Positions 1 to 64,000 of a stretch of 64,000 nt of DNA are shown in pieces. Within the stretch, counting starts at the first letter, position 1. Every line of letters begins with the position of its first letter. The stretch is from Thermanaerovibrio velox DSM 12556 (GTDB lineage: Bacteria; Synergistota; Synergistia; Synergistales; Synergistaceae): assembly GCF_000237825.1 (NCBI RefSeq), contig NZ_CM001377.1, positions 1,240,001 through 1,304,000 of the forward strand. Direction: 5' to 3'. The translations under genes were made by a program, and so were the position numbers. The notes under the pieces were generated by a model. The model ran no database searches and was not told where the DNA came from. It was given only the letters and a program-made list of their open reading frames with translations.

Positions 1-189
1 TCCCTGCCTCCCCTCTGGAGGCATTTTACCCTCTTTTACGAGGTGTACCACATAATTAATCACCCCAAGGGGCAGGCCTTCTTCGAGAGGACCCTTCAGC
101 CGCTCAGCCGATTCGAACAGGAGGCGGACAGCTTCGCGTGGGCTGCGGTCTGGCCCGAGTGGATTGACGGGGACTACCGGGATTGGTGA
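1..189 (+). CDS. C-terminal end of an unidentified protein (partial)
   Basis: An open frame runs from the first base of the window to a TGA at 187-189 and gives the last 62 residues of a protein. The fragment is rich in aromatic residues (Trp, Phe, Tyr) and ends in W-I-D-G-D-Y-R-D-W. I do not recognise a family from this piece, and the start lies outside the window. The next gene begins 41 bases downstream on the same strand with its own ribosome site, so the two may be co-transcribed. Confidence 0.5.
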   Translation, partial: SLPPLWRHFTLFYEVYHIINHPKGQAFFERTLQPLSRFEQEADSFAWAAVWPEWIDGDYRDW

Positions 190-229
190 TGAGGCTTGCC
201 CTACCCAAGGAGGCGGGAGGTGCTATCCA

Positions 230-1306
230 TTGGTATCATTGAAAACCGTAAGGGAACTTTTTGAGCCGGCCAACCTGGGAGGTATTCCCCTGACCTGCCG
301 TTTCGTGGCCTCCGCGATAACACCTGAGGTCTTTGGCCGATGGCCCTCGGAGAGGGCCCTTAGATTCTACCGATCCCTTGGAGCGGGAGGAGCCGGGGCC
401 GTCATAACCGGCTCATTCTATGTGGACAGGCTGGGGGCTGACGAGTCACACGGGGACCAATTCGTGGGGTTTGTGGAGAGGCTGAGCGGGCTTCTTAAGG
501 ATTTCGACTGCCCCCTCGTCGTCCAGCTTGGACATTCAAGCCACAGGCTCCACAACGTGCCTCAACTAATGGGGCCCAGGGGCCCTTATCCCCATGAAAC
601 GGATCCATACGAGGTGACTCAGGCTTTTGGCAGGTTCTCCAAAAAGGCCTTCGAGGCGGGAGCATCGGCGGTTCAGATCCGCTGCTGCCACGGGAGTCTC
701 CTGGACTCATTCTTGACAATGAGCGAAGGCCTGCCCCCGGGACTCGAGAACCCCTGGGACCCGGCTGTCATGGCCCTTGACGCTTGCCTTGCCCACGGGC
801 CCGTATGGGTCAAGGTGGGGCTCGGGGAAGATATGCCCCATGGATACGGGGTTGACGATGGGATCCGACTGGGTATCGAACTTGCCAAGGGGGGAGCATC
901 CCTCATAGAGGTCACCTCCGGGACCTTTGAATCAAGGCCTCCGGTTGGGGTCTTAAGGATTGGGGTTTCATCTGGGGAAAGCGAAGCCCATCTGGCGTCC
1001 CCTTGTCGGCGCCTTTCGGAGACCCTTAGAGAGCTTGGCCTAAGCAGCCACATCATGCTGTCCGGCAGCATAAGGAGCATCGAGCGTTCCGCAGAGCTCT
1101 TGGAGGAGGGCATCTGCTCGGCGGTATCGATGGGCAGGCCGTTTATAGCGGAGCCAGACCTGGTGAACCGGTGGCGGGAAGACGACCGCCGTCCATCCGC
1201 CTGCTTCTCATGCAACGCATGTCTGGCCGAGGGCGTTGAATTTGTAACCTGCCCCGTGATGAGGGAGAAGGAAGAAAATTTTTGGAACTTGCGAAGCCCC
1301 GATTGA
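230..1306 (+). CDS. Old yellow enzyme (NADH:flavin oxidoreductase) family protein, compact form
   Basis: This is a 358-residue FMN-type TIM barrel protein. Family features seen are the N-terminal L-F-E-P segment, V-V-Q-L-G-H (the usual Q-L-x-H), a degenerate H-G-x-L-L-x-x-F-L region, and S-M-G-R-P-F-I near the C terminus (phosphate site). After it comes C-F-S-C-N-A-C plus a fourth Cys ten residues on, like the 4Fe-4S motif of the 2,4-dienoyl-CoA reductase branch but more tightly spaced. The protein stops there and lacks the FAD/NADPH domains of that branch. The usual E-I-H before H-G is Q-I-R-C-C here, so the substrate may differ. I chose TTG at 230 because GGGAGG ends nine bases before it; an upstream TTG at 164 overlaps the preceding gene. 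Confidence 0.75.
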   Translation: MVSLKTVRELFEPANLGGIPLTCRFVASAITPEVFGRWPSERALRFYRSLGAGGAGAVITGSFYVDRLGADESHGDQFVGFVERLSGLLKDFDCPLVVQLGHSSHRLHNVPQLMGPRGPYPHETDPYEVTQAFGRFSKKAFEAGASAVQIRCCHGSLLDSFLTMSEGLPPGLENPWDPAVMALDACLAHGPVWVKVGLGEDMPHGYGVDDGIRLGIELAKGGASLIEVTSGTFESRPPVGVLRIGVSSGESEAHLASPCRRLSETLRELGLSSHIMLSGSIRSIERSAELLEEGICSAVSMGRPFIAEPDLVNRWREDDRRPSACFSCNACLAEGVEFVTCPVMREKEENFWNLRSPD

Positions 1307-1346
1307 CCTAAAAACCGCAAAATTTAGAAACTTCAAACCCATTGGA

Positions 1347-1378
1347 TTGACAGGCGCAACCCACAAGTTTAAACTTGT
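1347..1378 (+). promoter_or_regulatory. TTGACA promoter with a perfect 16-bp palindrome on its -10 region
   Basis: TTGACA at 1347-1352 is followed 17 bases later by TAAACT (1370-1375). The -10 lies inside a perfect palindrome, ACAAGTTTAAACTTGT, at 1363-1378. This arrangement suggests an operator over a promoter for the downstream aminotransferase operon. The binding protein is unknown; the RpiR gene at the other end of the operon is one candidate, by inference only. Confidence 0.4.
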
Positions 1379-1431
1379 CGGCAAAGGTAAGCGTGATACC
1401 TAAAGCTCGATGCAAAAATCACATAAAAACC

Positions 1432-1460
1432 TTGGCTATTCTTGATCTTTGCGCTACTAT
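1432..1460 (+). promoter_or_regulatory. Second promoter of the aminotransferase-butyrate kinase operon
   Basis: TTGGCT at 1432-1437 and TACTAT at 1455-1460 are separated by exactly 17 bases. Transcription would start near 1467, giving a leader of about 85 bases before the ATG at 1553. Confidence 0.5.
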
Positions 1461-1474
1461 GAAGAAGTGTCAAA

Positions 1475-1502
1475 GTAAAAGGTTCTCCAGAAACCCTTTT
1501 AC
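1475..1502 (+). other. Leader hairpin upstream of the aminotransferase gene
   Basis: GTAAAAGG at 1475-1482 pairs with the CCTTTTAC that ends at 1502, with TTCT/AGAA continuing the stem around a very short loop and small bulges. It lies just after the predicted start of the 1432 promoter. A second perfect palindrome, CGGCGTACGCCG, follows at 1502-1513. There is no T run, so this is not an ordinary terminator. Confidence 0.35.
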
Positions 1503-1552
1503 GGCGTACGCCGGGACCCAAGGGGCATAAAAGAGACGAAGGAGTGGGTATC

Positions 1553-2788
1553 ATGTCATTGGAAGACAAGCTGTCGGAAGTGGGACGGAACTTAAGGTCC
1601 TCCATCATAAGGGAGCTTTTGAAGTTCGCCGCCTCCCCGGAGGCCATATCCTTCGGCGGTGGAGTCCCGGATCCTAATACCTTTCCCCGTCACGAGCTGG
1701 CCGAGATAGCCAAGGAGGTAATCGAGCAGGATTACTCCTACACCCTGCAGTACAACACCACCGAGGGAGACGACCTCCTGGCCCAGGAGATGTCCAAGCT
1801 GCTCACCAGGATCTACGGCATAGAAGGCATCCAGAGGGACCAGATGCTCTTCACCACCGGCTCCCAGCAGGCCCTGGACCTCATGGCCCGTATATTCCTC
1901 GACAAGGACAGCATATGCTTCATGGAGTTCCCCGCGTACCTTGGGGCGGTGAGCGCCTTCAGGATGTCGTTCCCGAGGTTCGAGACGGTCCCGGTCGAGG
2001 ATGACGGCATGGATGTGGATTACCTCGAAAGGCGCCTCAAGGAGATCGACGCCAAGGGGGAGATATGCAAGGTCAAGTTCATATACACGGTCCCCAACTT
2101 CCACAACCCCGCCAGCGTCACCATGAGCCTCGAAAAGCGCAAGCGGCTTATAGAGATCTGCAACCGCTACGATATCCTAATCCTCGAGGACGATCCCTAT
2201 GGGATGCTCCGTTTCAGCGGCGAGCCCAAGCCATCCCTTTACAAGCTCGCAGGACCCGATCGGGTGGTGCTCCTTAACACTTTCAGCAAGGTCCTCACCC
2301 CGGGCCTCAGGATAGGCGTAATCCTCGGCAGGTCTGATATAGTCCGCCGGGCCACCATGGCCAAGCAGGCCATGGACCTCTGCTGTCCCAGTCTGACCCA
2401 GCGGATAGCCGCAAGGTACCTTAACCGCTACGACATAGTGGAACAGATCAAACCGGGCATAGAGCTTTACCGTTCCAAGAAGGACACCATGATAAAGGCC
2501 CTCAACCAGGATTTCTCGGTGATAGAGGGAGCTAAGTGGATAGACCCGGAGGGGGGGCTCTTCGTATGGATCACCCTCCCCCAGGGCTTCGACACCATAG
2601 GCATGTTCGACGTGGCGAAGTCCAAGAACGTTTACTACATACCCGGGGAGGCCTTCTCCATCGAGAAGACCCCGTCCACTTCCATGCGTCTGTCTTTCTG
2701 CCTGCCCCCAGAGGAGAAGATAGTGGAAGGGATAAGGCGTCTCAGGGACGTGATCGTAGAGTACGGCAAGCAGAAGGGGCTGATGTAG
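1553..2788 (+). CDS. PLP-dependent aminotransferase (class I, 2-aminoadipate/MocR-like fold type I)
   Basis: This 411-residue cytosolic fold-type I aminotransferase carries the marks of the LysN/2-aminoadipate aminotransferase group. It has F-G-G-G-V-P-D-P near the N terminus, T-T-G-S-Q-Q-A-L (cofactor phosphate loop), E-D-D-P-Y (Asp pairing with the PLP nitrogen) and N-T-F-S-K-x-x-x-P-G-L-R-I-G with the Schiff-base Lys. It would convert an amino acid to its 2-oxoacid. The stop is two bases before the first butyrate kinase, so it heads the operon and probably feeds the oxidoreductase downstream. ATG at 1553 is preceded by GGAG eight bases earlier; an in-frame GTG at 1544 overlaps that ribosome site. 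The exact amino acid cannot be told from sequence. Confidence 0.88.
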   Translation: MSLEDKLSEVGRNLRSSIIRELLKFAASPEAISFGGGVPDPNTFPRHELAEIAKEVIEQDYSYTLQYNTTEGDDLLAQEMSKLLTRIYGIEGIQRDQMLFTTGSQQALDLMARIFLDKDSICFMEFPAYLGAVSAFRMSFPRFETVPVEDDGMDVDYLERRLKEIDAKGEICKVKFIYTVPNFHNPASVTMSLEKRKRLIEICNRYDILILEDDPYGMLRFSGEPKPSLYKLAGPDRVVLLNTFSKVLTPGLRIGVILGRSDIVRRATMAKQAMDLCCPSLTQRIAARYLNRYDIVEQIKPGIELYRSKKDTMIKALNQDFSVIEGAKWIDPEGGLFVWITLPQGFDTIGMFDVAKSKNVYYIPGEAFSIEKTPSTSMRLSFCLPPEEKIVEGIRRLRDVIVEYGKQKGLM

Positions 2789-2789
2789 C

Positions 2790-3866
2790 ATGCGGATACT
2801 GGTCATCAATCCCGGATCGAGCAGCACCAAAGTCGCCATATTTGAGCACAAGGACAAGGTGGCCCAGGAAAACCTAAACCACCCGGCGGAGGAGCTGGAG
2901 AAGTACGAGTCCCTCATGGATCAGAGGGAACTACGGGAGAGGGCCATATCGGATTTCCTCGCTAAGAACGGCCTATCGGTGGACCAGCTGGACGCCATAG
3001 CCGCCAGGGGAGGCATACTCCCTCCCCTGGAGAGCGGCACGTACCTGGCAAATCAGGAGATGGAGGACTTCCTTCTCCACCATGCAAAGGTGCAGCACGC
3101 CTCCAACCTGGCAGCGGTGATAGGGCTCGAAATGGCCCGAAAGGCCAAAAAGGAGATCCCCGTGTACGTCACCGATCCGGTCAGCGTGGACGAGATGGTG
3201 GACGTGGCGAGGATATCGGGGATAAAGGACCTGGAGCGGAAGTGCCTTTCCCACATATCCAACATGCGAGTCGTGGGCATAAAGGTGGCGGAAGAGGAGC
3301 TTAAGAGGCCCTTCCATGAGACGAACATGGTGATAGCCCACCTGGGGGGCGGCATATCCGTGGCTCCCTTCGAGAAGGGCCGCATGTTCGACGTTAACAA
3401 CGCCAACGATGAAGGCCCCTTCAGCGTGGAGCGGACCGGGGAGCTGCCGGTTGGAGACGTGGTAAAAACCGCCTACTCCGGCAATTACACCAAGGACCAG
3501 CTTAAGAAGACCTTCGTGGGCAAGGGGGGGCTTGTGGCTTACCTCGGGACAAACGACCTTAGGGAGGCCTTCAAGATGGCCCAGGAGGACCCCAAGGCCC
3601 TGGAGGTCATCGAGGCCATGGCCTACCAGATAGCCCAGGAGATAGGGGCCATGTGCGCAGCCCTGAAGGGCAAGGTGGACTGCATCGTAATAACCGGCGG
3701 CATGTCTCACAGCGTAGATTTCGTAAACATGATACGAGGCTACGTGGATCGGTTTGCCAAGGTCTTCACCGTGCCAGGGGAGATGGAGATGGAGGCCATG
3801 GCATACGGAGCCCTCAGGGTCATGACCGGCCAGGAGAAAGCCAGGACCTGGACGTTCAAGGCTTAG
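2790..3866 (+). CDS. buk: Butyrate kinase, first of two tandem copies
   Basis: This 358-residue ASKHA-fold acyl kinase begins with I-N-P-G-S-S-S-T-K-V-A, the phosphate-binding start typical of the butyrate kinase branch. It contains H-L-G-G-G-I-S-V and N-N-A-N-D-E-G-P-F-S with the family Arg (S-V-E-R-T-G-E-L-P). Length matches the family (about 355). The reaction is acyl phosphate plus ADP to carboxylate plus ATP. With an aminotransferase upstream and a 2-oxoacid oxidoreductase downstream, branched or linear C4-C5 acyl phosphates are the likely substrates. No phosphotransbutyrylase gene is seen in this window. Confidence 0.92.
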   Translation: MRILVINPGSSSTKVAIFEHKDKVAQENLNHPAEELEKYESLMDQRELRERAISDFLAKNGLSVDQLDAIAARGGILPPLESGTYLANQEMEDFLLHHAKVQHASNLAAVIGLEMARKAKKEIPVYVTDPVSVDEMVDVARISGIKDLERKCLSHISNMRVVGIKVAEEELKRPFHETNMVIAHLGGGISVAPFEKGRMFDVNNANDEGPFSVERTGELPVGDVVKTAYSGNYTKDQLKKTFVGKGGLVAYLGTNDLREAFKMAQEDPKALEVIEAMAYQIAQEIGAMCAALKGKVDCIVITGGMSHSVDFVNMIRGYVDRFAKVFTVPGEMEMEAMAYGALRVMTGQEKARTWTFKA

Positions 3867-3908
3867 CCCTTGACTCACCAGCAAGGAACCACGAAAAGGC
3901 GGTGCTGA

Positions 3909-5000
<1,092 letters not shown>

Positions 5001-5010
5001 GGGTGCTAGG

Positions 5011-5664
5011 GTGACGGAGCTCAAGAAGAACTACGCTTTCATAGGTCTGTTCGGCAGCGGGAAGACCGAGGTGGCCATAAACTGGGCCCTGCGGCTCCGG
5101 CGGGAATGGCCCCATGTGGCCATAGTAGACGGGGATATAATATCCCCCTACTTCAGAAGCAGGGATGTGGCGGAGGAGCTTGAGAGCATGGGTTTAACGC
5201 CGGTGTACCCCCAAGGGGCCTTGAGGAACGGGGATCTGCCCGTCATAACCGGGGCCGCCAGGGGGTACCTGGAGCGTCCGGAGTACAAGACAGTTATGGA
5301 CGTGGGCGGCGAAGAGGGAGGCATTGTGGTCCTTGGGTACCTGAAGCCCTATCTTGGGGACTGCGAGATCTCAATGGTGGTGAACGTGGCGCGTCCCTTC
5401 TCCTCCACCGTTGACGGCATTTCAAGGGCCCTGGATGAGTTAACCCGGGCGGGGGACCTCAAGGTAGACTACCTGATAAACAACCCCAACCTATCAGTGG
5501 AGACCACGTTAGATCTGATCCTGCGAGGGGAGGAGGTCTTGGCGGAGGCATCAAGCCGTCTGGGTATACCGGTGAAGTTCACGGTGGTGCCGGACTTAAT
5601 AGAGCCCCAGGGACTTCGCTTCCCGGTTTTTCCCATAAGGCGTTTCATGAGGATGGAAATATAA
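5011..5664 (+). CDS. P-loop ATP/GTP-binding protein of unknown role (CobQ/MinD-like fold)
   Basis: This 217-residue soluble protein has a Walker A loop, G-L-F-G-S-G-K-T, at about residues 12-19. A D-G-D-I-I-S-P-Y segment follows at about 41-48, and V-M-D-V-G-G-E-E-G-G at about 95-104 is the likely Walker B/switch region. There are no membrane segments. The start is a GTG ten bases after the second butyrate kinase. Its place between the kinases and the 2-oxoacid oxidoreductase suggests a helper for that enzyme, such as an assembly or metal/cofactor-loading ATPase. That role is inferred from position only. I do not recognise a named function. Confidence 0.7.
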   Translation: MTELKKNYAFIGLFGSGKTEVAINWALRLRREWPHVAIVDGDIISPYFRSRDVAEELESMGLTPVYPQGALRNGDLPVITGAARGYLERPEYKTVMDVGGEEGGIVVLGYLKPYLGDCEISMVVNVARPFSSTVDGISRALDELTRAGDLKVDYLINNPNLSVETTLDLILRGEEVLAEASSRLGIPVKFTVVPDLIEPQGLRFPVFPIRRFMRMEI

Positions 5665-5718
5665 GATCTATATCAAGGGAAGGGCCAAAAGCAAACAACG
5701 CACGGAGGTGTTAGGGTA

Positions 5719-5952
5719 ATGGCAAAGGCCAAGGGGAAGATCGAAGTTGATCAGGAGAGGTGTAAGGGTTGCGGCCTATGCGTAAGCGTATGCCCCATGA
5801 AGGTCATCGAGTTCGGTGATAACTTCAATGCAAAGGGGTACCATCCCGCAGAGGCTAAGCACCTGGACAAGTGCATAGGATGCGGATTCTGCTACAACAT
5901 CTGTCCCGACGTCTGCATAACCGTGTACAAGGAAGTGGCGGAGAACGCATAA
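5719..5952 (+). CDS. vorD: 2-oxoacid:ferredoxin oxidoreductase, ferredoxin-like delta subunit
   Basis: This 77-residue protein carries two 4Fe-4S motifs of the C-x2-C-x2-C-x3-C-P type: C-K-G-C-G-L-C-V-S-V-C-P at about residues 15-26, and C-I-G-C-G-F-C-Y-N-I-C-P near residue 54. Small dicluster subunits of this form pass electrons from the TPP site of four-subunit 2-oxoisovalerate or 2-oxoglutarate oxidoreductases to free ferredoxin. The three other subunits follow directly. The ribosome site is GGAGG. The vor symbol rests on the butyrate kinase context; kor would also fit. Confidence 0.85.
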   Translation: MAKAKGKIEVDQERCKGCGLCVSVCPMKVIEFGDNFNAKGYHPAEAKHLDKCIGCGFCYNICPDVCITVYKEVAENA

Positions 5953-5995
5953 GGGCCGCAGGGATAACCTAAAAAGGATTGGGAGGGGAACTTAG

Positions 5996-7057
5996 ATGGC
6001 CGAGAGAGTTTTGGTAAAGGGAACTGAAGCCATGGGGGAGGCCGCCGTTAGGGCAGGCTGCAGGTTGTTCTTCGGCTACCCCATAACACCCCAGAACGAG
6101 CTTCCGGAGTACATGTCCAAGCGGATGCCAGAGGTTAACGGCACCTTCCTCCAGACCGAGAGCGAGGTAGCCACGATAAACATGGTCTACGGTGCCGCCT
6201 GCACCGGCACCAGGGTGATGACGTCCACCTCTTCGCCGGGCTACAGCCTGATGCAGGAGGGGGTTTCTTACATGGCCTGCGCGGAGCTTCCGGCGGTGCT
6301 GGTAAACGTGGTTCGTGGAGGCCCGGGCCTTGGGGACATTCAGCCCTCCCAGGGAGACTACTGGCAGGCCACCAAGGGCGGTGGGCATGGGGACTACAAG
6401 CTGATAGTGCTGGCTCCCTCCACCGTGCAGGAGGCAGTGGACCTCACGGTGCTGGCCTTCGATCTGGCGGATAAGTACCGGAACCCGACGCTGATAGTAG
6501 CCGACGGGGTCATAGGGCAGATAATGGAGCCGGTCACCTTCCCGGACTTCAGGGACATCTCTTCCCTCCCAACTCACGACACCTGGGCCCTCACTGGCAC
6601 ATCTGGAAGGCAAAAGAGGATCGTAGCCCCCTTTGACCTCGATCCCTACAGGCTGGAGCAGATGAACCTGGCGTTGGTGGCCAAGTACGAGCAGATGGAA
6701 AGGGACGAGGTTCGCTGGGAGGAGTACATGCTGGAGGACGCGGAGGTCATGATAACCGCGTTCGGCACCGTGGCGAGGATCGCCAAGAGCGTGGTTGACC
6801 AAGCTCGCTCCCGCGGGATAAAGGCAGGGCTCTTCCGCCCTATAACCCTCTGGCCCTTCCCCTATAAGCGGCTTGAGGAGCTCGCCAAGGGCAAGAAGCT
6901 GATCCTCGATGCGGAACTCAACATGGGACAGATGCTGGAGGACGTGAAGATGGCAGTGAAGGACCACGCCCCGGTGGAGTTCTTCAAGCGGATGGGCGGG
7001 ATAGTGCCCACCCCCGATGAGATCCTGAACGCTCTAAACTCAAAGCTGGGGAGGTAA
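5996..7057 (+). CDS. vorB: 2-oxoacid:ferredoxin oxidoreductase alpha subunit (VorB/KorA type)
   Basis: This 353-residue subunit holds the pyrimidine-binding and transketolase C-terminal domains. It starts with [18 protein letters not shown] and shows G-Y-P-I-T-P-Q-N-E, then [26 protein letters not shown] is characteristic of the separate-subunit Vor/Kor group. Length matches the 3-methyl-2-oxobutanoate dehydrogenase subunit VorB (about 350). With the other subunits it oxidises a 2-oxoacid plus CoA to acyl-CoA and CO2, reducing ferredoxin. It sits eight bases before the beta subunit gene. Confidence 0.9.
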
Positions 7058-7064
7058 GGGAGCC

Positions 7065-7814
7065 ATGACTTTTCAGGTTGTTATGAAGAGGCCCGAGAGC
7101 CTCACCATGAAGGAGTTCACCTACTGTCCAGGCTGCACCCACGGGGTTATCCATCGGCTGGTGGCAGAGGTTCTGGATGAGCTTGGCATAAGGGAGAAGA
7201 CCATAACGGTGGCCCCCATCGGCTGTTCCGTCTTCGCCTACGAGTTCTTCGACACCGACGGGACCATAGCGGCCCACGGGCGGGCCCCCGCAGTGGCCAC
7301 GGGCATAAAGAGGGCCAGGCCGGATCTCTACGTGTTTACCTACCAGGGAGACGGTGACCTGGCGGCAATAGGCACCGCAGAAATAATCCACGCGGCAAAT
7401 CGTGGCGAGAAGATGACCACCATATTCGTGAACAACGCCATATATGGGATGACCGGTGGACAGATGGCCCCCACCACCCTGCTGGGCATGAAGAGCACCA
7501 CAACCCCCTACGGCAGGAAGGCGGAGAACGATGGGTTCCCCTTAAGGGTTTCGGAGGTCATAAAGGAGACCAGGGGGGTGGCTTACCTCGCCAGGACTAA
7601 GGTGAACACCCCTCAGGACGTGCGCAAGACCAAGGACGCCATAAGAAAGGCCTTCCTCGCCCAGGTAAGGGGGCTTGGCTTCGGCATGGTGGAAGTGCTC
7701 TCCACCTGCCCCACCAACTGGGGGATGGATCCCGTCAAGTCGCTCAAGTGGCTTGAGGAGAACATGGTTCCCGAGTATCCCTTGGGAGTATTCGTGGACA
7801 AGGTGGGTGAATAA
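7065..7814 (+). CDS. vorA: 2-oxoacid:ferredoxin oxidoreductase beta subunit (TPP-binding)
   Basis: This 249-residue subunit binds thiamine diphosphate. G-D-G-D-L-A-A-I-G (about residues 92-100) and [12 protein letters not shown] together form the TPP/Mg site of the family. The N-terminal [10 protein letters not shown] and the following P-I-G-C-S-V-F are also typical. It forms the active site with the alpha subunit encoded just upstream. The gamma subunit gene begins three bases after its stop, which points to tight co-translation. Confidence 0.9.
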
Positions 7815-7817
7815 GCG

Positions 7818-8372
7818 ATGAACACTCGGATGATCTTCGCTGGATTCGGAGGCCAGGGAGTCATGCTGATGGGACAGATAATATCCCTGGCGGGTATGCT
7901 TGAGGGGAAACACGTGACCTGGATGCCTTCCTACGGCCCTGAGATGCGCGGCGGCACCGCCAACTGTACGGTGGTGATAAGCGATGAGCCGGTGGCTTCT
8001 CCGGTCACCAACGATGCAGAGGTGGTGGTGGCGATGAACATCCCCTCCCTCGCCAAGTTTGAGCCTGCGGTCACCCCCAAGGGATATCTTCTGATCAACC
8101 AGTCAGTTGTGGATCGGGAACCTAAGAGGGGGGACATCGCATCCATAAAGGTCCCCTGCAATGAAATAGCGGACCAGCTGGGGAACCTCAAGGTGGCCAA
8201 CATGGTGATGCTTGGAGCCGTGGCAGGAGCAACCGGCGTGGTCTCCATGGACAGCATAGTCAAGGCCCTGGAGAAAAAGCTATCCGCCGGCGGCAAGACC
8301 TCGCTAATAGAGGTGAACAAGAACGCCATAGAGCGGGGTTACCAGATGGCCAAGGAAGCGGTTTCCGCTTAA
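7818..8372 (+). CDS. vorC: 2-oxoacid:ferredoxin oxidoreductase gamma subunit
   Basis: This 184-residue subunit begins with F-A-G-F-G-G-Q-G-V-M-L-M-G-Q, the CoA-contacting start of the gamma domain, and has P-S-Y-G-P-E-M-R-G-G-T-A-N-C, its second signature. It completes the four-subunit complex with the delta, alpha and beta subunits upstream and is the last gene before a strong terminator. Confidence 0.9.
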   Translation: MNTRMIFAGFGGQGVMLMGQIISLAGMLEGKHVTWMPSYGPEMRGGTANCTVVISDEPVASPVTNDAEVVVAMNIPSLAKFEPAVTPKGYLLINQSVVDREPKRGDIASIKVPCNEIADQLGNLKVANMVMLGAVAGATGVVSMDSIVKALEKKLSAGGKTSLIEVNKNAIERGYQMAKEAVSA

Positions 8373-8401
8373 GAACACCGCATCCATCGCAGAACCGTCC
8401 A

Positions 8402-8433
8402 GCCCCTCCTCTATCGAGGAGGGGCCATTTTTT
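8402..8433 (+). terminator. Intrinsic terminator of the aminotransferase-vor operon
   Basis: GCCCCTCCTC (8402-8411) and GAGGAGGGGC (8416-8425) form a perfect 10-bp stem around a TATC loop, followed by CATTTTTT. It begins 30 bases after the gamma subunit stop. Confidence 0.92.
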
Positions 8434-8472
8434 CTTTGATTTTTAGCCATAATCCCATAGCCATGGCCTACT

Positions 8473-8501
8473 ATAACAACCGATCACCACAAAGGTGTCA
8501 A
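8473..8501 (-). promoter_or_regulatory. Promoter-like sequence facing back into the vor operon
   Basis: On the minus strand TTGACA (8501-8496) is followed by exactly 17 bases and TGTTAT (8478-8473). No minus-strand gene lies downstream, so any RNA would run antisense toward vorC. It could be chance; the match to consensus is good. Confidence 0.3.
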
Positions 8502-8532
8502 CTGTAGACAGCAAGCAAAAAGGAAAAATCAG

Positions 8533-8598
8533 TTTCCTTAGCATATACCATGGTATATAATGTACAGGAAAACTTGAACGGAAATCCCGTTAAAGTTT
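8533..8598 (+). promoter_or_regulatory. Promoter and palindromic operator of the RpiR gene
   Basis: A consensus TATAAT lies at 8556-8561 with a weak TTTCCT 17 bases upstream. The -10 overlaps a perfect palindrome, ATATACCATGGTATAT, at 8543-8558. A hairpin with 12-base arms and one mismatch (8570-8581 with 8587-8598) follows right at the predicted start point. The rest of the gap from 8434 to 8763 has an AGGAAA/TTTCCT inverted repeat (8521-8538) and the minus-strand promoter noted separately. Autoregulation by the RpiR protein is the simplest reading. Confidence 0.5.
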
Positions 8599-8763
8599 AC
8601 CAAACTAGTCCCCAATGCCTTCCCGTAGGACCTTAAAACTCCAAGTGGCAAGGCTCAGCCTTCAAGGGGTTAACGCGTCCCAGTCGTCGGTGTCACTGTG
8701 GCGGTTTTGAAGGTAAGGGGCGAAAAATCCTGTGATCCCAATGATGACGGAAGGGGTGTAAAC

Positions 8764-9630
8764 ATGGACAGTGCCCAGCTTCAGGCGCTGATGATGGAAC
8801 GGGTGGAGGCCATGCCCAACAAGGCAAGGCGTGTAGTTGAATACCTGTTATCAAACATGCGGGAGGCGGCCTTCAGGTCCATAGGGGACGTGGCGGAGGA
8901 TCTCAACGTCTCCAAGGCCCAGCTGGTTAGAGTTGCCCGGATGCTCGGTTTCGATGGCTACTCGGAGCTAAAGGACGCACTGCAGAAGGCCATCCTCGAA
9001 CAGGTGAACCCCGCCGCCATGTTGGCCAAGGTATCCAGCTCGGAGGAGAGCCTTCCAGACACCATATACCGAATGGAGCATGCCAACTTAGACGACACCT
9101 GGTCCCAGATGTCCGCCTCAAGCGTGTCCGTTTTCTGCGATATGGTTCAGCGGGCACGAAACATATATTGCATAGGATGGGGCATATCCTCCATGGTGGC
9201 GGAGTCACTGCAGGTACGCCTTCGGGTAATGAACCTGAACTCCTTCCTGCTCAAGCGTGGAACCCTAACGCTGCATGAACAGGTACGGGTGGCAGGCAAG
9301 GAGGACCTTCTGGTGGTCTGCGAGCTCCCAAGCTACGTGGTGGAGGTAACCGAATCCGTGGAGACCGCCCATAACAATGGCTGCAAGGTCATCTCCATAA
9401 CCGATAGCCCCGCAGCTCCGGTCTGCCGGTTCGCGGAGCTCTCAATGTACGTCTCCGCCTCCTCCCCCACCTTCGGGAGCAGCATCATAGGCCCCCTGTT
9501 CCTGGTACACGTGATAACCTCCGTCTTGGCAATCCGCATGGGAGACCGGGCAAAGAAAGCATTGGAGGAACAGGCCAAGTTCCTGCACGACGAGCGCATC
9601 TTCCATCCGGTCTTCGGCCTCAGGTACTGA
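8764..9630 (+). CDS. RpiR-family transcriptional regulator (HTH plus SIS domain)
   Basis: This 288-residue regulator has an N-terminal helix-turn-helix (about residues 15-80). It includes A-E-D-L-N-V-S-K-A-Q-L-V-R-V-A-R-M-L-G-F-D-G-Y-S, split across the recognition helix and the typical G-F-x-G-Y end. A SIS sugar-phosphate isomerase fold follows (about 120-260). ATG at 8764 is preceded by GGAAGGGG; a GTG at 8698 has no ribosome site. RpiR proteins sense phosphorylated sugars or amino sugars. It follows the vor operon terminator and has its own promoter, so it may govern that operon, itself, or both. The effector is not visible. Confidence 0.85.
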   Translation: MDSAQLQALMMERVEAMPNKARRVVEYLLSNMREAAFRSIGDVAEDLNVSKAQLVRVARMLGFDGYSELKDALQKAILEQVNPAAMLAKVSSSEESLPDTIYRMEHANLDDTWSQMSASSVSVFCDMVQRARNIYCIGWGISSMVAESLQVRLRVMNLNSFLLKRGTLTLHEQVRVAGKEDLLVVCELPSYVVEVTESVETAHNNGCKVISITDSPAAPVCRFAELSMYVSASSPTFGSSIIGPLFLVHVITSVLAIRMGDRAKKALEEQAKFLHDERIFHPVFGLRY

Positions 9631-9650
9631 TCAGCCCTATCGAGGATCAA

Positions 9651-9678
9651 GCAGTAGGGGGGCGGCCAGCCCCCCTGC
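9651..9678. terminator. Hairpin between convergent genes
   Basis: GCAG plus GGGGGG (9651-9662) pairs with CCCCCC plus TGC (9670-9678). It lies between the RpiR gene and the convergent UPF0173 gene. No T run follows on either strand, so it is a weak terminator call. Confidence 0.4.
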
Positions 9679-9712
9679 TAGTCCGACCCTAAATAACCCC
9701 TCTTTAGGATCA

Positions 9713-10393
9713 TTACCCTATCGTCAAAGACTCCCCCGGAGACAGTATCACGGTCTCCGCCTCATCCCCCACGAGCTGGGAAAACCTTTTAGGATCCGCT
9801 TTTATTGGGGGGAAGGTGTCATAGTGCATGGGGACCACCTTCTTGGGCTTTATCATGCTCACCGCCCTGGCGGCATCTTCACAATCCATCACATAGAAGC
9901 CCCCGATGGGCAACAAGGCCAGATCTATGCCCTCCTGAGCCAAAAGCCCCATGTCTGCGGTAAGCCCGGTGTCCCCGGCGTGGTAAACCCTTACCCCGCA
10001 GGCCTCTATCACGAAGCCGCAGGCAAGCCCACCATAGGCCACTGTATCCCCCAGGTCCACCCCGGAGCCGTGAAGGGCCTTGACCATGCGGACGCTGCCG
10101 AAGGGCATAGGGGTCCTACCGGCGAAGTACATCCCCATGGTCCTCACCCCCCGGCGGGCAAGGATTAGGGACAGCTCGTAGTTGCACACCACCGTAGCCC
10201 CGGATTCCCTTGCGATGTCCACCGTATCCCCCAGGTGATCCCCATGACCGTGGGTCACGAAGATCCACTGCGGTCTTATCCCTTCAGCCCCTTTGGCCGC
10301 GGGGTTACCGCTTATGAAGGGATCCACCAGGGCGCTGAAGGAGTCCCCCTCCAGGTAAAAGGCCGCATGTCCAAGAAACCTGACGGAAAGCAA
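9713..10393 (-). CDS. UPF0173 metal-dependent hydrolase (metallo-beta-lactamase fold)
   Basis: This protein of about 226 residues opens with S-V-R-F-L-G-H-A-A-F, as in UPF0173. It carries T-H-G-H-G-D-H-L-G-D (the H-x-H-x-D-H metal motif), Y-H-A-G-D-T-G-L (Asp bridging two metals) and a late P-M-H-Y-D-T-F-P. These ligands support a binuclear zinc hydrolase, but the substrate of UPF0173 proteins is not established. The start is uncertain: GTG at 10402 sits inside the GGGGG ribosome site, TTG at 10399 is close to it, and TTG at 10393 has proper spacing. Confidence 0.85.
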   Translation of the reverse strand: MLSVRFLGHAAFYLEGDSFSALVDPFISGNPAAKGAEGIRPQWIFVTHGHGDHLGDTVDIARESGATVVCNYELSLILARRGVRTMGMYFAGRTPMPFGSVRMVKALHGSGVDLGDTVAYGGLACGFVIEACGVRVYHAGDTGLTADMGLLAQEGIDLALLPIGGFYVMDCEDAARAVSMIKPKKVVPMHYDTFPPIKADPKRFSQLVGDEAETVILSPGESLTIG

Positions 10394-10458
10394 AGGCAAC
10401 ACCCCCTGTCTTGGATTACCGGATCAACCCGTCATCTTCAGCCAAGTTAGAGACACGG

Positions 10459-12267
10459 TCAATCCGCTGGGTTGTCCTCCTTAAACGTGCTGGCTATGTA
10501 AAGCTCATCCAGCTGGGACTTGTCCACCCAAGAGGGAGCCCCAGAGAGCAGGCACTGGGCCCTTTGGGTCTTGGGGAAGGCCATTACCTCCCTTATGGAC
10601 TTAGCCCCACAGAGCATCATAACCAGTCGGTCAAACCCAACGGCAAGCCCACCGTGGGGAGGCGTCCCATAGGACAGGGCATCCAACAGGAAACCGAACC
10701 GATCCCTCAGCTGCTCCTCCGAGAAGCCCAACACCTTGAACACCTTCTCCTGCACCGCCGGGTGATGTATCCTAATGGACCCGCCCCCAACTTCGCTTCC
10801 GTTAAGCACCAGATCGTAAGCCCTGGACCTGACAGAAAGGGGATCGGACTCCAGCTTCTCCAGGTCATCCAGCTTGGGGGAGGTAAACGGATGATGCACC
10901 GAGACGCAACGGCCCTGCTCCTCATCCCACTCGAAAAGCGGGAAGTCCACCACCCAAAGGAAACGCCACCCATCCTCCACCAATCCAAGGGAGCGGGAGA
11001 CTTCAAGCCTTATGGTACCTAGGACCTCACAGGCCAAACGCCAGGACTTATCCGCCAAGACCAGGAGGGCATCTCCCTCCTCCAATGCGGATACCTCCAG
11101 CAACTTCTCTCTTGCCCCCTCGTCCATCCCCTTGACGAAGGGCCCTTTAAGCCCCTCCTGGGTCCGCTGTATGACCGCCAATCCCTTGGCCCCCAGCTCC
11201 ACAGCCCTGGCCTCCAGGTTGGACACGTCCTTCCTGGAGAGCTTGGCACCCCCTTGGAGTCTCAGCCCTTTAACCGTACCCCCTTCCTCCACCAGACTCT
11301 TCAAGGGAGAGCCCTCAAAAGCCATGACGGACGATAGATCCACCATATGGGACGGTATTCTAAGGTCCGGCTTGTCACTTCCGTAAAGGTCCATGGCCTC
11401 CCGCCATGTGATCCTCTTGAACGGAGTTGGTATATCCTCCCCCAACACGTGAGAGAACAGCCCCTTCACGTAACCCTCGAGCAGTGAGAACACGTCCTCC
11501 TCGGTGATGAAGCTCATCTCCAGGTCCACCTGGGTGAACTCCGGCTGGCGGTCCGCCCTCAAGTCCTCATCCCGGAAACACTTGACTATCTGGAAGTACC
11601 GGTCGCAGCCAGAGACCATGAGGATCTGCTTGAATATCTGAGGGGACTGGGGAAGGGCAAAGAACTTGCCGGGGTTTACCCTGCTGGGCACCAAAAAGTC
11701 CCTCGCCCCCTCCGGGGTAGACTTGGTGAGCATTGGGGTCTCCACCTCAAGGAAGCCATTCTCGGAGAAGTAGCTCCGGGTGAAGAGCGCGGCGGCGCTG
11801 CGAACCCTGAGGTTATGCTGCATCCTATCGCGCCTCAGATCCAGGAAGCGGTGCTTAAGCCGCAGGTTCTCGTCAACCCTGTCCGCCTCGTTGATCTCGA
11901 AGGGAAGCGGCTTGGAGGGAGCCAGCACCTGGATGTCCTCCGCCACAACCTCCACCTGCCCGGTGGGCATGTCGGGATTCTCGGTGCCCTCGGGCCGCGG
12001 GCTGACGCGCCCCTTCACCGCGAGGACGTACTCGCTGCGCACGTCCTTGGCCTTCTCATGGGCCAATGGGGCCACCTCGGGGTTTATCACCACCTGGACA
12101 AGACCGGTATAGTCCCACAGCTCAAGGAATATGATCCCCCCCAGGTCCCTGCGGCGCCTGAGCCATCCGTTTAACACCACGGGTTTGCCAGACAGCGGCA
12201 GCCCTACCTCACCGCACTTAACGGTCCTCTTCCAAGCCTCCCCGAAGAGGCCCTCTGAAACGGACAT
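10459..12267 (-). CDS. aspS: Aspartyl-tRNA synthetase
   Basis: This 602-residue class II synthetase has the bacterial layout. The order is an N-terminal OB anticodon-binding domain (about 1-115), the catalytic core, an inserted GAD domain (about 290-420), and the C-terminal motif 3. Motif 2 is seen as F-R-D-E-D-L-R-A-D-R-Q-P-E-F-T-Q, and motif 3 as G-G-L-A-V-G-F-D-R-L-V-M. Whether it also charges tRNA-Asn cannot be settled here. It starts one base after the hisS stop on the same strand, the common hisS-aspS arrangement. Confidence 0.95.
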   Translation of the reverse strand: MSVSEGLFGEAWKRTVKCGEVGLPLSGKPVVLNGWLRRRRDLGGIIFLELWDYTGLVQVVINPEVAPLAHEKAKDVRSEYVLAVKGRVSPRPEGTENPDMPTGQVEVVAEDIQVLAPSKPLPFEINEADRVDENLRLKHRFLDLRRDRMQHNLRVRSAAALFTRSYFSENGFLEVETPMLTKSTPEGARDFLVPSRVNPGKFFALPQSPQIFKQILMVSGCDRYFQIVKCFRDEDLRADRQPEFTQVDLEMSFITEEDVFSLLEGYVKGLFSHVLGEDIPTPFKRITWREAMDLYGSDKPDLRIPSHMVDLSSVMAFEGSPLKSLVEEGGTVKGLRLQGGAKLSRKDVSNLEARAVELGAKGLAVIQRTQEGLKGPFVKGMDEGAREKLLEVSALEEGDALLVLADKSWRLACEVLGTIRLEVSRSLGLVEDGWRFLWVVDFPLFEWDEEQGRCVSVHHPFTSPKLDDLEKLESDPLSVRSRAYDLVLNGSEVGGGSIRIHHPAVQEKVFKVLGFSEEQLRDRFGFLLDALSYGTPPHGGLAVGFDRLVMMLCGAKSIREVMAFPKTQRAQCLLSGAPSWVDKSQLDELYIASTFKEDNPAD

Positions 12268-12268
12268 C

Positions 12269-13553
12269 CTACCTTACCTCCCCTGCTATCTTTCTAAAGA
12301 TGACCTCCGCCACGGTTGAAAGGGGCGCTTCCTCTTGGTTGCCCCTTCCCATGTCCTTGATGGCCGCCACGGACTTCTCAAGCTCACTGCGGCCGATTAT
12401 GCAAACCCAAGGGACATCCTTCTGGGAAGCCAGCTTCATCTGGGCCTTGAAGGACTTCCCGGAGTAATCCATGTCCGCCCTAACACCCAAGGAACGAAGC
12501 TCCTTTAAAACGCCCGCCACGGCGAGGCGAACCTCCAGGTCCTGGTCAGCGGACACCAGGAAGACCTGGCAGTTAGGGGCCTCTCCAAAGGAGCAGCCTT
12601 GGCTCTCCATGGTTATCACGATCCGCTCTATGCCGGACGCGAAGCCGACGCCGGGCACGAAGGGGCCTCCTATGGCCTCCGCCAGGTGGTCATATCGTCC
12701 ACCGCCGCACACCGCGTTCTGGGCTCCCAGGTCTCCGGACAGTATCTCATAGGCGGTCTTGGTGTAGTAGTCGAGCCCCCGGACAAGCCTCTTGTCCAGG
12801 CTAACCTTGGCGCCTACCGCGTCCAAACCGCGGAGAAGGGCATCGAAGTGCTCCCTGCACTCATCGCACAGGTGATCCGTCATGGCAGGGGCCTCCTCGG
12901 TCAGTTCCTTGCACGAGGGATTCTTGCAGTCCAATATCCTCAAGGGGTTCCTGGAAAAACGTCCCTGGCAGGTCTCACAGAGCTGCTCCAAGCGGGGCAT
13001 AAGGTAATCGGTCAAGGCCTTTCGATGCTCCGGCCGACACTTGGGACAGCCCACGGAGTTGAGGACCACTTCTAGGTTTGAAAGTCCAAGCCTGCGGTAG
13101 AGTTCCAGGGATAAACCTATGACCTCCAGATCCACCAGTGGATCCTGCCACCCCCAACGCCTCCACGTCCACCTGCCAGAACTGCCGGTAGCGTCCCTTC
13201 TGGGGCCTCTCGTAGCGGAACATGGGGCCAGCGCTCCAAAGCTTCACCGGCTGAGTCTGGTTCCTCAGGTCATGCTCAAGGTATGCCCTCACCATGGACG
13301 CGGTTAGCTCCGGCCTCAGGGTTATGCTCCTGCCCCCCCGGTCGGTGAAGGTATACATCTCCTTCTCAACCACGTCGGTGGTATCCCCTATGCCCCGGCA
13401 GAAGAGCTCCGTGTGCTCGAAGATGGGAAGCTGAACCTCCCGGTATCCGAAGTCATCCGCCACGTCACGGCACACCTTAAGGACGTACGCCCACTTCCAC
13501 GATTCCTCGGGCATGATGTCCTTGGTTCCCCTAGGCGCCCTTATGGCCTCCAT
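12269..13553 (-). CDS. hisS: Histidyl-tRNA synthetase, split by an apparent +1 frameshift
   Basis: Two overlapping frames together encode a complete HisRS of about 427 residues. The first (13553 down) has R-G-T-K-D-I-M-P, motif 2 [17 protein letters not shown] and ends the family pattern at V-D-V-E-A-L-G. The second continues L-V-D-L-E-V-I-G-L and has [20 protein letters not shown] and a C-terminal anticodon domain. Four Cys in two C-x-x-C pairs mark an insertion. Removing one G from the five-G run at 13151-13155 (given as C on the plus strand) restores [14 protein letters not shown], the conserved form. As the gene is normally essential, a sequencing error is as likely as a true mutation. 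Confidence 0.9.
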
Positions 13554-13578
13554 CTCTCTTATCCCCCCAAGACTTTAA

Positions 13579-13608
13579 ATTATGAAGACGCGGATCCCTC
13601 CACGGCAA
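13579..13608 (-). promoter_or_regulatory. Promoter of hisS-aspS
   Basis: On the minus strand TTGCCG (13608-13603) and CATAAT (13584-13579) are 18 bases apart. The hisS ATG at 13553 follows after a short leader. Confidence 0.45.
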
Positions 13609-13653
13609 ACCCCAAAAAGAGATCCCCTAAAATGCTTATCCCCTCATATTACT

Positions 13654-13691
13654 AAAACGGGGTCCCCCGTGACAACTCACGGGGGACCCCG
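13654..13691 (-). terminator. Intrinsic terminator after spoVS
   Basis: A perfect 15-bp stem (13658-13672 with 13677-13691) closes a four-base loop. On the minus strand it is followed by TTTT (13657-13654). It ends the spoVS transcript and insulates the hisS promoter. The 114 bases between it and spoVS (13692-13805) show no gene. Confidence 0.8.
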
Positions 13692-13805
13692 AGATGAATC
13701 GGTTCCCGCTGTTTATCGCCCCAACGGGTAGCCTAGCGGACACGGCTCGATCACTTTAAGCTCTGGAAGCCTTGTGGCCAAGTCTCCCAGTAGTTCTAGA
13801 CGATC

Positions 13806-14066
13806 TTAACGGGACTCCAGGAGGAACTTGATGGCGGTCCTCTCCTCGTTGTCTATCTCTATCCTGGCGAAGGCGGGAATGCATATCAGGTCAATCCCGT
13901 TGGGGGCCACGTAACCCCGGGCGATGGCTATGGACTTCACCGCCTGGTTAACCGCCCCAGCTCCCACTGCCTGGACCTCAACGGAACCGGACTCCCGAAG
14001 AACCGCCGCAATGGCACCAGCCACGGACTTCGGCTGGGAGTTTCCTGAGACCTTAAGAACTTCCAT
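13806..14066 (-). CDS. spoVS: SpoVS-family protein
   Basis: This 86-residue Alba-like protein spans the whole family: E-V-L-K-V-S-G-N-S-Q-P-K-S-V-A-G-A-I-A near the start, then V-G-A-G-A-V-N-Q-A-V-K-S-I-A-I-A-R-G-Y-V and I-P-A-F. In Bacillus, SpoVS affects sporulation and cell division. Many members, including those in non-sporulating thermophiles, have no assigned job and may bind nucleic acid. No other sporulation gene is present here. It is transcribed alone, with the terminator above after it. Confidence 0.9.
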   Translation of the reverse strand: MEVLKVSGNSQPKSVAGAIAAVLRESGSVEVQAVGAGAVNQAVKSIAIARGYVAPNGIDLICIPAFARIEIDNEERTAIKFLLESR

Positions 14067-14210
14067 ATCGCTTCCCCTCCCTTAAGCTTGTAGATGTGAC
14101 GACGCGCGCCCGGCTTGAAGCACATAAAGCGCATCGAAAGGCCTCTTGCTCGCAAAAGGCAAACCCTTTCCAAGGGGCTTTGGAATACTATAAAACAAAC
14201 CGTTCAAAGA

Positions 14211-14219
14211 TGCTATAAT
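14211..14219 (+). promoter_or_regulatory. Extended -10 promoter of the L,D-transpeptidase gene
   Basis: TGCTATAAT at 14211-14219 is a consensus extended -10 (TG, one base, TATAAT). No good -35 is seen, as is usual for this promoter type. The start codon follows at 14262. Confidence 0.6.
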
Positions 14220-14261
14220 CTTCGCCTAAAGGCCACCATACATCAGGAGGATGCCCCGAGC

Positions 14262-15041
14262 TTGAGGAAGATTGCTGCCCTTTTAGCTGCAGCGCTGGTT
14301 ATGATCTCCGCTGCGACGGCCCAAGCAAGACCCTTCACCGTCGAGGATGACGAGTACTGGATCAAGATAGACAAGGCAAAGCTAAGGCTCTACCTCATGA
14401 AAGGGGACGAGCCTTTTAAGTCCTTCCCTGTGGCAATAGGGAGAGGCAAGGGGGACGTAAAGAAGGATCGCCTGGACCTCATAACTCCCGTGGGGGTTTT
14501 CAAGGTTCGCCGAATCCTACAGGATGCCAGGAACCTGGTCTTCGATCCTGCGTGGTTCAATGAGCCCGGGGAACCGCAGAAGGGCGTTTACGGCAGCAAG
14601 CTCATATCCTTCTACAACCCATGGCAGATAGCCATACACGGCACGAACAGTCCTGGCTCAATAGGCAAGAGGGTCACCCACGGCTGCATAAGGATGAGGA
14701 ACCGGGACATAGAGAAGCTGGTGGCCTACATAGCCCCGGGCACCAAGATATGGATAACCCCGGGGGAAGTAAAAAACGGTGATCAGCCAAAAGGGGATAA
14801 GGCGATCAAGGCACCGGAAGGGACTTGGAACGGCAAGGGCGCGGAGGCAAGGGCTGGAAAGGTCAGACGCAACACAGAGAGCGCAAAGGCCCCCTCACCA
14901 GAGCCCATCACCATGACCCCGCAGGATCAGGATGCGGATAACAACAATTCCTCGGGAACCCAAGACGCCCCCAATGGGACTGAAGACCCGCGCATCACCC
15001 CCTCCCGGGGCAGCAAGGACGGCAAGAAGGAGTATCTGTAG
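14262..15041 (+). CDS. Secreted L,D-transpeptidase (YkuD domain)
   Basis: This 259-residue protein starts at TTG 14262, 11 bases after AGGAGG, with a signal peptide (R-K-I-A-A-L-L-A-A-A-L-V-M cleaved near A-Q-A). The YkuD domain follows directly and shows I-H-G-T-N-S-P and the catalytic T-H-G-C-I-R-M-R-N-R-D. Enzymes of this family make 3-3 cross-links in peptidoglycan or attach proteins to it. The last 80 residues are a low-complexity tail rich in Lys, Pro, Asn and Asp with no visible fold, perhaps an envelope spacer. Confidence 0.88.
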   Translation: MRKIAALLAAALVMISAATAQARPFTVEDDEYWIKIDKAKLRLYLMKGDEPFKSFPVAIGRGKGDVKKDRLDLITPVGVFKVRRILQDARNLVFDPAWFNEPGEPQKGVYGSKLISFYNPWQIAIHGTNSPGSIGKRVTHGCIRMRNRDIEKLVAYIAPGTKIWITPGEVKNGDQPKGDKAIKAPEGTWNGKGAEARAGKVRRNTESAKAPSPEPITMTPQDQDADNNNSSGTQDAPNGTEDPRITPSRGSKDGKKEYL

Positions 15042-15084
15042 CGCTTAGAGGAAGTGTTCAACGTTCAAAGCTAAAAGACCGGGG

Positions 15085-15339
15085 CTAACCCTTACGTTCC
15101 TCCAACATGGCCTTGACCCTACGCAGCTCCTCCTCGGTGCGCTCTATGTCCTCCCTGGTCTGGGCTATCCATCGTTCCCGGGTGGCGGGGTCTATGGACT
15201 CCGCCTTGGGGTCCGATGTCAGGAACGCCAGCTTCTTGCGCTGGATATTTAGCCAGTCGGTCCGTTTCTTAACATAGGATTCGTCATACTTCAGGTTAAG
15301 CAGATCCTCGTCTTCTTCCCTCACGAAAGCTCGGCTCAT
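15085..15339 (-). CDS. Small charged protein of unknown function
   Basis: This 84-residue protein has 'MSRAFVREEDED' at its N terminus, then a Lys/Arg/Glu-rich, mostly helical body. The last 30 residues look like a coiled coil (R-E-D-I-E-R-T-E-E-E-L-R-R-V-K-A-M-L). I recognise the M-S-R-A-F-V-(K/R)-E start from other short bacterial proteins but know no function. Codon use matches its neighbours, and the stop lies just past the convergent transpeptidase gene. Confidence 0.6.
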   Translation of the reverse strand: MSRAFVREEDEDLLNLKYDESYVKKRTDWLNIQRKKLAFLTSDPKAESIDPATRERWIAQTREDIERTEEELRRVKAMLEERKG

Positions 15340-15522
15340 GTTGCGAACAACCTCCAGTCCTGCAACATTTTATGCGTCACAGCCCCATCGGGGGGACATG
15401 GCACGTTCAAGAGGTCATATAAATATAACACCAAATGGGATTGCTCATTAAGGTGTAAGCCATTAAACTTCTCCAGGGCTCGCCGAAATGAGCGCACAAA
15501 AAAGGGGAGGAGAGAGGAAAAT

Positions 15523-16701
15523 TTGAAGACACCCATCTACACCTTTGACCTGGACAGATACTTCACTCCGGACAGGTTCGAGAGGATTAAGGCCTTCGCC
15601 GCCCAGAAGGAGACACCTTGCTTAGTGGTGGACATTTCCAAGGTGGTGGAAAGGTACGACGAGATAAAACGAGAGATGGGCTTTGCGACGTGCTACTATG
15701 CGGTTAAGGCCAACCCCCACGAACAGGTGGTTAGGGCCCTTGCAGACCGGGGCAGTCATTTCGATGTGGCCTCCATATACGAGCTGGACCAGCTCCTTTC
15801 CATGGGTATAGAACCGGAGAGGATAAGCTACGGCAACACGATCAAAAAGGCCGGGGACATAGCCTATGCGTACTCCAAAGGGGTCCGGGTGTTCGCCACG
15901 GACTGTGAATCGGATCTTAGGAAGATAGCGGAAAACGCACCGGGGTCCAAGGTGTTCTACCGGATCCTGTCGGACTGCAGCGGGGCGGACTGGCCTCTTT
16001 CGAGGAAGTTTGGGACCCATCCGGACTCCATATATCGCTTAATAGGGCTATCTAAGAGGCTGGCGGTTGAGCCGTATGGTCTTTCGTTCCACGTGGGATC
16101 CCAACAGAGGGACATAGGTCAGTGGGGATTCCTCATATCTACTTGTAAGTATCTGTTCGACTCCGCCAGAGAGTTCGACGTGGAGCTCAAGATGATCAAC
16201 CTGGGGGGAGGACTGCCCGCCCAGTATCTGGAGCCCACGGCACCGCTGTCCGTTTACGCCTCTGAGATAAAGCGCTTCCTAAGGGAGGATTTTGGGGAGC
16301 AGCTACCGGAGATATGGATAGAACCGGGCCGGGGTATGGTGGGGGACGCGGGGGTACTGGTCTGCGAGGTGGTGATGATCTCTAAGAAGTCCCAGACAAA
16401 CCCATACAGCTGGGTCTACCTGGACGCTGGCAAGTTCGGAGGCCTGATAGAGACCCTGGACGAGGCCATAAAATACCCCATATACGTGGATAAAAAGGGA
16501 CCCAGCCAGAAGGTAATACTGGCAGGCCCCACCTGCGACAGCGTGGACATCCTATACGAGCACTTCAAGTACGAGCTGCCGGTGAGCCTGGCGGAGGGAG
16601 ACAGGGTTTACTTCCTCACCACCGGTGCTTACACCGCCAGCTACTGCTCCGTCAACTTCAACGGGTTCCCCCCGATTAAAACTTACGTGTTCGAGGGGTA
16701 G
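15523..16701 (+). CDS. Ornithine/lysine/diaminopimelate decarboxylase-type PLP enzyme (fold type III)
   Basis: This 392-residue alanine-racemase-fold decarboxylase has Y-Y-A-V-K-A-N-P near residue 70 with the PLP Lys. Other marks are H-V-G-S-Q, N-L-G-G-G-L-P, E-P-G-R-G-M-V-G (phosphate loop), and G-P-T-C-D-S-V-D with the active-site Cys. It resembles bacterial ornithine or lysine decarboxylases of the eukaryotic type more than DAP decarboxylase, so it may make putrescine or cadaverine. TTG at 15523 follows GGGGAGGAGAGAGG. The amino-acid ABC transporter genes follow five bases later, which suggests uptake of the substrate. The 183-base gap upstream is AT-rich with no clear promoter. Confidence 0.85.
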   Translation: MKTPIYTFDLDRYFTPDRFERIKAFAAQKETPCLVVDISKVVERYDEIKREMGFATCYYAVKANPHEQVVRALADRGSHFDVASIYELDQLLSMGIEPERISYGNTIKKAGDIAYAYSKGVRVFATDCESDLRKIAENAPGSKVFYRILSDCSGADWPLSRKFGTHPDSIYRLIGLSKRLAVEPYGLSFHVGSQQRDIGQWGFLISTCKYLFDSAREFDVELKMINLGGGLPAQYLEPTAPLSVYASEIKRFLREDFGEQLPEIWIEPGRGMVGDAGVLVCEVVMISKKSQTNPYSWVYLDAGKFGGLIETLDEAIKYPIYVDKKGPSQKVILAGPTCDSVDILYEHFKYELPVSLAEGDRVYFLTTGAYTASYCSVNFNGFPPIKTYVFEG

Positions 16702-16706
16702 GAAGG

Positions 16707-17495
16707 ATGAACGGAAGGGCTCAACCCCTTGTGGTGGTGGAAAACCTCTGCAAGGGATTTGAAGATGGAGAGGTGCTCAACAACATAAACCTCACCATAG
16801 AGGAAGGGGACCTGGTATCCATAATAGGCCCGTCGGGCTGTGGGAAGTCCACTCTTTTGAGGTGTCTTAACTGTCTTGAGATCATGGATCGAGGACGCCT
16901 TACGGTGTGCGGTCACACCTTAGAACGGGACGGCAGCGAAAAGGGCTACGGCAAGGATACTCTCATGAAGGCCCATGAGATCCGGAAAGAGGTGGGGATG
17001 GTGTTTCAGTCCTTCACCCTCTTCCCCCACAAGACGGTGCTGGAGAACGTAATGCTGGCCCCCATGGTGGTCAAGGGGGAGGATCGGGACGTTGCGGAGG
17101 CCAGGGCAGTGGAGCTTCTCAAGAAAGTGGGGCTTGGGGACCGGATGAACCGATACCCCTCAACCCTTTCGGGGGGACAAACCCAGCGGGCCGCCATAGC
17201 AAGGGCCCTGGCGATGAACCCAAGGGTCATGCTTTACGATGAACCCACATCAGCCCTGGACCCGGAGCTTGTTGGAGAGGTCCTTCAGGTCATGAGGGAC
17301 CTGGACGCGGAGGGGATGACTCAGATAATAGTCACCCACGAGATGCGGTTCGCCAAGGACGCCTCGGATTACGTGGTATTCATGGACCGGGGGGAGATCG
17401 TAGAGATAGAGGACGGAGAGATCCTCTTCTCCTCCCCGAAGAACGAACGCACCAGGGAGTTCTTGAGACACCTGGTGGGGACGGGGATAGCGTGA
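16707..17495 (+). CDS. Polar amino acid ABC transporter, ATP-binding protein
   Basis: This 262-residue ATPase belongs to the GlnQ/HisP group. It has Walker A G-P-S-G-C-G-K-S-T-L-L-R-C (about 40-52), Q-loop V-F-Q-S-F-T-L-F-P-H, signature L-S-G-G-Q-T-Q-R-A-A-I-A-R-A-L-A and Walker B V-M-L-Y-D-E-P-T-S-A-L-D-P, then the switch His in V-T-H-E-M. The fifth signature residue is Thr where Gln is usual. It overlaps the next gene by four bases, so the two are translated together as one importer. Confidence 0.92.
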   Translation: MNGRAQPLVVVENLCKGFEDGEVLNNINLTIEEGDLVSIIGPSGCGKSTLLRCLNCLEIMDRGRLTVCGHTLERDGSEKGYGKDTLMKAHEIRKEVGMVFQSFTLFPHKTVLENVMLAPMVVKGEDRDVAEARAVELLKKVGLGDRMNRYPSTLSGGQTQRAAIARALAMNPRVMLYDEPTSALDPELVGEVLQVMRDLDAEGMTQIIVTHEMRFAKDASDYVVFMDRGEIVEIEDGEILFSSPKNERTREFLRHLVGTGIA

Positions 17496-19057
17496 TGGGG
17501 CGCCGATGCTTGGGCATCCCGTTCCTCGGGATGTTGGTGTTTGTGTTGATATCGTGCCTTCTTCTGCCATGGACTGCATCTGGGCAGGAGAAGGTTTTGC
17601 GCTGGGCCGGGGACTCCGAGGGGGGCGTACCCTTCATGTTCAACGACCCCAAGAACGTGGACCGTCTCATCGGCTTCGAAGTGGATATAATCGAGGCGGT
17701 GGCGCGGGAGATGGGACGCAAACCGGTGTTCGTCAACAACAGCTGGGACAACCTGATACCGGGGCTAAATCGCAAGCTCTACGACGTGGCCATAAACGGT
17801 CTTGAGGTTACCCCGGAGCACCAGCAGGAAGTGGCGTTCTCCATCCCCTACTACCATACTTACCTGCAGATAGCGGTAAGAAGGGATAACAAGGACATAA
17901 CCTCCTTCGAGGACCTCAAGGACAAGACCGTGGGAACCCTCAAGCAGTCCTACTCCTACTTCCTGCTGAAGGAGCTGGGATGCAAGGACATAAGGACCTA
18001 CATAGTGGAGGCCAACGCCTACGACGATCTAACGAACGGCAGGCTGGACGCAACCCTGTTCGATGCCCCGATAGCCATGTACTCCGCTGGGTTCAACCCG
18101 GACGTCAAGTTCGTTGGCGAACCGGTGGGCAGCATGACCTATGCAATAGCGGTGCGCAAGGAGGACAAGGCGCTGCTCCGGGAGATAAATGCCGCCCTCA
18201 TGAAGCTCCGGGACACGGGGGAGTTAAGGCGCATATACGATCGATGGAACCTATGGAACCCGGTGATGGCCAAGGAGTGGAACGACTTCTCCCCTCCGAA
18301 AAGCCCTCCTTATGCCTATAACGACTGGGCGGAGGCTCACAAGCCAAGGGTTTCCCTAAAAGACCTCATCAAGCGGTACATAAGCTTCTTGCCCACCTTT
18401 GGGGAGGCCGCGCTGGTAACCTTAAAGGTTTCGGTGTGCGCCATGCTGCTCGCCATGGCGGTAGGTTTCATCCTGGCCATCATGAGGGTCTTCGGCCCCA
18501 AGTGGGCATCCGCCTTGGCTTTGGGCTACATAGAGGTCATAAGGGGTACGCCGGTGCTGATACAGCTCTTCTTCATCTTCTACGGCCTTCCCAACGTGGG
18601 GATAAAGCTATCCCCCTTCATGGCTGGGGTAATAGGTCTAGGGCTCAACTACGCGGCATACGAGGCGGAGAACTACCGGGCAGGCCTCCTGGCGGTACCA
18701 AGGGGACAGATGGAGGCGGCGCTGGCGCTTTCCATGACCCGATGGCAGGCCTTAAGACACGTGGTCGTTCCTCAGGCATTCCGGGTGGTCATACCTCCGG
18801 TTACCAACGACTTCATATCGCTCCTCAAGGACTCGTCGCTGGTATCCATAATAACAATGGTGGACCTCACCAAGGCATACGGCCAAATCGCCGCCACGTA
18901 CTACGACTACTTCGGCACCGGGATAATGGTGGCCGCCATATACCTGTTGCTTGGACTGCCCTTCGTAAGGCTCTCCCGGTGGGCGGAGAGGAGGTTCTCA
19001 ATCCAGGACAGGGAGAAGCAGCGCCACCACGAACAGATGATGCGAGGCTGGCATTAG
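17492..19057 (+). CDS. Polar amino acid ABC transporter, fused substrate-binding protein and permease
   Basis: This 521-residue protein joins two parts that are often separate. It has a signal peptide (about 1-31), then a family 3 solute-binding domain (about 35-265; includes G-F-E-V-D-I-I-E-A-V-A-R-E-M-G and a Trp-Asn ending). A HisM/GlnP-type permease follows (about 290-500), with the G-T-P-V-L-I-Q-L-F-F-I-F-Y start and the E-A-A-L-A-L-S-M-T coupling loop. The fusion ties two binding domains to a permease dimer. The decarboxylase upstream suggests a basic amino acid as substrate; sequence alone does not prove this. Confidence 0.9.
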   Translation: MMGRRCLGIPFLGMLVFVLISCLLLPWTASGQEKVLRWAGDSEGGVPFMFNDPKNVDRLIGFEVDIIEAVAREMGRKPVFVNNSWDNLIPGLNRKLYDVAINGLEVTPEHQQEVAFSIPYYHTYLQIAVRRDNKDITSFEDLKDKTVGTLKQSYSYFLLKELGCKDIRTYIVEANAYDDLTNGRLDATLFDAPIAMYSAGFNPDVKFVGEPVGSMTYAIAVRKEDKALLREINAALMKLRDTGELRRIYDRWNLWNPVMAKEWNDFSPPKSPPYAYNDWAEAHKPRVSLKDLIKRYISFLPTFGEAALVTLKVSVCAMLLAMAVGFILAIMRVFGPKWASALALGYIEVIRGTPVLIQLFFIFYGLPNVGIKLSPFMAGVIGLGLNYAAYEAENYRAGLLAVPRGQMEAALALSMTRWQALRHVVVPQAFRVVIPPVTNDFISLLKDSSLVSIITMVDLTKAYGQIAATYYDYFGTGIMVAAIYLLLGLPFVRLSRWAERRFSIQDREKQRHHEQMMRGWH

Positions 19058-19072
19058 GGGAACGAAGGTCAA

Positions 19073-19106
19073 GGAAGAGGGGGGACGAGAGCCCCCTCTT
19101 CCTTAT
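19073..19106 (+). terminator. Terminator after the amino acid transporter operon
   Basis: GGAAGAGGGGG (19073-19083) pairs with CCCCCTCTTCC (19092-19102), an 11-bp stem, followed by a short TTATT. It lies 16 bases after the permease stop and before the convergent thioesterase gene. Confidence 0.7.
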
Positions 19107-19159
19107 TGGGAAATCACGCGACCCTGCTCATACTGGGGCTTGTGCTGTCAGGACAACGG

Positions 19160-19564
19160 TCAACGGCCCTGCCGCTCTGCCACCTTCCGCTCCAGGGCGG
19201 ACACGTGAACCACCGCACGCTCCTGGGTACCCTTAGCCACCGGACCGTACATATCACTGGCGACCATGGAAAAGAACACCCTGTTGCCCTCTACGCTGTC
19301 CAGGGAAACGGTGAACGCCACGTCCTCCCCCAAGACAGCAGGAGCTAGGTTCTCCACGTGGGACATAACCCCAACCGATACCAACCCCTCCGGGAGCTTG
19401 GGGTCTAGCATCTCCACCGCCAGCTGGGTCATGGTCTCAAGACAGGCGGCGGTTGAAAGGAACTCCTCCAACGCCTTGGATTTATTCCCCACCGTGTCGG
19501 ACGTGGACACCTTCTTGACCAGTCTCTTTACCGTGCCTATCGGCAGGATCTCTCTGAGGTCCAT
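19160..19564 (-). CDS. Thioesterase of the fluoroacetyl-CoA thioesterase-like (hotdog) family
   Basis: This 134-residue single hotdog domain has V-S-T-S-D-T-V-G-N-K-S-K-A-L-E-E-F-L, A-C-L-E-T-M-T-Q-L-A-V-E-M-L and G-V-M-S-H-V-E-N-L-A-P-A-V-L-G-E. These match the FlK-like thioesterase family; the central Glu and the His of S-H-V-E are the likely catalytic pair, and Thr/Ser sits near the start. It would hydrolyse small acyl-CoAs. The substrate is unknown; fluoroacetyl-CoA itself is unlikely. It is transcribed with the amidohydrolase upstream, 34 bases away. Confidence 0.8.
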   Translation of the reverse strand: MDLREILPIGTVKRLVKKVSTSDTVGNKSKALEEFLSTAACLETMTQLAVEMLDPKLPEGLVSVGVMSHVENLAPAVLGEDVAFTVSLDSVEGNRVFFSMVASDMYGPVAKGTQERAVVHVSALERKVAERQGR

Positions 19565-19598
19565 CGGATCACCTCCTTAACTTTACCTTTTTATTATA

Positions 19599-20822
19599 TC
19601 ATAACACGTTCCAATCCGACGTTATGTACCTAATGCGCTCCTCCACCGCATTGAGATCCATGGTCAAGAGGGTGCCCCGGGATACAACCTTACGTCCCCC
19701 TACGAAGACGTCCCAGACACGCCCTTCGTTGAGGACCTTAAGGTCTCCCAAGGAACCAAGCTCCATGGATCCCACATTGCCGCACCGCATGTCAAAAGGC
19801 ACGATAGGAACTGACACCCCGAACTGCTCAAGGGCAAATTCCCGTTCCTCCTGTATGCTCAGACCGTAGTTGCTGGCCTCCCCATCGGTGCCGAGGTAAA
19901 CCGGTATGCCCCTTTCAAGCAACCCACGGACGTCCGGAAGCCCCACCCCCATTCGGTGGTTCATCCTAAGGTTCAAGACCACCGATGCCCCCATCTGGGC
20001 AAGAAGGTCCTTTTCCTCTTGGGACAACCATATGCAATCGGAGAGCAGGAGCCTAACCGGGCCAGTTCTCTCCAGAAGTCGGGCCAGCACGAAGACCGGC
20101 CGCTCTCCATAGAGGTCCAAGCATAGGTCCACATCTCCCTTGTCCTCGGAGAGGTGAAACTGAAGCGGTGAGCCAAGCTCCGACGCAAGCTCCAACACCC
20201 TGGCCACAGCACCCAGGGTGTTGGCATGAAAGCTGTGAAGCGAAGGGGCAACCTGTACCTCCGCAAGCCCATTGAACTCCTCCATGAGGGAGATTAGGTG
20301 GTTCTCGTAGTAGGGTCCTTCGAAGTAGCTTTCCTGGGAAGCCCGCTTTTCAGGATAGGCCTCCTTGGATACCAAGTCGTAATTCATCCTCCCGAACAGG
20401 ATCCTAATGCCTGAGTCAAGGGCCGCTTTTATCACCTCCCGGTCCAAGGCGTTACCCATGCGGTTGTGGCAGTAGAATGAGACCGCAACGGAGGTTATGC
20501 CGTTCAGAAGCATGCGGCCAAAGGCCCTGCAGCAGCTCAAGTAGACGAGTTCAGGGGTCATGTGGACGCTGTGGGCGTATATGGTCCTCCTGCACCAGGT
20601 AGGAAGATCCCAGCCCTCCTCCACCATCTCGGCGTAAACGGACTGTTCCGGGTGACTGTGCCCGTTGAAGTCCCCCGGCATCACGGAAAATCCCCCCTGG
20701 TAGTCCTCAATCCTCTCCACCGTGGAGTCCCCCAATGGGACCTCCAATGGATCCACAAGGAAACCGCCCTTAACCGCCGCCACAGGCCTGCCGTCAATCC
20801 TTATCAAGACGTCCGATCCCAA
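19599..20822 (-). CDS. Amidohydrolase-superfamily deaminase/hydrolase
   Basis: This 407-residue protein has the layout of cytosine, guanine or methylthioadenosine deaminases. A small N-terminal beta part comes first, then N-G-H-S-H-P-E-Q (the H-x-H metal pair). L-Q-F-H-L-S-E-D provides the third metal His, and L-G-T-D-G-E-A-S-N-Y the metal-binding Asp. The start is TTG at 20822 with GGAGGTG seven bases upstream. The substrate is not clear. It shares a strand with the thioesterase gene downstream but no pathway link is evident. Confidence 0.8.
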   Translation of the reverse strand: MGSDVLIRIDGRPVAAVKGGFLVDPLEVPLGDSTVERIEDYQGGFSVMPGDFNGHSHPEQSVYAEMVEEGWDLPTWCRRTIYAHSVHMTPELVYLSCCRAFGRMLLNGITSVAVSFYCHNRMGNALDREVIKAALDSGIRILFGRMNYDLVSKEAYPEKRASQESYFEGPYYENHLISLMEEFNGLAEVQVAPSLHSFHANTLGAVARVLELASELGSPLQFHLSEDKGDVDLCLDLYGERPVFVLARLLERTGPVRLLLSDCIWLSQEEKDLLAQMGASVVLNLRMNHRMGVGLPDVRGLLERGIPVYLGTDGEASNYGLSIQEEREFALEQFGVSVPIVPFDMRCGNVGSMELGSLGDLKVLNEGRVWDVFVGGRKVVSRGTLLTMDLNAVEERIRYITSDWNVL

Positions 20823-20924
20823 TTACCCACACCTCCAAAACCCCTAACCTAAGATCAGGGCGGGAAAATCCTTTCTATTCTATGATAAACTCCTGTTTGC
20901 TGAATTAAGGAGGCCTGGTAAGTC

Positions 20925-21542
20925 GTGATCCTGTGGAACCTGTTCGAAGCATTGGGCACCGCGGCCTTCGCGGCCTCCGGGGCCCTTACGGGAGTGAAGA
21001 AGGGCTTTGACCTCTTTGGGGTGTGCGTGCTGGGGCTTGTAACCGCGGTGGGAGGAGGCATAACCAGGGACATACTCTCCGGGAACCTGCCACCCCTGGC
21101 CTTGAGGGACCCGTATTACTGTCTAATAGCGGTTGCCACGTCCGTCCTGGTGTTTATAAGGCCCCTCCCGATACTTAAGATGGACAAGCTCATAGTGCTG
21201 ATGGACGCGGTGGGGCTTGGGGCGTTCTCCGCTGGAGGCGGGATGCTGGCCATAAACATGGGGTTCCAAAGTGCCTTTACCGTGACAGCCATGGGGGTTA
21301 TCACCGCGGTTGGGGGTGGGATCTTGAGAGATGTGCTATCCGGCTCAACCCCCCTGATATTCCACCGCGAGGTCTACGCGGTGGCAGCGCTGGCTGGATC
21401 CGCCACGCTCCTCCCAATCACGAGGGCCCTCAGCGGGGAACACGCCATGTACTTATGCATGATGATAACCACCGTATCAAGGATATACTGCGCCACCAAG
21501 GGCATACACCTGCCCTCCGGAAGGCCCGGGAGAAGACCATGA
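20925..21542 (+). CDS. TRIC-type (UPF0126/YicG-like) small membrane channel protein
   Basis: This 205-residue inner-membrane protein has about seven hydrophobic segments in two repeats, each with a Gly-rich loop: V-T-A-V-G-G-G-I-T-R-D-I-L-S-G and I-T-A-V-G-G-G-I-L-R-D-V-L-S-G. The G-G-G-x-x-R-D signature defines the bacterial relatives of trimeric intracellular cation channels. GTG at 20925 follows AAGGAGG. The gene ends in ATGA, overlapping the start of the RNA methyltransferase gene, so translation is coupled though the functions look unrelated. Confidence 0.88.
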   Translation: MILWNLFEALGTAAFAASGALTGVKKGFDLFGVCVLGLVTAVGGGITRDILSGNLPPLALRDPYYCLIAVATSVLVFIRPLPILKMDKLIVLMDAVGLGAFSAGGGMLAINMGFQSAFTVTAMGVITAVGGGILRDVLSGSTPLIFHREVYAVAALAGSATLLPITRALSGEHAMYLCMMITTVSRIYCATKGIHLPSGRPGRRP

Positions 21543-22612
21543 ACCGTCTGGGATGCCACGACCAATGTCGGGGGTGCAAGTACAGAGACATCCCATATGA
21601 AGAGGGCATAAGGCTGAAGGAGGCGTGGGTGCACAGGGCGCTTGCCGATCACCGGGAGGTGATATCTCCCATTCGAGGCGTCGGTGAGGGGAGGACGTTG
21701 GGATACCGCAGGAGGGTCAGGCTTAAAGCCCTTCACGATGGATCCCGTTGGCGCTTCGGCATGATGAGGAGAGACCAGCTGATACCCCTGGAGGAATGCC
21801 CGGTTCAACAGGATCGGGTGAACCGCATGCTAAGGGTGCTCATGGGGCTTCCAAAGGGCATCCCGCTTTTCATGGTGTCGATAACCATGGCCCAGGTCGC
21901 ATTGGTGTTCAAGGACAGGCACCTACCATCCGTTCAGTTCCCCTTGGAAGAGCTTGCCCATTGGGGTTGCCAGGGGCTCTGGGGGCACACAAACCCTTCG
22001 GCGGGGGTTAGGATCTTCGCCAAAAACGGGTGGCACTTGATATTTGGGAAGCCCTTCTCCTTCGATGAAACCGGCACCGCCTACGGGCCGTGGTCGTTCG
22101 CCCAGCAGATACCAGATCTCCACCGGGACTCCCTGATGAAGGCCTTGAACTTTCTAAGCCCCTCCCAAGGCAAGGGGGTGGCGGACCTATACTGCGGGGA
22201 CGGGGCCTCTTTGGCACTGTGGTCGAGCCAAGGGGCGTCAACGTTGGGGGTGGAGGTATCCGGCATGTCCTTGAAGATGGGGGGCATCAATTCCCCGTCA
22301 TCGTCGCTGCTGCAGGGCACATGTGCCCAGAGGGTCCCCCAGATAGCAGATTTTTTACGGCTCTTTCCGGTCGAAAGCCGACTCATCTACGCAAACCCTC
22401 CAAGGTCCGGGATGGAGGCGGAGGTTCTGAACATGCTGGGGGAGGTCGGTGTATGGCGCATGGCATACCTGTCCTGCGCCGCCTCAACCCTCTCCAGGGA
22501 CCTGGCCAAGCTGTGCACGATGGGGTACAGGGTTGTCAAAGTCATCCCCTACGACTTCTTCCCCATGACCGATCACGTGGAGTGCCTGGCTTTGGTAGAA
22601 AGGAAAGGCTGA
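21539..22612 (+). CDS. RNA (uracil-5-)-methyltransferase, TrmA/RlmD-like
   Basis: This 357-residue protein has an N-terminal Cys cluster (C-H-D-Q-C-R-G-C near residue 6, with a later E-E-C-P) like the 4Fe-4S site of RumA/RlmD. It lacks the TRAM domain. The C-terminal methyltransferase fold has D-L-Y-C-G-D-G-A-S-L-A (SAM loop), Y-A-N-P-P-R-S-G (the D-P-P-R equivalent) and Y-L-S-C-A-A-S-T-L-S-R-D-L with the nucleophile Cys. Family members make m5U in rRNA or tRNA; the target here is not known. I chose the ATG that overlaps the previous stop (ATGA). Confidence 0.83.
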   Translation: MNRLGCHDQCRGCKYRDIPYEEGIRLKEAWVHRALADHREVISPIRGVGEGRTLGYRRRVRLKALHDGSRWRFGMMRRDQLIPLEECPVQQDRVNRMLRVLMGLPKGIPLFMVSITMAQVALVFKDRHLPSVQFPLEELAHWGCQGLWGHTNPSAGVRIFAKNGWHLIFGKPFSFDETGTAYGPWSFAQQIPDLHRDSLMKALNFLSPSQGKGVADLYCGDGASLALWSSQGASTLGVEVSGMSLKMGGINSPSSSLLQGTCAQRVPQIADFLRLFPVESRLIYANPPRSGMEAEVLNMLGEVGVWRMAYLSCAASTLSRDLAKLCTMGYRVVKVIPYDFFPMTDHVECLALVERKG

Positions 22613-22651
22613 GTTAGGGAACGACACCAAGAGAGTGGCAAAAAACGAAGC

Positions 22652-23168
22652 GTGGAGGAACTGGACAGGGAGAGAAGCCGCCACAAGGGAGTACCGGATG
22701 ACACCTTGGACGTGTGCCAAGGCAAATACCAAGGCCTTGACATGAACACCCTGCTAGATTTCGCAAAATATCAGCTTGTTTACTGGTCAAGCGACGACAT
22801 GGCCGCAAATTTTAGGAGGATGATAGCTAGGGAGCGGCAAAGGAATCAACACATGCTAGATCTTTTCAACAAACACTTCGGGGTTGGCCCAGTAGAGTGC
22901 GTGCGTGACATATTAACCCAAAAGCTTAAAATAGACAAACACTCAGCAACAATAATATCTATAGGGTTAATTGGACCCATGTATTTTTACTATGAACTAC
23001 TATGAACTTAAAGACGGCATTGACACAGAAAAATCACCAGAAAAAACCGAAGACATAACAACAGCAATAAATGATTACATTGATGTATACTTTGGAATGA
23101 TTGACGAAATTGCAGCTAAAATTAATCGAGAGAGGGTTTTATGTGATGATGTACAAACTAAGCAATAA
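22652..23168 (+). pseudogene. Remnant of a TetR-like regulator, no HTH, frameshifted by a 10-bp duplication
   Basis: Two frames join into one helical protein of about 168 residues if one copy of a perfect 10-bp tandem repeat (ACTATGAACT at 22989-22998 and 22999-23008) is removed. Without that, translation stops at 23003-23005. The restored reading goes Y-F-Y-Y-E-L-K-D-G-I-D and then a helical tail. The all-helical pattern around F-A-K-Y-Q-L-V-Y-W and I-G-L-I-G-P-M-Y-F-Y-Y resembles a TetR ligand-binding domain. No DNA-binding domain is found before it. The stretch from about 22.9 to 23.15 kb is much richer in A+T than its surroundings. The TetR call is tentative; the duplication is certain. 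Confidence 0.5.
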
Positions 23169-23859
23169 GTACCAGGACAAAAAGTTCATGGATAAAATAA
23201 TGGGTCCTAACCCAATGAAGCTCACGGAAGAGCTCTTGATGGACCATAGGATACCCGAGGGCGCCGTGGTGTGTGACCTCGGCAGCGGCAAAGGGGTGAC
23301 CAGCGTCTTCATGGCTTCCGAATACGGGTTCACCGTATACGCCCTGGATTTGTGGAGCGATCCGGCGGAGAACCAGGCCTTCTTCGATCAGTTCGAGTGC
23401 AGGGACCGGTTGATAGCCGTAAAGGGGGACGCCAATGACCTGCCCTTCGAAAGGAACTTCTTCGACGCCATGGTGAGCGTGGACTCGTACAACTACTTTG
23501 GTAGAGACCCCAACTTCCTGGACCAAAAGCTCATGGACTTCGTAAAGCCCGGGGGACTTATCTACATCGCCATCCCGGGGATGAAAAAGGACGTCCACCA
23601 CAATCCCCCAAAGGAGCTGCTCCTTTCATGGACTGAAGATCAACTGGACTACATCCATGACGGGGACTACTGGAAATCAATGGTTGAGAAATCCCAGAAA
23701 GCAGAACTCATATCCATAGGGGAGATGCAAAGCTTCCAAGAGGTTTGGGATGATTGGCTCCAGATGGATAACCCCTACGCCGTGGAGGACAGGAAGGCGT
23801 TCCAGGCGGGGGGCGGTAAATACCTTAATTTCATATCCATAGTCCTGAGGAAGCGGTAG
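23146..23859 (+). CDS. SAM-dependent methyltransferase (class I)
   Basis: This 237-residue Rossmann-fold methyltransferase has V-C-D-L-G-S-G-K-G-V-T-S (motif I, about residues 40-51), A-L-D-L-W at the end of strand 2 and G-D-A-N-D-L-P-F before motif II. It also has V-S-V-D-S-Y-N-Y-F and K-P-G-G-L-I-Y-I. It looks like a small-molecule methyltransferase; the substrate is unknown. ATG codons at 23146 and 23149 are both possible; GAGAGG lies about 11 bases upstream. The start overlaps the end of the TetR-like remnant, as in a regulator-target pair whose regulator has decayed. Confidence 0.75.
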   Translation: MMYKLSNKYQDKKFMDKIMGPNPMKLTEELLMDHRIPEGAVVCDLGSGKGVTSVFMASEYGFTVYALDLWSDPAENQAFFDQFECRDRLIAVKGDANDLPFERNFFDAMVSVDSYNYFGRDPNFLDQKLMDFVKPGGLIYIAIPGMKKDVHHNPPKELLLSWTEDQLDYIHDGDYWKSMVEKSQKAELISIGEMQSFQEVWDDWLQMDNPYAVEDRKAFQAGGGKYLNFISIVLRKR

Positions 23860-23927
23860 AGTACGGCAGCGCAAGCCGCGGGGGGACAAGTCAACCACCT
23901 AAAAACTCGTAACAGCCACAAAACCAC

Positions 23928-23970
23928 AAAAAAGCCCCGGAAGGCCCTCGCCCCCGGGGCATATCTTTTT
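23928..23970. terminator. Bidirectional terminator between methyltransferase and SIMPL genes
   Basis: GCCCCGG (23934-23940) pairs with CCGGGGC (23954-23960). A T run follows on the plus strand (to 23970), and the A run at 23928-23933 gives six T on the minus strand. It serves both convergent genes. Confidence 0.82.
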
Positions 23971-24011
23971 CAAGTTACCTATGGGCAGGGGGACGGATCC
24001 CCCAAGCCCCA

Positions 24012-24728
24012 TCAGTCCTCCAGGTAGTACTGAACGGTGGTCACCACCCTGACCCTCTTGTAGTCCGGGGATCCCTTGTCCCGATCCTCTATGCTGAAGT
24101 ATCCCTGCTCCGCCCGCCTTATCCCCCCAAGGCGGCTGTTGGAGTCCTTGGCAAACTGTTCCGCCGCGTTCCTGGCGCTAACCGTGGCCTCCGCCACCAT
24201 CTTGGGCTTTATGGAGTCCAGCTTGGTAAATATGAACTCCGGCATGACCCCGTACTCCTGGGACAACACAACCCCCTTGCTCACCAGCTCACCGGACCGC
24301 TCCATGGCCCTCTTGACCTTATCAACCTGGTTGGTTCGCAAGGTCACGAAGCTCTGGGCCACGTAGCGCTCGTCCAGCTTGGAAGCCTGATCCACCCCGT
24401 ACTGGGTCTTAAGGTCGTTTATCTGGGGAGGAGACTCGCTTATCTCCTCCGGCTTGAAGCCAAGGGAGAGGAGAAACGCCCTTATCTCCCCCTTAGCCCT
24501 GTCGTTAAGCCTCTGCAGGCTAGCCAGGTCGTTGGCGGAAACCTTGAACATTATGGGCCAAACCGCAAGGTCCGCCCTAACCTCCATCTCGGAGAACCCC
24601 TTCACCGTAACGTAACGGTCAATGCTCTTAAGCTTCCCCAGAGAACCGGCGATGAGGAAGGCGGATAACACCAAGGAAACCCCCAGCAACGCCGCTGGAA
24701 CCGTCAAGCAGCCCTTTCTCTCATCCAC
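24012..24728 (-). CDS. SIMPL-domain (DUF541, YggE-like) exported protein
   Basis: This protein of about 238 residues has an N-terminal hydrophobic segment (A-A-L-L-G-V-S-L-V-L-S-A-F-L-I-A, about 12-30), a signal peptide or anchor. A SIMPL domain follows: V-T-V-K-G-F-S-E-M-E-V, a paired-repeat helix region, and R-R-A-E-Q-G-Y-F-S-I near the end. YggE-like proteins act in the periplasm and are linked to oxidative-stress tolerance, with no known reaction. GTG at 24728 follows GAGGAAGG at good spacing; earlier in-frame starts lie inside proC. It is 49 bases downstream of proC on the same strand. Confidence 0.82.
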   Translation of the reverse strand: MDERKGCLTVPAALLGVSLVLSAFLIAGSLGKLKSIDRYVTVKGFSEMEVRADLAVWPIMFKVSANDLASLQRLNDRAKGEIRAFLLSLGFKPEEISESPPQINDLKTQYGVDQASKLDERYVAQSFVTLRTNQVDKVKRAMERSGELVSKGVVLSQEYGVMPEFIFTKLDSIKPKMVAEATVSARNAAEQFAKDSNSRLGGIRRAEQGYFSIEDRDKGSPDYKRVRVVTTVQYYLED

Positions 24729-24777
24729 TCTGAACACCCCTTCCTCAAGACAGGAAAATATAAGAACCCATGCCACT

Positions 24778-25638
24778 TTAGCGCTCTTTAACCTGCATAG
24801 CAAGTATCCCCTTGTCCATCGCGCTCCGCCTAGCGGAGTCCGCCAGCTCAACGGACCTTAAAGCCGCAGCGGAAACCGCCCTCATGAAGGCGGTCCTCAC
24901 CCTACCCTCCTCCAACTCGTAAAGCCCCTCTATGGTAACCCCTCCGGGGGTTATCACCTGATCCCTAAGCTCCGCCGGATGACCACCGGACTCCAACAGC
25001 AGGGACGAGGCCCCTATGGCGGTGTTGGCCGCCGCCCTAAGCGCCAGGTCCCTGGGAAGCCCTGCCTTGAGGGCTCCAAGTATCATGGCCTCCAAAACCG
25101 TGTACATGTACGCAGGGCCGCTGCCAGACATGGCAGTTAGCACGTCCAGGTACTGTTCGTCCACCTTCTCAAAGGCCCCCATGGATCTGAAGACGCTTCT
25201 CACCACTGCCTCCTCCTCTTCCCCAACGGCTAAACCGTTGGAGTAGACCGTATACCCCCGCCTTATCCGGCATGCGGTGTTTGTCATGGCCCTCACCACC
25301 GGGAAGGGACAGACCGCCTCCATCATCTGGATGGTCATGGCCGCCGCCAGCGATACCACCACCTTAGGAGCAGCCTCCGGAGCTACCTCAGATATCTGCG
25401 ACATGACCTCCAGCACCTGATATGGCTTCACCGCCAATATCACCACATCAGCCCATGACGCAGCCTCCTGGTTAGCCCCTCCCTCCTCCACCCCAGCCTC
25501 TAAAAGCTCCGTGGGGATGCCACCTCTCCTACGGGTCACCATCACCTGGAAATGAGGCCTGAGCGCCATGGCCACCGCACTGCCTATGGTTCCAGCCCCT
25601 ATTATGGCCACCCTGTTAACTTCAACCGCCCTGTCCAT
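24778..25638 (-). CDS. proC: Pyrroline-5-carboxylate reductase
   Basis: This 286-residue enzyme reduces 1-pyrroline-5-carboxylate to proline with NAD(P)H. The N-terminal Rossmann loop is I-I-G-A-G-T-I-G-S-A-V-A (about 10-21). V-I-L-A-V-K-P-Y-Q-V and M-T-N-T-A-C-R-I-R-R-G follow. The C-terminal helical dimer domain carries A-M-S-G-S-G-P-A-Y-M-Y and Q-V-I-T-P-G-G-V-T-I-E-G-L. ATG at 25638 is preceded by GGGAGGTG. A leader of about 200 bases with its own promoter and an intrinsic terminator ends directly before this ribosome site (see the leader entries), so expression probably depends on terminator read-through. Confidence 0.93.
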   Translation of the reverse strand: MDRAVEVNRVAIIGAGTIGSAVAMALRPHFQVMVTRRRGGIPTELLEAGVEEGGANQEAASWADVVILAVKPYQVLEVMSQISEVAPEAAPKVVVSLAAAMTIQMMEAVCPFPVVRAMTNTACRIRRGYTVYSNGLAVGEEEEAVVRSVFRSMGAFEKVDEQYLDVLTAMSGSGPAYMYTVLEAMILGALKAGLPRDLALRAAANTAIGASSLLLESGGHPAELRDQVITPGGVTIEGLYELEEGRVRTAFMRAVSAAALRSVELADSARRSAMDKGILAMQVKER

Positions 25639-25654
25639 ACTCAACACCTCCCAT

Positions 25655-25690
25655 GAAAATAAAACAGGGCCGCCCCCGAAGGGACGGCCC
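25655..25690 (-). terminator. Attenuator-like terminator directly before proC
   Basis: On the minus strand GGGCCGTCCC pairs with GGGCGGCCC (25690-25667) around a short loop, and TGTTTTATTTTC follows (25666-25655). The T tract ends about five bases before the proC ribosome site, and about 17 bases before its ATG. No minus-strand gene lies upstream within this region, so the terminator acts on the proC leader itself. Confidence 0.75.
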
Positions 25691-25732
25691 AAACCCTAAT
25701 CTCCCGGTAAACGCCTTAAGATCTCACCAGCT

Positions 25733-25840
25733 TCAAATCCTAAGGCCGAGGACGGGCAAAGGGCATCCTTCCGGGGAACCCCAAGGGCTCCCCGGGCTAG
25801 GGATCATCTGAAACCCAGACCAGTCAAACGCCGCCTTCAA
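25733..25840 (-). CDS. Candidate proline-rich leader peptide of proC
   Basis: A 35-codon frame in the proC leader starts at TTG 25840, eight bases after GGGGAGGGG, and ends at TGA 25735-25733. Its middle reads 'MIPSPGSPWGSPEGCPLP', with six Pro codons in 17. The frame is also open from an ATG at 25864 and could start at the internal ATG at 25807. Several Pro codons lie within a strong hairpin (CCGGGGA pairing with TCCCCGG), and a further 10-bp stem follows before the terminator. A Pro-rich leader before a proline biosynthesis gene is what translational attenuation needs. C-rich DNA makes CCN codons common by chance, so this stays a hypothesis. Confidence 0.4.
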   Translation of the reverse strand: MKAAFDWSGFQMIPSPGSPWGSPEGCPLPVLGLRI

Positions 25841-25871
25841 GATCCCAACCCCTCCCCGCAACATACGGGGG

Positions 25872-25900
25872 ATTGTAAAACAAGTCGAACCAAGTGTCAA
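25872..25900 (-). promoter_or_regulatory. Strong promoter of the proC leader
   Basis: On the minus strand a consensus TTGACA (25900-25895) is followed by exactly 17 bases and TACAAT (25877-25872). Transcription would start near 25865, about 225 bases before the proC ATG. Confidence 0.75.
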
Positions 25901-25973
25901 ACCAATAATTTAATCAGATGGCTCCAGATCAATCATCATCACTGAGGATTAAAATTTTCATTTCCCAGCTTTA

Positions 25974-26002
25974 TTGACATATCCTAAGATGAGAATCAAA
26001 AT
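25974..26002 (+). promoter_or_regulatory. Promoter of cysK
   Basis: TTGACA at 25974-25979 is followed by 17 bases and CAAAAT (25997-26002). The TTG start of the cysteine synthase gene is at 26038. I see no S-box or T-box in this short leader. Confidence 0.5.
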
Positions 26003-26037
26003 CCTTAACGTCAATTACTTCGAGGGAGGAATAAAAT

Positions 26038-26934
26038 TTGAGAGAAGGAATCCTTGCCCACGTGGGCAACACCCCCATGGTACTCCTCAAGAACTCGTCA
26101 CCCAATCCAAACGTAAAGATATGGGCCAAGCTTGAGATGCTCAACCCCAGCGGGTCGTTGAAGGACCGGGTTGCCCTGTCGATCGTCGAGGGGGCGGAAA
26201 AGCGCGGCGAACTCAGGCCTGGCATGACCTTGGTGGAGGCCACCAGCGGAAACACCGGCATAGCTCTCGGCATGGTGGCGGCGGTCAAGGGATACAAACT
26301 TAAGATCTTCATGTCCGAGGCCAAGACCATAGAGAGGCGGAAGATCCTTAAGTACTGGGGAGCTGACTTGGTGCTCACCACGAAGGACGACCCGGACAGC
26401 CACATACTCTCCGCCATGGCATACGCCAAGGAGAACCCGGACTGCTTCTACGCGAACCAGAACGAGAACTTCGATAACGTGGAAGCCCACAGGACCGGCA
26501 CCGGTGTTGAGATCATAGAGCAGCTCAACGGCCAGGTGGACGCTTTTGTGGCTGGGTTCGGCACCGGCGGCTGCCTCATGGGGGTGGCCAAGGCCTTCCA
26601 CGACAAGGGCGTCCCAGCCAAGGTCTACGGGGTGGAGCCAATGCCCAACACCGGTGGCATCGATGGGCTCAAACACCGCTCAGAGTCCTACCAGCCCCTC
26701 ATCGCAGACAGGGGGCTCCTGGCAGGGATAATAGACGTCAGCCGGGATGAGGCCATAGCGGGAGCCAAGGCCATATCCGCCAAAGAGGGCATAATGGCCG
26801 GCATGTCCTCCGGAGCCACCCTTCACGGGGCCCAACAGCTGGCCCTAAAGATGGACCGGGGCAACATCGTGGTCATCTTCGGCGACCGGGGAGAGCGGTA
26901 CTTCAGCACCCCCATCTTTGACTACCAGGGGTAG
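26038..26934 (+). CDS. cysK: Cysteine synthase family protein (O-acetylserine sulfhydrylase type)
   Basis: This 298-residue fold-type II PLP enzyme has N-P-S-G-S-L-K-D-R-V-A (PLP Lys, about residue 42) and E-A-T-S-G-N-T-G-I-A-L (substrate loop). It also has V-A-G-F-G-T-G-G-C-L-M-G (phosphate loop) and G-M-S-S-G-A-T near the C terminus. It probably makes cysteine from O-acetylserine and sulfide. N-T-G-G-I-D replaces the usual P-G-P-H-K-I-Q-G-I-G region, so a related substrate such as O-phosphoserine is possible. The start is TTG at 26038 after GGGAGGA. It is divergent from proC. Confidence 0.85.
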   Translation: MREGILAHVGNTPMVLLKNSSPNPNVKIWAKLEMLNPSGSLKDRVALSIVEGAEKRGELRPGMTLVEATSGNTGIALGMVAAVKGYKLKIFMSEAKTIERRKILKYWGADLVLTTKDDPDSHILSAMAYAKENPDCFYANQNENFDNVEAHRTGTGVEIIEQLNGQVDAFVAGFGTGGCLMGVAKAFHDKGVPAKVYGVEPMPNTGGIDGLKHRSESYQPLIADRGLLAGIIDVSRDEAIAGAKAISAKEGIMAGMSSGATLHGAQQLALKMDRGNIVVIFGDRGERYFSTPIFDYQG

Positions 26935-27014
26935 GGACGAAAACTTAAAAAAGCATGAGCACAGATGGGGCCCCTAACCGCTCTGCTCTGTGCCGTACCA
27001 GAGAGGCGCTTAGC

Positions 27015-27047
27015 TCCCCCGGGGATGTCCATGTCCTCCCCGGGGGA
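27015..27047. other. Strong hairpin between cysK and pdxS
   Basis: TCCCCCGGGGA (27015-27025) pairs perfectly with TCCCCGGGGGA (27037-27047). Only TGTTATAT follows, so it is a poor terminator by the T-run rule. A second inverted repeat, GCACAG with CTGTGC, lies just upstream (26960-26993). Confidence 0.5.
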
Positions 27048-27093
27048 ACTGTTATATCCTCCGGGCTAGACGGGGAAAGGAGGCGCCTTAACC

Positions 27094-27981
27094 ATGAACT
27101 TTGAGGACCAGGGATGGAAACTGAAGGACGGACTCGCCAGGATGCTGGTGGGAGGGGTGATAATGGACGTCACCACCGCAGAGCAGGCGAAGATCGCAGA
27201 GGACGCAGGGGCTGCGGCGGTAATGGCCCTTGAGAGGGTGCCCGCGGAGATCCGCCAGCAGGGAGGGGTGGCCAGGATGGCGGACCCCAGCAAGATAATG
27301 GAGATACGAAATGCGGTCTCCATACCAGTGATGGCAAAGGCCAGGATAGGACACTTCGCAGAGGCCCGGGTCCTTGAGGCCTTAGGCGTTGACTTCATCG
27401 ACGAAAGCGAGGTGCTGACACCGGCGGATCACGAGGCCCACATCGATAAAAACTCCTTCAAAGTACCCTTCGTGTGCGGCGCAAGAAACCTTGGAGAGGC
27501 TTTAAGAAGGGTAAACGAGGGAGCCGCCATGATAAGGACCAAGGGGGAAGCCGGCACCGGCGACGTATCCCAGGCGGTAAAACACGTAAAAACGATAAAC
27601 AAGGAGATAGAATCCCTTGAGGGACTTGGGGAAGAGGACCTGTCCAGGCTTGCATTGGAGCTACGAGTCCCGCTGGAGCTCCTTAAGCGGTGCCGAGAAA
27701 TTAAAAGGCTTCCGGTGGTGAACTTCGCCGCCGGCGGCATAGCTACCCCCGCGGATGCGGCGCTCATGATGAACCTCGGGTGCGACGGGGTTTTCGTGGG
27801 CAGCGGGATCTTCAAGAGCGAGAACCCCTCAAAGAGGGCGGAGGCCATCGTACAAGCGGTGACCCATCACGAGGACTGGGACCTGGTGGCCAAGGTCTCT
27901 GAAGGCCTTGGAGAGGCCATGAGAGGCATTTGCACCAGCTCCCTAGAGGAGGCCTCGCTCCTTCAGACCAGGGGTTGGTAA
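27094..27981 (+). CDS. pdxS: Pyridoxal 5'-phosphate synthase, synthase subunit
   Basis: This 295-residue (beta/alpha)8 barrel makes PLP from ribose 5-phosphate, glyceraldehyde 3-phosphate and ammonia. Highly conserved blocks are [21 protein letters not shown], the catalytic Lys regions (M-A-K-A-R-I-G-H and [11 protein letters not shown]), and [14 protein letters not shown] near the C terminus. Length equals the family. The amidotransferase partner gene starts two bases after its stop. Many PLP enzymes in this window depend on its product. Confidence 0.96.
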
Positions 27982-27983
27982 CC

Positions 27984-28553
27984 ATGCGGATAGGGGTGGT
28001 GGCCTTTCAAGGGGCCTTCAGGGAACACATCTCAAAGCTGGAACGTCTTGGGACAGATGTCATAGCGGTTAAGGTGCGGAAGGACCTCGACGGCTTAAAC
28101 GGCATAGTAATCCCTGGGGGGGAGAGCACGGTGATAGGCCGTTTCCTCCATCAAAAAGGACTTTCAACAGTCATCGCCCAAAGGGTCCTGGAAGGTTCGT
28201 TGGCCCTCATGGGCACCTGCGCCGGGGCAATCCTGGCGTGCAAGAAGATCTCGAACAACCCTCCCATGGGAAGCATAGGGGTATTCCCCGCGGAGGCCAA
28301 GAGGAACCACTACGGCACCCAAAGAGACAGTTTCCAGGGGGACGTCACCTTTTACGACGGCCATCGGGTTCCTGGGGTCTTCATCAGGGCACCAAAGCTG
28401 GTCCCCCTTGAGGGGGCCTCGGTCTTGGGGCTGCACAACGGGGAACCGGCGGCGCTTTCATGGGGCCGATGCCTTTTGGTGTCCTTCCATCCGGAGCTCA
28501 CCGATGATGACTCCGTACATAGCCTATTCCTTAAGATGTCATCAACGGGTTGA
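27984..28553 (+). CDS. pdxT: Pyridoxal 5'-phosphate synthase, glutaminase subunit
   Basis: This 189-residue class I glutamine amidotransferase supplies ammonia to PdxS. It has G-V-V-A-F-Q-G-A-F-R-E-H, I-P-G-G-E-S-T-V-I, the nucleophile Cys in M-G-T-C-A-G-A-I-L-A and the catalytic His-Glu pair in S-F-H-P-E-L. ATG at 27984 lies two bases after pdxS, which marks one operon; no separate promoter is seen. Confidence 0.95.
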   Translation: MRIGVVAFQGAFREHISKLERLGTDVIAVKVRKDLDGLNGIVIPGGESTVIGRFLHQKGLSTVIAQRVLEGSLALMGTCAGAILACKKISNNPPMGSIGVFPAEAKRNHYGTQRDSFQGDVTFYDGHRVPGVFIRAPKLVPLEGASVLGLHNGEPAALSWGRCLLVSFHPELTDDDSVHSLFLKMSSTG

Positions 28554-28638
28554 TTGGGCAATCAAAAACCCTTAATAAGCGAAAAGTGAAGGCCCCGATG
28601 GGCAATGCCCCATCGATAGCGGTTGGGTCATACGCAAG

Positions 28639-28668
28639 GCGGCGGGGGTCTAAAAGGACACCCGCCGC
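28639..28668. other. GC-rich hairpin downstream of pdxT
   Basis: GCGGCGGG (28639-28646) pairs with CCCGCCGC (28661-28668), with GTC/GAC continuing inside. It lies between the convergent pdxT and nucleoside hydrolase genes. No T run follows on either strand. A second small stem (CGATGGG with CCCATCG) sits at about 28597-28616. Confidence 0.5.
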
Positions 28669-28730
28669 TTCATGGATGATGAATGATGTGGGAGGGCTAT
28701 GGGCCCCTATTTTAACGGTTCTAAGCCCAT

Positions 28731-29666
28731 TTAAGAGTAGCGCCTTATGCAGGCTTCCAACAGGTCCCAGAACCTGTCGAGATCCAACGTAACCGCCACC
28801 TGGGCGTTTGGCTCCTTCTTGGTTACCCCGAAATAGTCGCAACAGGTCCTCCCGTAGGTATGCTCACCCCTCAGCTCCACGTCAACCCTCATGGGCTTGG
28901 TCACGAAAATGGAAGGATCTATGACGTACGCCACGGTTGTAGGATCGTGAAGGGGGGGAGCATCCCACCCGAAGATCTCCTCTTGTGTCTTAGAAAAGAA
29001 CTCCATAAGCTCGACGAATAGCTTTGAGACCCGGTTGCCGATAGCCCCTATCCTTTCAATCACCTGGGAGGAACAGCGGACCTGCCTAGTAAGATCCAAA
29101 CCCATCATCACGATAGGCCTTCCGGACGAGAACACCACGTGAGCCGCCTCGGGATCCGCATATATGTTGAACTCCGCGGAGGGGGTCACGTTGCCGAGCT
29201 GGTACGAGCCTCCCATGAGCACTATCCGCTTTATCTTCTCCACGATCCTGGGCTCCTTACGGATAGCCATGGCAACGTTGGTAAGAGGCCCGGTTGGGAC
29301 GATCGTTATGTCCCCGTCTGAGCCCATAAGGGTTTCGATTATAAGATCCACCCCGTGCCTTGGGTCCTGTTGAACCGTGGGCTCATCGAACTTGGGACCA
29401 TCCAGACCGGTAACCCCGTGAATGTCGTCCGCTATTATCTGCTCCCTAACCATGGGCCTGGACATCCCCGCCGCCACGGGAACGTCCTTGAGCCCCAGGA
29501 CGGACGCTACGTTTAGGGCATTCTTCACCGTCTTGTCAAGCGTCTGGTTCCCCGCCACCACCGTAACGGCCATCAGCTCCACCGACGGGTGGGACCCCGC
29601 CATCATCATGGCCACCGCGTCATCGTGCCCCGGATCCACATCCAGGATGATCTTCTCCCTCTGCAA
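28731..29666 (-). CDS. Nucleoside hydrolase (inosine/uridine-preferring type)
   Basis: This 311-residue enzyme cleaves ribonucleosides to base and ribose. The Asp cluster D-V-D-P-G-H-D-D-A at the N terminus binds the catalytic calcium, and P-T-G-P-L-T-N-V-A and L-M-G-G-S are typical. H-D-P-T-T-V-A-Y lies in the C-terminal part. It starts at TTG 29666 after GGAGGAGTGATG, six bases from the permease gene. As last gene of the transporter operon it would free ribose for the ribokinase coded nearby. Confidence 0.92.
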   Translation of the reverse strand: MQREKIILDVDPGHDDAVAMMMAGSHPSVELMAVTVVAGNQTLDKTVKNALNVASVLGLKDVPVAAGMSRPMVREQIIADDIHGVTGLDGPKFDEPTVQQDPRHGVDLIIETLMGSDGDITIVPTGPLTNVAMAIRKEPRIVEKIKRIVLMGGSYQLGNVTPSAEFNIYADPEAAHVVFSSGRPIVMMGLDLTRQVRCSSQVIERIGAIGNRVSKLFVELMEFFSKTQEEIFGWDAPPLHDPTTVAYVIDPSIFVTKPMRVDVELRGEHTYGRTCCDYFGVTKKEPNAQVAVTLDLDRFWDLLEACIRRYS

Positions 29667-29672
29667 CTTACA

Positions 29673-30641
29673 TCACTCCTCCGCGTTTGCCGAGAGGGCG
29701 CTCATCCTGGCCCTCTGGGATCTTAGCTTCCTGTACATGGCAAGGCTTAGTATCGAAGCGGTAACTATATAAGGGATCATCAAGATGAACTGAGAGGGGA
29801 AGCCGAAGGTCTGAAGCCTTGCTCCCACCGAATCCGCCAGGCCGAAGATGAAACAGCCTATCATGCTCTTTACCGGGTCTCCCCCGCCGAAGAGCATTGC
29901 CGCCACCCCCATGAAACCCCTTCCGTTGGTCATGTTCTCCGCGAAGACCTTGCTGTAGCCCAGGGACAGGTAAGCCCCCGCAACACCTCCTATGATGCCC
30001 GAGTAGATCATGACCTCGAACTTGCGAAGCGCCACCCTTATGCCTGCGGTCTCCGCCGCCTTGGGGTTTAATCCCACACAACGGAGCCTAAGGCCCCACA
30101 CGGTCCTGTAGAGCATGTACTGAAGGAAAAGCACCAGGAGGATTCCCACCGGTTCCAAGAGGGAGTAACCGTTGAACAGGCTGTCGAGGATCTCATTGGA
30201 GCCCAAAAAAGGCAGGCTGATCCTAGGCATTGGCACTATGGAGGGATCCATGAAGGAACCGGACTCCTTTAGGAGCCTGTTCAGCAGGAGCTTTGTTATG
30301 GCAAGGGCGAACATGTTGACCCCCATACCCACCACAAACACATCGGACTTGTACTTTATGTGGGCCAACGCCATGAACGAGGCTATGGCTACGCCCACAA
30401 GGACCGAGGCCCCAAGGGCCAAGAGCCAGCTGCCGGAAAAGTAACTCACCGCCACGGCGGTGAAAGCCCCGCAAAGCATTATCCCCTCCACGCCTATGTT
30501 CAATATGTCCGCCTGTTGGGTTATAACACACGCCATGGCGGCGTAAATTATGGGCATCGAGGATCTCAAAGTGGACCTTATTAGGGTGTAGTCCACCACC
30601 AAGGACAGGTTGTCCATCAAATCCGCCAAGGACTCCAGCAT
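29673..30641 (-). CDS. Nucleoside ABC transporter permease (BMP-type, second permease)
   Basis: This 322-residue inner-membrane permease has nine or ten hydrophobic segments. Marks of the BmpA/NupQ-type family include I-G-V-E-G-I-M-L-C-G-A-F, a N-P-K-A-A-E-T-A-G-I loop facing the ATPase and G-F-M-G-V-A-A-M-L-F-G. With the adjoining permease, ATPase and BMP lipoprotein-like binding protein it forms a nucleoside importer. Three bases separate it from the other permease gene. Confidence 0.9.
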   Translation of the reverse strand: MLESLADLMDNLSLVVDYTLIRSTLRSSMPIIYAAMACVITQQADILNIGVEGIMLCGAFTAVAVSYFSGSWLLALGASVLVGVAIASFMALAHIKYKSDVFVVGMGVNMFALAITKLLLNRLLKESGSFMDPSIVPMPRISLPFLGSNEILDSLFNGYSLLEPVGILLVLFLQYMLYRTVWGLRLRCVGLNPKAAETAGIRVALRKFEVMIYSGIIGGVAGAYLSLGYSKVFAENMTNGRGFMGVAAMLFGGGDPVKSMIGCFIFGLADSVGARLQTFGFPSQFILMIPYIVTASILSLAMYRKLRSQRARMSALSANAEE

Positions 30642-30643
30642 CT

Positions 30644-31685
30644 TCAGCCCCTCCCGACGGACCCATCGGATCCGGACTTGTTGATCTTGAAACTGAACTT
30701 AAAAAGCCCCTCCATAGAGGCCAACAGGATAAACAGCGCTATAACGGTGTCCACCAGGGCCTTGGGAACCCCGGTGAAACGTTCCATCCCCAAGGCCCCG
30801 GATTTAAGAGCCGCTAGGAAAAAGGAGAGGATGGGTATAAGCCTTATGTCGTTCCTGGCTATAAGGGACGCCAACATACCATCAAAGGCCAACCCGGGTG
30901 AGAAGTTATCCACGAAACAGCCGAAGACCCCCAAAACCTGTATGGCCCCCGCTACTCCCCCCCATGGCGCCGCTGGCTGCCATGGCCCAGAGCATGACCG
31001 CCTTGGAGTTTATGCCCACGTGCTCCGCGTACTGCCGGTTCTCCCCCACCGCCCGCAGCCTATAGCCCCAGGTGCTCTTGTGGACCACCCAGTAACAGGC
31101 CACCAGTATGGCTAAGCTCAAGAACAGACCGGTGTTCGCCATGCTTGGGGGCATTATGCGGGTGAGCAATAGGTAATCCGGCACCGGCGTGGTCTGGGGA
31201 GCCCCTAATCCGGAGGACAAGGGGTAGTTAACCAGATATGAGGTGAAGAAGATGGCCACGTAGTTGGCCAGTATGGTGACGCAGACCTCGTTGACGTCGT
31301 AGTAGGCCTTAAGGTAACCGGGGACAAGGGCCCAAAGGGCCCCCGCAAGCACCGCGGCGGCAAAGCATAGGAGCAGGTGAATCGGCCACGGCATCGGCCC
31401 AAAGGCCACGCCAACCCAAGCCGCCGCCATGGCTCCAAGGTAAAGCTCCCCCTCCACCCCTACGTTGAACACCGAGGCCTTGGAGGCCACAGAGAAAGCA
31501 AGGGCGGTTAGAAGCAGGGGTACGAACTTCTCCAGCGTACCGCCCAGGTTGAACTTTCCTACCAGCGCACCCTTGACCAGCTCAACATAGGACTCCACCG
31601 GATTCTGTCCCATCAGGGCTATGGCCGCAGCCCCCACCGCAAGGGCCAGAAGGGCGGTAAGGATGGAGTTCAAGAACTTATTCAT
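30644..31685 (-). CDS. Nucleoside ABC transporter permease (BMP-type, first permease), frameshifted at a G7 run
   Basis: Two frames give one permease of about 346 residues. The first (from 31685) carries most of the membrane segments, including N-V-G-V-E-G-E-L-Y-L-G-A, and runs into a wrong frame after M-A-A-S-G-A-M-G-G. The second resumes at V-L-G-V-F-G-C-F-V-D-N-F-S-P-G-L-A-F-D-G. Dropping one base from the seven-G run (30957-30963, C on the plus strand) joins them as A-M-G-G-V-A-G-A-I-Q-V-L-G. The start overlaps the ATPase gene by eight bases. A sequencing slip, a real mutation or phase variation are all possible. Confidence 0.85.
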
Positions 31686-33198
31686 TCACAGCACCCCCGG
31701 TCATCAAAAGCCCCAGCTTCTCCTCGTCCGCTTGATCCGCGTTTATGATCCCGGTTATACGCCCCTCGTAAAGAACCGCGATGCGGTCCGACAGGGATAG
31801 GATCTCCTCCAGGTCCGCGGATATCAGGACTATCGCGGTACCCTGGTCCCGGACCTTCACCAGCTCCTTGCGGATGTTCTCTATGGATCCTATGTCAACC
31901 CCCCGGGTGGGCTGGCAGGCAAGCAGCACCTTCGGCCCGGAGTCCACCTCCCTGGCCACCACTATCTTCTGGGCATTACCGCCGGAGAAACCGGTGGCAG
32001 GGGCATCCGCCAAAGGAGGCCTGATATCAAAGGTCTTTATGAGCCTCTCGGCGAAACGGTTGAGCTCCCCCTCCACCATGGCGATCCCCTTGGATATAGG
32101 GGGCTTGCGAAAAGCCAGGCCCGCCAGGTTCTCCTTCACCGTCATGACCCTGTTGAGCCCCCGGGTGTTCCGGTCCTCCGGAATGTGCGCAAGCCCGTTC
32201 TCCCTCACCTTGAGGGGGCTCATGTTCTGCACCTCTACCCCATCTATCTTCACCTTGCCCCGCTCCACGGGCCTCAAACCGGCTATGGCCTCCGCCAACT
32301 CGCTCTGGCCGTTGCCATCCACACCGGCTATGCCCAGTATCTCGGAACGCCGGACCTGGAACGATACCCCCCGTATCTTCGCATGCTCCTTGGAGCTGGG
32401 CACGTATATGTCCTCAACGCTCAAGATCACATCGCCAGAGGCAGCGGACTGGGACCTTTGAACCCCCAGGAAAACGTCCCGCCCCACCATGAGCCTCGCC
32501 AGCTCCGGAATAGAAGTTTGAGACTTCAAAACGGTGCCAACGTGGCGGCCCTGGCGCATCACGGTCATCCGGGACGCCACTTCCATGACCTCGTTCAGCT
32601 TGTGGGATATGAAGATGACCGACTTACCAAGTCCTGTGAGGGATCTTATTACCTTGAACAACCCCTCCGCCTCCTGAGGGGTGAGCACCGCGGTGGGCTC
32701 ATCAAGTATTAGCACTTCCGCTCCCCTGTATAAGGCCTTTATTATCTCCACCCGCTGGGCCTCACCAACGGAGATGTCGTTTACCCGCTTCCTAAGGTCC
32801 ACCCAGAGGCCATATTCATCCATTATGGAGGTGATCGCATCCTCCGCAGACTTGAAATCTATCTTGCCCATCGAAAGCCTGGGTTCAAAGCCAAGTATCA
32901 CGTTCTCCAAAACCGTAAGCTGCTGGACCAGCATGAACTCCTGATGCACCATGCCTATGCCTCTGGCTATGGCTTCACCCGGGTTCTGGTGATGGAACGT
33001 ATCCCCCTTGACGGTGATGGTGCCGGAATCAGCCTGATATACCCCGTAAAGGATCTTCATGAGCGTGGATTTCCCCGCCCCGTTCTCCCCTATAAGGGCA
33101 TGGGCCTCGCCGGGCAACAGGTCAAAAAGACCCCCGTCTACCGCCCGAACCCCTGGAAAGTCCTTCACTATGTCCCTCATCAGAACTATAGGTTCCAT
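31678..33198 (-). CDS. Nucleoside ABC transporter, tandem ATP-binding protein
   Basis: This 506-residue protein has two ABC domains. The first (about 1-245) has G-E-N-G-A-G-K-S-T-L-M-K, signature I-S-V-G-E-A-Q-R-V-E-I-I-K-A-L and L-I-L-D-E-P-T-A-V-L-T. In the second (about 255-500), Walker A is degenerate (G-V-D-G-N-G-Q-S-E-L), and the signature is F-S-G-G-N-A-Q-K-I-V-V-A-R-E. This pattern is normal for sugar/nucleoside ATPases of the RbsA/NupO type. It sits between the BMP binding protein and the permeases. Confidence 0.92.
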   Translation of the reverse strand: MEPIVLMRDIVKDFPGVRAVDGGLFDLLPGEAHALIGENGAGKSTLMKILYGVYQADSGTITVKGDTFHHQNPGEAIARGIGMVHQEFMLVQQLTVLENVILGFEPRLSMGKIDFKSAEDAITSIMDEYGLWVDLRKRVNDISVGEAQRVEIIKALYRGAEVLILDEPTAVLTPQEAEGLFKVIRSLTGLGKSVIFISHKLNEVMEVASRMTVMRQGRHVGTVLKSQTSIPELARLMVGRDVFLGVQRSQSAASGDVILSVEDIYVPSSKEHAKIRGVSFQVRRSEILGIAGVDGNGQSELAEAIAGLRPVERGKVKIDGVEVQNMSPLKVRENGLAHIPEDRNTRGLNRVMTVKENLAGLAFRKPPISKGIAMVEGELNRFAERLIKTFDIRPPLADAPATGFSGGNAQKIVVAREVDSGPKVLLACQPTRGVDIGSIENIRKELVKVRDQGTAIVLISADLEEILSLSDRIAVLYEGRITGIINADQADEEKLGLLMTGGAVNE

Positions 33199-33287
33199 CT
33201 GGGCTCTTTACACCCCTCAGTCTCCACGTGGGAGGGTAAGATTAAAATAGGGCGGACCCACACAAGGCCCGCCCCGAGAAACCAGGG

Positions 33288-34325
33288 CTAAATATCCCGC
33301 TTGAAGCCCTTGTACTGCTCCACCTTTATCTTACCGGACTTTATGTCCTCGGTAAGCTCCTTTATCTTAACCAGTATGTCCTTGGGGAATTTGTCACCCA
33401 AGGCCTTCTTCATCACCGACATGTCAGTAAGACCCACGCCTCCAGAGGCCACACCCATCTCCACCACCGTGTTGCCCTTGAACTTGTTCTCCTTGACGTC
33501 CTTGACGACCTTGTAAGTGGCCACGTCCACCCGCTTGATCATGGAGGTCAGTATATGACCGGGGTAGATGCCATCCTGGTCCATGTCCACGCCGATGGCA
33601 TAAAGCCCCTTTTCCTTGGCGGCCTCCAGTATGCCGTTACCGGTGGTGGAAGCCACGTTCATCACTATGTCGGCCCCCTGCTCAAACTGAGCCAGCGCCA
33701 GCTCCTTGCCCTTGAGGGGATCGCTGAAGCTTCCGGCGAAGGACACCAGGACCTTGACAGAGGGATCTATGTACTTGGCCCCCTGCTTGTAACCGGTGAG
33801 GAAGTCCTGGAGAACCGGTATGTCCATACCGCCGACCCAGCCTATGATCTTCTTGCTGTTCACACCGGGTATGTTGGTCTTGGTGGTGAACATGGCGGCA
33901 GCGGCTCCCGCCAGGAAGGACCCCTCGTTCTGGGCGAAGATGATGGATTCCACGTTGGGAGCCTTAACCGCACCGTCGATGACACCGAACTTCACATCTG
34001 GGAAGGACGCAGCGTGCTTCTTTATGAGCTCCGCTATCTGGGTGCTGGAACCTATTATCACGTCGTACTTGGCGGAAGCCATGGAGAGGAGATTGGCCTC
34101 CCAGTCGGCGGGGTTCTTGGACTCCAGGACCTTGAGCTCTATGCCGAAGTCCTTCTTGGCCTTCAGAAGCCCGTTGTAAGCGGAGTCGTTGAACGACTTG
34201 TCACCCAAAAAACCAGACAGTATTAGCGCCACCTTCAGGGGTTTGTTGGCCGCCACAGCACCGGAGGCCATCAGCGAAAGGGTCATGCAAGCAACCAAGA
34301 GCACCGTAAAAATCTTCTTTCTCAA
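33288..34325 (-). CDS. BMP-family nucleoside-binding protein
   Basis: This 345-residue exported protein has a signal peptide (R-K-K-I-F-T-V-L-L-V-A-C-M-T-L-S-L, cut near A-V-A-A) but no lipobox Cys at the expected spot. The mature part has the BMP fold: K-V-A-L-I-L-S-G, D-K-S-F-N-D-S-A-Y, W-V-G-G-M-D-I-P and V-D-M-D-Q-D near the ligand site. It starts at TTG after GGGGAGAG. It heads the importer operon, 168 bases after the LacI gene; that gap has no clear operator. Confidence 0.92.
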   Translation of the reverse strand: MRKKIFTVLLVACMTLSLMASGAVAANKPLKVALILSGFLGDKSFNDSAYNGLLKAKKDFGIELKVLESKNPADWEANLLSMASAKYDVIIGSSTQIAELIKKHAASFPDVKFGVIDGAVKAPNVESIIFAQNEGSFLAGAAAAMFTTKTNIPGVNSKKIIGWVGGMDIPVLQDFLTGYKQGAKYIDPSVKVLVSFAGSFSDPLKGKELALAQFEQGADIVMNVASTTGNGILEAAKEKGLYAIGVDMDQDGIYPGHILTSMIKRVDVATYKVVKDVKENKFKGNTVVEMGVASGGVGLTDMSVMKKALGDKFPKDILVKIKELTEDIKSGKIKVEQYKGFKRDI

Positions 34326-34493
34326 GAGCTATCTCTCCCCTCTGCATTAAAAAGGATCACCCGTCAAAGCCCGACCACTCGGTTCTAACCACAGCGCCAT
34401 CATAAGCCCAGCGATACCGTTCGGAGGACCACCCCCTGAAGTCCATGTGATAGATATTTTGCTCGTCCAGCTCATCCCCAAGCCCTAAAGAGG

Positions 34494-35489
34494 TCAACGG
34501 GGCCTAGCTTCCGCACTGGAACTCCTCTCCACCAAACTACAGTTTATCACCCTTGTGACCGGCTCAAAGCAACCCGATCCCATCCGGGCAACCACCAAAT
34601 CCACCGCAGCTGCCCCCATCTCCTCTATCGGTTGGGCAACGGTGGTCAAGGGAGGCACGAAGAACCGCCCTATGGATATCCCGTCAAATCCAACCACCGA
34701 AAGATCCGCAGGAACCGAAAGTCCAAGATCCCTGGCGGCCCTAAGAGCTCCCAATGCCATAAGATCGTTCATCGCGAAGATCCCGGTTAACGACTGGTCC
34801 TTAAGCATCTCCAAAGCAAGCTCATACCCGGCAGGACAGGTGAAGTCACCCCACGCCACGAGACTTGGGTCCAACGGAACTCCTTCCTCCGCAAGGGCCA
34901 TCTCAAACCCCCTCAGACGGTCCTCGCTCGGTCCAAGTCCCCTGGGCCCACAGATACAGCCTATCCTTCGGTGTCCAAGATCCAGAAGACATCGGGCCGC
35001 AAGATACCCGCCCCCAACGTTATCGGACTGGACGGAATCGACGGGAAGCCCCTGAATCTTCCTATCCACCATGACAACCGGTATCTCCAGCCCTGAAAGC
35101 ACCCGGGCCTGTTCCTCCGGGAACCCAAGGCCGACTATTATCATACCCCCCACCCGGTGGGACGTCATGGCCTCAACGGCCCGCCTCTCCCTGTCAGGCT
35201 GCCCCGATGAGCTTGCCATCATCATGGAGAGACCCAGCTCATAACACCGATCCTCCACCGCCCTTGCCACCTCCGCAAAGTAGGGATTGGTGGCATCGGG
35301 AACCACGAGCCCCAGGAGAGGCGCCCCCTTGCGCCTTAGGCTCCGAGCCATCATGTTGGGTCTGTAACCCAGGGAATCAACGGCCCTAAGCACCCTTTCG
35401 CGGGTTGTAGGATCCACCCTCCTGGTACCGTTTAGGACGTGGGACACAGTAGACACCGATACCCCCGCAAGCAAAGCCACGTCCTTCAT
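34494..35489 (-). CDS. LacI-family regulator of the nucleoside/ribose locus
   Basis: This protein of about 331 residues starts with the LacI helix-turn-helix: M-K-D-V-A-L-L-A-G-V-S-V-S-T-V-S-H-V-L-N-G. A hinge and a periplasmic-binding-fold effector domain follow (about 60-330), with I-F-A-M-N-D-L-M-A-L-G and V-G-F-D-G. Start codons at 35513, 35498 and 35489 are all in frame; 35489 gives the normal family start, while 35513 has no ribosome site and nearly touches the operator. Its neighbours suggest that ribose or a nucleoside is the effector; this is inferred. Confidence 0.88.
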   Translation of the reverse strand: MKDVALLAGVSVSTVSHVLNGTRRVDPTTRERVLRAVDSLGYRPNMMARSLRRKGAPLLGLVVPDATNPYFAEVARAVEDRCYELGLSMMMASSSGQPDRERRAVEAMTSHRVGGMIIVGLGFPEEQARVLSGLEIPVVMVDRKIQGLPVDSVQSDNVGGGYLAARCLLDLGHRRIGCICGPRGLGPSEDRLRGFEMALAEEGVPLDPSLVAWGDFTCPAGYELALEMLKDQSLTGIFAMNDLMALGALRAARDLGLSVPADLSVVGFDGISIGRFFVPPLTTVAQPIEEMGAAAVDLVVARMGSGCFEPVTRVINCSLVERSSSAEARPR

Positions 35490-35515
35490 GGTCACCAAAT
35501 CGTATCCCCCCATGG

Positions 35516-35543
35516 GCGCAAAGGATTGCGCAATCCTTTGCGC
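35516..35543. promoter_or_regulatory. Perfect 28-bp palindromic operator between lacI-type gene and ribokinase
   Basis: Every base of 35516-35543 fits a perfect palindrome whose core is AAGGATTGCGCAATCCTT, flanked by GCGCA and TGCGC. The central CG is typical of LacI-family sites. It lies three bases downstream of the lacI -10 box, so bound repressor would block its own transcription start and could also act on the divergent ribokinase gene. Confidence 0.8.
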
Positions 35544-35545
35544 GT

Positions 35546-35574
35546 ATGCTACTTTTACATCAAGACATTGTCAA
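35546..35574 (-). promoter_or_regulatory. Promoter of the LacI-family gene
   Basis: On the minus strand TTGACA (35574-35569) and TAGCAT (35551-35546) are exactly 17 bases apart, directly upstream of the palindromic operator. I could not assign a clear promoter for ribokinase on the other strand. Confidence 0.65.
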
Positions 35575-35632
35575 CAACTTTTTGGATTTTATCACCCAAG
35601 AAAACCAACCAAATTTTAAGGAAGTGATCTCC

Positions 35633-36520
35633 TTGGCTAGGATAGTGGTGGTGGGCTCCCTTAACATGGACATGATAATGCGGGCGGAACGAATGCCCAT
35701 GAAGGGGGAGACCCTTACGGGCGGGACCTTCTCCACCGCAGAGGGCGGAAAGGGAGGCAACCAGGCGGTGGCGTGCTCCAGGATGGGGGCAAAGGTCACG
35801 ATGATGGGCAAGGTCGGACAAGATCAGTTTGGGGATCTGCTCCTGGATAGCCTCTTGCGGGAGGGCATAGAGGCAAGGGTACTTAGGTCCTCCATCCATA
35901 CCGGGGTGGCCCAGATAACGGTTTTCCAAGATGATAACGCAATCATAGTGGCCCCAGGAGCTAACCGGGACCTGCATCCCGAGGATCTGGACCTAGGTTG
36001 TTTCACCGGCGCGGATGGGGCAATATTCCAAATGGAGATCCCCATCGAGACTGTGGAAGCCGGGCTAAAGGGCGCCAAGGAAAGGGGCTGCACCACATTT
36101 CTTAACCCATCACCCATAAGGCCGATCGGGGAAGAAGCCCTCTCAAACTGCGACTACATGGTCCTGAACCATGTGGAGCTACGCCAATTGACCGGAGAGG
36201 ATCAACCGGATGCAGGCATCAGGAAGCTGCTAGCCCTTGGGGTCAGAGGAGTGGTGCTAACCATGGGGTCCAAGGGAGCAAGCTTCGCCTACCAAGAAAG
36301 ACTTGGGACGATGGGGGCCCCAAAGATAAATGTCGTGGACTCCACCGGGGCAGGGGACGCTTTCATGGGGGCCTTCGCGGTTATGATATGTGAAGGAAGT
36401 CCCATGGAAGAGGCGGTTAAGGCGGGTATAGCGGCAGGATCCTTGGCATGTCTAAGGGAAGGGGCTCAGCCCTCCATGCCATATCGGGAACAAGTTTTTA
36501 GATCCATGGCCTCCATGTAG
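35633..36520 (+). CDS. rbsK: Ribokinase
   Basis: This 295-residue PfkB-family kinase phosphorylates ribose. It has V-V-G-S-L-N-M-D-M, G-G-T-F-S-T-A-E-G-G-K-G-G-N-Q-A-V (split here as the sugar-binding G-G-K-G-x-N), and the catalytic D-S-T-G-A-G-D-A-F-M-G-A near residue 240. TTG at 35633 has AAGGAAG eight bases upstream; an earlier in-frame start has no such site. It would use ribose released by the nucleoside hydrolase of the neighbouring operon. Confidence 0.9.
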   Translation: MARIVVVGSLNMDMIMRAERMPMKGETLTGGTFSTAEGGKGGNQAVACSRMGAKVTMMGKVGQDQFGDLLLDSLLREGIEARVLRSSIHTGVAQITVFQDDNAIIVAPGANRDLHPEDLDLGCFTGADGAIFQMEIPIETVEAGLKGAKERGCTTFLNPSPIRPIGEEALSNCDYMVLNHVELRQLTGEDQPDAGIRKLLALGVRGVVLTMGSKGASFAYQERLGTMGAPKINVVDSTGAGDAFMGAFAVMICEGSPMEEAVKAGIAAGSLACLREGAQPSMPYREQVFRSMASM

Positions 36521-36529
36521 ACGCACAAA

Positions 36530-36559
36530 CCCCCCGGCCCTCTAATCAGAGCCGGGGGG
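36530..36559. terminator. Hairpin between ribokinase and chemoreceptor genes
   Basis: CCCCCCGG pairs with CCGGGGGG, with CTCT/AGAG continuing inside (36530-36559). It lies between two convergent genes. Only TTTG follows on the minus strand, so termination is plausible but not textbook. Confidence 0.5.
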
Positions 36560-36602
36560 AACGACTACCTGGGCTTAGAGAAACATCCCGCAGCCCCTAG
36601 AT

Positions 36603-38369
36603 CTAGCCCCTTGGAGGAGGCAGGTAAGACCCAGTTTGGCCCCCGTCGGCAAGCAACTGCTCGTGATGCGTCTTGAACCTGGAGATCATTCCCAATAGGT
36701 CCGAGGCAAGCCTCACCATGTCCTCCGCCCCCTCCGCAACCCTCTCCGCCGCCTTGGCCACTTGAGACATCTGGTCCCTAACCACATCCGAAGAGGAGGC
36801 CACACTGGAGACCTCGGAAGCTATGTCCCTCACCGCGGAGGATATCTCCGCACTGGAGGCCGCCTGCTCCTCCGATACCGCCGCCAGGTCCTGGGTGGCG
36901 GAGGCTATCTCGGCGAGGACGGATATGATCCCCTCTATGGTCCCCTTGGCCTCCATTGCCAAGGAGGAAGCCTCCTGGGAGAGACGGGAGTCCGCATCCG
37001 ACGACTCCACAACCCTCTTGAGCTCCTGGGTTATGGTGTTTGCCAGGTCCGATATCTTCCTCGCCGCCTCGTTTGACTCCTCCGCTAGCTTTCGAACCTC
37101 CTCGGCGACCACCGCGAACCCCCTCCCGTGTTCTCCCGCCCGGGCGGCCTCTATGGCGGCGTTCAGGGCCAAAAGGTTGGTCTGATCTGCTATGCCGCTT
37201 ATCTCTGCCACGAAGGACTGGATCTCCCTGGCGCTGTCCACAAGACGCCTTACCTCCCCGGCCATGGTGCCTGAGGCTTCCGCAACGTTCCCTATGCGCT
37301 GGGTCACCAGGGCTACCGCGGAGGCCCCGTCTTCCCCAAGGGCCCTGGCCCTCTCGACCCTCTCGGCGATCTCGGTGCTCCTCTGGGCAGACATCTGCGA
37401 ACCAGACGACACCTCCTCCACGGAAGAGCTTATCTCCGCGGCGGCGGCAGACAGGGAATCCATCTGCCTCGATACTTCGTCCACGTTCGCCTTGGACTCC
37501 TGGGCAGCCGCAATGGTCTCCTCCGAAACCGCCGCAAAGTCCTGCCCCTCCTTGCTCAAACTATCCGCCACGGCCCTTATATCCTCCATGGAGCGGCTGA
37601 GGCTTAGGGTCATTTCGTTGAGCGAACGCCCCATCGACGCTACCTCGTCGGATCCATGGTCGTCAAAGACCACGGATAAGTCCCCTTCCGCAAAGGCCTT
37701 GACCCCCTTCTCCATGGAAGCAAGGCGCCTAGCTATGCTGAGGCTCACAAAAACGGCCGCCGCCAAAACAAGCACCGACAACGATACGGAGACGACACCC
37801 ACAATCCAAAGGGCCCTTTGAGAATACCTGCGATTATCCTCGTTCCGCCTTGCCGCCTCCTCCCGTAGGTAGTTGGCAAGGCCTCTCATCTCCTTTTGAT
37901 ATCCCTCAAAGGCCTGGAAACCCCTCTGCTCGAATATGCCCCGGGCCTCCTCCCCTCGGCCGGCCTTCGCAAGATCCAAAGCCTCCAGCAGGATAGCCCT
38001 ATAGGCCTTCAGCAGCTCCTTGGCCTTGGGAAGGTGCTCCTTCTCGTAATCGGTCAACACCGTAGCCTCCCAGGCGGAGATGTTCTCGTCCACCTGCTTC
38101 GCCCTCCTGGAGATATCGCTCACCAGCTGCTCCGCCTTAGCGGGGTCGGAGGTGAGGTAGAGCCTCAAAAGGTTCCCCTGGATGGCACGGCCGTGCACCA
38201 GACAGTCCATGGCAAGCACCGAGGGCACGAAGAAGTCCTTATACATCCCCTCGGCCAAGCTCAACGACTTATTCTCCATGTGTACGGACATGGAAAGCAC
38301 CGCCACCAGAAGCATACCCATGATCGCTATCATGGTTAACAACTTAGCCTTTATGCTGAACCCCTTCAT
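36603..38369 (-). CDS. Methyl-accepting chemotaxis protein
   Basis: This 588-residue chemoreceptor has a first membrane segment (about 9-28). An outer four-helix sensor of about 155 residues (with [11 protein letters not shown]) follows, then a second segment (about 188-212) and a HAMP linker. The cytoplasmic signalling hairpin tip contains [21 protein letters not shown]. The tip would bind CheA and CheW, whose genes are not in this window. The ligand is unknown. The start has GGAGGTGA upstream, and no C-terminal CheR-docking pentapeptide is seen. Confidence 0.93.
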
Positions 38370-38420
38370 TCAATCGTCACCTCCAAACACCTCGGTGCCC
38401 GGCAATAGGAAGCGAAAAGC

Positions 38421-39770
38421 TCAATTTCCACCCTGCCCTAGCAAAGTCTTGATAGCCTCCCGGATCTTCGAAACCTCGCTTCCCGCCCTTCTCGCCAGCT
38501 CCTTCAGTGGCAAGCCCCTTGCCCCCTCAAGGTCCTCGGGCCATCCGGCGGCTTTGAGTATCCTCGTAACCTCAAGACCATAAACGGAAGCCACCTCCTC
38601 TAGGGTTTGGCTGCCCTTTATGGAGTCAGGATCCAGCACCCCCTTTCTGCTCTTAGGCGCAGAGGCCAGATAAGCCCTTAGCAAGACCTTCACCTTCTCG
38701 TCATCCACCCCGGGGAGCTTCTTAAGCGCCACATCCCTTGGAACCCCTTCGTCAAACCCTGCGGCCTTTATGAACTCCTCTGCACTTAGCCCCACCTGTC
38801 CTGCCGCCTGCTCCACCGTCATCCACCCGAAAATACCCTCCACCGGATCCGATGCAGCCTCTTTCGATATGGAATAGTGGGTCCTCCACAGGCCGGTGCA
38901 GCGGGCAACACCATATGCCAGAAAAAATACCGTCAACCCCGCAAGCCCGAGGACGAGGGGGGTTAACCTGAAACGTCTCAAACCAAAACCCAATGTCCCC
39001 CTTACAGGACAGGACTCCACGCACTCCCCGCATGAGATGCAGTCCCCGCTGGACACAGTGTGAGACTTGGAAACCACAATACCCATCGGGCAGGCCCTGT
39101 CACAGGCTCCGCAATTTACACACGTATCCGCGTTTCTCACAACCCTTGTAAGACTTACCCGCTGGAGAAGCCATAGGGCCCCTCCCAATGGACATAGGTA
39201 CCTGCAGAAGAAACGGGAGACAAACATGGCAGCCCCCATGACGAACAGGAATAGCACCATGAACCCAACGGGGGACGAGGAGACCTCCCTCCACCCGCCA
39301 CTGAGATGAGCCCAGCTTACCCACGGATCGTAGGGCCTCATCACCAGGGTCCCAAAACTCCAGGTAAAAACCAGAACCACCACCAAGATGACTATTTTCA
39401 AATACCTACCCCAAGACTCAAGCCATCGAGGCACACGGGAGACGCCAATGCGCTTGCCCAAAACACCGGCGGCCTCACCGATGGCCCCCAGGGGACATAT
39501 CCAGCCGCAGAAGACCCTCCCAAGGGAAATAGTCATGAAAGCCACGACCAGCCCCAGTATGAGAGAACTGGGAGCCGTCCTCTTGAGGAACGCCCCCTCC
39601 CTTATGTAGGAGTAAAGGCTCTCAAGGCCCCCAAAGGGACAAAGAGCATCCATCGGCGGAACCCCCATGGGACCTCCACCTACCACTTGATGCCTATAGG
39701 CCACCCAGGTTGTAAAGGCTAGGAACATCCCCATGGATATGTACCGGATCAACCGAGATACCCTCAACAT
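38421..39770 (-). CDS. NapH/MauN-like membrane polyferredoxin with C-terminal repeats
   Basis: This protein of about 449 residues has around five membrane segments. The NapH-type loop C-P-F-G-G-L-E-S-L and two C-G-W-I-C-P-L-G / C-R-Y-L-C-P-L-G motifs are present. Two 4Fe-4S clusters follow: C-V-N-C-G-A-C-D-R-A-C-P and C-I-S-C-G-E-C-V-E-S-C-P. A last membrane segment leads to a soluble tail of about 150 residues. The tail holds two related repeats of about 40 residues, E-x-A-x-x-x-G-L-x-x-x-x-(F/I)-(I/L)-K-A-A-G. The core would move electrons across or along the membrane. ATG at 39770 is preferred over the upstream frame. Confidence 0.85.
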   Translation of the reverse strand: MLRVSRLIRYISMGMFLAFTTWVAYRHQVVGGGPMGVPPMDALCPFGGLESLYSYIREGAFLKRTAPSSLILGLVVAFMTISLGRVFCGWICPLGAIGEAAGVLGKRIGVSRVPRWLESWGRYLKIVILVVVLVFTWSFGTLVMRPYDPWVSWAHLSGGWREVSSSPVGFMVLFLFVMGAAMFVSRFFCRYLCPLGGALWLLQRVSLTRVVRNADTCVNCGACDRACPMGIVVSKSHTVSSGDCISCGECVESCPVRGTLGFGLRRFRLTPLVLGLAGLTVFFLAYGVARCTGLWRTHYSISKEAASDPVEGIFGWMTVEQAAGQVGLSAEEFIKAAGFDEGVPRDVALKKLPGVDDEKVKVLLRAYLASAPKSRKGVLDPDSIKGSQTLEEVASVYGLEVTRILKAAGWPEDLEGARGLPLKELARRAGSEVSKIREAIKTLLGQGGN

Positions 39771-39869
39771 TAGCACCCCCAGTCCTTGAGGTCGCTCCAA
39801 CGACTAAACAGAGCATCCAAGCGAAAATCCAATCCAGCCTAGACAACACTATCTGTTTTGCTTTTCGCA

Positions 39870-39897
39870 ATTCTATCATTTTTCCCTAAAACAGCAA
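39870..39897 (-). promoter_or_regulatory. Promoter of the NapH-like gene
   Basis: On the minus strand TTGCTG (39897-39892) and TAGAAT (39875-39870) are 16 bases apart, about 100 bases before the start codon. Confidence 0.5.
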
Positions 39898-39911
39898 TCG
39901 CTTCATGGGGG

Positions 39912-39941
39912 TGGACAAACCCCACCTGAATGTGGTATTTA
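39912..39941 (+). promoter_or_regulatory. Promoter of tRNA-Leu
   Basis: TGGACA at 39912-39917 and TATTTA at 39936-39941 are 18 bases apart. The predicted start is about 12 bases before the tRNA. Confidence 0.45.
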
Positions 39942-39959
39942 TATCCCCGTTCCTCGCTT

Positions 39960-40045
39960 GCCGGGGTGGCGGAATGGCAGACGCAGCGGACTCAAAATCC
40001 GCCGTGGGCAACCACGTGGGGGTTCGAGTCCCCCCCCCGGCACCA
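39960..40045 (+). tRNA. tRNA-Leu (anticodon CAA)
   Basis: The acceptor arms GCCGGGG (39960-39966) and CCCCGGC (40035-40041) pair fully and CCA is encoded at the end. The anticodon stem GCGGA/TCCGC closes the loop CTCAAAA, giving anticodon CAA, which reads TTG. A long variable arm (CGTGGGCAACCACG) marks a class II tRNA, and GGTTCGAGTCC is the T arm. TTG is used often as leucine and as a start codon here. Confidence 0.96.
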
Positions 40046-40068
40046 TTTTTTAAAGAAATCGTATCTGA

Positions 40069-40106
40069 GGAGCCCATGCCCTCTCGGCCCATGGGCTCCC
40101 TTTTTT
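40069..40106 (+). terminator. Terminator after tRNA-Leu
   Basis: GGAGCCCATG (40069-40078) pairs perfectly with CATGGGCTCC (40090-40099), followed by CTTTTTTATTTT. Confidence 0.92.
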
Positions 40107-40194
40107 ATTTTCGTTGCCCCTCCCAATGGCCCGGAGCTCAAGCGTAGAACTTACTTAAGCGACATATCCCAACCGCTGCATCGAAATATTAGGG

Positions 40195-40200
40195 TATAAT
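40195..40200 (+). promoter_or_regulatory. -10 box of the membrane protein gene
   Basis: A consensus TATAAT stands alone at 40195-40200, about 108 bases before the GTG start at 40308. No clear -35 is visible. Confidence 0.4.
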
Positions 40201-40307
40201 GCCATGTAACTCCAAACCCCACCCCATATAGCCCTAGGAAATAACACTTCCTCTTCCCCATTGGAGTTAACTTGGATAAGCCAAATCACGCAAAGGGGGG
40301 ATATGGC

Positions 40308-41504
40308 GTGGGAAACATCAAAGGTCGTCTCGATCCGGAAGCATCGGTACTAGCCATAGGCGGTTCGGTGGCCCTAACCGCGGGGGCCACGGGGCTCATC
40401 CTAAACCCCGAAGGGTTGTATCAAAACGGCTTCCTCGGGCTCATGACCTTCCTGTTCGGGATCAGCACCATAGCCCTGGGGAAATCCCCTATCGGGGAGG
40501 CAGGAGGGTGGAGGTTAAAGCTCGTGGGTGGAACCATCCTGGCTCTCATCGGGATGACCACCGCTTTCCTGCCCGACAGCCCTGAACGATATACCCGGTG
40601 GATCCTGTTCATGTGTTTATGCCCAGGAGGGCTGGCACAACTCATGGAGATGCTCCTCTCCAATCGCAAGTTGCCCACATGGAAGGCCCAAGGAGGGCCC
40701 TTAAAAACCCTCGCCATAACCTGCATAGGGGTCTACTGCGCATCTGTCCTTCTGGGTGCGGCGGTGCTGCTGCCTCAAAAACCCCTCACTCCACTAGGGA
40801 AAGCCCAGTGGGCCCTGGCCTCAGCCTACGGCATCGGACTTCTTGTACTTAGCTTACTCATAGCAAGAGTTCGAGAGATATACCCCAAACCGGAAGAAGA
40901 GCTACGGCTCCCGATAATGCGGATGGAAAGGTCCATGATGTTCGTAACCGGAATCTTCATGACCGCCCTGGGGATCACACTGATACCGGTAAGTTTGGGG
41001 ATCCTAAAGTTCTCCGGGGACGCCCAGCTGGGGCTCCTGCTTATAATCATGTCTATACAGATCATGGCTACCGGGAACACACCGCTTGGCATGATGGCCC
41101 CTCCGCAGATTGGCATGCCCCTTGGGGTGTTCGGTTCCGTCCTGGGAACCCTATCATCCCTCATACCAGGAGCCCTCACGGTGCCCCTCACAATCACCGT
41201 GGCAGTGTTTAACCTGGCAGGAGGGGCATTAGGTCTGAAGGGGCTTGGCCTGTCAAGGTCTAAAACAATGGAAGCTTTAATAAAGATGGGGAGGGAAAAG
41301 CCCCCCTCCCCCCTCATAGGCCTATGGCAGGTTCAAACCGCCATGAACTGCATATCCATACTCTTTGGGATCTCCATGCTGGTCCGGCACCTCATCCCGG
41401 GCTGGATTGTGGGGATGATACTCACCATGAACGGTCTTATGCTTATGGTGATGATGCGGCTTTTAGATGAAATCCAACGCCTTTCGTCACCACCAAACGC
41501 CTGA
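40308..41504 (+). CDS. Multi-pass membrane protein of unknown function
   Basis: This protein of about 398 residues has ten or more hydrophobic segments and very short polar loops. It seems to hold two related halves, each beginning with a G-I-L/T-A-L-G type helix pair (I-G-G-S-V-A-L-T-A-G-A-T-G and V-T-G-I-F-M-T-A-L-G-I-T). No transporter or enzyme motif is visible. GTG at 40308 has GGGGGG seven bases upstream; TTG at 40272 is also in frame but lacks a ribosome site. It is flanked by a tRNA and a convergent SDR gene, so context does not help. Confidence 0.6.
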   Translation: MGNIKGRLDPEASVLAIGGSVALTAGATGLILNPEGLYQNGFLGLMTFLFGISTIALGKSPIGEAGGWRLKLVGGTILALIGMTTAFLPDSPERYTRWILFMCLCPGGLAQLMEMLLSNRKLPTWKAQGGPLKTLAITCIGVYCASVLLGAAVLLPQKPLTPLGKAQWALASAYGIGLLVLSLLIARVREIYPKPEEELRLPIMRMERSMMFVTGIFMTALGITLIPVSLGILKFSGDAQLGLLLIIMSIQIMATGNTPLGMMAPPQIGMPLGVFGSVLGTLSSLIPGALTVPLTITVAVFNLAGGALGLKGLGLSRSKTMEALIKMGREKPPSPLIGLWQVQTAMNCISILFGISMLVRHLIPGWIVGMILTMNGLMLMVMMRLLDEIQRLSSPPNA

Positions 41505-41524
41505 TCAGCGCTCGAACGAAAGGC

Positions 41525-42325
41525 TTAAAAGTACGTGCCCTTGGTCCTATAGTTCTCCCGCCGCTCCGCCGCCAACTTCCTCGCCAGGTCATCAAAGGCC
41601 TTGCGGTCCATGCGGTAAAGCTCCCCCATCTTGCGGGCGAAATCCGGGAAGGCTATGACCACCTGCCCCTTCTCCATGCCGTCAAATATGGCGTCCACCG
41701 CCTCCTCCACCGATATGGAGTCCGCCGGGGGCTCCAGGTCACCAAATATGGGGGTCCTCACGTTACCAGGGCAGAAAACGCTGAACTTAAGCCCCTCGGC
41801 CTCAAGCTCGTACTGCAGGCTTTCGGTCATGGATATGACCGCCGCCTTCGTGGCAGCGTAAACCGCTTGATAGGGCACCGGCACCAGGCCCGCAATCGAA
41901 CCAGCGTTCACCACATGCCCAAACCCCTGTTCCCTCATTATGGGAATGGCGGAATAGGTGCCGTAGACCACCCCCATGACGTTAAGGTTCACCATGAAAC
42001 GCCATATGTCAAAGGTTATCCTCTCGGTGGGAAGAGTCATACCCATCCCCGCCACGTTGAAGACCATGTCAAGCCGCCCACCCTTCTCCCTGGATGAGCG
42101 GATAAGCCCTGTCACCTGTTCCTCTACCGTGACATCCGCGACAACCCCAAAGACCCTCCCCGGATAAGACCTGTTAAGCCTGTCCACCTGGCTCAACAGC
42201 GGATCCTCTTTCAGGTCCCCCATGAATACCGCCCTAGCGCCCCCCCTAAGAAGCCCCTCGGCTATTCCAAGCCCGATACCCGAAGCCGCCCCTGTGACCA
42301 CCGCCACCTTGCCGCTGCAATCCAC
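41525..42325 (-). CDS. Short-chain dehydrogenase/reductase
   Basis: This 266-residue classical SDR has the cofactor loop T-G-A-A-S-G-I-G-L-G, N-V-A-G-M-G (N-N-A-G equivalent), the catalytic Ser in N-A-G-S-I-A-G-L, and Y-A-A-T-K. P-G-N-V-R-T-P follows the active site. G-D-L-K at the end of the second strand suggests a choice of NAD(H). GTG at 42325 follows GGGGG with suitable spacing. The gene lies 47 bases downstream of the acetoacetate-decarboxylase-like gene, so a 3-oxo or 3-hydroxy acid is a sensible but unproven substrate. Confidence 0.85.
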   Translation of the reverse strand: MDCSGKVAVVTGAASGIGLGIAEGLLRGGARAVFMGDLKEDPLLSQVDRLNRSYPGRVFGVVADVTVEEQVTGLIRSSREKGGRLDMVFNVAGMGMTLPTERITFDIWRFMVNLNVMGVVYGTYSAIPIMREQGFGHVVNAGSIAGLVPVPYQAVYAATKAAVISMTESLQYELEAEGLKFSVFCPGNVRTPIFGDLEPPADSISVEEAVDAIFDGMEKGQVVIAFPDFARKMGELYRMDRKAFDDLARKLAAERRENYRTKGTYF

Positions 42326-42372
42326 CCTAGACACCCCCGTTCTGTAAGCACAGCCCCACAACAGCCACCACG

Positions 42373-43170
42373 CTAAAGAGCCCTGGAGGAGCCCACCTCA
42401 AGGACCGCGGATCCCCAGGTCATGAGAGCTCCCCGCCACCCAAGCACAGGCATATCAGCCAGGGCATCGATGATCCGCCACTGCACCGGATGCCTCTCAA
42501 AACCTATCTTAGTCCAAGAAACCAGGCCCATACCCCTCTGGGCGCTCCTAAAACTAACCCTCTGGGGATACAAGGTAGGCTGACTCAAGGCCCCTCCCGG
42601 ACCACCCAAGTTCGGTATGTACCTCCATCCGAAAAGGTTAACCCTCCCCTCCCGGTTCATGCCCGCCAAATCCTCGTCGGATATTCGCTCTCCTCCCCAA
42701 AAATCCAGGGAGCAAAACTGACATGACTCGTAGGCAGCCGAGGTAAACCAGTGATCCCCCACGTGCCTCTCCGAGGCTATCTGCGCAAAGAGCTTAGGCA
42801 CCCCGTCCTCCTCACGGCCCCCTATTATGGGACACGCCTTGTCCTCCCATACCACCAAAGCGTAGTCCCCCGTTATAACCTCACGTTCTCCAACGTATCT
42901 TGCAGGAACAGTGACCTGCAACAGCCTGTAATCCCCGCCTGACATCCACTTAACGTCTCTGCAGCTGGCATACTGGACGTCAACCCTCGGCTCAACCAGC
43001 TCAAAACACCCAGGCAAATAGTTCAGCAGCACCTCCGGATCGGTCTCAAAGCTCAGCCTCACGCAGGTCATGTCCCCGTACTCCGCCGCCACGGGTTCAA
43101 AAGCCCGGCCGGAAAAGTGCACCGGCATCGAATAGACCATGTCGTCCCTTAAACTGAAGCGCCCCCTCAT
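42373..43170 (-). CDS. Acetoacetate decarboxylase-family protein
   Basis: This protein of about 265 residues has the acetoacetate decarboxylase fold as judged by V-R-L-S-F-E-T-D-P-E, Y-R-L-L-Q-V-T-V-P-A-R-Y, G-D-Y-A-L-V-V-W-E-D-K and G-G-R-E-E-D-G-V-P-K-L-F-A (the enzyme's G-R-E-x-x-G-x-P-K). The family includes non-decarboxylases that use the same Lys. ATG at 43170 has GGAAGGGTGGG upstream; the open frame extends further up without a better site. The 243 bases between this gene and cbiB hold no other gene. Confidence 0.78.
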   Translation of the reverse strand: MRGRFSLRDDMVYSMPVHFSGRAFEPVAAEYGDMTCVRLSFETDPEVLLNYLPGCFELVEPRVDVQYASCRDVKWMSGGDYRLLQVTVPARYVGEREVITGDYALVVWEDKACPIIGGREEDGVPKLFAQIASERHVGDHWFTSAAYESCQFCSLDFWGGERISDEDLAGMNREGRVNLFGWRYIPNLGGPGGALSQPTLYPQRVSFRSAQRGMGLVSWTKIGFERHPVQWRIIDALADMPVLGWRGALMTWGSAVLEVGSSRAL

Positions 43171-43413
43171 CCCCAATCCCACCCTTCCAACCACAAAGAT
43201 GCCGCCCCAGAACCCAATCTTATCACCATATCTTCTAAATATTTCGCAAACACTCGGACGATTTTCATCCCACCTCGTCTCAAGGGTGGATATGGACCTC
43301 CTAAGACATCTGTTGTTGTAAAATGAGTTGGTTAGACGATCAGCACGCTTCACCATCCAACTGCCCCTACAAGGGCAAAGGACTCAAAAACACCCCGGAC
43401 GGGAGGGTTCGAT

Positions 43414-44349
43414 ATGCTCTCTTTATCCCTGGCAGCTGCCATAGTTTTAGACCTCATCCTGGGAGACCCCCAGTGGAGGTTCCATCCGGTCCGCCTCATA
43501 GGCCATCTAGCCCAACGACTGGAACCCATATGCCGGGCACTTCCCCTGTCCCAACCCTCCCAGGGCGGGGTGTTTCTCTTCTTGGTCCTTGTATCCTCCC
43601 TGCTCCCGGCTTGGCTCTTTATTAAGTTGCTGGACTTAATACGCCTGGGATGGCTTGCCGAAGCTCTGGTCATCTACTTCTGCCTGGGGGGAAAGAGTCT
43701 CGCCCAGGAGGTATCTCAAGTCCTCAAGCTCCTCAGGGGCCACGATGCCGACGGCGCAAGGGAAAAGCTAAAGAACCTTGTTAGCCGCAACGTGGACCAC
43801 ATGGACGAAGGCTACCTCACAAGATCCGCCCTGGAGACCTTGGCGGAGAACTTCTCTGACGCCTTGGTGGCCACGCTTTTCTACGCCGCTCTAGGAGGAG
43901 GCCTTCTCGCCTGGTTCCACCGGGTCGTTAACACCTTGGACGCCATGGTGGGCTACAAGGACGATCGGTACCACCGTTTTGGCACCGCTTCCGCCAAGCT
44001 GGACGATATACTCAACATCCTCCCCTCCAGGCTGTCCGCCCTGATAGTTGCGGCATCGGGGCATATACTAGGGAAGGATTTCCTGTCCACATGGGCAGCG
44101 GTGAAGGAGGACGCCCCCAAGGACGAGAGCCCCAACTCCGGGTGGCCCATGTCGGCCTTCGCCCATGCCCTAGGAGTTACCCTGGGGGGCCCCACCCTCT
44201 ACGGTGACCAATGGGTTCAGTGCCCCACCATGGGTTCAGGACCAACCCCCACGGTGGACCATCTTCAGGGGGCCCTGTCCCTCTACTGGGTAAGCTACAT
44301 GTTAAGCGCCATAGGCGCCCTTGTGATCGGGGGGCTGATGTCCCTTTGA
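43414..44349 (+). CDS. cbiB: Adenosylcobinamide-phosphate synthase
   Basis: This 311-residue inner-membrane protein acts late in cobalamin assembly, joining aminopropanol (or its phosphate) to adenosylcobyric acid. It shows D-L-I-L-G-D-P-Q-W-R-F-H-P-V-R-L-I-G near the start, E-N-F-S-D-A-L-V-A-T-L-F, N-T-L-D-A-M-V-G-Y-K-D-D-R-Y and a C-terminal G-W-P-M-S-A-F-A. These blocks are the defining ones for CbiB/CobD. The next gene starts within its stop codon (TTTGA), so the pair is translationally coupled. Confidence 0.93.
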   Translation: MLSLSLAAAIVLDLILGDPQWRFHPVRLIGHLAQRLEPICRALPLSQPSQGGVFLFLVLVSSLLPAWLFIKLLDLIRLGWLAEALVIYFCLGGKSLAQEVSQVLKLLRGHDADGAREKLKNLVSRNVDHMDEGYLTRSALETLAENFSDALVATLFYAALGGGLLAWFHRVVNTLDAMVGYKDDRYHRFGTASAKLDDILNILPSRLSALIVAASGHILGKDFLSTWAAVKEDAPKDESPNSGWPMSAFAHALGVTLGGPTLYGDQWVQCPTMGSGPTPTVDHLQGALSLYWVSYMLSAIGALVIGGLMSL

Positions 44350-45401
44350 TCCACGGCGGAATGATCTACCGACTAGGAGTCCAACCATCAGAAGTCCTCG
44401 ACTTCTCCAGCAACGTAAACCCCTACGGCCCCCCCGAAGGGGCCCTAAGTGCCGCCCACGCGGCGCTTCAGCGGACAAACCTATACCCGGATCAGGATCA
44501 GACCGCCCTGAGGGAGGCCTTTGCAAAGTGGCTTGGGGTGGAACCTGGCATGACGTGTTTCGGGAACGGCGCAAGCGATCTCATAGGAGCTGTCATGATG
44601 GCCCTCCAACCACAAAGGGTGATCACGTTCTCCCCCACCTTCGGGGAGTATCAGGCCTGGGCCACCAGGCTAAGAATACCGTTCATCCAAATCCCCATGG
44701 CGGCCCCCTCGTTTGAACCACCTCTGGAGGAACTGCCCCAACTGCTTAATAGCGGAGACCTCCTCATCATCTGCCAGCCCAACAACCCAACCGGAAGGGC
44801 TTACTCAGATGGGGAACTCAAGGAGATCACCGCGGCCTGTCAGGACGCAGGGGCATACCTCTTGGCGGACGAGTGCTTCATAAACCTCACATGGCCGCCC
44901 GCCTGCTCCATCGTAGCGGACGGATCGCTCCCCCCCAACACCATAGCCCTCAGGGCCTTCACAAAGGATTTCTCCGCTCCCGGCCTTAGGGTGGGAGCTG
45001 CGGTGGCTGAACCAGAGACCATATCGCTCATAAGAAAGGCCCTCCAACCCTGGCCGCTAAACTGTGCAGGGGAGGCCTTTGCAATCTGGTGCTCCCTCAA
45101 CCCTGAACCGTTCCTGCAGAACTCCAGAGAAAAGCTGGCGGCAGAGAGGGAGTATCTAAGCAGCTCACTGCATTCCCTGGGATTTGAGCCTCTAAAATCC
45201 CAGGTTAACTTCATCCTCTCCAAGTCTCCCTGCGAAGGGGAAGTCCTGCTCGGCCTTCTAAGGCCCCGGGGTATACTGATAAGGACCTGCGAATCATTCG
45301 GATTGAATAGGCGCTACGTGCGGATAGCGGTAAAAAACGATGAGGCAAACAGGACCATCATAGATGCCATTAAAGATCTACGAGACCACTTTAACTTCTA
45401 A
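44346..45401 (+). CDS. cobD: L-threonine-O-3-phosphate decarboxylase-like PLP enzyme (CobD/HisC family)
   Basis: This 351-residue fold-type I enzyme starts I-H-G-G-M, close to the H-G-G-N of cobalamin CobD. It shows D-F-S-S-N-V-N-P-Y-G-P, C-Q-P-N-N-P-T-G-R (the PLP Asn), L-L-A-D-E-C-F-I-N-L-T (Asp) and A-F-T-K-D-F-S-A-P-G-L-R-V-G with the Schiff-base Lys. It would make aminopropanol phosphate for the cbiB product. TTG at 44346 overlaps the cbiB stop; an ATG at 44361 would lose the H-G-G block. Confidence 0.88.
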   Translation: MIHGGMIYRLGVQPSEVLDFSSNVNPYGPPEGALSAAHAALQRTNLYPDQDQTALREAFAKWLGVEPGMTCFGNGASDLIGAVMMALQPQRVITFSPTFGEYQAWATRLRIPFIQIPMAAPSFEPPLEELPQLLNSGDLLIICQPNNPTGRAYSDGELKEITAACQDAGAYLLADECFINLTWPPACSIVADGSLPPNTIALRAFTKDFSAPGLRVGAAVAEPETISLIRKALQPWPLNCAGEAFAIWCSLNPEPFLQNSREKLAAEREYLSSSLHSLGFEPLKSQVNFILSKSPCEGEVLLGLLRPRGILIRTCESFGLNRRYVRIAVKNDEANRTIIDAIKDLRDHFNF

Positions 45402-45429
45402 GACCAACCGAAAGGACGGAGATGCATCA

Positions 45430-45855
45430 ATGCCAAACGTGGTGATAAGCCATTACGGAATTCAGGGGAAAGAGTGCCCTCACTTCACCGCCACCAGGGA
45501 GAACCTGCTTAAGGTGGTAGATCGAATGGCCCCGAAGTTTGCAACATTGGGAATAGAGATCTCGTTGGAGTACCGCGGCATGGAGGACCTGGATGAGAAT
45601 CGTCCCATGCACAACCTCATAACCCTGGAGGCCCCTGGAGAAGTGCCGGAGACCTCCCTGGAGTCCCTCACGGGCCTAGTCATAGAATATGAACCCTGTG
45701 AAAGCCTCGGACGCTGCAGGGCCCTGGTAATGGAAAGCGCCAAGTTTCAAGAGGTGCCCACGGGACTGGTGATGGACGGCCTGGTACGCATGTCCATGAG
45801 GTTGATCGGGGGCTGCTCATCCGATGGGTGCGGTTCCTGCAGCTGCTGTCACTGA
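45430..45855 (+). CDS. Cys-tailed protein of unknown function in the cobalamin cluster (DUF2703-like)
   Basis: This 141-residue protein has V-V-I-S-H-Y-G-I-Q-G-K-E-C-P at its N terminus, an acidic middle, and a tail that ends C-S-S-D-G-C-G-S-C-S-C-C-H. With E-C-P and the C-E-S-L-G-R-C region it has nine or so Cys and could bind a metal. It resembles DUF2703 by overall pattern; I am not certain of this. It follows cobD by 28 bases and precedes the adenosyltransferase, so a role in cobalt or cobalamin handling is possible by context only. ATG at 45430 has GGACGGAG upstream. Confidence 0.65.
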   Translation: MPNVVISHYGIQGKECPHFTATRENLLKVVDRMAPKFATLGIEISLEYRGMEDLDENRPMHNLITLEAPGEVPETSLESLTGLVIEYEPCESLGRCRALVMESAKFQEVPTGLVMDGLVRMSMRLIGGCSSDGCGSCSCCH

Positions 45856-45888
45856 CCTTAAGATGACGCTTCACCCCTTAAGGGCTTC

Positions 45889-45900
45889 CACCAATTGGTG
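45889..45900. promoter_or_regulatory. 12-bp palindrome upstream of the adenosyltransferase gene
   Basis: CACCAATTGGTG is a perfect palindrome in the 93-base gap before the adenosyltransferase gene. It may be a small operator; no promoter box could be fixed around it. Confidence 0.25.
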
Positions 45901-45948
45901 CAACTTGATGGAGCAGACCGATAAGGGGATAACGATGAAGGAGGTGCG

Positions 45949-46464
45949 ATGATGCCGGACCTCATCATAACCACCAAAGGCGGGGACAAGGGCACCACAT
46001 CCCTTTGCAACGGGGAGAGGGTCCCCAAGGACCATCCACGGGTGGAGCTATACGGTACACTCGACGAGTGCCAGGCCCACGTGGGGATGGCCAGGGCCAC
46101 CTGTCCCTACGACGAGGTGGCCGATTGGCTCCTAAAGCTAGAGGAGAACATGTCCTACGCCATGGGAAGCCTTGCCATGTGTGAAGACCTGCCGGAACCG
46201 GATTCATCGCTTCTTGAGACCCTGGTGGCCAAGGTGACCGCCATGCACAAGGGGCCCTTCCGGTTTGTACGACCCGGGGATTCCGTACCTGGAGCAGCGC
46301 TTCACATAGCAAGGACCGTGGCAAGACGGGCGGAACGGGTGGCGGTAAAGCTCTACAGGGATAACCTAATATCAGACTCCCAGTACGTATACCTGAACAG
46401 GCTCTCCGATGCCATATATGCCCTTTCCCTCTGGGTGGACATGCTAGCAAGGGGAGAAAGTTGA
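45949..46464 (+). CDS. Cob(I)yrinic acid a,c-diamide adenosyltransferase, PduO type
   Basis: This 171-residue enzyme transfers the adenosyl group of ATP to cob(I)alamin. It has the N-terminal T-K-G-G-D-K-G-T-T-S-L-C-N-G-E-R-V-P-K-D-H-P-R (ATP-binding loop in two parts), L-D-E-C-Q-A-H-V-G and F-V-R-P-G. The C-terminal helix R-T-V-A-R-R-A-E-R completes the active site. Starts at 45949 and 45952 are both ATG after GAAGGAGGTG. It completes the small cobalamin cluster. Confidence 0.92.
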   Translation: MMPDLIITTKGGDKGTTSLCNGERVPKDHPRVELYGTLDECQAHVGMARATCPYDEVADWLLKLEENMSYAMGSLAMCEDLPEPDSSLLETLVAKVTAMHKGPFRFVRPGDSVPGAALHIARTVARRAERVAVKLYRDNLISDSQYVYLNRLSDAIYALSLWVDMLARGES

Positions 46465-46467
46465 ATA

Positions 46468-46500
46468 AACAATAGTTGTTGCAATAAAATAATGTATAAA
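46468..46500 (+). promoter_or_regulatory. Promoter region and inverted repeat of the GntR gene
   Basis: AACAA-TAG-TTGTT (46468-46480) is a 5-3-5 inverted repeat, and TATAAA (46495-46500) is a likely -10. The repeat covers the -35 zone, and its size is normal for FCD-type GntR proteins. The next gene encodes such a protein, so autoregulation is likely. Confidence 0.45.
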
Positions 46501-46557
46501 GGATTCTAAGGTTTGAACGATCAACGCTTCAACCAATGACCCAAAGGAGGCGTCCCA

Positions 46558-47217
46558 ATGAAGGATCACCCCCTCACACCCGCAAGGAGTCGGGATCTCA
46601 GACAGATCGTTTACGACAAGATAAAGGACGCCATAGTCAACGGGATCATACCGCCGGGGGAGAAGCTCTCGGAGTTTGAGCTCTCCAAGCAGCTTGAGGT
46701 CTCAAGAACCCCCATAAGGGAGGCGATACGCCAGCTCGCCCAGACCGGGTTGGTCAGGCTGGTCCCACGTAAAGGGGCCTTTGTGGCCCTGCCGTCTCCC
46801 AAGGAGGCGAAGGACCTATACGAAATAAGGCTTGCCCTGGAAACCCTGGCGCTGGAGAAGATCTGTGCCAAGCCCCCCAGGGAGGAGCTGTTGAAGTTCC
46901 GGGAGATGTTCAACTCGGTGGGCCCGGACTGGTCCTCCGGTCAATACCTAGACCAGGACAGACGGTTCCACGGGTTCATAAGCAACCAGTCAGGGAACTC
47001 GTTCCTTGAGACGGTACTGCACAATGTCAGCGACCTCATACAGCTGTGCAGGCACTATTCCATGGAGGGAGTTCCCCTGGAACGATCCTCGGAGGAACAC
47101 GTGGCCCTCATCGACGCCATACTGGAGGGGAACCTTGACCTGGCAAAGGAGCGCCTGCGCCGGCACCTCAACAACGCCGTGGCGTCCCTTACGGGTTACA
47201 TAACCTCTCACAGATAG
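46558..47217 (+). CDS. GntR-family (FCD type) transcriptional regulator
   Basis: This 219-residue regulator has a winged helix at the N terminus (I-V-Y-D-K-I-K-D-A-I-V-N-G, then V-S-R-T-P-I-R-E-A-I-R-Q-L). A FadR C-terminal helical domain follows (about 85-215), with D-L-Y-E-I-R-L-A-L-E and H-x-x-x-x / E-H-V-A-L-I-D-A-I-L-E-G-N-L, where Asp and His bind a metal and acid ligand. It is just upstream of, and nearly fused in transcription with, a DMT transporter gene that may be its target. The ligand is not known. Confidence 0.9.
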   Translation: MKDHPLTPARSRDLRQIVYDKIKDAIVNGIIPPGEKLSEFELSKQLEVSRTPIREAIRQLAQTGLVRLVPRKGAFVALPSPKEAKDLYEIRLALETLALEKICAKPPREELLKFREMFNSVGPDWSSGQYLDQDRRFHGFISNQSGNSFLETVLHNVSDLIQLCRHYSMEGVPLERSSEEHVALIDAILEGNLDLAKERLRRHLNNAVASLTGYITSHR

Positions 47218-47219
47218 GG

Positions 47220-48116
47220 GTGTTGAAGTTGGAGCTCCTAACTGGTATGGGACTTGCCATCGCCGCCGCTGCGGTGTGGGCTATGGCACCGGTTCTCTAC
47301 AGGCGAAGCGTGGAAAAGGTATCGTACACCGCCCTTGGAGCCATCCGTTGCATAGGCTACGTGTTAAGCGCTACAGTCTACGCATTGGCTACGAAGGGAG
47401 CCGCCGCATTCATCCCGCCTCAACCCCACACGTTGACCCTCCTTTGGGCATCATCGGTGGCATGGCTTGTGGTGGGGGACCTCTGCTACTTCGGAGCCCT
47501 CCACAAGCTGGGAGTATCAATAGGGGTGCCGGTAACTTCCTCTTTCCCGGTGGTGGCGGTCATCATGTCCCATTTTGTAATCAACGAACCCCTGGGGGCA
47601 AACATCATCTTGTCGGTTCTCCTGACCCTTGGGGGCTTGTTCCTCCTAAATCGAAAGGACGGCGATAATTCTGACTCCCCAAGGGAGCTTAAGGGGGGAC
47701 TCATCCTCGCCGCCGCCACGATGTTCTGCTGGAGCATAGGGGTGGTCTCCAACAAGATCCTAATAGGGAGGCTTGACATCCCCACCCTTGAGCTTTGGAG
47801 GTCCATAGGGGTGACCGTTGGTTCCATAGGAGCTTTCCTGATCAAGAACCCCAAGGAGCTTAGATCCCTGGGAATGCTGAAGGGAAGGGATGTCTTGGAG
47901 ATGTCCGTGGCGGGAGCCATGGGGCTCACCATAGGGAACCTGCTCTTCTCCTACAGCTTGAACTACATATCCGTTGCCCTGGCCACATGTCTAGCCTGCG
48001 CAAGACCGTTCCTGGCCGCCCTCTTCGCCACGCTGGTGCTAAGGGAGAGGCTCACCCGAAAGGTTGCCCTGGGGATAACCCTGGTGGTGGCGGGGGTAAC
48101 CGTCATGTCCCTGTAG
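47220..48116 (+). CDS. DMT-superfamily transporter (EamA type)
   Basis: This protein of about 298 residues has ten membrane helices in two EamA repeats. The first repeat has A-A-V-W-A-M-A-P and ends near L-G-G-L-F-L-L-N-R, and the second has A-A-A-T-M-F-C-W-S-I-G-V and ends at A-G-V-T-V-M-S-L. Such proteins export or import small metabolites. GTG at 47220 lies directly after the GntR stop; TTG at 47229 has the better ribosome spacing (AGGGG, eight bases). It is probably controlled by the GntR protein of the same transcript. Confidence 0.85.
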   Translation: MLKLELLTGMGLAIAAAAVWAMAPVLYRRSVEKVSYTALGAIRCIGYVLSATVYALATKGAAAFIPPQPHTLTLLWASSVAWLVVGDLCYFGALHKLGVSIGVPVTSSFPVVAVIMSHFVINEPLGANIILSVLLTLGGLFLLNRKDGDNSDSPRELKGGLILAAATMFCWSIGVVSNKILIGRLDIPTLELWRSIGVTVGSIGAFLIKNPKELRSLGMLKGRDVLEMSVAGAMGLTIGNLLFSYSLNYISVALATCLACARPFLAALFATLVLRERLTRKVALGITLVVAGVTVMSL

Positions 48117-48145
48117 GCCGGGTAACCCTGAGGTAAGCTCCTCCC

Positions 48146-48844
48146 ATGTCCAAGATCTTCTTCATCTACAAGCTTGTCGGATCTTTCGTGGTACCTCCGG
48201 GGCTATTCGTGCTTCTGTTCCTCCTTATCTCTCTTCAGGCCTTGAGGACACCCCGGCGCATTAAGCTGGCGGCTGTAGCCGCCGTTACCGGCCTATTGAT
48301 ATACTCCTCCTCGTGCGATTGGTCCTCCCGGCTCATCACAGGACCGCTGGAGGATATGTACCAGCAGGGGGAGGAACTGCCGGAAGGGGACACCATGATA
48401 GTCGTCCTGGGAGGCGGTGTTAGATATGACCGGGATCTCACCCCCTTTGAAATGGGGACGTACACCGCCACCAGGGTACTAGCCGCCTATCGCCTGGCCA
48501 CCAAGACCGGTTGGCCCATTCTATGCTGTGGGGGCAACCCAAGGTCCAACCCAGACCCATCATTTTCAGAGGCAAGGTTGATGGCGGACACCCTAAGGGA
48601 CATGGGGGTAGATAGGGTCTTCGAAGAGGGCAGGTCAAGGACCACGAAGGAGAACCTATCCAACGCATACCCCATGCTGAAGAGGCTTGGGATACGCAAC
48701 GTGGTCCTGGTGACAAACGCTTTCCACATGCCAAGATCCATGTACGCCGCAAAACGCACCCTAACAGGCATACGGGTCTACCCCTACCCCGCAGGGCGGC
48801 TCACCGACCGATCCCCCCCTCGATCCCATGAGCTTCCTTCCTAA
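48146..48844 (+). CDS. YdcF/ElyC-like DUF218 protein, C terminus frameshifted at a C7 run
   Basis: This 232-residue protein has an N-terminal membrane segment (about 8-35) and likely a second (about 38-55). A DUF218 domain follows, with I-V-V-L-G-G-G-V-R-Y-D, C-C-G-G-N-P-R, E-G-R-S-R-T-T-K-E-N and V-T-N-A-F-H-M-P-R-S. Family members act at the envelope, including an E. coli protein tied to undecaprenyl-phosphate use. The last 13 residues do not fit. Dropping one C from the seven-C run at 48813-48819 opens a family-like tail, F-L-P-N-Q-T-A-M-A-I-S-A-L-G-L-K-E-W-V-G-L, to a TAA at 48945-48947. Confidence 0.85.
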   Translation: MSKIFFIYKLVGSFVVPPGLFVLLFLLISLQALRTPRRIKLAAVAAVTGLLIYSSSCDWSSRLITGPLEDMYQQGEELPEGDTMIVVLGGGVRYDRDLTPFEMGTYTATRVLAAYRLATKTGWPILCCGGNPRSNPDPSFSEARLMADTLRDMGVDRVFEEGRSRTTKENLSNAYPMLKRLGIRNVVLVTNAFHMPRSMYAAKRTLTGIRVYPYPAGRLTDRSPPRSHELPS

Positions 48845-48901
48845 CCAAACCGCCATGGCGATCTCAGCGCTGGGACTAAAGGAGTGGGTGGGGTTGGGGT
48901 A

Positions 48902-50614
48902 CTACAAGGTATTAAGCCTGTTAACCAGGTCCCCGGAGGAAAGGTAATCCCTGTACTTATCAAGGGGTTTGCCTGCTCGCATGTCCTCCTCCAGCTCCGC
49001 CATAAGGGACGAGAACGACCGGTACCCCGCCACCGCAGAATCCCCCTTGAGGCGATGGGCCAGCTTCTCCACCCTCTCCATGTCATTCCTCGCTATGGCA
49101 TCACATAAACCCTCCGCCAAACCGGGCAGCTCCTTAAGAAAGTCATCCTTGGCCAACGCCACCACCGGGTCCCCTTCCGCATCATCGCAGTTCCATCCGG
49201 TCCACTGGGCCACCACATCCCTCAGAAGCTTGGCCGATACGGGCTTGAACAAGGTCTCGTCCATCCCCGCCTCCAACGCCCCAGCAAGATCGGACTCCCC
49301 ACCGGCGGTAAGGGCCAGTATGGGCTTGTCAAACCCCATCTCCCGGAGCTTCGCGGTTGCCTCAACCCCTCCCATCCGGGGCATCAAAAGGTCCATAAAA
49401 ACTATGTCCGGCATCTGAGACATGGCCAAATCCACCGCCTCCACCCCATCCGAGGCGGAGATAACCGTGGCACCCATCTTCTCCAGCATGACCGACAAGG
49501 ACTTTCGGTTAACCATTGAATCATCCACCACCAGGACCTTTGGAGCCCTGCCAAGGGACCTGGGTATCGATGACGCAAGCCTCCTAATCGATATGTCCAC
49601 GTCCACCCCCTCCCCCTGCACGGAGGAGAAGAAGCTGATGCCATCGCTGTAACGCTCCGCCAGGAGCTCCACCACCCCCCTAAGCCCGAAGGTGGACCCC
49701 TGGGATAGGGAAGAGGCCTCTATCATGACCTTGACCTTGGACGAATCCCCCACTACACCTACGCTCACGGACTGGGCGGACATGTCAACGTAATACATAT
49801 TTACTATCCCCATGAGCATCTGTAACGCCCCGTATTTTATCTGGGAAGAGGGATCCATGCCCTCTATGAACATCTCAAAACCCCGGTTCTCCATCCTCTG
49901 CCAGCCCTGTCCCAACGTCCTAAGAGCCTCCAGAGCCTCGCTAAGAGGCATGTATGCCCCAAACCGCTGGGACTCAAGTTCTATCTCGCAAAGGAGCGTA
50001 TCTATCTGAGAGCTCAGAACCCTTGCGGCCCCAAAGGCCAAAGAGGCGCTTTGTGGGGAGTACTGGTTCTTAAGGTCCTCCAAGGCAAGGGACAAGGTCC
50101 AGAGCGGAGTTCTGAGATAGTGGCCCCACTGCTCCATCTCACCAAGCCTAACCCTGCCCTTAAGGGCGTCCAACGAGAGGGCAAACAGCTCCCCCAGGAT
50201 CCACAGGGACAAAAGGTCATCGGAGTTGTAAGGGAAGGACCTGCCAAAAGCACCAACCCATCCGGATACGCGCCAGGTGTTAAACGGCGCCAAAGCGCCC
50301 CTGTCAACGCACAGCCAACCGGGAAAGCAAAGGGGATCATCCCTATCCCTCATGGCTGGAACGTCACTTGGGGACTCTATAGACTTGAGGTACAGCCAGA
50401 GCTTGTCCGCCACCTCCTTCGGGAAGTCCTTAAGGGACCTCAGGATACCGTCATCCCAAAAGTAGGCCTCATCCTCCCCGTTGGAGAACCACACGGCACA
50501 GCTGGGGCTTTGCGATATCTCAGAAAGCCCCTTGAAAAACACGGTGATAAGCTCCCGCTGAGAAGAAGCATTCTTAACCCCGTGGAGAAGCGATTTGAGA
50601 GTAGAGCTGTCCAC
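48902..50614 (-). CDS. Hybrid signalling protein: degenerate histidine kinase, receiver and HPt domains
   Basis: This protein of about 570 residues lacks membrane segments. An N-terminal sensor-like region (about 1-150) leads to a HisKA-like helix, G-H-Y-L-R-T-P-L (about 165-172). The following ATPase region has no clear N box or D-x-G-x-G, only a G-L-R-G-V-V-E-L-L remnant, so kinase activity is doubtful. A receiver (about 358-470) has V-V-D-D-S-M, phospho-acceptor M-D-L-L-M-P near residue 408, and F-K-P. A C-terminal HPt carries A-H-R-L-K-G-D-S near 520. GTG at 50614 follows AGGAGG. It may pass phosphate between partners encoded elsewhere. Confidence 0.85.
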   Translation of the reverse strand: MDSSTLKSLLHGVKNASSQRELITVFFKGLSEISQSPSCAVWFSNGEDEAYFWDDGILRSLKDFPKEVADKLWLYLKSIESPSDVPAMRDRDDPLCFPGWLCVDRGALAPFNTWRVSGWVGAFGRSFPYNSDDLLSLWILGELFALSLDALKGRVRLGEMEQWGHYLRTPLWTLSLALEDLKNQYSPQSASLAFGAARVLSSQIDTLLCEIELESQRFGAYMPLSEALEALRTLGQGWQRMENRGFEMFIEGMDPSSQIKYGALQMLMGIVNMYYVDMSAQSVSVGVVGDSSKVKVMIEASSLSQGSTFGLRGVVELLAERYSDGISFFSSVQGEGVDVDISIRRLASSIPRSLGRAPKVLVVDDSMVNRKSLSVMLEKMGATVISASDGVEAVDLAMSQMPDIVFMDLLMPRMGGVEATAKLREMGFDKPILALTAGGESDLAGALEAGMDETLFKPVSAKLLRDVVAQWTGWNCDDAEGDPVVALAKDDFLKELPGLAEGLCDAIARNDMERVEKLAHRLKGDSAVAGYRSFSSLMAELEEDMRAGKPLDKYRDYLSSGDLVNRLNTL

Positions 50615-50628
50615 CCCCCTCACCTCCT

Positions 50629-51900
50629 CTAGCGTTCTTCACCGAAACGGCGCCAAAGACGCCTCAGCCTCTCCTTTATCCTGGCCTCAGTCCCTAGATC
50701 CGTGGGCCTGTAGAACCTTCGGGGCTCCGGAAGATAACTGGCTGGGACCCACCCCCTGGGATCCCCATGGGGATACACGTAGTTTGGGCTTCCAGGGATC
50801 AGGTTATCCGGGACCTCCATCAAATCCCCGGCCTCCACCGCCTTCCTGGCGGACCTTATGGCCTCATAGGCCCTGTTGCTCTTGGGGGCCGCAGCCAGGT
50901 AAATGGCCGCCTCAGCCAGGATCATGTCCCCTTCCGGCAAACCAACCCGGTCGAAGGCGGAAGCGGCGGCCTCTGCCAGCACCAACCCCATCGGATCCGC
51001 CAGCCCCACGTCCTCAGCGGCCAATATGCATATCCTGCGGGCTATGAAACGTGGATCCTCCCCAGACTCCAACATCCTAGCCAGCCAGTAAACCGCACCG
51101 TCTGGATCGGAACCCCGGACGCTCTTTATAAAAGCAGATATTAAATGATAATGCTGATCACCGCTTCTATCATAACGTCTGAAGGAGCTTCCCGCAAAGG
51201 CCACCACGTGCTCCTCCCTTATGGAGCTTCCCCCCATGGCGGCAACCCCGGAGGCAACCGCCTCAAGCCTCAGAAGCGCCTGCCTTAAGTCCCCGGACGC
51301 AGAGGACGCTATGGCCCCTAGGGCTTCCCTCGTGGCGGATAACCCTAAACGTCCCAAGCCCCGCTCCTCGTCCTCCAACGCCCTCTCCAGCACAAGGAGC
51401 ACGTGGGAATCCTCCAGGGGCTTCATCTGATAAACCAGCATCCTGGACAACAGGGTCTTGTTTATCTCAAACCAAGGGTTCTCCGTGGTGGTACCCACCA
51501 AGACCATCTGACCTGACTCGACGAAGGGGAGCAGCACGTTCTGCTGCTGGGAATTGAAGTGGTATATCTCGTCCACAAAGGCTATGGGCGGGTCAAACCC
51601 CATTGACATAAGCGACACCGCCCGATCCGCCAGGGCCCTAAGATCGCTGAGCTTCGAGGTCACTGCGTTTATCTCCAAAAGCTCCCTGCCCGTGGCAGAT
51701 CCCATGAGACGGACCAACGTGGTCTTCCCAACACCAGGAGGGCCGTACAGGATGCAGCTGCGGATCGAATTAGTCCTTATGAGGAGCCCCAGAGGTCCCT
51801 CCGGGCCCAATAGATGCTCCTGCCCCACGTATTCATCGAGGCTCTTTGGGCGGAACCTCTCCGGTAGCGGAACCTTGAAACCCCTTCCCAAGTCCTGCAC
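50629..51900 (-). CDS. rarA: Replication-associated recombination protein A (MgsA/RarA AAA+ ATPase)
   Basis: This 423-residue AAA+ ATPase has R-P-K-S-L-D-E-Y-V-G-Q-E-H-L-L-G, Walker A G-P-P-G-V-G-K-T-T-L, Walker B F-V-D-E-I-Y-H-F-N, and sensor 1 G-T-T-T-E-N-P. F-E-I-N-K-T-L-L-S-R is the region with the Arg finger. The C-terminal tetramer domain has R-G-S-D-P-D-G-A-V-Y-W-L-A-R-M-L-E-S-G-E-D, which spans the defining family block. RarA acts at stalled replication forks with single-strand-binding protein. GTG at 51900 follows GGGGGATTTGAT, and its frame starts one base after the HAD gene stop. Confidence 0.95.
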   Translation of the reverse strand: MQDLGRGFKVPLPERFRPKSLDEYVGQEHLLGPEGPLGLLIRTNSIRSCILYGPPGVGKTTLVRLMGSATGRELLEINAVTSKLSDLRALADRAVSLMSMGFDPPIAFVDEIYHFNSQQQNVLLPFVESGQMVLVGTTTENPWFEINKTLLSRMLVYQMKPLEDSHVLLVLERALEDEERGLGRLGLSATREALGAIASSASGDLRQALLRLEAVASGVAAMGGSSIREEHVVAFAGSSFRRYDRSGDQHYHLISAFIKSVRGSDPDGAVYWLARMLESGEDPRFIARRICILAAEDVGLADPMGLVLAEAAASAFDRVGLPEGDMILAEAAIYLAAAPKSNRAYEAIRSARKAVEAGDLMEVPDNLIPGSPNYVYPHGDPRGWVPASYLPEPRRFYRPTDLGTEARIKERLRRLWRRFGEER

Positions 51901-51901
51901 A

Positions 51902-52861
51902 TCAAATCCCCCATCGGGATAGAAGTTCCCCTAAGGGTACGGCGGATGGGTTCGGGCCGTCAAGGATCCTAACCAGGGGGAACGACCGGCGTAACGCCTC
52001 CCCCAATGCGGCCCTAAGGGAGGAACCCATGGCGGTCAACGGCATTGAGGGACACATCCTAAAGTGTAGAGGCGAAACCTCCACGTCCTCTATGAAAAAG
52101 GCCCCACAGCCCATGGCCGCGGCCTTGAAGGACAGCTCCCAGAAGGCGCCTTGGGGTTCCACCAGGGCCACGGAGTTGAACCGATCCACAAGACCATCGA
52201 CACCTACCGTCTCCGCCGCACCGCGATACTCCCATGGTACGCACATCCTGGGCTCCTTAAGATGCTCCAAAAGCTGGGGCATGCTTTCAAAGCAGAGGTC
52301 CGCCAGGGAGGCCCAGCTCTCTTCAAAACGGTTAACGAGGCAGGTTCGCATCGACGCCCTGCGACCTCCCAATAGGTCGTATATGTAATCCCCCAGCAAC
52401 AGGCATTCCCACGGGGAAGAGCCAAGCAGCAGCGCCGCGTGGATGAGGGGGGCCGGATCCGGTTTAGGGGGTTTGAAGTCATCCCTCGATAGGGTAACCG
52501 GGGGCAGCGGGATCCCGGAGACCTCCGAGGCCACCTCCATGGCCTTCCTGCAGTTCCTGGAGACCACACCCCAGGGTATCCCCCGCTCCTCAAGGAACCG
52601 GAGCACCTCTAGAGCCCCCTCCACCGGTACGCTCCTCAACGCCCCCTCCACCTCAAGCTCCTCAAGCTCCATCAGGAAACGGGACCTCAACGGCTCCTCC
52701 AGCGAACTTGCCTCCTCAAACAGCATGACCCGTCGCCCCCCAAAGTACCTCTCCCTTAAGGGGGAGAAATCGTAGCGACTGTCCACCAGAACCCCGTCCC
52801 AATCGAATATGAGCGCCTTGGAAAGGGACGGCCCCCACAAGGGGGAGGGGGAACGCTCCAT
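51902..52861 (-). CDS. HAD-family hydrolase fused to an unknown C-terminal domain
   Basis: This 319-residue protein starts with a phosphoglycolate-phosphatase-like HAD domain (about 1-200): nucleophile motif I-F-D-W-D-G-V-L-V-D-S, V-V-S-R-N, K-P-P-K-P-D-P-A-P and L-L-G-D-Y-I-Y-D-L. About 120 further residues follow, which the HAD fold does not explain (A-F-F-I-E-D-V-E-V-S-P-L-H-F-R-M-C-P and a final L-G-E-L-L-S-R-W-G-I). I do not recognise that part. ATG at 52861 is preferred because GGAGGTG lies seven bases upstream; an earlier ATG at 52876 overlaps that ribosome site. Confidence 0.75.
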   Translation of the reverse strand: MERSPSPLWGPSLSKALIFDWDGVLVDSRYDFSPLRERYFGGRRVMLFEEASSLEEPLRSRFLMELEELEVEGALRSVPVEGALEVLRFLEERGIPWGVVSRNCRKAMEVASEVSGIPLPPVTLSRDDFKPPKPDPAPLIHAALLLGSSPWECLLLGDYIYDLLGGRRASMRTCLVNRFEESWASLADLCFESMPQLLEHLKEPRMCVPWEYRGAAETVGVDGLVDRFNSVALVEPQGAFWELSFKAAAMGCGAFFIEDVEVSPLHFRMCPSMPLTAMGSSLRAALGEALRRSFPLVRILDGPNPSAVPLGELLSRWGI

Positions 52862-52902
52862 CGGAAACACCTCCATGGGGATAATCCCCAGGTTTTGTAT
52901 TT

Positions 52903-52936
52903 AAAAAGCCGGACCCAGATGAACCCTGGGCCCGGC
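52903..52936 (-). terminator. Terminator of the 6S RNA gene
   Basis: On the minus strand GCCGGGCCCAG pairs with CTGGGTCCGGC (52936-52908), followed by TTTTT (52907-52903). It lies about 35 bases past the 6S closing stem and before the HAD gene start. Confidence 0.85.
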
Positions 52937-52970
52937 TTAAGGTGGCTGAAACCGCTAAAATCACAGGAAC

Positions 52971-53155
52971 GAGATAACCCCGCGATGCCGTGCGGGGAAG
53001 GCCTTGACCCGCTGCCTCAATATATGGAGCCCCCCGAACCTTGGAATCAGACTGCCCCTTAGGCTGTCATCACCGGAACGGAGAAGGCCCCGGCGGGTTG
53101 AAAGTGTTGGCTCAAGACTCTACACCCCTTCCACGAACACCGCAGGGCTATTCTC
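52971..53155 (-). ncRNA. ssrS: 6S RNA
   Basis: The gap between the HAD and ATPase-fold genes carries an independent minus-strand RNA of about 185 bases, the normal 6S length. Its ends pair in a 14-bp closing stem (53138-53151 with 52974-52987; all Watson-Crick or G-U), extended by GAG/CTC. TGTTCG follows the 5' arm, TGAGCC lies in the 5' side of the central bubble, and TCAAGG and CGGCATC lie on the 3' side, as in E. coli 6S. ACCCGC and GCGGGT close the apical stem. 6S RNA mimics an open promoter and holds sigma-70 RNA polymerase in slow growth. It has its own promoter and terminator. Confidence 0.82.
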
Positions 53156-53162
53156 GCTTACA

Positions 53163-53191
53163 ATTCTATTTTGAAACTCCGATATACGCAA
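53163..53191 (-). promoter_or_regulatory. Promoter of the 6S RNA
   Basis: On the minus strand TTGCGT (53191-53186) and TAGAAT (53168-53163) are exactly 17 bases apart. The start would be near 53155, matching the closing stem. Confidence 0.75.
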
Positions 53192-53209
53192 GGGCAGCCC
53201 AAAGGAACA

Positions 53210-53761
53210 TTAACCTCCCCTTCTCGCCTCCTCAACTCCCTCCCTTACGGAGTCCCTGACCCAAAGACACACGTCCGGGGTCTTGAAAAGCTCCGGGTCC
53301 TCCAGGATCTCCAGGGCCTCCGCGGAGTCAAAAACGTACTGCCCTCGGCATCTAAAAGTAAACCTCCAGCGAACGTTGGGGTGACCAGAGAGCAGGGCCA
53401 TCATGGTGGATCCAAGGTCTCCCACGGGAGGCCTGTCTATGTGACTGAGCCGGAAGGACGCCTCCGTAAGAGTCCCCTCCCCAAGCTTGGACTCCAGCCG
53501 AAAGGTACCCCCGCAGGCCTCCGCAGCCTGTTTTAAAAACGGAAGTCCAAGGCCCACCTTTCTGGTGCTTCTGGAGGTGTAAAAAGGATCAACCGCCATT
53601 TCCGCAACTTCCTTAGACATTCCCCTTCCGTTGTCCCTAACCCACATCCTCACCAGATCACCCTCAAAGTCCTCCTCCAACCCCATGTCAACGAAGTCAG
53701 CTCCGGCGTTAACCCCGTTCTCCGCTATATCCAGCAGGTGGTGCGAAAGGTCCTCCAACAA
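53210..53761 (-). CDS. ATP-binding protein with a histidine-kinase-type ATPase fold
   Basis: This protein of about 183 residues starts L-E-D-L-S-H-H-L-L-D-I-A-E-N-G-V-N-A-G-A (N box) and has V-R-D-N-G-R-G-M (G1), D-P-F-Y-T-S-R and K-V-G-L-G-L-P-F-L-K-Q-A (G2). No His-phosphotransfer or sensor domain is attached. It is therefore a stand-alone GHKL ATPase, perhaps an anti-sigma-like or regulatory kinase. TTG at 53761 (or 53758) follows GGAGGTGAT; the ATG at 53794 is also in frame. It is divergent from the GH57 gene, and the 6S RNA gene follows directly. Confidence 0.75.
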   Translation of the reverse strand: MLEDLSHHLLDIAENGVNAGADFVDMGLEEDFEGDLVRMWVRDNGRGMSKEVAEMAVDPFYTSRSTRKVGLGLPFLKQAAEACGGTFRLESKLGEGTLTEASFRLSHIDRPPVGDLGSTMMALLSGHPNVRWRFTFRCRGQYVFDSAEALEILEDPELFKTPDVCLWVRDSVREGVEEARRGG

Positions 53762-53792
53762 GGAGATCACCTCCAATTTGTCCAAGAGTATC

Positions 53793-53842
53793 ATAAAGAC
53801 TTGTTAGATGATAAAGACCTGCTACCCAAACCAATGTATAAT
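53793..53842 (+). promoter_or_regulatory. Promoter region of the GH57 gene with a direct repeat
   Basis: TATAAT lies at 53837-53842. Upstream are two near-identical copies of ATAAAGAC(T/C)TG, at 53793-53803 and 53811-53821, 18 bases apart. The nearer copy sits in the -35 zone. Direct repeats at about two helical turns often bind a regulator. Confidence 0.4.
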
Positions 53843-53872
53843 GTAACTGCGTAGAGGGGAGGTGGAAACACC

Positions 53873-56242
53873 TTGAGAGGAATCTGCGTCCACGCCCATT
53901 TCTATCAACCCCCACGGGAGGACCCTTGGCTCGATGAGGTCCTTCTGGACCCTTCCGCCGCTCCGTCCCCTGACTGGAACTCCAGGGTCACCGACGAATG
54001 CTACAGGCCCAACAGGGCAGCTCGCCTGGTGGACTCATCGGGCAGGATAGTGCACATAATAAACAACTACCTGTACATGAGCTTTAACGTGGGCCCCACT
54101 CTTCACCGCTGGATAATGCGCCACGACCCCATATTGGACTACCACATTGCCCAGGCGGACAGGGCATCGGAGGTTAACCTAGGGTGCGGGAACGCAATCG
54201 CCCAATGTTACAACCACATGATAATGCCCCTGGCCAGCCGCAGGGACAAGAGAACCCAGATCATATGGGGGATAGAGGACTTCAAGGCCCGTTTCGGAAG
54301 GCCCCCTGCGGGCATGTGGCTACCGGAGACCGCGGTGGACATGGAAACCCTGGAGGAGCTGGCCTCATTCGGCATAGGCTTCACCATCTTGGCCCCCCAT
54401 CAATGCGCCGCGGTGCGCCCCCCCAAGGGGCCCTGGATCGAGACCCCCGGAGGAGCAGGGCTGGACGTCACAAGACCCTACAGGCAGCACCTCCCGTCCG
54501 GCGGGCACGTGGACATAATCTTCTACCACGGGGCAACCTCCCAGGCCATAGCGTTCGGGGGGCTTCTTGACAACGGGGATCGGTTCGCCCAGCACTTGAT
54601 GGGGCTGCTGCCGGAGGATGGGGAACCCAGGCTTCTCACCATAGCCACCGATGGGGAGACCTACGGGCACCACCACCGCTTCGGCGAGATGGCGTTGGCC
54701 AGGGCTTTTCAGCTGATATCACAACGTAAGGATCTGTTCCTCACAAACCCAGGGGCGTTCCTAAAGGAGCATCCCCCGGCGTGGGAGTGCCGGGTGGCGG
54801 AGAACACGTCCTGGTCCTGCGCCCACGGGGTAGAGCGCTGGAGAAGCGACTGCGGATGCCACACCGGCGGACAGGTGGGCTGGCATCAACGGTGGAGAGC
54901 CCCCTTAAGAGCCGCCCTTGATCACATAAGGGATCGCATAGACCAGGTCTACGATCAGATGGTCTCACAGTTCACGGATCCATGGGAGCTGCGGAACCTG
55001 TTCATAAAAGCCCTTCTGGACCGAAGGGACTCGAACCCGTCTCCACTTAAAAAGAGGCAGGACTTCCTCAAGGAACACCTGCCGGGGATCAAGGACCAGG
55101 AGGGCATTAAGATACTGACCTTGCTGGAAGCCCAGCGGATGCGCCTTTTCATGTACACCTCCTGCGGATGGTTCTTCAACGACATAGGAGGCATCGAAAC
55201 CCGCCAAATACTAGCTTACGCCCAGCGTGCTCTGGAGCTAACCGAAGAGGCCTCAGGCGTGGATGTGTCCGGGAACTTCCGGGAGATCCTAAAAACCGCG
55301 GAGGGGAACACCAAGGACCTGCCCAACGGGCTTGAAGTGCTAACCCGCACGGTGATCCCAAAAAGGCGCACGCTGGAGGACATGGCCGCGTCGTCCATAA
55401 TGCTTAAAACCTCTGGAACGTTCTACTCGTTCTTCTGCTCCGCCAAACTCAAGGAAGCCACATCTGCAGGGGTCTCCCTAAGGATCGGGACCCTATCAGT
55501 GACAGACCAGCGAACCGGCAAGGCCTGGTCCGGCTCCGGGGCGGTCCTTTCCTCCGGAGGATTGGACGACCGCTGCTGGCTTAGCAATGATAAGGTGGAC
55601 GGAGAGGGACTCATCCGGGATTTCATCAAGCTGGACATAATAAGCTTTGGGGACCGTCTGCGGCAGGCCCTGCCCATAGGCCCCCGGGGCCCTGAGGTGC
55701 TCCCGGAGGATGAGAGGGCCAACATGGGTATGCAGCGGGCACAGGCGGCGGAGGATCGCTACAAAGACGTCTCCCAATCGATCCTGGAGGACAACCGGCG
55801 CCTAATATCCCAGCTGGGGGACCTGGGATTGAACCCGCCGCTCCTCATGACCGCCGCAGCGGAGATAGTCATGAGGAGCAAGATCCGAGACCTGCTGTCC
55901 AAACTTGATACCATGGAAATATCCAGACCGGGCTCTCCACTGGAGGAACTCTTAAGGGAGGCCAGGGATATGGGGATAAAGCCCAATATGGACCAGGTGG
56001 CCCCGGCCGTAACCGAGGCACTCCACAACCGCATAAGGTCCTTGAGAACCGGTGGCGAAGACGAGGAGGCGGGGATAGCTGATGTAATGGAGGTGATCCG
56101 CCGCCTTAAGAACCTGGAGGTGCCCCTTAACCTGTGGAGGCTCCAGAACGAGGTTTGGCGGAAGTTGGAATCCGCGGGACACCAGCTTGGATCCTCGTGG
56201 CTTGAGATCGCAAGGGAGTTGGGCTTCGCCCTGCCAGGATAA
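53873..56242 (+). CDS. Glycoside hydrolase family 57 protein with DUF3536
   Basis: This 789-residue protein begins with the GH57 start, C-V-H-A-H-F-Y-Q-P-P-R-E-D-P-W. It contains M-W-L-P-E-T-A-V-D (nucleophile region of the fold) and I-A-T-D-G-E-T-Y-G-H-H (general acid region). After about residue 330 comes the DUF3536-type C-terminal half, mostly helical, with S-C-A-H-G-V-E-R-W-R-S-D-C-G-C just before it. GH57 enzymes act on alpha-glucans. The start is TTG after GGGGAGGTGG. Lying first in a glycogen cluster, it probably trims or branches glycogen, though the exact reaction is unknown. Confidence 0.88.
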   Translation: MRGICVHAHFYQPPREDPWLDEVLLDPSAAPSPDWNSRVTDECYRPNRAARLVDSSGRIVHIINNYLYMSFNVGPTLHRWIMRHDPILDYHIAQADRASEVNLGCGNAIAQCYNHMIMPLASRRDKRTQIIWGIEDFKARFGRPPAGMWLPETAVDMETLEELASFGIGFTILAPHQCAAVRPPKGPWIETPGGAGLDVTRPYRQHLPSGGHVDIIFYHGATSQAIAFGGLLDNGDRFAQHLMGLLPEDGEPRLLTIATDGETYGHHHRFGEMALARAFQLISQRKDLFLTNPGAFLKEHPPAWECRVAENTSWSCAHGVERWRSDCGCHTGGQVGWHQRWRAPLRAALDHIRDRIDQVYDQMVSQFTDPWELRNLFIKALLDRRDSNPSPLKKRQDFLKEHLPGIKDQEGIKILTLLEAQRMRLFMYTSCGWFFNDIGGIETRQILAYAQRALELTEEASGVDVSGNFREILKTAEGNTKDLPNGLEVLTRTVIPKRRTLEDMAASSIMLKTSGTFYSFFCSAKLKEATSAGVSLRIGTLSVTDQRTGKAWSGSGAVLSSGGLDDRCWLSNDKVDGEGLIRDFIKLDIISFGDRLRQALPIGPRGPEVLPEDERANMGMQRAQAAEDRYKDVSQSILEDNRRLISQLGDLGLNPPLLMTAAAEIVMRSKIRDLLSKLDTMEISRPGSPLEELLREARDMGIKPNMDQVAPAVTEALHNRIRSLRTGGEDEEAGIADVMEVIRRLKNLEVPLNLWRLQNEVWRKLESAGHQLGSSWLEIARELGFALPG

Positions 56243-56268
56243 CCTCGTCATTAATGGATAAATAGTAA

Positions 56269-56283
56269 GTGATACAATATCAC
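56269..56283 (+). promoter_or_regulatory. Extended -10 promoter inside an inverted repeat, upstream of glgP
   Basis: GTGATA-CAA-TATCAC is a perfect 6-3-6 inverted repeat at 56269-56283. It contains TGATACAAT (56270-56278), an extended -10. A repressor bound here would block the promoter of glgP-glgA. Confidence 0.55.
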
Positions 56284-56348
56284 CAAGACGACGCAACACG
56301 CATAGCTCGTCCTAACTTGCAAACACGATCCGTGAGGGGGGTACGCTG

Positions 56349-58085
56349 ATGACGATAATGACCTACGGTGACAACATAGGCAGCTCCATGCTTAAGACCC
56401 TTGAACACGACCCGGTTTTCAGGTCCGTGGCATATTTTTCCATGGAGATCGCTATAAGGCCCGAGATACCAACCTACTCCGGCGGCCTTGGGGTCCTGGC
56501 GGGGGACATCATAAAGAGCGCCGCAGACCTGGGGGTCCCCATGGCGGCGGTCACGCTCCTCTACAGGAAGGGTTATTTCATCCAACACATAGATGAAACG
56601 GGGCATCAAAAGGAGAGCCCCGTGGAGTGGAAACCCGAGGAATACCTAACCCTCCTACCCAACGAGGTATCCGTGACCCTGGAGGGAAGGCCCGTAAAGG
56701 TCCGCACCTGGGTATACGATTACGTGGGGCAGTCTGGGTACCCCCTTCCCATATACTTCCTGGACACGGACTTCGAAAGCAACACCCCGGCGGACAGGAA
56801 CCTCACTTGGTACCTCTACGGCGGTGATCAGCGGTACCGGCTCTGCCAAGAGCTCATCCTAGGCGTGGGAGGTCTAAGAATGCTCCGGGACCTGGGATAC
56901 CGGAACATAAAGACGTTCCACCTAAACGAAGGGCACGCGGGCTTCATAACCCTGGAGCTGTTGCGGGAACAGGGCTATGAGGACTACGACAAGATCAGGG
57001 AAAAGGTCATCTTCACCACCCACACACCGGTGCCCGCAGGACACGACCACTTCTCTTACGAGCTCATAGACAAGGTGATGGACCCGGTTTTCGTCCACCA
57101 CATAAAGCGTATGATGGGCCCCGAGGGGGTTTCCATGACCGAGCTGGGCCTTAAGTACAGCCGGTACACAAACGCGGTATCGGTGAAACACGCGGAGGTC
57201 AGCCGCAACATGTTCAACGTGGCCAACATAGATGCGGTGACCAACGGCGTCCACTCCGCCACCTGGACCTGTCCCGGCTTCGCCAAGCTCTACGACCGCT
57301 ACATCCCCGGGTGGCGCAACGACCCGAGCCGGCTCATTCAGGCCCTTCAGCTGCCGGACGAGGAGGTCTGGAAGGCACACCAGGCGGCCAAGATGAAGCT
57401 GCTCGCCCGGGTCCTGGAGGATACCGGCCGGGAACTAGATGCGGACGTGCTGACCATAGGGTTCGCAAGACGGGCGGCGGCCTACAAGAGGGCGGACCTC
57501 ATCTTCTCCGACGTAAAGCGGCTCATAGACGTCTCATCCGGACAGGTACAGTTCATCTTCGCCGGCAAGGCCCATCCCCACGACGAACCCGGAAAGGCGT
57601 TGATCAAGAAGATCCACGACATGGCAAAGGAGATCGGTACCGCCGTACCCATAGTCTTCCTCGAGAACTACGACATGTCCCTGGCAAGCCTCTTGACCTC
57701 CGGCGTGGACCTTTGGCTCAACAACCCAAGACGCCCGAGAGAGGCCTCGGGCACGAGCGGCATGAAGTGCACCCACAACGGGGTGATGAACTTCTCGGTC
57801 CTCGACGGATGGTGGATAGAAGGTTGGGTTGAGGACGTGACCGGCTGGTCCATAGGGCCGGAACCCGAAGAGGCAGAGCTGGTGGAGTACGACGAGATGC
57901 AGGACGCCATGGACCTGTACAACAAGCTGGAGGACAAGGTGATCCCCACCTACTATCAGCACAGGGACCGCTGGATATGGATGATGAAGCATGCAATAGC
58001 CCTGAACGCCAGCTACTTCAACACCCACCGGGTGGTGAAGGAGTACTGTGAAAAGGCCTACGGCGTGGTTTTCAGGGGGCTGTAA
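56349..58085 (+). CDS. glgP: Alpha-glucan (glycogen) phosphorylase, short form
   Basis: This 578-residue GT35 enzyme belongs to the short, non-allosteric branch. It has F-S-M-E-I-A-I-R-P-E-I-P-T-Y-S-G-G-L-G-V-L-A-G-D (split across the phosphate-binding start), H-L-N-E-G-H-A-G-F and T-V-P-A-G-H-D-H-F as H-T-P-V-P-A-G. R-R-A-A-A-Y-K-R-A-D-L precedes N-N-P-R-R-P-R-E-A-S-G-T-S-G-M-K, the cofactor and glucan site. It releases glucose 1-phosphate from glycogen with phosphate and PLP. Three bases separate it from glgA. Confidence 0.93.
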   Translation: MTIMTYGDNIGSSMLKTLEHDPVFRSVAYFSMEIAIRPEIPTYSGGLGVLAGDIIKSAADLGVPMAAVTLLYRKGYFIQHIDETGHQKESPVEWKPEEYLTLLPNEVSVTLEGRPVKVRTWVYDYVGQSGYPLPIYFLDTDFESNTPADRNLTWYLYGGDQRYRLCQELILGVGGLRMLRDLGYRNIKTFHLNEGHAGFITLELLREQGYEDYDKIREKVIFTTHTPVPAGHDHFSYELIDKVMDPVFVHHIKRMMGPEGVSMTELGLKYSRYTNAVSVKHAEVSRNMFNVANIDAVTNGVHSATWTCPGFAKLYDRYIPGWRNDPSRLIQALQLPDEEVWKAHQAAKMKLLARVLEDTGRELDADVLTIGFARRAAAYKRADLIFSDVKRLIDVSSGQVQFIFAGKAHPHDEPGKALIKKIHDMAKEIGTAVPIVFLENYDMSLASLLTSGVDLWLNNPRRPREASGTSGMKCTHNGVMNFSVLDGWWIEGWVEDVTGWSIGPEPEEAELVEYDEMQDAMDLYNKLEDKVIPTYYQHRDRWIWMMKHAIALNASYFNTHRVVKEYCEKAYGVVFRGL

Positions 58086-58088
58086 TAC

Positions 58089-59555
58089 ATGGGCCTCAAA
58101 AATTCCATCCGGGTGCTCCACGTAACCCCCGAGATGGCCCCCCTGATCAAGGTGGGGGGCCTGGGTGACGTGGCAGGCTCCCTCCCAAAGGCGCTAAACT
58201 CCATGGGAGTGGATTGCCGGGTCTTGATGCCTAATTCCAAAGGCCTTGCGGAGAGGGCAGGCTCCATGGGTCTTAAGGTCGTAAGGTGCCCCGGAAAGGT
58301 GCATGCGGCCATTAACTGGAGGGTCTACTCCGCGGGCATCCTTAAGACCCAGGTGAACGGCGTTACGGTGTACCTGCTGGATCAGCCGGAGCTATTCTCG
58401 GACCTGGAGGCATACCCCAAGTCCCTCACGTGCGAGTCCGTGCTCCCCTTCATCTTCCTATCCATGGGAGCTCTGGAGCTGGGCAGAGCAGTTAGATGGA
58501 TGCCCCAGGTGCTCCATCTTCACGACTGGCCCGCGGCTTCGGTGGCGAGCATGCTCAAATGGCATCGACATTACCACAAGCTGCGGGAACATTTTGAGAC
58601 CGTTTTGACCATACACAACCTGGCCCACCAGGGGATAGTATCCCCCGGCGGCTTGGAGGGCTGGGGATTTAACAAGAACAGCTTCTCCATGGATGGGATG
58701 GAGTTCTACGGACACGTGAACCTCTTGAAAGGAGGCATAATAGCCAGCGATAAGGTCACCACCGTAAGCCCCAGGTACTCCTGGGACATACAGACCCGAG
58801 AGGGCGGGATGGGGCTGGATGGTGTGTTGTTCGCCAACCGCAACAAGCTGTCCGGCATACTCAACGGGGTGGACTACGACGTGTGGAACCCCTCCAAGGA
58901 CCCCTTGATCACAAGCCATTACTCCCCTTCGGATCTCTCCGGCAAGGCCAAGTGCCGAAAAGACCTCCTTAGGATCCTGGGCTGGGAGGACGGCAACGAC
59001 GTGCTGGTTGCGTTCGTGGGCAGGCTGGTGGAACAAAAGGGGGTTGACCTCATCCTGGGAGCCATGAACAGGATCCTTGCGGAACCCATAAGGCTTGTGA
59101 TCCTTGGTTCAGGCCATCCACTGTTCGAGGAGAAGCTTAAGTCGGAAGCCCAAAAGCACCCCAAAAAGCTCTGGGTTTCCACGGATTTCGATGAGACCAT
59201 GGCTCATAGGATATACGCCGGTTCCGATCTCATGCTAATGCCCTCCCAGTTTGAGCCTTGCGGATTATCCCAGCTGATAGCCATGGCCTACGGGACGATC
59301 CCGGTGGCAAGGGCAACCGGGGGCATCGCAGACACGGTGATAGACGCGGACGGGGCGGACGACGGAACCGGGTTCCTCTTCATAGACTACTCCCCGGAGG
59401 AGATGACGAGAGCCCTTAAGCGGGGCATAGCCGCCGTATCCAATCCGTCGAGAAGGGCTAAAATAATGAGGAACTGCATGACCGCCGACTTCTCCTGGCG
59501 GCAGTCCGCAAAGGCTTACTTGAACATATATGAGGAACTTCTTGGATATCAATAG
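58089..59555 (+). CDS. glgA: Glycogen synthase
   Basis: This 488-residue GT5 enzyme extends glycogen from ADP-glucose. The N-terminal K-V-G-G-L-G-D-V-A-G-S-L-P binds the sugar nucleotide, H-L-H-D-W lies in the first domain, and H-N-L-A-H-Q-G follows. The C-terminal domain has V-G-R-L-V-E-Q-K-G and P-S-Q-F-E-P-C-G-L-S-Q-L-I-A-M-A-Y-G-T. Length equals the bacterial family. It is co-transcribed with glgP, so synthesis and breakdown are set together at the RNA level. Confidence 0.94.
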   Translation: MGLKNSIRVLHVTPEMAPLIKVGGLGDVAGSLPKALNSMGVDCRVLMPNSKGLAERAGSMGLKVVRCPGKVHAAINWRVYSAGILKTQVNGVTVYLLDQPELFSDLEAYPKSLTCESVLPFIFLSMGALELGRAVRWMPQVLHLHDWPAASVASMLKWHRHYHKLREHFETVLTIHNLAHQGIVSPGGLEGWGFNKNSFSMDGMEFYGHVNLLKGGIIASDKVTTVSPRYSWDIQTREGGMGLDGVLFANRNKLSGILNGVDYDVWNPSKDPLITSHYSPSDLSGKAKCRKDLLRILGWEDGNDVLVAFVGRLVEQKGVDLILGAMNRILAEPIRLVILGSGHPLFEEKLKSEAQKHPKKLWVSTDFDETMAHRIYAGSDLMLMPSQFEPCGLSQLIAMAYGTIPVARATGGIADTVIDADGADDGTGFLFIDYSPEEMTRALKRGIAAVSNPSRRAKIMRNCMTADFSWRQSAKAYLNIYEELLGYQ

Positions 59556-59701
59556 GGGGTTGATCCAAAAAAGACAGCAGGGGAAACCAGGGTGACATAT
59601 CCCTTGACCCGGAGAAGCGATTTAAGAAACTGTCCTGCAAATCCATCGTGAGCGTGTTTCTAGAAATCTCACACTAAACATCTCGGCGGAGGTGGTGGAT
59701 T

Positions 59702-60991
59702 TTGATCTTCGGTAAGTACGGACGGGTCTTGGGGATAGTCCTGGCGGGAGGCAAGGGAGAAAGGCTGATGCCCCTCACCAAATACAGGGCCAAGCCGGCG
59801 GTGCCGTTTGCCGCCAAGTACCGGATAATCGACTTCGCCCTGTCCAACATGGTAAACAGCGGGCTTTTCTCCATATACTGCCTAGTTCAGTTCAAAAGCC
59901 AATCCCTGAACGAACACATAGAGCGGGGATGGCAGTTCGGCAATGCCCTTAGGGGAAGGGACTACTTCATAACCGCCGTCCCCGCCCAGATGTGGACCGG
60001 GGAGAGGTGGTACGAGGGCACCGCCGATGCGGTTTTCCAGAACCTTCATCTCATCACCCTCTTCGACGCCGACAGGATATGCATATTTGCGGCGGACCAC
60101 ATCTACAAGATGGACATCGAACAGATGCTCCAGTATCACATGGACACCAAGGCGGACGTTACCATCGCGGCCAACACCGTCCCCGCTTCGGAAGCCCATG
60201 CTTTCGGCTGCATGGACACCGATCCCTCCGGACAGGTTATAAAATTCGTGGAAAAGCCCAAGATCCCCCCGCAGATACCGGGCAAGCCGGGGTTCAGCTA
60301 CGTATCCATGGGAAACTACATCTTCGAACGGCACGTGCTGGAGGAAGCCATAATAGAGGACAACAAGATAGAGACCAGCTCCCACGATTTCGGCAAGGAC
60401 ATCCTGCCCCGGATATACAACCGCTGCAGGGTAATGGCCTACGACTTTAAGAGCAACGTACTGCCCGGCATAGACCGCCCTTACTGGAAAGACGTGGGCA
60501 CCATAAAGGCCTATCACGAGGCCCATATGGACCTCCTTCAACACCCATCGGACCTCACCCTCTACAATCCCCTGTGGCCCATAAGAACCGTATCCTACTC
60601 GGATCCCCCGGGCTTCACTTACCCCGACAAAGGACAGGGCTGCTCCGTGGTAGGCACCCTTAGGGCTGAGGGAAGCCGAGTCCTCGGCGCCATAGTCCAC
60701 CGGTCAGTGCTGTCCAGAAACTGCGTCATAAACGCCGGGGCAGTCCTGGAGGAGTGCATCGTGGGACAAGGGGTGGTCATAGGGGAGAACTGCAAGCTCC
60801 GCAGGGTCATCCTGGACGCCTACAACGTCGTACCCCCCAACACCGTAATAGGATATAACCCCGAGGTAGACCAGAAGAAATACCACGTGGACCCCGAGTC
60901 CGGGGTTGTGGTGCTTGGGATGCCCAAGATACAGCTCAGGAGAAACTTTGGGCTCCCCCCTGACAACGACGACCCCTTGAGCGCCCTTTAG
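59702..60991 (+). CDS. glgC: Glucose-1-phosphate adenylyltransferase
   Basis: This 429-residue enzyme makes ADP-glucose. It has L-A-G-G-K-G-E-R-L-M-P-L-T (nucleotide loop), K-P-A-V-P-F-A-A-K-Y-R-I-I-D-F-A-L-S-N, G-T-A-D-A-V-F-Q-N, and F-V-E-K-P near the sugar site. A left-handed beta-helix C-terminal domain follows. The usual allosteric Arg/Lys positions cannot be judged reliably. The start is TTG at 59702 after GGCGGAGGTGG. The 146-base gap after glgA holds a 10-bp palindrome (59657-59666) but no clear promoter. Confidence 0.94.
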   Translation: MIFGKYGRVLGIVLAGGKGERLMPLTKYRAKPAVPFAAKYRIIDFALSNMVNSGLFSIYCLVQFKSQSLNEHIERGWQFGNALRGRDYFITAVPAQMWTGERWYEGTADAVFQNLHLITLFDADRICIFAADHIYKMDIEQMLQYHMDTKADVTIAANTVPASEAHAFGCMDTDPSGQVIKFVEKPKIPPQIPGKPGFSYVSMGNYIFERHVLEEAIIEDNKIETSSHDFGKDILPRIYNRCRVMAYDFKSNVLPGIDRPYWKDVGTIKAYHEAHMDLLQHPSDLTLYNPLWPIRTVSYSDPPGFTYPDKGQGCSVVGTLRAEGSRVLGAIVHRSVLSRNCVINAGAVLEECIVGQGVVIGENCKLRRVILDAYNVVPPNTVIGYNPEVDQKKYHVDPESGVVVLGMPKIQLRRNFGLPPDNDDPLSAL

Positions 60992-61036
60992 GCCTTCAAG
61001 GTCATCTAATAATTTAAGGAGGCATAAGTAGCGCAT

Positions 61037-61732
61037 ATGGCAAGACCAATAAAAACCGCCATTTGGATCCTGTTTATCACCCTATGTGGGTTGTTCCTAG
61101 ACCATGGGGCCGCCGAGGCCTCCATGGAAGGACGAATACGGGAGTGCGCCAGGGTTATAAGGGATATGGCGGGAGAGAACGACGCTTCCACCATGCGGGA
61201 TCTCATAAGGTCCAGCCACGGGATAGCCATATTCCCATCGGTCGTGAAGGCCGGCCTAGGCATAGGCGGCAAGTACGGCCAGGGGGTCCTTCTCAAACAC
61301 GACCCATACACGAACCGGTGGTACGGCCCAAGCTTCGTAAACATCGCCGGGCTATCTTGGGGAATCCAGATAGGGGTCCAATCCACCGCCCTGGTCCTGG
61401 TTATAAACAACCAAAAGGGCATCGAGGCCTTTGAGGGGGATAAGATAACCTTAGGCGGTGACCTGTCCGTATCCGCTGGGCCGGTGGGCCGAAACGCCCA
61501 AGCGGGGACCGATTCAAGCCTCAAGGCATCCATTTACAGCTACTCCATGTCAAAGGGCCTCTTCGCTGGGCTCTCCCTTGAGGGGGCGGTCATATCCACC
61601 GAGGGGGACACCAACCGGGCTTACTGGGGAAGGGAGATGTCGGTTCAGCAGATCCTTTCCAAACGGGCGTCAGGGCCAAAGATGGTGCCCCTGCTAAGAG
61701 CCCTTAAAGACGCGGTAAAAACGGGTAAGTGA
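61037..61732 (+). CDS. SYLF-domain (Ysc84-like) exported lipid-binding protein
   Basis: This 231-residue protein has a signal peptide (T-A-I-W-I-L-F-I-T-L-C-G-L-F-L, cleaved near A-E-A). The SYLF/DUF500 domain follows: I-R-S-S-H-G-I-A-I-F-P-S-V-V-K-A-G, G-G-K-Y-G-Q-G-V and a late S-K-G-L-F-A-G-L-S-L-E-G-A. Family proteins bind phosphoinositides in eukaryotes; bacterial roles are unclear. The start has AAGGAGG upstream. It follows the glycogen genes on the same strand, with no obvious link. Confidence 0.85.
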   Translation: MARPIKTAIWILFITLCGLFLDHGAAEASMEGRIRECARVIRDMAGENDASTMRDLIRSSHGIAIFPSVVKAGLGIGGKYGQGVLLKHDPYTNRWYGPSFVNIAGLSWGIQIGVQSTALVLVINNQKGIEAFEGDKITLGGDLSVSAGPVGRNAQAGTDSSLKASIYSYSMSKGLFAGLSLEGAVISTEGDTNRAYWGREMSVQQILSKRASGPKMVPLLRALKDAVKTGK

Positions 61733-61745
61733 TCCCCTTAACAGC

Positions 61746-61846
61746 ATCTCGCGAGATCTAGCAACACAAGACACGAAGCACGATGGGATATTCCGGGAGC
61801 CCCTTCAGGGCTCCCGGGCGTTATCGGCCCACTTAAACCGTGGGCC
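61746..61846. terminator. Hairpin region between convergent genes
   Basis: The 193-base gap holds a perfect 12-bp palindrome, ATCTCGCGAGAT (61746-61757), and two hairpins: CCGGGAGCCC with GGGCTCCCGG (61793-61817), and GGCCCAC with GTGGGCC (61826-61846). None has a strong T run. They probably end both the SYLF and comB-like transcripts. Confidence 0.5.
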
Positions 61847-61925
61847 CTTAAACAGTAACCATGGAGAACTAAAACTCCTGCATACCCCAAGATCCCCAAT
61901 CCCCCATCAGCCGTACTTAAAGGAA

Positions 61926-62672
61926 TCACATTCCCCGGTGAAGCTCCGCGAAGGCCTCGCCAAACCGCCTCGCCTCGACCAGGAGGTCGCACACATCCAC
62001 ATTACATGCCTCCTCTATGTCCCCTAGGAAGCCCATATCAGCCAGGAACATGGCATGAGAGGACCTCTTCAAGATAGCCCCCATCAGATCACCCCTTATC
62101 CCCCGGTACTCCTCAATGGCCCTGAGCGCGGAGGCTGATAAATCCACATCGGATCCTCCCCGTATGTCAATCAAACGATCCAAAAGAGCCCCTGCGGCAA
62201 CCACATCCTCGTAGGACTCAGCCCCTTCGTGCCCGGCGCACAAGACCGCCAAAGCCCCTGCTTCACGAGCCATAAGAGCCGCCGCAGCTCCTAGGTTCCT
62301 CATGCAAAAGGGATAAACCCGGTTTGACACCTCAATGGCCTTAAGGATGGCATTGGTACCGTTGGTGGTGGTCATGATAATGCGAAGCCGGCGATCCTTA
62401 GGAGCCCCCATGAGCTCCCTAGGTGAGTTCCCACCATCGAAGCCCACCGGAGCCACCCCACCCCGCTCTCCCCAGAGGGACCAACCTTCACCAAGCCTGT
62501 CCCTTAATTCCCTTGCCTCCTCCACTGTGCCAGATAAAATCGCGTTTAAGCCTCCAAGCTCAAAAAACACGCTCATCTGCGTGGTAGCCCTCAACATGTC
62601 CACCACAAAACAGGATGAGAAGGAACCGGATATCTCCCCTGGGCTCGAGAACACCTCCACCCTGCAGATCAT
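61926..62672 (-). CDS. comB: 2-phosphosulfolactate phosphatase-family protein
   Basis: This 248-residue protein matches the ComB fold family by V-V-D-M-L-R-A-T-T, W-G-E-R-G-G-V-A-P-V-G-F-D-G-G-N-S-P and T-T-T-N-G-T-N-A-I. C-A-G-H-E-G-A-E-S-Y-E-D follows. In archaea the enzyme serves coenzyme M synthesis. In bacteria its role is less clear, possibly sulfolactate metabolism; no partner gene is found here. ATG at 62672 has AAGGAGG upstream, and it is divergent from the universal stress protein gene. Confidence 0.85.
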   Translation of the reverse strand: MICRVEVFSSPGEISGSFSSCFVVDMLRATTQMSVFFELGGLNAILSGTVEEARELRDRLGEGWSLWGERGGVAPVGFDGGNSPRELMGAPKDRRLRIIMTTTNGTNAILKAIEVSNRVYPFCMRNLGAAAALMAREAGALAVLCAGHEGAESYEDVVAAGALLDRLIDIRGGSDVDLSASALRAIEEYRGIRGDLMGAILKRSSHAMFLADMGFLGDIEEACNVDVCDLLVEARRFGEAFAELHRGM

Positions 62673-62697
62673 TACTCATAACCTCCTTGCATTCGTG

Positions 62698-62706
62698 TGA
62701 TAGAAT
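62698..62706 (+). promoter_or_regulatory. Extended -10 promoter of the universal stress protein gene
   Basis: TGATAGAAT at 62698-62706 fits an extended -10, 40 bases before the start codon at 62746. Confidence 0.5.
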
Positions 62707-62745
62707 AAACTTAAGATTTTCACAGCCAGGAAGGGAGTGATCCTG

Positions 62746-63204
62746 ATGCCCAAGAAGATGTTGGTGGCGGCGGATTTAAGCAAGCTGGGCGAGTCAGTTG
62801 TAAGGTACGGCTACTCCTTGTCTCACAGGCTCAACATCGAGGCCACGTTCCTCCACGTCATACCCAACTACTACATATGGAGGGGATATGAGCCCTGGCT
62901 TCCTCCGGATATCAACCAGGAGGTGCAGCAGATAGCGGAAAAGAAGATGCGCTACTTCCTCAAGAAAGCGGAGGAACAGCTGGGCTATAAGGATCACCCA
63001 AACCACAAGCTGGAGCTGCTCTTCGGTGACCCGGCGGAGCAGATAATCGAGTACGCCAAGAAGGAGTCCATGGACCTAATCGTGCTGGGGTACAAGGGGC
63101 ATAGCACCTTGGAGAACATCATCGTTGGAAGCACCGCCTCCAAGGTGGCACGCTACGCTCCCTGTTCGGTTCTGATATACCGTCCCGGGCACGAACCCAT
63201 ATAG
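62746..63204 (+). CDS. Universal stress protein (UspA family)
   Basis: This 152-residue single-domain protein has the UspA fold. It begins K-K-M-L-V-A-A-D-L-S. It ends with the ATP-binding set L-G-Y-K-G-H-S-T-L-E-N-I-I-V-G-S-T-A-S-K-V-A-R-Y, a form of G-x2-G-x9-G-S. ATG at 62746 has GGGAG eight bases upstream; a GTG at 62737 overlaps that site. It probably binds ATP. The partner is unknown. Confidence 0.9.
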   Translation: MPKKMLVAADLSKLGESVVRYGYSLSHRLNIEATFLHVIPNYYIWRGYEPWLPPDINQEVQQIAEKKMRYFLKKAEEQLGYKDHPNHKLELLFGDPAEQIIEYAKKESMDLIVLGYKGHSTLENIIVGSTASKVARYAPCSVLIYRPGHEPI

Positions 63205-63224
63205 GAAAGCGAAAGGGACACCAC

Positions 63225-63263
63225 AAGGGCCACAGGGACAGCACCGTCCTCCCCGTGGCCCTT
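63225..63263 (+). terminator. Hairpin after the universal stress protein gene
   Basis: AAGGGCCAC (63225-63233) pairs with GTGGCCCTT (63255-63263), with GGGAC/GTCCT continuing inside. It lies between convergent genes. No long T run follows. Confidence 0.55.
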
Positions 63264-63311
63264 CGCTTCGCAAGATCCCTTAAGCAAGTTTTAGGGCCGC
63301 CAAGGGGTCCG

Positions 63312-63749
63312 CTATATTATGAGTTTGCCGCCCCCCTTGGGACCACCCATCTTGTCCAACTGCTGGAGAACGTTGGAGGACGCCACCGCAATGCTCGGCT
63401 TCTTGGCCTCCTGGGCCGCATACTCCTGAAGCCTGCGCTCGTACTCCTTAAGGCTCTTCTTCAGGGCCTCCACATCACCTTTGACCCACTGGAGTATCCC
63501 CTCCGCCATGGCCTTCACCATGTCCTCCGGGGGGTCAGAGTTGAGCAACCCAAGTTCCTTGAGCATCCGGTGCTCCTCACGAACGGACTCCAGGATGTCG
63601 TCATCGGTCACAATGCCCTTCTTGTACAGGACCCTGAGGACTATGTTGAACTTGGTCTTGTTGTTCTCGTCGTTTATGGCCAGGGAATCCACCCGGGCCA
63701 GCAACATGGAAAGCACCTCTTCAAGACTTATCTGCATGGGCATGGCCAT
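63312..63749 (-). CDS. Helical protein of unknown function
   Basis: This protein of about 145 residues is mostly helical: I-S-L-E-E-V-L-S-M-L-L-A-R-V-D-S-L-A near the start, G-I-V-T-D-D-D-I-L-E-S-V-R-E-E-H in the middle, then an A-L-K-K-S-L-K-E-Y-E-R-R-L coiled-coil-like stretch. A flexible tail ends G-G-P-K-G-G-G-K. No motif that I recognise is present. ATG at 63749 has GGAG eight bases upstream; earlier starts overlap the strong GGAGGAGG site. Codon use matches the rest of the window. Confidence 0.65.
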   Translation of the reverse strand: MAMPMQISLEEVLSMLLARVDSLAINDENNKTKFNIVLRVLYKKGIVTDDDILESVREEHRMLKELGLLNSDPPEDMVKAMAEGILQWVKGDVEALKKSLKEYERRLQEYAAQEAKKPSIAVASSNVLQQLDKMGGPKGGGKLII

Positions 63750-63906
63750 TACCAATCTCCTCCTCCTTATCGCTGTAAGGCCAATTTTACCACCCACGGG
63801 GGGAAAGCGTTATATACTTTACATGCGAAGCTCCATAGAGAACTTTACCTTAAGCACTATAGTATTAAATCAGAGCTCAAGAACCCCAAAGGAGGTGCCG
63901 GTACGC

Positions 63907-64000
63907 ATGAACAGCATCAAGTGGCATGGCATGAGGCTCATGGTGGCCATAAAACAGGAGTGGCTTACGCTCCTCAACATCACCTTCGGCTGCGTCATCC
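63907..64000 (+). CDS. N-terminal part of a protein, possibly membrane-bound (partial)
   Basis: ATG at 63907 follows AAAGGAGGTGCC. The 31 visible codons encode M-N-S-I-K-W-H-G-M-R-L and then the start of a hydrophobic helix (L-L-N-I-T-F-G-C-V-I) at the window edge. A YitT-like membrane protein would fit but the fragment is too short to decide. The 157 bases before it hold AT-rich, promoter-like DNA with no firm box. Confidence 0.5.
   Translation, partial: MNSIKWHGMRLMVAIKQEWLTLLNITFGCVI

Follow-up and report, generated by a model that had tools for sequence, protein, structure and literature searches.

The gene proC of Thermanaerovibrio velox, encoding pyrroline-5-carboxylate reductase, is preceded by a leader that, judging from sequence comparison and computed folding, very probably controls the gene as a ribosome-mediated transcription attenuator sensing charged tRNA-Pro. 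This reading as a proline attenuator is strongly supported by the anatomy of the leader, the conservation of this anatomy and the fit of the folding energies, from which we infer translation of the leader frame, ribosome stalling, read-through and a response to proline. Positions refer to the window, i.e. the whole stretch of 64,000 nucleotides that was analysed, and the features of the leader are as follows.

25900-25872, minus strand: leader promoter, with TTGACA at 25900-25895, a spacer of 17 nt and TACAAT at 25877-25872 (11 of 12 consensus matches)
near 25865, minus strand: predicted RNA start, from the promoter position
25857-25849, minus strand: Shine-Dalgarno of the leader frame, GGGGAGGGG, from sequence
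25840-25733, minus strand: leader peptide frame of 35 codons, TTG start, TGA stop at 25735-25733
25795-25771, minus strand: first hairpin, 11 bp, spanning Pro codons 16-23, from folding
25795-25771 with outer pairs 25858-25848/25757-25747, minus strand: predicted protector fold, which would hold the antiterminator 5' strand
25746-25713, minus strand: second hairpin, 12 bp, containing the stop codon; predicted central part of the antiterminator structure
25771-25747, minus strand: predicted antiterminator 5' strand, pairing with 25706-25678 when the ribosome is on Pro codon 16
25690-25667, minus strand: stem of the intrinsic terminator, 10 bp, -21.7 kcal/mol, arms GGGCCGTCCC / GGGGCGGCCC
25666-25657, minus strand: T-rich tail of the terminator, TGTTTTATTTT, ending about 4 nt ahead of the proC ribosome site
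25652-25647, minus strand: proC ribosome site GGGAGG, from sequence
24778-25638, minus strand: proC, pyrroline-5-carboxylate reductase, ATG at 25638 (TIGR00112, PF14748, PF03807)

The consensus promoter, the frame of 35 codons with six Pro codons behind a Shine-Dalgarno sequence, the two stable hairpins and the intrinsic terminator just ahead of the proC ribosome site had all been pointed out in a preliminary description of this DNA, and all were confirmed. The leader peptide reads LKAAFDWSGFQMIPSPGSPWGSPEGCPLPVLGLRI, with Pro at codons 14, 16, 19, 23, 27 and 29, and the region 25706-25678 includes most of the terminator 5' arm. The frame is open also from an ATG at 25864, but this codon coincides with where the RNA is expected to begin; the TTG that is left as start codon counts against the attenuator reading. 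The identity of ProC follows from a profile search (TIGR00112 at 231 bits, over the cut-off), and the fold of the leader was found to be more stable than 200 of 200 dinucleotide shuffles (z -3.5). Having a promoter and a terminator of its own, and a terminated form of about 200 nt that would be abundant, the element could also be taken for a stand-alone small RNA acting in trans, proC being read by run-through or from another promoter. Such a role is very unlikely, given that the element lies on the same strand and directly ahead of proC in 12 genomes, that in T. velox the proC ribosome site follows the terminator after a few bases and no promoter-like site between the two was listed by a promoter scan, and that the conserved features are those of translation.

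The layout is that of an attenuator, namely a frame with a ribosome site before the gene, conserved Pro codons, and a terminator between frame and gene. In the proposed switch, RNA polymerase would start near 25865 and a ribosome would meanwhile translate the Pro-rich frame of 35 codons. When charged tRNA-Pro is ample, the ribosome would reach the stop codon (25735-25733) and cover part of the antiterminator; the terminator (25690-25667) would then fold and transcription would end after about 200 nt. When charged tRNA-Pro is scarce, the ribosome would stall at the first Pro codons (14-19), the protector hairpin would open, and 25771-25747 would become available for pairing with 25706-25678, a region that takes in the terminator 5' arm; with the antiterminator formed, polymerase would read on into proC. 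Without a ribosome, the protector fold would form and the terminator would win again.

This scheme was examined by folding with a ribosome in place, each codon in turn being put in the A site, the RNA being hidden to 12 nt from the first base of this codon and the remainder being folded. In most leaders, the computed upstream pairing of the terminator 5' arm peaks with the ribosome at the Pro cluster or just past it, and declines toward the stop. For T. velox, the computed probability of the terminator with the ribosome on Pro codon 16 is 0.03, the stalled state having 25771-25747 paired with 25706-25678; in the computed ribosome-free state, the protector fold (25858-25747) holds the antiterminator 5' strand. 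It was thus borne out by computation that, as proposed in the preliminary description, stalling at Pro codons alters the folding toward read-through, the choice between antiterminator and terminator being exclusive and the antiterminator forming on a stall at the control codons and not at the stop. At equilibrium, a terminator probability <0.5 is reached only with the A site at or within 1-2 codons of the Pro cluster in five leaders (T. velox, G002, T. acidaminovorans, G059 and G050), and in the three Thermanaerovibrio leaders the computed loss of the terminator, dependent on the Pro cluster, holds at 60 °C too. The full-length equilibrium fold keeps the terminator even with a stalled ribosome in seven of the 12 leaders; since the terminator is the equilibrium winner there, the antiterminator of these seven must win kinetically, by forming first. 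Compared with dinucleotide shuffles, the difference between stall and stop goes in the expected direction with a shuffle fraction ≤0.12 in 10 of 11 leaders (mean z -1.56 per leader); differences of single leaders are modest, most fractions being 0.03-0.12, and a pooled figure would overstate significance because close relatives within a genus are not independent. The least clear state of the model is the ribosome-free one, in which the terminator arm of T. velox and its congeners is predicted to pair upstream too, before its 3' arm exists.

The conservation of the leader was investigated by searching proC in 183 Synergistales genomes and then inspecting the DNA upstream of the matches. Leaders of like anatomy stand ahead of proC in 12 genomes belonging to four GTDB families (f1, f6, f7 and f10), and two further leaders of the proC type, beyond these 12, lie at contig edges (G180 and G177). 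The preliminary description had looked to relatives for a Pro-rich frame kept open with mostly synonymous changes and for a retained terminator, and both were encountered, the frame in the 12 genomes and four families and the terminator in every leader-bearing relative. Frames comprise 28-35 codons with 3-8 Pro codons and are preceded in all leaders by a ribosome site resembling a Shine-Dalgarno sequence; terminators start 22-42 nt past the stop codon and have stems of -21.5 to -29.8 kcal/mol with T-rich tails. In the 11 leaders found first, the first Pro codon lies 19-22 codons ahead of the stop, and the start and the N-terminal length vary. In four close pairs, Pro codons were kept in 20 of 20 cases, some with synonymous changes, versus 65 of 105 for other residues, and the peptide residues around the Pro codons vary between leaders. 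Promoter-like hexamers with the same 17-nt spacer occur ahead of the other leaders too, and where the promoter can be assigned clearly the RNA measures 178-198 nt from its start through the terminator. G002 keeps the Shine-Dalgarno GGGAGGGGG, with the spacing seen in T. velox. The leader peptides of the relatives are LTLCSWSAFQAIPSPGSPWGSPGGCPLPVLGLEV (G002), MLSRIGMASFVNPLPSPGVLCPPDRFPFAPSAQP (T. acidaminovorans), MAQHLRRLPSPCLPRPQAIFARGWSVLS (G006), MILNRRFDMALPCSPRPVSKHPGGGRPCPGA (G062), MSLKRRFDMALPCYPCPASRFPGVSRPCPGA (G059), MARTFIINTNPSPCPSVVPGRCVFREGLVLS (G045), MAYVTRNTNPCPCPTVMPGRCIFRGGLVLS (G054), MIDILKRTARPNPCVPPRTRRNISREGLVMS (G182), VRNTFIRISRSNPCVPPCTGKNCRRKGLVVS (G179), MQVSVRRTTRPNPCIPPRSRKSLSREGTVLS (G176) and MAGCFRTVHTINPCVPPVVGHRSARSGPPVS (G050).

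The strong structure of the T. velox leader and the conserved terminator would also suit a riboswitch or a protein-binding leader in which the short frame is incidental. The pattern of conservation makes this highly improbable, since conservation extends to the frame, the Shine-Dalgarno sequence, the stop position and the Pro codons but not to most of the leader RNA sequence, and the RNA elements are placed with respect to the stop codon in the way needed for an attenuator. Moreover, neither a riboswitch nor a T-box was matched when window and leader were compared with Rfam at gathering and permissive thresholds. A match to sbrA stayed below threshold and was set aside as a mere terminator look-alike.

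DNA similarity search (BLAST) across the relatives returned congeners only, the leaders of other families not being alignable. A covariance model built from eight leaders and run over the order Synergistales recovered its input and, without prior knowledge of it, the twelfth proC leader, that of G050 in a fourth family (f6), and also matched the contig-edge leaders of G180 and G177; the Thermanaerovibrio leaders, too different in sequence, were not matched. Covariation in the consensus is clear for the terminator; the antiterminator differs in position between subgroups, and too few sequences were in register for it. Together with the 12 natural variants, the covariance model shows which features of the leader matter. 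In families f3, f4 and f8, proC lies behind an RNA methyltransferase-like gene with no room for a leader, and no proC leader was seen by eye in families f2, f5, f9 and part of f6. Ten proC loci without a leader were run against Rfam and gave no match, so that a T-box does not take the place of the leader at these loci. A scan of named genomes found no such proC leader in the records of Acetomicrobium, most WOR-3, Thermoplasma and Bathyarchaeota, and two weak detector calls (L062 and L068) were dismissed as being without the conserved layout. Most genomes of family f1, to which T. velox belongs, gave no proC match at E ≤ 1e-20, which suggests either that proline synthesis has often been lost or that the enzyme is divergent. 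In G180:C95 (L159 1-80, minus strand), the terminator of the proC-type leader is closely followed by one end of a group II intron (RF02001), a placement resembling that of introns inserting behind terminators; proC itself is off the contig.

Whether a Pro-rich frame might arise by chance in C-rich DNA ahead of an unrelated terminator was considered as well. Loose scans do yield other Pro-rich frames before terminator-like hairpins, mostly within genes: in a background sample of about 400 kb (17 stretches of 20 kb and the window) with 344 heuristic genes, a loose detector asking for a Shine-Dalgarno sequence, a Pro-rich frame and a terminator gave two other Pro hits. Enrichment of Pro by frame was discarded as a test, being not discriminating in C-rich DNA; over 11 leaders the in-frame count of Pro is 55 versus 61 in another frame, the stretch being C-rich in two frames. 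Taken from one genome alone, the T. velox leader exceeds chance only weakly. It is the comparison of sequences across genomes that settles the matter, and the recurrence of the leader ahead of proC, at a conserved spacing and across 12 genomes from four families, refutes chance, leaving it a vanishingly small probability. Cys codons also recur beside Pro codons (NPC, SPC and LPC; 20 of 347 residues versus 12.6 ± 3.2 in shuffles) and may reflect an RNA pairing constraint or be part of the sensing.

Neither proA nor proB was found over the cut-off in any of the 11 leader genomes searched. Ornithine aminotransferase was over the cut-off in 8 of these 11 genomes versus none of the six others in the same search, which comprised five genomes without a leader found and G050, later shown to bear one. 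Pyrroline-5-carboxylate most likely comes from ornithine via this aminotransferase, and in T. acidaminovorans arginine is broken down through the deiminase pathway, a source of ornithine (PMC3035242). Given the absence of proA and proB, the presence of ornithine aminotransferase and the arginine deiminase route, ProC is probably the sole enzyme dedicated to proline, with ornithine as its source, and would be a sensible single control point, so that one switch at proC would set proline synthesis. No Pro leader was found ahead of the ornithine aminotransferase gene in eight genomes. In G045, this gene (G045:C2:25902-27086) lies on a separate contig of 31.9 kb, probably a plasmid.

The same RNA switch might respond to Pro content itself, through slow peptide bonds, the level of elongation factor P, or another drug or stress signal, and not to a lack of charged tRNA-Pro. 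Pro-rich stretches slow ribosomes, elongation factor P acts on Pro codons in leaders and genes of E. coli and Salmonella (PMC5021804, PMC6460261), and the leaders of G050 and T. acidaminovorans, like some of those in f10, contain PP pairs; however, many leaders, that of T. velox included, have separated Pro codons (PxP) and neither PP nor PPP, the residues around the Pro codons vary, unlike those of arrest peptides, and the gene behind the leader catalyzes the last step of proline synthesis, pointing to proline itself as the signal. A response to Pro content is for these reasons considered unlikely, and sensing of charged tRNA-Pro is preferred.

The weaker matches of the covariance model turned out to be leaders of the same plan with other codons, either Tyr-rich or Phe/aromatic. 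Tyr-rich leaders (e.g. MGKALFNNNYYYYFYAYPRTYDASGFLVFSTK), with peptide stretches such as YYYYFYAY, YYYAYSY and YLYVYAPALY, are followed by a terminator and stand ahead of a small protein of about 30 residues, behind which lies a sodium:solute symporter (PF00474) where examined (G030 and G062). They occur at loci L154, L150-L153 and L155-L158 (G030, G160, G163, G011, G015 and others) and at L146 and L147 of the f7 genomes G062 and G059, where the Tyr-type leader lies directly behind proC. A leader rich in Phe, Tyr and Trp, MGKALLNKNFYFYWFFTFPRSFDASGCLAFFAK, with a terminator, stands ahead of aroE, the gene of shikimate dehydrogenase (L161/L163, G030:C1:3031693-3031883). The computed folding profiles of Tyr and Phe leaders reach their maximum at the Tyr or Phe codons or a little beyond, in the manner of the Pro leaders. 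The Tyr-rich leaders are accordingly candidate tyrosine attenuators, the symporter behind them may carry tyrosine, and the leader before aroE is a candidate aromatic amino-acid attenuator. It is conceivable, if somewhat doubtful, that all belong to one homologous Synergistales family re-aimed by swaps of control codons (Pro for proC, Tyr for the small protein and symporter, Phe/Tyr for aroE) with the 3' half, i.e. the stop-proximal antiterminator strand and the terminator, being kept. That the model also turned up Tyr and Phe leaders suggests widespread translation-coupled attenuation in the phylum, and the substrate of a transporter could be predicted from leader codons, as with tyrosine for the uncharacterised symporter here. 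On the plus strand of the window, the DNA adjoining the proC leader (25900-26040) holds a divergent promoter-like TTGACA-17-CAAAAT (25974-26002) for a cysteine-synthase-like gene (26038-26934); a block around TTTATTGACATATCC in this DNA is shared with G002 and, for the most part, with T. acidaminovorans, and is perhaps an operator.

Leader-peptide attenuation has long been known from amino-acid operons of Proteobacteria (trp, his, leu, ilv, thr and phe). The proC leader shares with amino-acid operon attenuators, described also in Actinobacteria (PMC1262725), a short frame enriched in codons for the end-product amino acid, the protector, antiterminator and terminator structures, and a terminator before the first structural gene; it differs in that proline would be sensed, the gene is proC, Pro codons are mostly arranged as PxP and not as a run, and the phylum is Synergistota. 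Proline is unmentioned in the Actinobacteria survey (PMC1262725), and the open literature, to which the search was confined, yielded neither a leader-peptide attenuator of a proline biosynthetic gene nor attenuation in Synergistetes, so that the mechanism is known and the proline/proC case and the phylum are provisionally new as far as this literature shows. Candidate ribosome-mediated attenuators with conserved codons have been proposed elsewhere, namely uORFC-8-2 (cysS, Rhodobacterales) and uORFC-13-1 (aroF, Acholeplasma), for other amino acids, genes and taxa (PMC8632094). The tRNA-Pro T-box of Bacillus subtilis proBA and proI likewise senses tRNA-Pro charging and controls full-length transcription of a pyrroline-5-carboxylate reductase gene (PMC9245794), but there the RNA binds tRNA directly with no leader peptide, whereas the T. 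velox leader lacks a T-box match. Closest in codon content are the Salmonella leaders mgtP (mgtCBR) and mgtL (mgtA), Pro-codon frames in which proline limitation raises downstream transcription, the Pro codons having been shown necessary in mgtP (PMC3641672). These leaders control Mg2+ transport and virulence genes, whereas the gene behind the present leader is proC and not one of Mg2+ transport. Known Pro leaders thus serve Mg2+ transport, and the proC case would extend leader-peptide control to proline synthesis and attenuation to a deep phylum of amino-acid-fermenting anaerobes.
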